From a virus, in the IMG/VR virus record IMGVR_UViG_3300047453_000406, positions 1 through 20,636 of that record: a stretch of DNA of 20,636 nt; one strand, 5' to 3'. Below are positions 1 through 20,636 of this stretch, one piece after another; position 1 is the first letter of the stretch, and each line of letters begins with the position of its first letter. A program made the translations under genes and the position numbers. The notes under the pieces are model-generated. The model had not been told where the DNA came from, did no database searches, and was given only the letters and a program-made list of their open reading frames with translations.

Positions 1-20
1 TTGTTTCTAACTATATGTAT

Positions 21-48
21 ATTGTAGCATCTTAAACGTATGTGTCAA
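21..48 (-). promoter_or_regulatory. sigma70-like promoter reading out of the left edge
   Basis: On the minus strand TTGACA (43-48) is followed after 16 bases by TACAAT (21-26), matching 11 of 12 consensus positions. It starts right after the stop codon of the 126-residue gene and would drive a gene beyond the left edge. It has the same architecture as the other minus-strand promoters in this window, which supports it. Confidence 0.75.
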
Positions 49-51
49 CCT

Positions 52-432
52 TTAAGATCCAGTTACTAACTCTAGTGTACCATCTTCTTGTACATCAAAG
101 TCTTCTACGAAATAGTGCCAATCATCTAAAGCCGCTTTGGCTTGTTGAAAGCAGTTTTCAGCGGCTTTCCAAAGCTCGCCAACTGTACCGTTCATTGCAA
201 CGGCAGTAAATGTCATCCATGTAACATCATCCATTGTATCGCCCATTTCAGCAATACACTTGTATGTTACAACACGAATTTTATCAGAGAAGATCTTGTG
301 ATCCAGTGCCATAGCACCTTCTCCCATTGACCATACAGTGTCATAACCTAATTCATGTTTTAGGTCGTCGAAGTGTTCAATTTCAAGTGTCATTGCATCA
401 ACATCTTCGAATTGTACAGTTTGATCTAACAT
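52..432 (-). CDS. Unrecognised acidic 126-residue protein
   Basis: I do not recognise a family with confidence. The protein is acidic and soluble, with no signal peptide or membrane segment. The middle contains a DHKIFSDKIRVVTYK stretch followed by Met-, Thr- and Trp-rich sequence and a helical, Ala-rich C-terminal third (roughly residues 85-105). The start is secure: AAGGAG lies 6 bases before the ATG at 432. It is a single-gene unit, with its own sigma70 promoter (466-494) just upstream and another promoter beginning immediately after its stop. A terminator (497-524) separates it from the small-membrane-protein genes upstream. It is probably an early phage gene of unknown role. Confidence 0.8.
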   Translation of the reverse strand: MLDQTVQFEDVDAMTLEIEHFDDLKHELGYDTVWSMGEGAMALDHKIFSDKIRVVTYKCIAEMGDTMDDVTWMTFTAVAMNGTVGELWKAAENCFQQAKAALDDWHYFVEDFDVQEDGTLELVTGS

Positions 433-465
433 AAAGTTCTCCTTGTTTTTTTAACTTATACATAC

Positions 466-494
466 ACTATAACACCAAGATGTCTTACTGTCAA
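466..494 (-). promoter_or_regulatory. sigma70-like promoter of the 126-residue gene
   Basis: Minus-strand TTGACA (489-494), a 17-base spacer, and TATAGT (466-471). The -10 box lies about 35 bases before the ATG at 432. The -35 box abuts the terminator of the preceding gene, a compact terminator-promoter junction. Confidence 0.85.
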
Positions 495-496
495 GC

Positions 497-524
497 AAAA
501 AGATGCCTAAAAAGACATCTTTTT
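497..524 (-). terminator. Intrinsic terminator after the small membrane-protein genes
   Basis: Perfect 9-base arms (497-505 and 516-524, AAAAAGATG / CATCTTTTT) around a 10-base loop. In the minus direction the hairpin ends in a run of T. It follows the gene ending at 530 and precedes the next promoter. The flanking A and T runs could also let it act on plus-strand transcripts. Confidence 0.75.
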
Positions 525-529
525 TTACT

Positions 530-748
530 TTATTTTATATGTTGTAGTTCAGCTTCGTCTTCTAGATCCATTTCGGTAAACTCGTCATCTTCAAACAGAT
601 CATCATCTTCATCTTCATAATCATCTTCATGCCTAGTTGATACATCTGCTAGTGACATTATGTGTGCAAACAGTACTCCGCATACTCCAAAACCAACAAT
701 CAAAACTACAATTTCTATTAGGTTAGATAGTGTTGTATTCAAGTCCAT
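530..748 (-). CDS. Small single-pass membrane protein with a very acidic tail
   Basis: 72 residues. A hydrophobic segment (about residues 8-32, containing IEIVVLIVGFGVCGVLF) is followed by a tail dominated by Asp and Glu (about residues 40-68). The ATG at 748 is chosen because GGAGACAGATA precedes it; a start 24 bases further upstream would lack this site. The start overlaps the stop of the 28-residue gene (TAATG), so the two are probably translationally coupled. This is the last gene of a four-gene string of tiny membrane proteins. No function can be assigned; the topology suggests a membrane anchor with a charged cytoplasmic tail. Confidence 0.7.
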   Translation of the reverse strand: MDLNTTLSNLIEIVVLIVGFGVCGVLFAHIMSLADVSTRHEDDYEDEDDDLFEDDEFTEMDLEDEAELQHIK

Positions 749-834
749 TATCTGTCTCCTACATCTATACACATTGCTACAATAGCAATTACTACAGGAA
801 TTGCAACCATTAAGATAATAATTTCATTAGTCAT
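748..834 (-). CDS. 28-residue membrane peptide
   Basis: A tiny ORF, almost entirely one hydrophobic helix (MTNEIIILMV then AIPVVIAIVA) ending in CIDVGDR. Support comes from a strong ribosome site (TTTAGGAG, about 7 bases before the ATG), an 8-base overlap with the end of the 44-residue gene, and a TAATG junction with the next gene. The reading frames are precisely nested in a run of coupled genes, which is why I call it despite its length. Function unknown. Confidence 0.55.
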   Translation of the reverse strand: MTNEIIILMVAIPVVIAIVAMCIDVGDR

Positions 835-961
835 CTTTTTTACTCCTAAACATATCCCAAAACATCCAAACCAATGCACTAACTTGTATTAGCATTGCAC
901 CGATGCCTACTCCTACGAAAAAACAAAACCCTACAAAGATTAATTGATCAATCATTTTCAT
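827..961 (-). CDS. 44-residue membrane peptide
   Basis: Encodes MKMIDQLIFV followed by a Gly-rich hydrophobic helix (GFCFFVGVGIGAML) and a short basic/acidic tail ending KKDD. A GAGGAGG ribosome site lies only 3 bases before the first ATG but about 9 bases before the third codon, also ATG, so translation may begin at 955. It overlaps the upstream 59-residue gene by 14 bases and the downstream 28-residue gene by 8. Function unknown; a one-helix membrane peptide. Confidence 0.6.
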   Translation of the reverse strand: MKMIDQLIFVGFCFFVGVGIGAMLIQVSALVWMFWDMFRSKKDD

Positions 962-1127
962 AATCCTCCTCATCATCTGTATTAGAGTTGTGTGCATTTT
1001 CTTGTATAACTAACCAAAGAGGTCCACATGCACATACAGCAATACCTAGGAATGTATCTCCTAGACTAATAAAGGTTAATCCTAGTATTGCACAACCAAT
1101 TGCGTAAATAACCATTCCTTGCGACAT
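948..1127 (-). CDS. 59-residue membrane protein
   Basis: Two hydrophobic stretches (about residues 4-21 and 25-43, the second with the Cys-rich VCACGP) and an acidic tail ending DDEEDYEND. The ATG at 1127 has an AAAGGAAAGACA ribosome site and lies about 35 bases after a sigma70-like -10 box. It is the first gene of the small-membrane-protein string 1127 to 530. The acidic C-terminus resembles in character that of the 72-residue protein at the other end of the string. No family recognised. Confidence 0.65.
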   Translation of the reverse strand: MSQGMVIYAIGCAILGLTFISLGDTFLGIAVCACGPLWLVIQENAHNSNTDDEEDYEND

Positions 1128-1162
1128 TGTCTTTCCTTTGTGTTTGTTTAACTTATACTAAT

Positions 1163-1191
1163 AATATAAGGCATGAACTCATACTTTGCAA
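1163..1191 (-). promoter_or_regulatory. sigma70-like promoter of the small membrane-protein genes
   Basis: Minus-strand TTGCAA (1186-1191), a 17-base spacer and TATATT (1163-1168). The -35 is weaker than in the sister promoters. It sits in a gene-free gap (1128-1237) ahead of the four small genes. No convincing terminator for the gene ending at 1238 is visible in this gap. Confidence 0.65.
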
Positions 1192-1237
1192 CCTAGCAAA
1201 AGTAGAATTTACGATATAAAAAGTATGGGTTTAGTGA

Positions 1238-1627
1238 TTATTCGTTAGAAAAATTAACAAAGAAGTCAAAGTATATACCCTTGCCATCTATTCTAACATG
1301 TGGTTTGGTCATTCGTTGTCTAATGTGCGGACTACATTTGGTGTTGTATTTCATAAAAGAAAAGTTAATTTCACCTTCAACAGTATTTTTTACTTTGAAC
1401 GATTCTTCTAAAGGTATAAATCCAGCTACAGTAAATCCTTTTTGATTTTCTTCGAAGTGTGCAACAAACCATTCAATATCTGTAATAGGAAACTTGGTAC
1501 CCGTAGTTCGGGTTGTTCCTCTGAGTGCTGGTATAATTATTTCTTTGAATAAGACGTTTTCGGCGAGTGCCTGAGCTTCTTGCTTTTGGGCCCGGAAAGT
1601 AGGGCTTAGAGATCGAAACCATTTCAT
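1238..1627 (-). CDS. Unrecognised 129-residue protein
   Basis: No recognised domain. The N-terminus is basic and Trp/Arg-rich (MKWFRSLSPTFRAQKQEAQ); the rest looks like an alpha/beta soluble fold with alternating hydrophobic strands, ending FDFFVNFSNE. There is no clear Shine-Dalgarno before the ATG at 1627, so translation may depend on coupling or on a weak site. It is the last of three minus-strand genes (2300, 2020, 1627) leading away from the divergent region at 2301-2412, and is 30 bases from the gene upstream. Confidence 0.7.
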   Translation of the reverse strand: MKWFRSLSPTFRAQKQEAQALAENVLFKEIIIPALRGTTRTTGTKFPITDIEWFVAHFEENQKGFTVAGFIPLEESFKVKNTVEGEINFSFMKYNTKCSPHIRQRMTKPHVRIDGKGIYFDFFVNFSNE

Positions 1628-1657
1628 CCATACTATTTAATTGGTACTTTATCGAAA

Positions 1658-2020
1658 TTAAGTACCTAGATTTTCTTCCATGTGTTGCAAAAAATTATCC
1701 CAATCCTTGCCATACATTTTGTAGAATATTCGATCTTCTGTGCTGAATAACACTAACCAATTTTTATCAAAAAAGTATGGGTATTGCATATAGCGATCCA
1801 ATAGCAATCTAATACGAGGAGTAATTTTTATTTTGGATAACTTAAATTCTTCACGTTCAATATCCATACTGCATATAACGTGCAAGCCCAACTTAGACAA
1901 GCAGAGCCCGGTATCATTTCTATAGTTTACGAATAAATCTTGTATTTTAGTTTCTGGTCTGGTACGCTGAGCATGTAGCAGTAACGTATTATACCATTCC
2001 TTGTTCACCATCGTTTTCAA
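1658..2020 (-). CDS. Unrecognised 120-residue protein, probable TTG start
   Basis: Soluble protein with no recognised family. It contains WYNTLLLHAQRTRPETKIQD near the start and a YPYFFDKNWLVLFSTEDRIFYK stretch in the second half, typical of a small alpha/beta domain. Start choice: TTG at 2020 has GAGG six bases upstream, whereas the in-frame ATG at 2011 has no well-placed site. Either start lies inside the end of the upstream gene (32 or 23 bases overlap), so coupling with that gene is likely. The two neighbours probably act together. Confidence 0.7.
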   Translation of the reverse strand: MKTMVNKEWYNTLLLHAQRTRPETKIQDLFVNYRNDTGLCLSKLGLHVICSMDIEREEFKLSKIKITPRIRLLLDRYMQYPYFFDKNWLVLFSTEDRIFYKMYGKDWDNFLQHMEENLGT

Positions 2021-2300
2021 CTATTACCTCACCTTTAGTAAACTTGATCACTTGAAATTTATCTGTTTTAAATAATTTATTCAATCTAGTTGCTAAGTTA
2101 AAAGCATGTCCGCTATTACTAAAACTTACTTTCTTATACTTAGGTCCTGGAAAGTTTACCAGTGTATTTAAGCTACGAAGGTTAATTGGTTTGCTATCAT
2201 AAAAAACTGCATAGATAGCATCAGCCGCTAGTATTTGTTCACTGCGGTAATTTTTTGGATCTGTGAATTCCATTAATATTGTTGGTTTAGGTCTCGCCAT
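1989..2300 (-). CDS. Unrecognised 103-residue protein
   Basis: Begins MARPKPTILMEFTDPKNYRS and contains a conserved-looking SFSNSGHAFNLATRLNKLFKT segment near residues 59-79, followed by a beta-rich C-terminus. The basic, compact character would fit a nucleic-acid or protein-binding role, but that is a guess. The ATG at 2300 is preferred over an upstream in-frame start because AGAGAA lies just before it and the extra residues would run into the presumed promoter. It is the first gene of the leftward trio. Confidence 0.75.
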   Translation of the reverse strand: MARPKPTILMEFTDPKNYRSEQILAADAIYAVFYDSKPINLRSLNTLVNFPGPKYKKVSFSNSGHAFNLATRLNKLFKTDKFQVIKFTKGEVIVENDGEQGMV

Positions 2301-2322
2301 ATCATTCTCTACTACTTTAATA

Positions 2323-2330
2323 TATTTAGT
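2323..2330 (-). promoter_or_regulatory. Possible T4-late-type box, leftward
   Basis: Minus-strand ACTAAATA lies 22 bases before the ATG at 2300 and resembles the T4-family late promoter TATAAATA (6 of 8). No good sigma70 pair is present in this intergenic region. This is pattern matching against a short, AT-rich motif, so confidence is low. Confidence 0.3.
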
Positions 2331-2362
2331 TAAAACGGTATAGAATGGGCTGGTTAACAATC

Positions 2363-2370
2363 GTTAAATA
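2363..2370 (+). promoter_or_regulatory. Possible T4-late-type box, rightward
   Basis: Plus-strand GTTAAATA (6 of 8 to TATAAATA), 43 bases before the plus-strand ATG at 2413. Together with the opposite-facing box at 2323-2330 it would make 2301-2412 a divergent late-type control region. Evidence is only the short motif and the absence of a sigma70 alternative. Confidence 0.3.
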
Positions 2371-2374
2371 CCAG

Positions 2375-2399
2375 TGTGAGAAACTCGATGATACTCACA
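2375..2399 (+). promoter_or_regulatory. Small hairpin in the leader of the plus-strand gene
   Basis: TGTGAG (2375-2380) and CTCACA (2394-2399) can pair around a 13-base loop. The 3' arm ends two bases before the GAGGAG ribosome site of the 2413 gene. It could protect the transcript end or modulate ribosome access. Six base pairs in a 110-base gap could arise by chance. Confidence 0.35.
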
Positions 2400-2412
2400 G
2401 AGGAGAAAACAT

Positions 2413-2778
2413 ATGTATGTAACAGAAGCAATGATCCAAAGCATGGAAGATATGATGAGAAATGCCGCGGACATGGAAAAATCTATCAAAGCTATGATGG
2501 AAACAGAAGGAAGAATACATGGACTTGAATTGGATAGACGTCATAATGCAAGAGACATGTGGAAACAACTAAGCGAGCATATGATGAGTCATGCACCGCA
2601 GGCATCAATGATGTGTGAGGTAGAAATGACTGATCCAATGATGCACACACATGATGATGGAATGACACATTCACACGACGGTGGGGATATGGCACATGAT
2701 CATAATGATGGCGCACCAAGTAGCATGGAGCCAACAGGCGCACCTATGCCAAGCCCGTCAGATCACCAACAAACTTAA
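2413..2778 (+). CDS. Met- and His-rich 121-residue protein, only plus-strand gene
   Basis: Unrecognised, but compositionally striking: 20 Met and 11 His in 121 residues. The N-terminal half is helical and Met-rich with regularly spaced acidic and basic residues (MEDMMRNAADMEKS); the C-terminal half is a low-complexity His/Asp/Met region (MMHTHDDGMTHSHDGGDM) ending in a Pro/Ser tail. Such spacing of His, Asp and Met would suit metal binding, but no family match is claimed. The start is very secure (AGAGGAGAAAAC before ATG). It converges on the 80-residue minus-strand gene and shares a bidirectional terminator with it. The reverse frame in the same stretch is a shadow. Confidence 0.8.
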   Translation: MYVTEAMIQSMEDMMRNAADMEKSIKAMMETEGRIHGLELDRRHNARDMWKQLSEHMMSHAPQASMMCEVEMTDPMMHTHDDGMTHSHDGGDMAHDHNDGAPSSMEPTGAPMPSPSDHQQT

Positions 2779-2785
2779 AAGAAAG

Positions 2786-2813
2786 AAGGCGCTAGTTTAT
2801 GCACTATCGCCTT
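2786..2813. terminator. Bidirectional terminator between convergent genes
   Basis: AAGGCG (2786-2791) pairs with CGCCTT (2808-2813), extended inward by TAGT/ACTA across one mismatch, with a six-base loop. Plus-strand transcripts end in CTTTTT; minus-strand transcripts end in a T-rich CTTCTTTCTTTT. The stop codon of the minus gene (2797-2799) falls in the loop, so the last residues of that protein are encoded by one arm. Confidence 0.75.
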
Positions 2814-3039
2814 TTTCCTTGGCTAATAATTCTTTGATTGTTTTTTCTTCAAGACAGTTAATCAGTTGTATTGGCATTTGTTTACCATACTCAAGTATTA
2901 GTTTTCTTGTGTATAATTTAATTTGCTCTGGGTCTTTTAAAGACTGAATACACTCTTCCCTAGTTTCAAAAGTGGGCTCAGTGAAAATATAAACATCTCC
3001 ATGGAATGTAGCAAACATAACAATTATTAACCAATTCAT
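2797..3039 (-). CDS. Small exported or membrane-anchored protein, paralogue of its upstream neighbour
   Basis: 80 residues with a short hydrophobic N-terminus (MNWLIIVMFATF) that may act as signal or anchor. It shares a pattern with the 95-residue protein encoded just upstream: M-x-W start, an AT dipeptide, a G-(D/E)-V turn, F-x-(S/T)-x-E-x-C, then an IQL...C later on. This suggests a tandem duplication of a two-cysteine domain. GAGGAGAATCTAC precedes the ATG at 3039, which overlaps the stop of the upstream gene (ATGA). The C-terminus is Lys/Glu-rich and is encoded within a terminator hairpin. Function unknown. Confidence 0.7.
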   Translation of the reverse strand: MNWLIIVMFATFHGDVYIFTEPTFETREECIQSLKDPEQIKLYTRKLILEYGKQMPIQLINCLEEKTIKELLAKEKGDSA

Positions 3040-3323
3040 GTAGATTCTCCTCTGAAGTATAATCTTTTCTCACCAGACACAATAGGCTTTGCGCCTGATT
3101 GTTGTATTTGTCCTTTAGCACAACCCATTTCAAGTAATTGTATATCAGGGTGATATACATCTTGTCCGTGTGCTATTACACCTTTTTGTAAAGTATCTTC
3201 TTCTTGTCTATAAAATGCTTCGCATTGTTCATATGAACGAAAAGGTAGGTTCCAACTTATAACTCGTTGAACTTCTCCTGACGGATATACCAATGTAGCA
3301 TATATCAGTATAGCCCACATCAT
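3036..3323 (-). CDS. Small exported or membrane-anchored protein with paired cysteines
   Basis: 95 residues beginning MMWAILIYATLVYPSGEV, a short hydrophobic N-terminus without an obvious cleavage site. Two Cys (in SYEQCEAF and EMGCAKG) are positioned as in the downstream 80-residue paralogue. GGAGAAGACCA precedes the double ATG at 3323/3320; the first overlaps the stop of the upstream gene (ATGA). It belongs to the operon starting with the 5' nuclease. It may be a periplasmic or envelope protein acting on the host surface; no family recognised. Confidence 0.7.
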   Translation of the reverse strand: MMWAILIYATLVYPSGEVQRVISWNLPFRSYEQCEAFYRQEEDTLQKGVIAHGQDVYHPDIQLLEMGCAKGQIQQSGAKPIVSGEKRLYFRGEST

Positions 3324-3745
3324 TGGTCTTCTCCATACGGTTGAGCTCCTCCGTAAGCACTAAAATTTTTACCGTTAAAAACCATACATGCAACGCCGTC
3401 TTGGTATACTTGTAGCATTGTCCATGTTCCTGTTTCTTGATTAACAAAAAACATCATTGCACCATTGTATGGTTCACTCTTAGGACCAAATGTTAGTCCT
3501 GAACCATTAAACAATAGTTGTTCTCTATATTTCATAATGCTGGCTTGCATTTCTTTCCAGCGACCACATGGTGCTCTTAGGATAGCACTTAAATTCTGCT
3601 TCTGCCCTGGCGGCAAAGTTTTTGGTGGTTGTTCTTGTTTAGGTTCTTCTACTTGTTGTTGTTTAAACCATTTATTGTCAGTGGCAAAACTAGACTGACT
3701 CCATGTTAGCAGTATCAGCACTGCTAGACTTAATATCTTTTTCAT
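3320..3745 (-). CDS. Secreted 141-residue protein of unknown function
   Basis: A textbook signal peptide (MKKILSLAVLILLTWSQSSFA, predicted cleavage before TDN) is followed by a Gln/Pro/Lys-rich linker (about residues 28-55) and a globular region containing APCGRWKEM, FGPKSEPYNG, MMFFVNQETGTWTML and GVACMVFNG. The two Cys could form a disulfide in the periplasm. The ATG at 3745 is chosen over one 45 bases upstream because AAGGG lies about 8 bases before it and the signal peptide then begins cleanly. The gene overlaps the end of the upstream gene by 56 bases in another frame. Role unknown. Confidence 0.75.
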   Translation of the reverse strand: MKKILSLAVLILLTWSQSSFATDNKWFKQQQVEEPKQEQPPKTLPPGQKQNLSAILRAPCGRWKEMQASIMKYREQLLFNGSGLTFGPKSEPYNGAMMFFVNQETGTWTMLQVYQDGVACMVFNGKNFSAYGGAQPYGEDQ

Positions 3746-4196
3746 TTTCTTGCCCTTTTCGTTTAATAGCAAGATACATATCTGATTCATTGGTATATGG
3801 ACCTAAATGTGTATAATCCTGTAGTGTTTTTAACCTAGGACAGAAGCTCGGCCTCCAGCCCATAGGAAAAAGTATTCCCCAATAACCAGCCACAAAATAT
3901 TGTTTACTATTGGCTGTCTTTGTATATACTGCCACATCATCTTGTAGGTTGGTATTGTATACAGTATCTACGTTAGTCGGATAACCATAAATTGAAGCGT
4001 TAATAGTCTGCTTTTTTTCTGTCTTAGTAAACTTTATGTCATCCAAATTGTCTAATATAGTTTCTGTACGGCTGTTGTTTTCGTAAAGGATATACGAATC
4101 TGTCTTTCTTCGCAATGTACCCATTTTAGTTCCATTGCGTTCAACTATCCAGAAACTGTCTTCTACAACTTCTTTAGCTTGTAAGTATTTACCCAT
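3690..4196 (-). CDS. Unrecognised 168-residue protein
   Basis: Soluble-looking protein with a beta-rich N-terminal half (FWIVERNGTKMGTLRRK, SYILYENNSRTETIL), a Tyr/Asn-rich middle, and an aromatic FVAGYWGILFPMGWRPSF patch near residues 102-119. There is no signal peptide. It starts one base after the stop of the 5' nuclease with no clear ribosome site, so it is probably coupled to that gene. Its last 56 bases double as the signal-peptide region of the next gene. No family recognised. Confidence 0.7.
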   Translation of the reverse strand: MGKYLQAKEVVEDSFWIVERNGTKMGTLRRKTDSYILYENNSRTETILDNLDDIKFTKTEKKQTINASIYGYPTNVDTVYNTNLQDDVAVYTKTANSKQYFVAGYWGILFPMGWRPSFCPRLKTLQDYTHLGPYTNESDMYLAIKRKGQENEKDIKSSSADTANMESV

Positions 4197-4197
4197 T

Positions 4198-5178
4198 TTA
4201 ATATGCGTTATTTAGATATTCACTGTGAGATTCTGCCGATGTGCTGATTCGTTGCAGGTCCCACTTTCCGCAGAATCTTAAGAAGTGTACACCTACTTGG
4301 CTTGCAGGAACTTTTTGTACCTGTATTGTAATAGCTTCGTCTAACTTATCTTTAATCTCATCAGGTTGTTGTGTGAGATCAATTAGTGTTACATTACGTT
4401 GATAGTCATCAAGTACTCTATGCTCTTCGCCATTGTGATCACTCCAACGTTGTAGCATCATATTATTCCAATCAAAGCCTTTAGACTCTTTGTCAGCAAA
4501 TGCTTCTAATAGTCCAACTTTATTTTTACTGCCTTTTTTACGAACACCTGGATAAGCACTAAACACATTATCACTGCTATCGCCTCGCATACACTTTTCA
4601 AATAGCAACCACTTAGGATCACCAATTTGTTTTTGCTCACCTGTTTTATTATCTATAACAGGTTTGCCTTTGTCGTTTACGATACCATCTAGTTTAATGT
4701 GTTGATTAGTAATGCCATTGTACTGTGTTACTTTGTCTGTAAGCAACTGATAAAAGTCGCTGTCTGAACTTACAATAACATGTTCATCATCAGGATGATT
4801 CTGTATCCAACGTGCAATAAAGTCATCAGCTTCACACTCAGCATGTTGTAATACTGTACAGTTTGTTCGCTTGTCTAAAAATTCTTTAAGCTCGTCAAAG
4901 GCTTGCCAAAATGCTTGATCTTCTTCTTGCTCAGCAGGAGTTAGTGCGTCACGAGCTACTTTACGATTTGCCTTGTAAGGCTCGTAAAAGTCTTTGCGCC
5001 AACTGCGACCTTCTAAACAAAATACAACATGACTACCACCAAAGTCTCTATAGGCTTTGAGTATGCTAGCAAACATAATATGATATGCCATGCCAATTTT
5101 AGTCTCAATACTATCGCCCCGTACTACATGCCTAGCACGGAAAAACATGTTTGCAGTGTCTACTAGAATATATGTCAT
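4198..5178 (-). CDS. rnh: T4 RNase H / flap-type 5'-3' nuclease
   Basis: A FEN-family 5' nuclease of 326 residues, close to T4 RNase H (305). It would remove RNA primers and 5' flaps during phage DNA replication. Visible metal-site acids: D7 (ILVDTANMFFRARH), E56, the E114-E116-D118-D119 cluster (ECEADDF), D139/D141 (SSDSDFYQLL) and D200/D203 (MRGDSSDN). The YKANR helical-gateway motif is at 68-72, and YPGVRKKGSKNK near 209-220 fits the helix-hairpin-helix DNA-binding region. It is the first gene after its own promoter (5206-5234). The ATG at 5178 matches the family N-terminus. The family is certain; whether it is the replicative nuclease is inferred. Confidence 0.93.
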   Translation of the reverse strand: MTYILVDTANMFFRARHVVRGDSIETKIGMAYHIMFASILKAYRDFGGSHVVFCLEGRSWRKDFYEPYKANRKVARDALTPAEQEEDQAFWQAFDELKEFLDKRTNCTVLQHAECEADDFIARWIQNHPDDEHVIVSSDSDFYQLLTDKVTQYNGITNQHIKLDGIVNDKGKPVIDNKTGEQKQIGDPKWLLFEKCMRGDSSDNVFSAYPGVRKKGSKNKVGLLEAFADKESKGFDWNNMMLQRWSDHNGEEHRVLDDYQRNVTLIDLTQQPDEIKDKLDEAITIQVQKVPASQVGVHFLRFCGKWDLQRISTSAESHSEYLNNAY

Positions 5179-5205
5179 TTTAACTCGCTCTGTTATTTTG
5201 TACTA

Positions 5206-5234
5206 ATTATAGCTTAAAAACTTAGCGAAGTCAA
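5206..5234 (-). promoter_or_regulatory. sigma70-like promoter of the 5' nuclease operon
   Basis: Minus-strand TTGACT (5229-5234), 17-base spacer, perfect TATAAT (5206-5211), with the ATG 28 bases downstream of the -10 box. The -35 sits just past the end of the nfu gene, with no terminator between them. Confidence 0.85.
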
Positions 5235-5238
5235 CCTT

Positions 5239-5559
5239 TTAATCGTCCCACGGATGATAGTCAAAACCATCATCTACATAATAAGGATCATTAAAGTTAG
5301 GATCATCCATGCCATCTACGCCTTGAACTTCAGGTACATAGTGCCTTAACATATTTTCGACGCCCATCTTAAGAGTAATACTACTACTTGCACAACCACT
5401 ACAGCCACCTTGTAATAATACACTAGCAATGCCCGACTCCATATCAAAGTCATTGAATTGTATCATGCCACCGTGTCCTGCAACTGCTGGATTAATGTTT
5501 TCTTCTAGTATTTTTTCTATAGATGCAACGATTTCTTCTTTGTTACGTTCCATACTCAT
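5239..5559 (-). CDS. nfuA: Nfu-type iron-sulfur cluster scaffold or carrier
   Basis: A stand-alone NifU C-terminal (Nfu) domain, about residues 6-80, followed by a Asp/Tyr/Pro-rich acidic tail (81-106). The cluster-binding C-x-x-C is C53/C56 in GGCSGCASSSITLK; the conserved NPAVAGHGG stretch is at 23-31. Nfu proteins hold a [4Fe-4S] cluster at a dimer interface and deliver it to apo-enzymes. The N-terminal A-type domain of bacterial NfuA is absent. A plausible client in this window is the radical-SAM QueE. The start is the ATG at 5559 or 5553; no strong ribosome site is present, and a 17-base inverted repeat ends 4 bases before the ATG, hinting at translational control. Confidence 0.88.
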   Translation of the reverse strand: MSMERNKEEIVASIEKILEENINPAVAGHGGMIQFNDFDMESGIASVLLQGGCSGCASSSITLKMGVENMLRHYVPEVQGVDGMDDPNFNDPYYVDDGFDYHPWDD

Positions 5560-5562
5560 ATT

Positions 5563-5607
5563 TATGACCTACAGATCATAAAGGTATAATATGATCGGTA
5601 GGTCATA
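5563..5607 (-). repeat. 17-base inverted repeat between tRNA and nfu
   Basis: Arms 5563-5579 and 5591-5607 match at 16 of 17 positions (TATGACCTAC at the outer end, one mismatch, GATCAT inside) around an 11-base loop. In the minus-strand transcript it would be a stable stem immediately after the tRNA and just before the nfu start, covering the place where a ribosome site should be. No U-run follows, so it is not an ordinary terminator. It could be an RNA processing signal for the tRNA 3' end, a translation regulator of nfu, or a protein operator. Confidence 0.7.
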
Positions 5608-5613
5608 TTGTGT

Positions 5614-5716
5614 TGGCTTTAGGGGAAGGATTCGAACCTTCACGGTTAAATACTTTGCGAGCTATTCAACCACACGATAAACAGTCGTGCGTGTCTACCA
5701 ATTCCACCACCCTAAA
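5614..5716 (-). tRNA. tRNA with GUU (Asn) anticodon and a long type II variable arm
   Basis: Folds as a full cloverleaf: acceptor TTTAGGG (5710-5716) with CCCTAAA (5618-5624); D-arm GTGGAATTGGTAGACAC, Leu-like; anticodon stem CACGA/TCGTG with loop CTGTTTA, placing GUU at 5680-5682; T-arm GAAGG-TTCGAAT-CCTTC. A long variable arm forms about nine pairs (GGTTGAATA with TATTTAACC). The discriminator is G73 and CCA is encoded, giving 103 bases in all. Type II arms normally belong to Leu, Ser and bacterial Tyr tRNAs, not Asn. G73 plus GUU are Asn identity elements; A73, required for Leu, is absent. U37 next to the anticodon is also unusual. It lies 8 bases after the AsnRS-like gene. Confidence 0.85.
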
Positions 5717-5724
5717 CTATTTGA

Positions 5725-6630
5725 CTACTCCCAGCCGTGTGCATCTAATCCGTCTACTTTCGGATCATGTGCTGGTATAAATGCACCGTTCATCACTTGT
5801 TCTTTATCTTCAAGTGTTTCTAGTGCCGCAATCATTCTTGTCATACCAATGCCTCCACCTACTCGCTCAAAGAAGTCAAACTTGAGAAACTCTTCTAGTT
5901 CTGCTTCAACTCTTTCTTTACCGAATAGTTTGTAAAGTAATTGGCTGTATTCGCCGTCTGTAATTGTGTGGAATGTATCACGCATCATGTCTACATCTGT
6001 ACTACGCTCGGCACTGCCGATTGTTTCCATACCACCTAATATTACATCAATCTTCTTACTATGAACACCATCTTCGTATCTGCTCATATTCCAAAATGGA
6101 CTTGTAAACTCTGGGAAGTCTGTGATAAGTGCAGTAGTATATTCATCAAACATCTTACCTTCTTCTTCAGCAGTCATTTCATAATCGTCTGCTAGCCCAT
6201 AATGTTTTTGCCATTCTCTGTATGTTTTTTCTGTGGGTTTTTCAAAGCCCAAGTAATCTACTAGTTCATATTCCATTGCTTTAAGGTCATCTATTGTACC
6301 TGGCATTTCAAATTCAAACATTGGAAAAATGATATCGTGTCTGCCTGGTATAGCATTTGGTTCCTGTCTATAACTTGTGCTGACACAAAAAAAGCCCTTA
6401 CTATCGGGCTTGCGTAGGAGTTCATGTTCTAACCACATCTGTCCCGTCTGGGGTAGTGGCCAAACTTCACCTGCATAATTGTATGTTGCTACATTGAACG
6501 GATCTTCACATGCGGCAAGTATGCTTAGTCTGTTTTGGGTATGTACTTCGTCAAACCCTTTGTCTAAAAAAAAGGACCTTAGAAGGCCCACTGTTTTCGT
6601 AAATTTCTTCGGATCTATTAGTTGTGTCAT
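5725..6630 (-). CDS. Asparaginyl-tRNA-synthetase-like class II catalytic core without anticodon-binding domain
   Basis: 301 residues covering only the class IIb (Asp/Asn/Lys) catalytic core. Visible: the TGQMWLEHEL segment (62-71), matching the SGQLxxE of AsnRS; motif 2 Y87-R88-Q-E90 with R97-H98 and FEFE (105-108); a METIGSAERS segment (201-210) equivalent to the E-x-I-G...R of AsnRS; and motif 3 GGGIGMTR (258-265). The N-terminal OB-fold that reads the anticodon is missing. Such free-standing cores include archaeal asparagine synthetases (about 290 residues), which amidate aspartate without tRNA. Alternatively it may charge the adjacent type II GUU tRNA by recognising acceptor or variable arm. 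It has its own promoter and an AAAGAGGAAAAA ribosome site, and is co-transcribed with the tRNA. Confidence 0.85.
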   Translation of the reverse strand: MTQLIDPKKFTKTVGLLRSFFLDKGFDEVHTQNRLSILAACEDPFNVATYNYAGEVWPLPQTGQMWLEHELLRKPDSKGFFCVSTSYRQEPNAIPGRHDIIFPMFEFEMPGTIDDLKAMEYELVDYLGFEKPTEKTYREWQKHYGLADDYEMTAEEEGKMFDEYTTALITDFPEFTSPFWNMSRYEDGVHSKKIDVILGGMETIGSAERSTDVDMMRDTFHTITDGEYSQLLYKLFGKERVEAELEEFLKFDFFERVGGGIGMTRMIAALETLEDKEQVMNGAFIPAHDPKVDGLDAHGWE

Positions 6631-6674
6631 TTTTTCCTCTTTCCATGCTTTAGCCTAAAAAAAAATTGCTATTG

Positions 6675-6702
6675 ATTATAGCTTATCTTTCCGACTTGTC
6701 AA
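6675..6702 (-). promoter_or_regulatory. Consensus sigma70 promoter of the AsnRS-like/tRNA/nfu unit
   Basis: Minus-strand TTGACA (6697-6702), 16-base spacer, TATAAT (6675-6680): all 12 consensus positions match. It is the strongest promoter in the window and is placed to express the AsnRS-like gene, the tRNA and nfu. Upstream, 6703-6759 holds A/T runs that could only form a weak A-T hairpin, so termination of the long operon here is uncertain. Confidence 0.9.
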
Positions 6703-6759
6703 CCTAAAAAAAATTTGCCCAAAAAAAATGAGCGTTATTTTTCCATCCGTTTATTTATG

Positions 6760-6933
6760 TCAGAAGTCGTATTCAATGCCGTTAACACTATAAGTCTTGC
6801 CATTGAACCCAGCATCCATCTTTTCTTTGTCTGACATGTTTTCACTATCCTTGCGTACCCTATGATTAAACTTTTTCTTAGGTTCCTCTGTAGGTTTTTT
6901 AGGCTTAGGTGTTAAAACTTTAAACGGATTCAT
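6760..6933 (-). CDS. 57-residue basic protein
   Basis: Too short for usual ORF cut-offs. Encodes MNPFKVLTPKPKKPTEEPKK, a Lys/Pro-rich N-terminus, followed by KFNHRVRKDSENMSDKEK and a NGKTYSVNGIEYDF end. The start overlaps the stop of the upstream 68-residue gene (ATGA), the same junction used by its neighbours, and it ends in TGA before the promoter region. The LNPF/MNPF start recalls the SLNPFQK near the beginning of the 104-residue protein at 8071-8385. Unknown function; last gene of the long operon. Confidence 0.65.
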   Translation of the reverse strand: MNPFKVLTPKPKKPTEEPKKKFNHRVRKDSENMSDKEKMDAGFNGKTYSVNGIEYDF

Positions 6934-7136
6934 CTCATACCTCTTGCAGTTTTGCCTGGTGCTTTTCTTTCAGGACCTCTATCTCTTTCAAGTTCTCTTT
7001 CCAACTTCATTCCAAAATAGAACCCTAAGAAGTAACCAAACAATAAAACCATGAATACAAATATCAGCATTATGCCTTGCGGTAATGTATACCACACGTT
7101 GCCCCATTCTACCAATCTTTCATTAGCCATTTGCAT
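6930..7136 (-). CDS. 68-residue single-pass membrane protein with basic tail
   Basis: One strong membrane helix (about residues 20-42, GIMLIFVFMVLLFGYFLGFY) followed by a highly charged, basic tail (KLERELERDRGPERKAPGK) that should lie in the cytoplasm. GAGAAAATAG precedes the ATG at 7136; the site overlaps the stop of the upstream gene. Its own stop overlaps the start of the next gene. No family recognised; small phage membrane proteins of this kind may influence lysis, superinfection exclusion or envelope physiology, but nothing in the sequence decides this. Confidence 0.7.
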   Translation of the reverse strand: MQMANERLVEWGNVWYTLPQGIMLIFVFMVLLFGYFLGFYFGMKLERELERDRGPERKAPGKTARGMR

Positions 7137-7144
7137 CTATTTTC

Positions 7145-7333
7145 TCAGTATCTTCTGCCGTGATTAGGACTGTTAATCAACGCATCATTGAACTTTACTA
7201 CCAGTACAAGTACTATTAGCACAAGCCATATCCAATTGAGTGTAGTCCATGGTATTAACATATGATACCAAAACTCCCAATGCATCGGGTGCATAGTAGT
7301 AAAATCTGTTCCTGTATAATAATTATTCGTCAT
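7145..7333 (-). CDS. 62-residue single-pass membrane protein
   Basis: An aromatic, Met/His-rich N-terminus (MTNNYYTGTDFTTMHPMHWE) precedes a single hydrophobic helix (about residues 28-46, ending LVLIVLVLVV) and a short NSPNHGRRY tail. The ATG overlaps the stop of the lipoprotein gene (ATGA), indicating coupling. It lies between a lipoprotein and another one-helix protein, so these three may form an envelope-associated group. Function unknown. Confidence 0.7.
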   Translation of the reverse strand: MTNNYYTGTDFTTMHPMHWEFWYHMLIPWTTLNWIWLVLIVLVLVVKFNDALINSPNHGRRY

Positions 7334-7602
7334 CTTTTGTCACAGTATATCTTTTTAGGACACATATAATGTTGCCCAACAGTGACTCTATCATGTACAT
7401 CTGATTGAGGATGGTCGTAAACACATTGAACTGCACCTCTTGTGAACACATCAGTACGTTCAATTTTTACAAGTCTACAAGGTATTTTACGTTCATTTAA
7501 TTTTCCGTATATCTTACCCTTGCCCGTTGGGACCTTAGACTTTGCTTCCTCGTTGTTACAACCTACCAAAAATGCTAGTAGGATTAATAGTGTCACTTTC
7601 AT
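7330..7602 (-). CDS. Small lipoprotein with four additional cysteines
   Basis: 90 residues. A short signal sequence ends in a lipobox (FLVGC), so Cys15 should be lipidated and the protein anchored in a membrane. The mature part is short and basic with four Cys (about residues 42, 60, 81 and 87) that could form two disulfides in the periplasm. The ATG overlaps the stop of the DUF458 gene (ATGA). Phage lipoproteins can block receptors or superinfection; that role is possible here but not shown by the sequence. Confidence 0.75.
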   Translation of the reverse strand: MKVTLLILLAFLVGCNNEEAKSKVPTGKGKIYGKLNERKIPCRLVKIERTDVFTRGAVQCVYDHPQSDVHDRVTVGQHYMCPKKIYCDKR

Positions 7603-8093
7603 ACATGTGTATTTACCCTATATTGGCTTCTTCCATGGGCAATACCATCTGCGCCGTGACTGGCGGCAAATCCATCTGGTTTAAGTTTAGGTTCAATGCC
7701 TGTAACACCTAGCACATAACCTGCGGCTTGTTGTGCTACACAACTACTACCTTCCATTGGATCTGTGTTGATATCCAAATGTATCTCTACATCATAACCA
7801 TCTATCCAAGGCATTAGCTGTGTGTATGCTTCACAAACTTTCATAGTTTCGTTCATTAAACGTAAACTAGGTCTGTTCATGCGTACATCATAATCTGGTT
7901 CAGTACTTTCGTTACTGAATATTCGGCAACCATTATTACCGTTTTTGTGTACAATCACACAGGTGGCGTAACGTGCATACCAAACATTGTCTTTAATGTT
8001 TCGTACACTGTCACAGCCAAAGTAAATTTTCGTATTATCGTTAAGTGTTGTGAGCAGTTCTACTAGCTCACTAATTTGACTCTCTTGGAACAT
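7599..8093 (-). CDS. DUF458 (YkuK-like) protein, RNase H-like fold
   Basis: 164 residues spanning the DUF458 family. Recognisable parts: YFGCDSV near residues 24-30, where D28 matches the GTDS acid of the family; a TCVIVHKNGNNGCRIF strand pair; EIHLDINTDP (103-112); and KPDGFAASHGAD (138-149). The placement of D28, D107, D140 and D149 suits an RNase H-like metal site. The biochemical role of this family is not established to my knowledge. The ATG at 8093 is chosen because GAAGGTAATA precedes it; longer forms in the same frame would read deep into the upstream gene. It overlaps that gene by 23 bases. Confidence 0.82.
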   Translation of the reverse strand: MFQESQISELVELLTTLNDNTKIYFGCDSVRNIKDNVWYARYATCVIVHKNGNNGCRIFSNESTEPDYDVRMNRPSLRLMNETMKVCEAYTQLMPWIDGYDVEIHLDINTDPMEGSSCVAQQAAGYVLGVTGIEPKLKPDGFAASHGADGIAHGRSQYRVNTHV

Positions 8094-8385
8094 TATTACC
8101 TTCAATCTCTTGCTCGAGTACAATACTTCTGCACAAGTCATTGAACCAAAGGTCAACTACTGCTTCGTCACTAGGTCCAGCATATCCTGCTTCGCCTAAC
8201 AAGCCAACAAAGTCTTCATTCCAGTCTAATTCAAAGTAACCTCTTTGTGGGTTGTCTTTGTCAAAGTGTACTTCAATAACTTTAACCCAAGGACCTACCG
8301 CCGTTTCTTTGGTTACTTCTTTATCTTGTTTGTTTACAGTCTTTTGAAACGGATTAAGACTTTTGAGTTTATCTAATGCTTTCAT
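8071..8385 (-). CDS. Unrecognised acidic 104-residue protein
   Basis: Lys-rich first 30 residues (MKALDKLKSLNPFQKTVNKQ), then an acidic globular part with WVKVIEVHFDKDNPQRGYFELDWN and a helix-rich C-terminal half. No membrane segment or signal peptide. The ATG at 8385 has a CTGGAGAG ribosome site. The last 23 bases overlap the start of the DUF458 gene, implying coupled expression. Family not recognised. Confidence 0.75.
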   Translation of the reverse strand: MKALDKLKSLNPFQKTVNKQDKEVTKETAVGPWVKVIEVHFDKDNPQRGYFELDWNEDFVGLLGEAGYAGPSDEAVVDLWFNDLCRSIVLEQEIEGNNVPRESN

Positions 8386-8409
8386 AAGTATTTCTCTCCA
8401 GTATTTATT

Positions 8410-8658
8410 TTATCCATATAACCAATTGTACACAGCTCTGATACTGAGCAATAGGTACATGAGCTCCATTAACGCTCTAGGTGTATCACCATCTTTCCAG
8501 CCAAAGTATACCCAAATACTACAACTGATTAGACCTAATGACCAACCCATCCATTGTGTTTCTACATTCGCACTACTAAGAATAAATGTGCCAATCATTG
8601 CAACTATAAAGCCAGTCCAACGCCAGCCATCTATTTCTTTGTAAAAACGTATTTTCAT
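8410..8658 (-). CDS. 82-residue membrane protein with three predicted helices
   Basis: Hydrophobic segments at about residues 11-28 (GWRWTGFIVAMIGTFILSS), 34-53 (MGWSLGLISCSIWVYFGW) and 60-79 (ALMELMYLLLSIRAVYNW). The layout, with a Gly-rich first helix and a final R-x-x-Y-N-W, resembles small phage and bacterial membrane proteins sometimes compared with PnuC or PQ-loop half-transporters; I do not claim a family. The ATG at 8658 overlaps the stop of the DUF2061 gene (ATGA). A longer in-frame form would extend into that gene and is rejected. Confidence 0.72.
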   Translation of the reverse strand: MKIRFYKEIDGWRWTGFIVAMIGTFILSSANVETQWMGWSLGLISCSIWVYFGWKDGDTPRALMELMYLLLSIRAVYNWLYG

Positions 8659-8870
8659 TTTTGAAACCTTTTCCATGTTTCGTGTAGTACATAAAACCAA
8701 ACACCATTGATCAAAGGTTCTACTATTGCATCTATTGTAGCAAGTTCGAGACTTGCTCCTGTTATAACCATCACACATACGATTGCTATCAGCATGTGTC
8801 CTATTGTATATACGATAGCAAGTGTTAAACTACTACCACCTACTATCCATTTTATTGTATCATTCAACAT
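8655..8870 (-). CDS. DUF2061-like small membrane protein
   Basis: 71 residues with two hydrophobic helices. The second half (TGASLELATIDAIVEPLINGVWFYVLHETWKRFQK) follows the DUF2061 pattern: LE.A......E.......YY.HE..W. Proteins of this family are small two-helix membrane proteins of unknown function. The ATG at 8870 lies 11 bases inside the upstream phosphoribosyltransferase gene; a longer reading would overlap almost half of that gene and is rejected. GAGAGA precedes the start. Confidence 0.75.
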   Translation of the reverse strand: MLNDTIKWIVGGSSLTLAIVYTIGHMLIAIVCVMVITGASLELATIDAIVEPLINGVWFYVLHETWKRFQK

Positions 8871-9267
8871 TGGGTCTCTCTGGCATTGTAAACAATGCTC
8901 TAACTTTATCATTTTCTGGTATTGGCTTTCTAGCAAATATGCACCACTTGTAAGCAAACATAGTTTCTTTTGTTGTACAAAATTCTCTAAAACTTGTGCC
9001 TGTTGTGTACACATCATCTACAACCATCCAAGGATGGTCACCAGGTGTTATATATTTTTCCATTGCATTTTGTAGTGGTAGTCCACCTCTTGGAATACCT
9101 ACTACTTTACTAAATGGTTCTGTTTGATAATCCATTATCATTCTAGCAAGTCCGTCCCACCATTGGGGTCGTATAGCATCACATTCAATCTTCCAAGAAA
9201 GCGGAATACCTGCATGACTTATAAAGTCAACTTGTTCAAATAAATCTGCATTTGTTCTAAATGTCAT
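8860..9267 (-). CDS. Phosphoribosyltransferase-family protein, OPRT-like
   Basis: 135 residues with a type I PRTase core: VVGIPRGGLPL (56-65) forms the first phosphate loop and the PRPP motif is VVDDVYTTGTS (82-92). It is shorter than orotate phosphoribosyltransferase (about 210), lacking most of the hood region that binds the base, so the substrate cannot be read off. It may be a PRPP-dependent salvage enzyme or a regulator. The ATG at 9267 has GAGGTAACAA before it, overlapping the stop of the DUF454 gene. It is one of three PRTases in this window. Confidence 0.82.
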   Translation of the reverse strand: MTFRTNADLFEQVDFISHAGIPLSWKIECDAIRPQWWDGLARMIMDYQTEPFSKVVGIPRGGLPLQNAMEKYITPGDHPWMVVDDVYTTGTSFREFCTTKETMFAYKWCIFARKPIPENDKVRALFTMPERPNVE

Positions 9268-9270
9268 TTG

Positions 9271-9684
9271 TTACCTCAACCATGCTACACGTTCTCCAGC
9301 TTCTACTCTTCTTGTATGTTCTTCAACACTGCCTGGATAACGCCATGCCCACACTGCAACACCTGCCATAAATGTACCGCTGTATATGACAGCTTTTGCA
9401 TTGCCTGTTCCGATCCAAGTAAAAGCAAGTGTACTTGCCATAACTATGACCATTGCATATTTCCCTTTAGTTGGAAATACTCGCTTGGTGTTCCAATTTG
9501 TTAAAAATTTACCGAACCATGGATGATTGTATAACCAAGCCTCCATCTTTGGTGAACTTTTAGCAAATGCCCACGCCGCTATTACTAGAAATATACTAAA
9601 TGGAATACCGGGTGTAACTATCCCAATGTAAGCCAAGCCTACACAGATAAACCCAATACCCATATAAAAATATTTTTTTACCAT
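9271..9684 (-). CDS. DUF454 (YbaN-like) inner-membrane protein
   Basis: 137 residues. The family core is clear: GIVTPGIPFSIFLVIAAWAF (about residues 22-41), then AKSSPKMEAWLYNHPWFGKF and a conserved N-W...R..P segment, followed by two more hydrophobic helices. This matches DUF454/YbaN, four-helix inner-membrane proteins of unknown function. The ATG at 9684 has GGGAGAA upstream and overlaps the stop of metK (ATGGTAA); a 17-residue longer form inside metK is rejected. Why a phage carries it is unknown; it could alter the host inner membrane. Confidence 0.85.
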   Translation of the reverse strand: MVKKYFYMGIGFICVGLAYIGIVTPGIPFSIFLVIAAWAFAKSSPKMEAWLYNHPWFGKFLTNWNTKRVFPTKGKYAMVIVMASTLAFTWIGTGNAKAVIYSGTFMAGVAVWAWRYPGSVEEHTRRVEAGERVAWLR

Positions 9685-10760
9685 CCTATATTCTCCCACG
9701 GAACATCTTTGTTTCCAAAGTGTCCGTATACACAATTTTTGCTGTATTCAGTATATTTGAATAGATCAAATCTGTCAATAATACCTTTGGGTGTAAGATC
9801 AATGTTTTCTTTAATGAACTTTTGAATACTGCGATTGTGTCCATTCGAGTCTACATAAATGCTTGTGGGCTCTTTAACACCAATAGCATAACTAAGTTGA
9901 ATCTGACACCAGTCTGCCATATCATCTGCTACTACGTTCTTTGCTAACCACCTTGCTATGTACGCCGCGGATCTGTCGACCTTTGTGGGGTCTTTTCCAC
10001 TAAAAGCGCCACCGCCATGGGGAGCAAACCCACCATAAGTATCAACGATAATCTTACGCCCGGTGACTCCTGTGTCGCCATCAGGACCACCAACGACAAA
10101 ATTGCCTGTAGGATTGATGTGCCATGTAGTATTGTCATCTATTAAATCTCCTAATACTTGTTCTGCGGCACTCTTCACAGGCATCTTTACACTGTGATGA
10201 AAGCCTTGGTCGTGTTGAGTACTTACCACAATTTGATCAATACGTTTAACTTTGCCGCCTTCATACTCAACACTTACTTGCGATTTTGCATCAGGTTTTA
10301 AGTAGTCATAACCATCTAGCCTCATTGCATGAAGTGTTTTTAAAATTTCGTGGCTGTAATAAATTGGTGCTGGCATGTATGCTTCGTTCTCATTGCTAGC
10401 ATAGCCAAACATAATGCCTTGGTCACCGGCTCCAAAGTCGTCCGTTCCCAATCCAATGTCACCACTTTGTGCATGAATTTCATTATAAATTTTTAGTTTA
10501 TCCCAATGAAACCCATCTTGCTCATAACCAATTTGTTTAACTTTGTTACGAACAATTTCTTCTACGTTGTCTACATTAAAGTTTTTTACTTCACCTGCTA
10601 ACGTTACCATATTGGTAGTTACAAGTGTTTCTATTGCTACTCTGGTGGTTTCGTCACCATTAGCTAGTCCAGCATCTAGTAGTGCATCACTAATTTGATC
10701 CGCCACTTTATCTGGGTGTCCATCACTAACACTTTCGCTAGTGAAAATATAATTTACCAT
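9678..10760 (-). CDS. metK: S-adenosylmethionine synthase
   Basis: Makes SAM from ATP and methionine. 360 residues, slightly shorter than the roughly 384 of bacterial MetK, but all landmarks are present: GHPDK (14-18), the GAGDQGIMFGY signature (110-120), GRKIIVDTYGG (about 234-244) and the P-loop-like GGGAFSGKDPTKVDRSAAY (249-267). The C-terminus ends soon after the conserved FPWE-equivalent VPWENIGW. AAGGAAAGCAGG precedes the ATG at 10760. It follows queE, whose product is a SAM-dependent radical enzyme, so SAM supply for that step or for DNA methylation is a reasonable role. No disabling change is visible. Confidence 0.96.
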   Translation of the reverse strand: MVNYIFTSESVSDGHPDKVADQISDALLDAGLANGDETTRVAIETLVTTNMVTLAGEVKNFNVDNVEEIVRNKVKQIGYEQDGFHWDKLKIYNEIHAQSGDIGLGTDDFGAGDQGIMFGYASNENEAYMPAPIYYSHEILKTLHAMRLDGYDYLKPDAKSQVSVEYEGGKVKRIDQIVVSTQHDQGFHHSVKMPVKSAAEQVLGDLIDDNTTWHINPTGNFVVGGPDGDTGVTGRKIIVDTYGGFAPHGGGAFSGKDPTKVDRSAAYIARWLAKNVVADDMADWCQIQLSYAIGVKEPTSIYVDSNGHNRSIQKFIKENIDLTPKGIIDRFDLFKYTEYSKNCVYGHFGNKDVPWENIGW

Positions 10761-10823
10761 CCTGCTTTCCTTATTGCATCTTGGTCAATGGGTGCCTTCA
10801 TTGCCTTTTTTAATTGATTGTTA

Positions 10824-11720
10824 TCATGTACCCCAGGCATTTCCGAATAGGCTGATGTGGAGTCTGGGTGTAAACCTCCAACCCTTTTCCATGCAGATGT
10901 TGGCAACTTCTTGGACATTGAGATTATACTCTTCCGATCTGCCACCCAACGGCATAAGGTATACAGGACATTCCACACCTGCTTCGCGGTAAGCTTCAAC
11001 AGCTCTACCAGCTTCTTCGATATCAGTACGATCAGCGACAACAAACTTGAGATACAAGTCACTGCCGTCCACAAGACTGTACTCATAAGCAACTTCAGGT
11101 TTAATAGCAGTATCCCAAGGTTCTCCGCTAACACTAAGTTTCGGGGAACATGACCATGTGACAGTAATTCTGTCGCTGTCGTGGAGATAGTTGTAGAGAT
11201 CGTCGTGTAAGTGTTGTGTAGTGTTTGTTTCAAATGTAACATTCTTTAAGTCCTGCATACGTGGATGTTCAAATAATTCAACGTACAATCGTTGCCACGC
11301 CAACAAAGGTTCGCCACCAGTCATAATCAAATGCACATCTTGTCCATTATCCATTGTCCACTTACCTTCGGGCAGTAAACTAATCAAATGTTCTACAACT
11401 TCATCAACTGTAGCTTGTCGATTAAAGTGTTTAAACTCTGGATAGATACTAGCATATGTATCACAGCCTGTGTGTATAATGGGCAAGTCTTCAAATACTT
11501 TTGTTTTTTCATGTACACCCATATCAAGTAAGCCCATTACTTCTTGATTGTGTATAACACCTTGTTTTTGTTTTACGTCACGCATTGGCTCGCTTCGATC
11601 AAGTCCAAAGTTCATGCAACGAAAGTTACAACCAAAAGTACGCAGGAACACACTAGGCACTCCTACGAACTTTCCTTCACCTTGTACACTATAAAAGGCT
11701 TCGCTATATCTTAGTTTCAT
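10824..11720 (-). CDS. queE: 7-carboxy-7-deazaguanine synthase-like radical SAM protein
   Basis: QueE converts 6-carboxy-tetrahydropterin to 7-carboxy-7-deazaguanine, a step to preQ0 used for queuosine or for phage DNA modification. Family marks: SVQGEGKFVGVPSVFLRTFG (11-30), TGGEPLL (134-140) and the C-terminal LFGNAWGT. The cluster-binding cysteines are unusual: C31 and C35 are in place, but the third of the usual CX3CX2C is absent (position 38 is Phe). C86 in HTGCDTYAS, after an insertion of about 50 residues, is the best candidate. At 298 residues it is longer than cellular QueE (about 220-245). The start immediately follows the stop of the upstream gene (TAA-ATG). folE near the right edge would feed the same pathway. 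Confidence 0.9.
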   Translation of the reverse strand: MKLRYSEAFYSVQGEGKFVGVPSVFLRTFGCNFRCMNFGLDRSEPMRDVKQKQGVIHNQEVMGLLDMGVHEKTKVFEDLPIIHTGCDTYASIYPEFKHFNRQATVDEVVEHLISLLPEGKWTMDNGQDVHLIMTGGEPLLAWQRLYVELFEHPRMQDLKNVTFETNTTQHLHDDLYNYLHDSDRITVTWSCSPKLSVSGEPWDTAIKPEVAYEYSLVDGSDLYLKFVVADRTDIEEAGRAVEAYREAGVECPVYLMPLGGRSEEYNLNVQEVANICMEKGWRFTPRLHISLFGNAWGT

Positions 11721-12098
11721 TTATTTGATCACCGGCAATCTGTGAAAAGAGATATTAAATGTTTGACCATTAGCATCAGTAAATCTTACAATACTATGGC
11801 TATACACTTGTGTAATGCCAGTAACAACTCCGTTTGCATCCTTCATTTCAACTGGCACAAACCAGTCTTTGATATGAGGATTAATAACGACAGTATCATC
11901 ACCGTAAGGTTTAATCTTATTGCCTGGTCCTTCTGCATGTGCAATCTGTGTGCTTGCAAACCACATGACAGATTCGTTAGGAACATTCTGTCCTTTTGAT
12001 ACATCTGCAAATGCAGGCACTACAAACAATGCTATAAACATAGCAAATAGTAATGCAGGATATATTAATCCAGTTGTAAATGTATTGATATACTTCAT
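11721..12098 (-). CDS. Secreted 125-residue protein of unknown function
   Basis: A long hydrophobic N-terminus (about residues 10-31) ends in VVPAFADVS, a likely signal peptidase I site after AFA. The mature part is beta-rich and contains DWFVPVEMKDANGVVTGI and RFTDANGQTFNISFHRLP, suggestive of a small periplasmic domain. No Cys and no recognised family. AAGGAGTTACAACG precedes the ATG, which overlaps the stop of the UDP-sugar-dehydrogenase-like gene (ATGA). QueE begins at its stop. Confidence 0.75.
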   Translation of the reverse strand: MKYINTFTTGLIYPALLFAMFIALFVVPAFADVSKGQNVPNESVMWFASTQIAHAEGPGNKIKPYGDDTVVINPHIKDWFVPVEMKDANGVVTGITQVYSHSIVRFTDANGQTFNISFHRLPVIK

Positions 12099-12856
12099 CG
12101 TTGTAACTCCTTGTTCGTTTCGATTACTTTACTTAATATACTATGCTTTACTGTTTTTGTCAAGGCTTTTGTGTCCTTTGGAAAACAATGACCACCAAAA
12201 CCAAGTTTACCATCAAAGTTAGGTGCAATCATGTGACTTGGTCCGATGTTTTTCATATAACCTAATGTGCTTGTAAGTGTACTGTAATTAAAGTCTTGCA
12301 TATGTTTTGTATTTAGAAACAATTCATGAAAGAATGCTACTTTAGTAGCCAACCATGCATTGTGTGTATACTTGACCATGGCGGCATCAGTCCTAGTCAT
12401 ACGTTTCTCCAGTGTGTTAGGTAGAAAGGGCATAAACAAGTTACTCCAAAAGTCTAGTTGTTCTTCAAACGCAGGATTAACTGCACCTAGTATGAATACT
12501 TCTTGTTTAGCAAAGTCTTCTTTTGCACTGTTAGCTCTGAGGAATTCAGGATTGTATGTAACGTTACCTGGATACTTTTCCATTAAGTCTGGTGTTACTG
12601 TGCTTTTTAATAGTATAGGTTTGTCAGTATCTAGTTCTTGTATTACTAGTTTTACAATACTATCATCACATGTACCATCTTTGTTTTCTGGTGTAGGAAC
12701 ACAAACTATAAATGCATCACAGTCTTTTATTCCATAGCTAATTTCTGTGTGTGGGTATAAGTTTGGATCTACTCTCCATACATTTACCAAGTGACCTTCT
12801 AAAAAGTCAGCTACTGTACCACCTACAAATCCACATCCAATTACTGCAATGTTCAT
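12095..12856 (-). CDS. UDP-glucose/GDP-mannose dehydrogenase-like protein lacking the C-terminal domain
   Basis: 253 residues. The NAD-binding Rossmann domain begins MNIAVIGCGFVGG (G7, G9, G12) and has CVPTPENKDG (52-61); then NPEFLRANSAKEDF (102-115), the KYTHNAWLATKVAF helix (162-175), and GFGGHCFPKDTKAL (219-232) with the catalytic-type Cys224. Full enzymes have about 390-450 residues; the C-terminal UDP-binding Rossmann domain is missing here, although the NAD domain, central helix and Cys are intact. It might act on a smaller or differently bound nucleotide sugar. The ATG overlaps the stop of the 36-residue gene. No sign of a frameshift: the next gene starts right at the stop. Confidence 0.87.
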   Translation of the reverse strand: MNIAVIGCGFVGGTVADFLEGHLVNVWRVDPNLYPHTEISYGIKDCDAFIVCVPTPENKDGTCDDSIVKLVIQELDTDKPILLKSTVTPDLMEKYPGNVTYNPEFLRANSAKEDFAKQEVFILGAVNPAFEEQLDFWSNLFMPFLPNTLEKRMTRTDAAMVKYTHNAWLATKVAFFHELFLNTKHMQDFNYSTLTSTLGYMKNIGPSHMIAPNFDGKLGFGGHCFPKDTKALTKTVKHSILSKVIETNKELQR

Positions 12857-12963
12857 GCGTTATCTATTACCTTTTGCATTATCATTTGTGGCAACATACA
12901 AATATAACCATAAATGGGCCAAAATATAAGATTACCTATTATTACTTCTGTTACGTCAATCAT
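12853..12963 (-). CDS. 36-residue hydrophobic peptide
   Basis: Encodes MIDVTEVIIGNLIFWPIYGY followed by ICMLPQMIMQKVIDNA. TAAGGATATAAT precedes the ATG and overlaps the stop of apt; its own stop overlaps the start of the dehydrogenase-like gene (ATGA). This exact fit between two genes is the main argument that it is real. It would be a short membrane-associated peptide, or a coupling ORF maintaining translation of the next gene. Confidence 0.55.
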   Translation of the reverse strand: MIDVTEVIIGNLIFWPIYGYICMLPQMIMQKVIDNA

Positions 12964-12972
12964 ATTATATCC

Positions 12973-13530
12973 TTATGGAAAGTCAGGGCCTTCATACTCG
13001 CTGTGTGGCGGTACCCTCATAGTACTAACTGTATTTAGGTCCAATGGCTGTTCGTTACGAACATATGCCAAATCAATTATAGTAGTTGCACCTAAAACAG
13101 TTGCACCTGTTTGTTCAATTAATTGTTTGGTAGCCATTACACTACCTCCTGTTGCAATTAGATCATCTACTATGATACATCTATCAACGTGACCTAGCAA
13201 TCCTGTTTGTAGTGTTAGTGTTGCTTCTCCGTATTCTAAAGCATAACTTTGTTCTAACAGTTCTCCAGGATACTTTGCACCTTTTTTGCGTACCATAACA
13301 AAAGGCAACTTCATTGCATATGCAAGTACACTGCCCATTACAAAACCTCTGCTTTCAATACCAACAATATGTGTTGGGCCTGAATCACCAAATGTATATT
13401 TTGTTCTAGTAACAAGTTGATTCATAGCTTCTGAAAATTTAGGTCCAGCAAACAAACTATTAAGGTCATAAAAATTAACACCTGGTACAGGATAGTCTGG
13501 TACCGTTCTAATGTAGTCTTTAAGATCCAT
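12973..13530 (-). CDS. apt: Adenine phosphoribosyltransferase
   Basis: 185 residues, the usual length of APRT, which forms AMP from adenine and PRPP. Motifs: PVPGVNFYDL (15-24), GIESRGFVMG (57-66), the RKKGAKYPGE loop (81-90), YALEYG (96-101) and the PRPP site IIVDDLIATGGS (119-130). The ATG at 13530 has AAAGGAAATACAAAG upstream; a TTG 21 bases earlier in frame has no advantage and is rejected. Overlaps the 58-residue gene by 11 bases. It would recycle adenine from degraded host nucleic acid for phage synthesis. Confidence 0.93.
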   Translation of the reverse strand: MDLKDYIRTVPDYPVPGVNFYDLNSLFAGPKFSEAMNQLVTRTKYTFGDSGPTHIVGIESRGFVMGSVLAYAMKLPFVMVRKKGAKYPGELLEQSYALEYGEATLTLQTGLLGHVDRCIIVDDLIATGGSVMATKQLIEQTGATVLGATTIIDLAYVRNEQPLDLNTVSTMRVPPHSEYEGPDFP

Positions 13531-13696
13531 CTTTGTATTTCCTTTGCTCAAAGTTCATCTCTTCCATGTATTCGTATTCGTATGCTACCATATCAAGTTC
13601 TATACCCATAAAAGCAAGTTCCATTAACATATACATTATGAAAAGCAAACCTAAAACACAGGCTTGTATTCCTAAAATAATTTTAATAATTTTCAT
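13520..13696 (-). CDS. 58-residue single-pass membrane protein
   Basis: One long hydrophobic helix (about residues 2-28, MKIIKIILGIQACVLGLLF onward) followed by an acidic, Tyr-rich tail (VAYEYEYMEEMNFEQRK). GGGAGCCAAA precedes the ATG at 13696, which overlaps the stop of the thymidine kinase gene (ATGA). It overlaps the start of apt by 11 bases. Unknown function. Confidence 0.7.
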   Translation of the reverse strand: MKIIKIILGIQACVLGLLFIMYMLMELAFMGIELDMVAYEYEYMEEMNFEQRKYKDGS

Positions 13697-14256
13697 TTTG
13701 GCTCCCAATGTTCAAGACATCTTGGTTCGTACATTCCAACACTGCCAACCTGTATACGATCACCTGATGCCTTTACTCTATAAGTTTTTGTGGCAGGCTT
13801 TCCACATACTGTACAGATTGCTTTTATTTTCTCTACACAATCTGCTAATCCTAGTAGCTGGCTTGTGGTCTCAAAAGGAACACCCCTTGAGTCTTGATCC
13901 AAACCTGTTGCTACTACGTTAACACCATTACGCAACCATTTCTCTACATGAAATATGCATTCTTTGGTATCCATAAACTGTACTTCATCTAAACATACAG
14001 TATCATAATTGTATGGCATTATGTTATAATTATCTTCAATTTCACTAAAGTCTGTAAAACTAATACAAGGATAGCTCAGTTGATTATGTGTTGTTATTGT
14101 ATCCTCACTGTAGCGATCATCTCTAGCTGGTTTAATTACTAATACTTTTTTGCTTTGATGATTTAACCAAAGTACACGTTGTAATAGTTTGCTGGTTTTA
14201 CCTGCATACATAGGCCCAGCATATGCATCTAGTATACCTCTAGACATTAATTTCAT
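13693..14256 (-). CDS. tdk: Thymidine kinase (type II, zinc-binding)
   Basis: Phosphorylates thymidine with ATP to dTMP. 187 residues. P-loop GPMYAGKTSKLL (14-25), Walker-B-like CLDEVQF (88-94, D90-E91), the ATGLDQDSRGVPF segment (116-128) next to the lasso loop, and zinc ligands C148-x-x-C151 with C180 and H183, as in the E. coli enzyme. All key residues are present. The ATG at 14256 is 17 bases inside the upstream gene; a second ATG nine bases later is possible. It gives the phage a dTTP salvage route alongside the nearby phosphoribosyltransferases. Confidence 0.95.
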   Translation of the reverse strand: MKLMSRGILDAYAGPMYAGKTSKLLQRVLWLNHQSKKVLVIKPARDDRYSEDTITTHNQLSYPCISFTDFSEIEDNYNIMPYNYDTVCLDEVQFMDTKECIFHVEKWLRNGVNVVATGLDQDSRGVPFETTSQLLGLADCVEKIKAICTVCGKPATKTYRVKASGDRIQVGSVGMYEPRCLEHWEPK

Positions 14257-14701
14257 AATCTGATTCTACTGCTTCGATACCGCCATGTATTTGCCAGTTA
14301 CAGCCTAAACTTTCAAAGCCTCGTTCTTCTAACCATTCGTAACGACTCATCCAGTCATCACTTTCCATTTGCTCTTCGTATTCTTCTGCAAGTGCTTCTT
14401 GCTCTTCTTCTGTAAAATGGTTACCGTAGTGTACAAAGTCTTCTGAGCATCCATCAAAGCAACTGTCTAATTCGATAGCTTCCCATTGCTCAAAATCCCA
14501 TATCTCACCATCTTCACCAATACAATTTTGTAGCTCTTCAGCTTCTTCTTCGTTCATAACTTTAATATGAAACGTACCGTTACGCCATAAAATTTCTGTG
14601 TTAAGCATACGCCCATCTTCGTGCTTGTACTGCTCTATTTCACATAGACTTTTCTTAAAGTATGCATTTACTTCATATGTTTTACCAACTTCAATTTTCA
14701 T
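14240..14701 (-). CDS. Highly acidic 153-residue protein
   Basis: Unrecognised. Starts MKIEVGKTYEVNAYFKKS, a beta-rich N-terminal domain (to about residue 60), then a very Glu/Asp/Trp-rich helical half (EEEQEALAEEYEEQMESDDW) ending in a Cys/Trp-containing tail. Overall strongly negative, possibly a DNA-mimic or a partner of a basic protein, but that is speculation. The ATG at 14701 has a strong GGGAGGTTCCT site. A TTG start 69 bases upstream, overlapping the previous stop (TTGA), is possible but less likely. Confidence 0.72.
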   Translation of the reverse strand: MKIEVGKTYEVNAYFKKSLCEIEQYKHEDGRMLNTEILWRNGTFHIKVMNEEEAEELQNCIGEDGEIWDFEQWEAIELDSCFDGCSEDFVHYGNHFTEEEQEALAEEYEEQMESDDWMSRYEWLEERGFESLGCNWQIHGGIEAVESDYEINV

Positions 14702-14766
14702 AGGAACCTCCCAATACTCTTTCTGCTCTTTGGTATGAGCCATTGCTTCTATATCGTCTTTGCTTA

Positions 14767-14928
14767 TCAAGATTCTTTTTTCTTCCTGCCACGGCTACCT
14801 GCTTTGTAGATGTAAGTTATCTCATCTGGATCTGTTTTAGCTTCAGCTTCGCAAATTGTAATTTCGTTGTGCTTTAACCATTCTTCTATTGCTTTTTCAT
14901 CTTCTGGTGTTTTAATTGCTCTGACCAT
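14767..14928 (-). CDS. 53-residue protein with basic tail
   Basis: MVRAIKTPEDEKAIEEWLKH leads into a ITICEAEAKTDPDEITYIYK strand pair and a GSRGRKKKES basic end. AGGAGAATACTA precedes the ATG, and the TAATG junction with the upstream phosphoribosyltransferase indicates coupling; an in-frame start 39 bases further up would overlap that gene and is rejected. The basic tail could contact nucleic acid. Family not recognised. Confidence 0.72.
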   Translation of the reverse strand: MVRAIKTPEDEKAIEEWLKHNEITICEAEAKTDPDEITYIYKAGSRGRKKKES

Positions 14929-15431
14929 TAGTATTCTCCTACGTCTTCCCAAGGATAAACTAACCATACATCCTTTTCAGCTTTGTTTACTTCGTGACAA
15001 GTGTAAGCACAATGCTCTGTGAATTCACTAGCTAGATTGTCTGTTAGTGTAGCAAAGCGAACATTGTTGTTCCATACATTTTGCCATTTGTCATCATTGG
15101 GCAAACATCCTGCTTGCCAGTCTTTTGTAATCCAATTAAATGTAGCACCTGTATCATTGATATCGTCTACAATTAAAATATTTTTACCTTCATATGCATC
15201 TTCTGCCATCCAACAGTTGCTTTCGCTTTCACTGTCGTCATCACGTAGGCTTACTTTGATTGCTTCGCAACGTATGCCAGTCATGTTACTAATAATAGTA
15301 GCAGGAATATTACCGCCTCGGGTAATGCCTACAATATAATCTGGTCGCCAGTTGTCCTTGTACATTTGATTTACAATACTGACGCACATTTTTTCTACGT
15401 CTTGCCAACTGTAGTAGTGTTTTTTGATCAT
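14928..15431 (-). CDS. Purine-type phosphoribosyltransferase
   Basis: 167 residues with a type I PRTase core: YIVGITRGGNIPA (32-44), KVSLRDDD, the PRPP motif ILIVDDINDTGAT (85-97), and a C-terminal WLVYPWE (156-162), a feature of hypoxanthine/xanthine/guanine phosphoribosyltransferases. A stretch of about 25 residues rich in Asp, Asn and Trp (106-122) is inserted before the last strand. Exact base specificity is not readable. The ATG overlaps the stop of the upstream gene (ATGA). Together with apt and tdk it forms a base and nucleoside salvage set. Confidence 0.87.
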   Translation of the reverse strand: MIKKHYYSWQDVEKMCVSIVNQMYKDNWRPDYIVGITRGGNIPATIISNMTGIRCEAIKVSLRDDDSESESNCWMAEDAYEGKNILIVDDINDTGATFNWITKDWQAGCLPNDDKWQNVWNNNVRFATLTDNLASEFTEHCAYTCHEVNKAEKDVWLVYPWEDVGEY

Positions 15432-15706
15432 CTGACCTCTCTCATTTTATCTGCAAGCAATATCTCTCTATACAACTCCTGATAGGCGTCATATGCTTCT
15501 TTAAGCTCAGGGTACTTGTCTTCTAACTTCTGATCTCTTGGTAATAATAACATAGCTTGGTGTAGCTTGTCAAGTTCATTTAGTATGTTTCTATCTTTTA
15601 CTAAAAGATTTTTTGAAAGCATTACATTGTCTTCGTCGGTAACAATGCTACCGCCATACACATCACTTGTGTTCCTAGCGCCTACAGATCCATTCTTATT
15701 CAACAT
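15428..15706 (-). CDS. Unrecognised 92-residue protein
   Basis: A Gly/Asn/Ser-rich N-terminal third (MLNKNGSVGARNTSDVYGGS) precedes a helical, Leu/Glu/Lys-rich remainder (about residues 38-92) that may form a coiled coil. GGAGGTACACCAACA precedes the ATG at 15706; a GTG 33 bases upstream in frame lies next to the previous stop and has no better site. Function unknown. Confidence 0.72.
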   Translation of the reverse strand: MLNKNGSVGARNTSDVYGGSIVTDEDNVMLSKNLLVKDRNILNELDKLHQAMLLLPRDQKLEDKYPELKEAYDAYQELYREILLADKMREVR

Positions 15707-15729
15707 TGTTGGTGTACCTCCAAATAGCA

Positions 15730-16746
15730 CTATTCCCACGCTTTGTATCGGTGTGCTTTAAAGCAACTGTTTTGTGCTCCGGTTATAAATTCGTTCAACG
15801 GGCTTGGATATTCTTCAAACCATGGGATAACATATTCCCATACTGTTTCTCCTTCTGGTGTAACTTCAAACAATCTACCAAAGGCACTTTCACAAATAAA
15901 TGTGTTGCCATTCCATAAACGTTGTACACTGCCCATATATGGACTAAAGAAACTAGGAGGCATATCATCCACATAACTCCATATTTGTTCTTTAGTTTCT
16001 AAATCAAATTCTACAATTCTACTGTGATGTACACTGGGTGGTCTAATATTTCCATTGCAAAATGCAATTATTGTACCGGCTGGGGTAACAACAGGACAGT
16101 GTTGTTGTGCTACATCGGGCCACTGCTTCTTCCATACAACTTCTTTTGTAGCTCTATCTACTCCAATAATGCCACTTGTGTTACGCAAACTCAAATAGAT
16201 AGTATGACCAGATAAACACACTCCGTTAATCATGGGCCAATGATTGTCGGGCATACCTTCGTGTACTGGAAACTCTTCTTCTGTAATATGTTCCCATGCA
16301 CACCATTCCCATACAACTTCACCTTTACGGTTTACCATACGCACAATATCACTAAATCGTCCGTCTTTATATTCAGCGGCGGCTACATATAATAATCCAC
16401 CATCTAGCCATTGTGCATCGTGGTGTGCATAAGGATCTTCATATTCCCAAACTATTTCACTGTCTTTTGTAGCTTCCATAAAGTGACCACCATGCCAAAT
16501 ATCCCAAGGTGGATAAAGATCAACACTGGTGTTGTGACTTCCGTTGTAACCCAAGTTACCATTACCTAGCAGTACTGCATCTCTGCCTGGTCTAACAGGC
16601 ATGTTCCATTCGTGTACTACTTCACCGCCATCGTCAATGAGTGGTATACGTCCACCGCCTGTTTGTGGTGCAAATAGTGTATACCCACCTGCTGTTTTAT
16701 TATTCCAATGGGTTAGACCTAACTTTCTACGAGCTATTGTTGTCAC
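15730..16746 (-). CDS. Arylsulfotransferase (ASST)-like beta-propeller protein, GTG start
   Basis: 338 residues built of repeated propeller blades: GEVVHEW, SEIVWEYEDP, GEVVWEW, KEVVWKK, KEQIWSY and GETVWEY recur at intervals as in the ASST/PQQ-repeat propellers. A YAHHDAQWLDGG segment (about 106-117) corresponds to the family's H-D region. ASST transfers sulfate between phenolic compounds via a histidine; whether that His and chemistry are conserved cannot be settled by eye. No signal peptide, so it would be cytoplasmic, unlike the periplasmic ASSTs. The GTG at 16746 has TTTGGAG seven bases before it; the longer TTG start at 16776 lacks one. Overlaps the oxygenase gene by 20 bases. Confidence 0.75.
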   Translation of the reverse strand: MTTIARRKLGLTHWNNKTAGGYTLFAPQTGGGRIPLIDDGGEVVHEWNMPVRPGRDAVLLGNGNLGYNGSHNTSVDLYPPWDIWHGGHFMEATKDSEIVWEYEDPYAHHDAQWLDGGLLYVAAAEYKDGRFSDIVRMVNRKGEVVWEWCAWEHITEEEFPVHEGMPDNHWPMINGVCLSGHTIYLSLRNTSGIIGVDRATKEVVWKKQWPDVAQQHCPVVTPAGTIIAFCNGNIRPPSVHHSRIVEFDLETKEQIWSYVDDMPPSFFSPYMGSVQRLWNGNTFICESAFGRLFEVTPEGETVWEYVIPWFEEYPSPLNEFITGAQNSCFKAHRYKAWE

Positions 16747-17620
16747 TTTGTATCTCCAAATTTTTGTTTTTGCCAAACTTCATCATTAGATGTTCGCCTG
16801 ACGTTGTACCATCTACTTCTGTTTCATAATTAGGTGCATGAAAGTATACAATACTCATACGCCTAGATTCACTTCCCACAGGAGGGTTTGTAACTCTATG
16901 TAGTGTGCTACGCCATTCTGGGTTCCAACGTGGCATTAGGTCACCTAAGTTTACAATAAACGTATAAGGCAAAGGTTTTACATCATGCCATTCTTCATCT
17001 AATCCCATTACTTGTAAGCCGCCTGGCTTGTCTTCTGTAAGCAATAATGTTAGACTTCCAAAGTCTGTGTGCATACCTGCTCTAATACCTTCAGGCGAGA
17101 CATCTTGCTTTGGATAGTTGTGTACAATTAAATTACTAATTGGTTTATCACTACGCATAGGACAATGCATTAAGTCAAGTAAACGTTGTGATAGATCAAC
17201 ACACATTTTGTCGTATTCTTGGTATACTGCTTTCATGTCATCATTGGGCCAAATGTTAGGATAAAAAAATCCTTCTGCACCTTCTGTTTCGTAGTACGGA
17301 TCACCTGGTACACCTTCTTGACCCATACTAAATGTTTCTTTTTCATCTGGCGGAGCGTCTTCAATACCTAATGTTTTTGCAAGTGCTTTAGCTCTAACTG
17401 CATAATAACCTCTACCATGCTCCATGTTTTGAAATTGTTCTTTGTGTTCTACAGGTTGATCAAAAAATGTTTTATTGATACTAAACATTCTATCAATAAG
17501 GTCATTGCTTATGCCATGTCCACTTACAACAATAAAGCCCCACTTCTTACAGGCTTCGTCTATCTCTTTATGTACAACATCAGGATCTCTGCTGATGTCA
17601 ATTACTGGTACTCCGTCCAT
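16727..17620 (-). CDS. 2-oxoglutarate/Fe(II) oxygenase, isopenicillin N synthase-like
   Basis: 297 residues with both halves of the family: the N-terminal DIOX_N region (VPVIDIS, KKWGFIVVSGHGI, 4-37) and the double-stranded beta-helix. Iron ligands H184-x-D186 (MHTDFGSLTLLL) and H241 (LHRVTNPP), with R254-x-S256 for 2-oxoglutarate. The substrate is unknown; relatives hydroxylate or desaturate small molecules. GGGAGTTAA precedes the ATG, which directly follows the permease stop. Its place after an ABC importer and before an ASST-like protein suggests processing of an imported compound, an inference. Confidence 0.88.
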   Translation of the reverse strand: MDGVPVIDISRDPDVVHKEIDEACKKWGFIVVSGHGISNDLIDRMFSINKTFFDQPVEHKEQFQNMEHGRGYYAVRAKALAKTLGIEDAPPDEKETFSMGQEGVPGDPYYETEGAEGFFYPNIWPNDDMKAVYQEYDKMCVDLSQRLLDLMHCPMRSDKPISNLIVHNYPKQDVSPEGIRAGMHTDFGSLTLLLTEDKPGGLQVMGLDEEWHDVKPLPYTFIVNLGDLMPRWNPEWRSTLHRVTNPPVGSESRRMSIVYFHAPNYETEVDGTTSGEHLMMKFGKNKNLEIQSDNNSS

Positions 17621-18394
17621 TTAACTCCCTTTCATTTCTGATTCATGCCATTTACGCATCAACAGCCAACCGACGGTCTGTATTGTCATAAAAAATGCAA
17701 AGCCTAAGCCTGTCGCTGTTAGTATAAGCGCCATAACTAATGCTGTTTCTAAGTTTGATTGTGCATAGATAATTTGTATTCCTAATCCACCTTCTTCACT
17801 ACCACTGCCGATAATGAACTCGCCTACAATAGCACCGATAACACTAAGTCCTGCACTAATTTTTAGACCAGCAAAAATATTTGGTATTGCGGCAGGAAAC
17901 CTAAGTTTATAAAATGTACTAAATTTGTTTGTTTTGTGATAGTTAAACATCTCAACTAGTGTTGTATTTGTACTTTTTAGTCCTAGCAGTGTATTGTTTA
18001 TGATAGGAAATAGTGCAATAATAACACTTATAATGATTATACTTTTAATCTCAAAACCAAACCACAGTACAATTAGTGGTGCGACAGCAACAATAGGCAC
18101 TGTCTGTAGTAGTATCGCATATGGATATAAACTACGTTCTAGTATTTTACTTAGGCTCATTATAGTTGCTACACTAATACCTAACAGTGCCGCAATAATA
18201 TATCCTAAAAAAGCCGCTGTAAATGTTTGTGCTAGTCCAATCATAATAATGTCGAAGTCTGCAACAAATTGTTGTGCTACGGCCCAAGGTGTAGGTAATA
18301 AAAATGCCATGTCATACACCAATGCACCTAAATGCCAACTGCCTAAAAATAGTACAAGTATTAGCACAGGTGGTAATATCTTTTTTATCTCCAT
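17621..18394 (-). CDS. ABC transporter permease, ThiX/SsuC/TauC type
   Basis: 257 residues, about six membrane helices, beginning near residue 5. The BPD_transp_1 landmark EAA loop is present as FYKLRFPAAIPNIFAGLKISAGL (about 161-183) followed by IGAIVGEF, which contacts the ATPase. The LLPTPW segment near residue 32 is typical of the nitrate/sulfonate/thiamine-precursor permeases. It overlaps the ATPase gene by 10 bases and is directly followed by the oxygenase gene. The full set of binding protein, ATPase and permease suggests a functional importer. Confidence 0.92.
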   Translation of the reverse strand: MEIKKILPPVLILVLFLGSWHLGALVYDMAFLLPTPWAVAQQFVADFDIIMIGLAQTFTAAFLGYIIAALLGISVATIMSLSKILERSLYPYAILLQTVPIVAVAPLIVLWFGFEIKSIIIISVIIALFPIINNTLLGLKSTNTTLVEMFNYHKTNKFSTFYKLRFPAAIPNIFAGLKISAGLSVIGAIVGEFIIGSGSEEGGLGIQIIYAQSNLETALVMALILTATGLGFAFFMTIQTVGWLLMRKWHESEMKGS

Positions 18395-19089
18395 GTTCTT
18401 AACTTTCCTGATATATCATTTACCAGTTTTGTAAACTGTGGTTTTGTTCTAATGTCTGGTGTTCGTTTTTTAAATGGTATATCTACAATATCTGTAATTT
18501 TACCTGGACGTGGACTCATGACGACAACTCTATTACTTAGATAAACTGCCTCTGCTATGTTGTGTGTTACAAGTATAGCAGTGAACTTATCTCTGGTCCA
18601 CATGTTGTGTAATTCTTCTTGCAGGACTTCTCTTGTTAATTCGTCTACTGCACTTAGTGGCTCATCTAGCAATATGTATTGTGGGTCTAATACTAAACTT
18701 CTTGCTAGGCTTAATCGCATCTTCATACCGCCACTTAGTTGATGCGGATAACTGTTTTCAAATCCCGTTAGACCAACTTGCTCTAATGCTGTACGGGCTT
18801 TGTCTTTTTTATTGTCAGTGCCTTCTAGTTCCATTAATAGTTCTACATTACGTTGTACTGTACGCCAAGGTAACAATGCACTATCTTGGAATACAAAAGC
18901 ACCTTTACTGGGTTTACTAACACTTCCATTTGTTTCAACTAGGTCAGCAATCACACGAAGTAGGGTAGATTTGCCACAGCCTGAAGGTCCAACAATACTG
19001 ATGAACTCGCCTGTGGCAATATCTAAGTTTACTTCTGCTAGTGCTTGAACTTCGTCAAAGTGTTTACTTACTTTGGAAATTGCAATCAC
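18385..19089 (-). CDS. ABC transporter ATPase, ThiZ/SsuB/TauB type, GTG start
   Basis: 234 residues with Walker A GPSGCGKST (34-42), Q68 in VFQDSALLPW, signature LSGGM (118-122), Walker B YILLDEP (138-144) and H176 in LVTHN, all intact. LLPWRTV after the Q-loop is typical of the nitrate/sulfonate/thiamine-precursor subfamily. The start is GTG at 19089, with AAGAGGT seven bases upstream overlapping the stop of the binding-protein gene. It energises the adjacent permease. Confidence 0.94.
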   Translation of the reverse strand: MIAISKVSKHFDEVQALAEVNLDIATGEFISIVGPSGCGKSTLLRVIADLVETNGSVSKPSKGAFVFQDSALLPWRTVQRNVELLMELEGTDNKKDKARTALEQVGLTGFENSYPHQLSGGMKMRLSLARSLVLDPQYILLDEPLSAVDELTREVLQEELHNMWTRDKFTAILVTHNIAEAVYLSNRVVVMSPRPGKITDIVDIPFKKRTPDIRTKPQFTKLVNDISGKLRTWR

Positions 19090-19101
19090 AGCGGCTACCT
19101 C

Positions 19102-20037
19102 TTACTCGCAGTTGCCGAGAAACGATAGATTGAAACTACTTCCTGGATTGAAATCACTAGGTACAACATCAACTTCTTTCAGTTGTTCTGCTAGTTCTTC
19201 CCAACGAGCAGTTTTCATGCAACCTAGTTTGCTGTAGTCCTTAGGAAGAAATTCTTCTTTCATAAGTTTAACAGCATTCATATGAATCGCTGGTGTAACC
19301 TTTTTACTCTTACCTAAGATCAAATCCATAGTTGGTTTTGGATTGTTAAGAGATTTAACAAAAGCCGCTCTAAGTCTATCTACAACTTCTTGTACTAGCT
19401 CTGGATTTTCGTCAATCATCTTTTGTGTAGTAAACAGTGTGCTATATGGTTTATAGCCCAAGTCTGCTACTTTAATTTGCTCGTTAGCAATACCTTTATC
19501 TTCAAGTCTTGCTGGAAGAAAGATTGAATATCCCTGTTGGAACATTTCAGGTGTTCTACCAAATAAAGCCAAGTCGCCTTTTAGTGGGAATTCGTCAGCA
19601 CTAATGCCGTACTCTTTCTTAATCCACTTCCAGTATGTAATACCTGGAACAACTGCAAAACGTCTGCCGTCTAAATCCTGCACAGTTTCGATGCCTTGGT
19701 CCGGATGGAATACTAGTGTATACGGAACGTGATCCAAGTTAGCAAATACTGCCACTAGTCCTGCACCTTTTGAGTTAGCCATCATAACTGAATCAGAACC
19801 ATTAAGTCCAAATTCAACTTGTCCAGATGCTACTAGGTTTGCAGTCTTAACGCCTGGTCCGCCAGCTTTGATATTAATTTTCAAATCGTGATTATCATTA
19901 TCAAGCATTGCTTGCCAGAATACGCTTTGGTTACCTTGGGGGAACCAATCCATAAGCAAAGTTACTTCTTTTGCTTGTACAGTTGTTGCGAATAGTAATG
20001 CTACTACACTAACTGTTAGTGATTTTAATAGTTTCAT
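19102..20037 (-). CDS. NMT1/THI5-like periplasmic substrate-binding protein
   Basis: 311 residues. Signal peptide MKLLKSLTVSVVALLFATTVQA, mature protein from about residue 23. The first strand TLLMDWFPQGNQSVFWQAM matches the LDWFPN..H region of THI5/ThiY/RibY proteins, and ASGQVEFGLNGSD with DLDGRRFAVVPG fits the NMT1 fold. Candidates for the ligand are pyrimidine precursors of thiamine, riboflavin-like molecules or sulfonates; sequence alone does not decide. There is no lipobox, so it is likely a soluble periplasmic protein of a Gram-negative host. A strong AAGAGGAG site lies 9 bases before the ATG. No thiamine riboswitch is visible in the short leader. Confidence 0.9.
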   Translation of the reverse strand: MKLLKSLTVSVVALLFATTVQAKEVTLLMDWFPQGNQSVFWQAMLDNDNHDLKINIKAGGPGVKTANLVASGQVEFGLNGSDSVMMANSKGAGLVAVFANLDHVPYTLVFHPDQGIETVQDLDGRRFAVVPGITYWKWIKKEYGISADEFPLKGDLALFGRTPEMFQQGYSIFLPARLEDKGIANEQIKVADLGYKPYSTLFTTQKMIDENPELVQEVVDRLRAAFVKSLNNPKPTMDLILGKSKKVTPAIHMNAVKLMKEEFLPKDYSKLGCMKTARWEELAEQLKEVDVVPSDFNPGSSFNLSFLGNCE

Positions 20038-20074
20038 TTTTTTTATCTCCTCTTAGGTTTTTGGGTGCTCTTTA

Positions 20075-20080
20075 ACTATA
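20075..20080 (-). promoter_or_regulatory. Possible -10 box for the transporter cassette
   Basis: Minus-strand TATAGT 38 bases before the ATG at 20037, inside the 60-base leader following the folE terminator. The expected -35 position falls in the terminator T-run and has no good match, so this is weak compared with the other promoters. Some expression may be by read-through from folE. Confidence 0.35.
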
Positions 20081-20097
20081 ATGCCTCACCCTAACTG

Positions 20098-20121
20098 AAA
20101 AAGCGCCTTATGGCGCTTTTT
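20098..20121. terminator. Bidirectional intrinsic terminator after folE
   Basis: Perfect 10-base arms (20098-20107 and 20112-20121, AAAAAGCGCC / GGCGCTTTTT) with a TTAT loop and T-runs on both strands. It starts three bases from the folE stop codon and insulates folE from the transporter cassette. Confidence 0.9.
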
Positions 20122-20124
20122 ACA

Positions 20125-20636
20125 TTATCTTACTGTTGGTGCAAACTCTTGTTGCAGTTTCACATTATCAATAAACTCTTTCCTCACGTCAGGTTCATCT
20201 TTAAATGCACCTCTAAGCACTGTGGTTTGTGTTAAACTACTGTGTGCTCTAATGCCTCTGTTTTCACAACAACCATGCGTTGCCTGAACATAGACACCAA
20301 CGTGATCTGTTCCGGTGATCTCTTGTATCTTGTTTGCAATCATTACGTTAAGCTCTTCTTGTAATGTTCCACGTCTTGCACACCATTGTGCTATTCGTGT
20401 GTACTTGCTCAGTCCCAATAGTTTAGGACCTGCAATGATACCAATGTATGCCACACCTTTTACTGTTTGGTGATGATGCGAACATAAACTTGTAAGTTCA
20501 CTACGCACAACCAACATACCTTCATAACCACCTTCAATGTAGTTAGGAAATGCACTAGGGTTAGGCATTGGATCATAACGACCAGACATAATTTCATTAA
20601 TATACATCTTAGCCATTCGTCTTGCAGTATCCATAC
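20125..20636 (-). CDS. folE: GTP cyclohydrolase I, cut by the right edge
   Basis: Converts GTP to 7,8-dihydroneopterin triphosphate, the entry point for folate and for 7-deazaguanines. The 169 residues visible are the catalytic part; about 40-50 N-terminal residues lie beyond the edge, as the visible part begins at the family's T-P-x-R-x-A-K-M-Y equivalent. Zinc ligands are C51 and H54 (CSHHHQ) and C122 (ATHGCCENRG). GLSKYTRIAQWCARR (74-88) is the conserved family motif. The ATG at 20634 is internal. With queE it suggests deazaguanine synthesis by the phage. Confidence 0.94.
   Translation of the reverse strand, partial: MDTARRMAKMYINEIMSGRYDPMPNPSAFPNYIEGGYEGMLVVRSELTSLCSHHHQTVKGVAYIGIIAGPKLLGLSKYTRIAQWCARRGTLQEELNVMIANKIQEITGTDHVGVYVQATHGCCENRGIRAHSSLTQTTVLRGAFKDEPDVRKEFIDNVKLQQEFAPTVR

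Follow-up and report, generated by a model that had tools for sequence, protein, structure and literature searches.

Among the closest described systems to the locus reported here is bacterial tRNA-Asn, together with AsnRS or with ND-AspRS and GatCAB. Our locus, found in a stretch of viral DNA of 20,636 nt (the window; positions 1–20,636 of IMG/VR record IMGVR_UViG_3300047453_000406), contains a tRNA and a synthetase-like gene, which we call X. It resembles the bacterial system in the GUU anticodon, the discriminator G73 and the U1–A72 pair, and in having both the catalytic core (class IIb) and the pocket of an AsnRS-type enzyme, but the viral tRNA has a type II body and U37, X is without the OB-fold and the motif 1 proline, and the pair is locked in a viral unit. 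tRNA-Leu, which is of type II, shares the D arm, A15–U48 with G18G19 and the long arm, whereas the viral tRNA has G73 rather than A73, U1–A72 and a GUU anticodon. The archaeal asparagine synthetase related to AsnRS and AspRS (PDB 3p8t) is also a free-standing class IIb domain, of about 290 residues, but X is nearer to AsnRS, has an Asn-type rather than an Asp-type pocket and is linked to a tRNA in viruses. Nuclease-evading phage tRNAs likewise have a fixed anticodon with variable loop neighbours (PMC10264068); in contrast to these, the viral unit has a dedicated synthetase-like partner and a type II body. The tRNA-Asn of the Brevundimonas phages Kikimora and Kabachok and of the Pseudomonas phage KIL2 has GUU, G73, U1–A72 and an extra arm of 13–15 nt, but differs in its canonical CUGUUAA loop and in genomes that are without X. 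Because these tRNAs exist without X, it is the tRNA–X pairing, and not the long-armed tRNA-Asn itself, that is unique to the unit. In a literature search with subscription journals and most preprints outside its range, we found no description of the cyanophage gene, of long-armed phage Asn tRNAs, of orthogonal phage pairs or of an Asn-based pyrimidine route, and within that literature the two-part X–tRNA unit of marine bacterial viruses is undescribed.

The type II tRNA-Asn and its relatives

ARAGORN and Rfam give the same minus-strand coordinates for the window tRNA (RF00005, 48.7 bits against a cut-off of 29; Table 1), and our hand reading agrees with the complete type II cloverleaf and encoded CCA of the original prediction. 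The hand-read structure has an acceptor stem UUUAGGG/CCCUAAA, giving U1–A72, a Leu-like D region (UGGUGGAAUUGGUAGACACG), an anticodon arm CACGA-CUGUUUA-UCGUG with G34 U35 U36 between U33 and U37, a variable region of nine pairs (GGUUGAAUA/UAUUUAACC) and a T arm GAAGG-UUCGAAU-CCUUC followed by G73 and CCA. The Leu-like D-arm, the variable arm of about nine pairs, GUU and G73 had all been correctly predicted. Folding of the strand recovered the anticodon and variable hairpins and not the D arm. The ARAGORN label of the gene (Asp, ATC) is a misregistration, as shorter-armed relatives at the same position are called Asn GTT, and a standard type I Asn fold is ruled out by the alignments. The evidence supports the proposed view of the molecule as a chimera, with a Leu-like body, an Asn anticodon and an Asn acceptor end.

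Table 1. Positions of the X–tRNA unit in the window and of comparable phage tRNA genes
Feature	Sequence	Position	Strand	Basis or remark
Type II tRNA-Asn (GUU), CCA encoded	window	5614..5716	-	ARAGORN, Rfam, hand-read cloverleaf, covariation in relatives
Anticodon GUU	window	5680..5682	-	Loop CUGUUUA at 5678-5684, with U33 and U37
Variable region, 31 nt: 9-bp arm and apical loop containing GCAA	window	5642..5672	-	Alignment, covariation, folding
Discriminator G73	window	5617..5617	-	Sequence; encoded CCA at 5614-5616
Gene X, 301 aa, free-standing class IIb aaRS-like catalytic domain	window	5725..6630	-	Pfam, AF2, Foldseek, linkage
Small phosphoribosyltransferase-like gene, weak unit member	window	8860..9267	-	VDDVYTTGTS motif; 2.2 kb upstream of X
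Type II-like tRNA-Asn without X	Kikimora, Kabachok, KIL2	L439 2995-3078, L445 295-378, L444 287-372		

We surveyed tRNAs near X with no anticodon filter, requiring a Leu-like D arm; the sequence finder imposed pairing on the acceptor, anticodon and T arms and left the variable arm unconstrained. Among the 142 distinct tRNAs obtained, the anticodon is GUU in 141 and GUC in one (locus L175). Because GUU is kept to this extent, the window tRNA is not a sporadic mutant; relatives with other anticodons, which the original prediction had named as the finding that would count against it, come down to this single case. The GUC (Asp) relative (L175:4314-4461, plus strand) has a 79-nt variable region and lies about 500 nt downstream of X, and a TGC anticodon returned for L050 in the unfiltered survey is a misregistered parse.

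The acceptor end is nearly constant. Every one of the 141 GUU relatives has G73 where tRNA-Leu has A73, which supports the predicted loss of Leu identity. The first pair is U1–A72 in 137 of them and A1–U72 in four; U1–A72 is the determinant for amidation by GatCAB (PMC9976931). The anticodon loop is more variable, with U, C and G at position 33 in 133, 7 and 1 of the 141, respectively, and U, A and C at position 37 in 132, 6 and 3. The U37 of the window tRNA, in place of the A37 of bacterial tRNA-Asn, is atypical, as had been claimed, and is shared by most relatives. A37 is the site of t6A in ANN-decoding tRNAs.

The variable region ranges from 11 to 41 nt among the relatives (31 nt in the window), outside the 4–5 nt of a type I loop. 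Covariation is extensive, with 182 cells showing two-sided changes against 50.5 in shuffles and the variable-arm cells 100% paired, and compensatory base-pair changes are also seen in the long-armed subset. Since such changes keep every arm in the relatives, the window tRNA is far beyond what chance would give. The GCAA of the variable-arm loop is invariant in 14 aligned long-armed relatives, for which kinship may account in part. A tRNA that is sporadic or decaying and without function would find a precedent in the L175 relative, with its GUC anticodon and 79-nt variable region, but is contradicted by the covariation and invariance over 141 sequences, and we consider it the least credible explanation of all. 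The family alignments show the Leu-type D loop (A15, G18G19, A20a) and U48. The best matches of the family model in cellular genomes are, where read, tRNA-Leu (one is tRNA-Ser), and among non-cognate phage sequences the one closest to the P-SSM7 tRNA, at 77%, sits in a megaphage tRNA-Leu cluster.

A synthetase-like partner gene

The stop codon of X lies 8 nt before the window tRNA. The original prediction had suggested an orthogonal tRNA with no obvious charging enzyme; this was a good lead, but it overlooked the synthetase-like gene 8 bases upstream. The X product matches Pfam tRNA-synt_2 (the D, K and N synthetases; 6e-14) and belongs to PHROG 29758 (function unknown), with at least 598 relatives in IMG/VR. 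The cultured Prochlorococcus phages P-SSM2, P-SSM5 and P-SSM7 have the X–tRNA pair, with X annotated as a tRNA ligase (T4-GC194 in P-SSM2 and P-SSM7), and this tRNA ligase is merely listed as a sporadic gene in PMC3037559.

An AlphaFold2 model of X, built on a 61-row alignment, has a pLDDT of 91.4 and a pTM of 0.86. Foldseek with this model returned human AsnRS first (6e-17) and P. horikoshii AsnRS at a TM-score of 0.73 by query length, and AsnRS was also at the top of profile searches of PDB sequences. In alignments with AsnRS, AspRS and LysRS, X begins at the catalytic domain; the N-terminal OB-fold anticodon-binding domain is absent, and about 130 residues are missing. The motif 2 and motif 3 arginines (R87 and R264) are invariant, as are E67 and R208 (61 of 61 sequences) of the pocket, which reads QTGQMWLE, whereas the motif 1 proline is replaced by Q31 in the X alignment. 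In AsnRS a Glu and an Arg bind the Asn amide, and in AspRS a Lys binds the Asp carboxylate (PMC7387524). E67 and R208 correspond to this Glu and Arg, and the position of the AspRS lysine is Leu66, which sets X apart from AspRS and ND-AspRS. AACEDP-like and PFxNM motifs are invariant and common to viral and cellular X. Taken together, alignments and modelled fold show X to be a small, putative enzyme derived from the AsnRS/AspRS family, and the pocket suggests that it likely binds or uses asparagine and ATP. AsnA and archaeal asparagine synthetase were rejected as identities for X (at most about 22 bits against NCBIfam cut-offs of 309–389), PADLOC gave no match to a known defence gene, and no X was found on plasmids.

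The tRNA and X are tightly linked. A search by DNA pattern, with no reference to X, found X directly upstream of the tRNA in 75 of 75 informative viral loci. Altogether 80 loci were obtained: X lies at most 400 nt upstream on the same strand in 74, the tRNA overlaps the aligned end of X in one, and the remaining five, whose sequence extends no more than 125 nt further upstream, are uninformative. Searching from X, we found the tRNA in 78 of the 80 best loci, usually 4–10 nt past the stop codon (the exceptions are L041 and L062), and in a second search in 74 of 74 informative loci after leaving out six that ended inside or just past the gene, for a total of 152 of 154. The dependence is one-way, as the tRNA was never seen without X, and X occurs without the tRNA in cells, in megaphages and in L062. 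It is firm that this type II tRNA has Asn identity elements and is genetically locked to X, and we conclude that it is an asparagine acceptor dedicated to X. The asymmetry could also arise innocently, if X in cells made use of their own tRNA-Asn.

In P-SSM2 the paired tRNA is the only tRNA detected. Its gene is actually at 162083-162168 (AY939844.2 / NC_006883.2); the annotation in AY939844.2, at 164094-164179, is about 2 kb off and was apparently left unmoved when the record was revised. In viral contigs with X, ARAGORN also calls permuted (tmRNA*) genes (L013 3097-3478, L039 and L040 3101-3483, L042 5933-6278), that of L042 directly behind the tRNA-Asn.

The tRNA-paired X genes also bear on the meaning of the Asn codons. 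At two columns where cellular X conserves Asn, the tRNA-paired X proteins have AAY-encoded Asn in 36 of 36 residues, and S-adenosylmethionine synthetase likewise has Asn aligned with its conserved Asn residues. Both findings fit the standard code; they are silent on low-level misreading and on which tRNA does the decoding. G1–C72 is the usual pair of tRNA-Ser. The original prediction had raised the possibility that the host SerRS, accepting a long arm plus G73, charges the tRNA and puts Ser at Asn codons, and replacing A73 by G73 reportedly turns leucine identity into serine identity in several contexts (PMC9976931). We disfavour this as very unlikely, given the U1–A72 pair in place of G1–C72 at an acceptor end with G73, the linkage to an Asn-type enzyme and the 36 of 36 AAY residues at the two Asn columns.

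A more straightforward proposal is that the two genes form a viral AsnRS/tRNA pair, in which X would load Asn onto the tRNA without reading the anticodon, relying on the acceptor end and possibly also on the long arm; AAC and AAU in viral proteins would be read by the tRNA. The strict adjacency, the AsnRS-type pocket, the best fold matches to AsnRS and the AAY codons at the conserved Asn columns (two columns only) are consistent with such a pair, and decoding would explain why GUU is kept although X has no anticodon domain. The pair would, however, leave unexplained the pyrimidine context and missing PyrB that go with cellular X (described below), as well as those occurrences of X (cells, megaphages, L062) that have no such tRNA. 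Moreover, U37 and the occasional C or G33 are poor for decoding, and X is without the motif 1 proline (Q31). We therefore regard charging by X as a real possibility to which we give less than even weight. If X does charge the tRNA, the pair would be a natural compact synthetase without an anticodon domain, joined to a structurally distinct tRNA, and a starting point for codon reassignment.

Pyrimidine genes and a possible asparagine carrier

Cellular homologs of X (L094-L166; 46–62% identity) occur in Patescibacteria, Midichloriaceae, Pasteurella atlantica, Chitinophagaceae, DPANN archaea and others. No nearby tRNA of this kind was found at the cellular X loci, except at L142 and in the probably viral records L087-L093, and none was found elsewhere in 18 whole X-bearing genomes except in G017, where the acceptor looks broken. 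The L142 tRNA, from a Methylophilaceae MAG, is a type II GUU tRNA 228 nt behind X (5077-5167, plus strand); its 1–72 and 2–71 positions are mismatched and it has A73, pointing to decay or a sequence error.

About 21 of 67 cellular loci have pyrF, pyrEF, pyrD, a purB/argH-type lyase or purL within 1.5 kb of X, compared with a single one among 30 control loci of 3 kb. In the 18 X-bearing genomes, PyrB and multi-type PyrC are over cut-off in none and CarB in two, compared with 14, 11 and 14, respectively, of 14 positive-control genomes; the PyrC count covers the multi-type, the dimer-type model TIGR00856 lying outside the search. Because these genomes are mostly uncurated MAGs, many of them reduced, auxotrophy or incompleteness may be part of the reason why PyrB and PyrC are absent. 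In a partly overlapping set of 18 X-bearing genomes, 6 have a canonical AsnRS over cut-off. The gene content suggests cellular X as a possible alternative route to dihydroorotate in genomes in which no PyrB, no multi-type PyrC and, mostly, no CarB is detected.

In viruses, a dihydroorotate dehydrogenase (DHODH) homolog (PF01180, 1.6e-16, with L. lactis PyrD among the best PDB matches) is the gene immediately upstream of X in 8 loci. The order DHODH-X-tRNA-phosphoribosyltransferase (PRTase) is seen in L004, L007, L400 and L412, some of which may be overlapping records of one virus. Relatives of the window PRTase adjoin X or X-tRNA in other viral loci; the PRTase call is weak and motif-based, with a Pfam Pribosyltran value of 0.066 for the L007 homolog and no match for the window gene, and no counterpart of the window gene was found in cultured phage records. 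With 80% required on each side, there is no column of the alignment that tells tRNA-paired X from cellular X. In a quick tree, tRNA-paired X branches within cellular X at three or more points, which indicates repeated gain or loss of the tRNA.

We slightly and tentatively favour the view that the tRNA carries asparagine specifically for X, which would use it in pyrimidine synthesis. Viral X and its cellular homologs would form one pyrimidine-linked family, and the homologs are probably the source of dihydroorotate in cells that lack carbamoyl phosphate synthase, PyrB and PyrC. Since adding one carbonyl carbon to asparagine formally gives dihydroorotate, asparagine, bicarbonate and ATP would be a chemically reasonable route to it. 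The tRNA would keep what charging needs (GUU, G73 and U1–A72), with the decoding aids U33 and a purine at 37 relaxed. Asparagine would be loaded by the host AsnRS, by ND-AspRS and GatCAB or by X itself, and X would take the asparagine from the tRNA or act on it there, so that the metabolic asparagine pool would stay apart from translation.

Such a carrier accords with the one-way tie of the tRNA to X (75 of 75 and 152 of 154 informative loci) and with the amide pocket of X, in which E67 and R208 are of AsnRS type and the AspRS lysine is Leu. It also agrees with the pyrimidine neighbours of cellular X and the mostly undetected PyrB, PyrC and CarB, with the viral DHODH-X-tRNA-PRTase order and the lack of any column splitting tRNA-paired from cellular X, and with the odd anticodon loop (U37 in 132 and C or G33 in 8 of 141). 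Several points weigh against it. DHODH is absent from the complete genomes of P-SSM2 and P-SSM7 and from most long X contigs, being present in 4 of about 28; A1–U72 in four tRNAs breaks the GatCAB determinant; U33 is retained in 133 of 141, and the molecule folds like a working tRNA. Where a synthetase-like gene abuts a tRNA gene, a charging pair is still the simplest reading, and the absence of PyrB and PyrC rests on mostly MAG, often reduced genomes and on multi-type PyrC only. The full scheme, in which a poorly decoding viral tRNA-Asn would feed an AsnRS-derived dihydroorotate maker that replaces carbamoyl phosphate synthase, PyrB and PyrC, and in which the cellular members would form an undescribed pyrimidine pathway, is slightly more doubtful than either the carrier or the charging pair.

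X could also be purely metabolic and act on free Asn, with the tRNA as a separate aid, for example a host-charged, anticodon-nuclease-resistant tRNA-Asn that keeps Asn codons readable. Loop mutations around a fixed anticodon match the pattern of nuclease-evading phage tRNAs (PMC10264068), and the Brevundimonas and Pseudomonas phages do have type II-like tRNA-Asn without X. However, the 75 of 75 linkage and the 4–10 nt spacing are hard to explain if the two genes are independent, and we consider this separation improbable.

If X is a pyrimidine enzyme, as its cellular relatives suggest, an alternative dihydroorotate route would be present in many symbionts, Patescibacteria and viruses, with the tRNA taking part in viruses. 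Either function, charging or pyrimidine synthesis, would give a role to PHROG 29758 / T4-GC194, a gene that some 600 or more stretches of marine viral DNA carry. As P-SSM2 and P-SSM7 can be grown, both are open to direct test.

Elsewhere in the window, minus-strand genes at 17621-20037 form an ABC importer-like set, with an NMT1/THI5-like binding protein, an ATPase and a permease; its substrate may be a precursor of thiamine or some other pyrimidine. The minus-strand regions 9678-11720 and 20125-20634 carry S-adenosylmethionine synthetase, QueE-like and GTP cyclohydrolase I genes, which suggest 7-deazaguanine chemistry.
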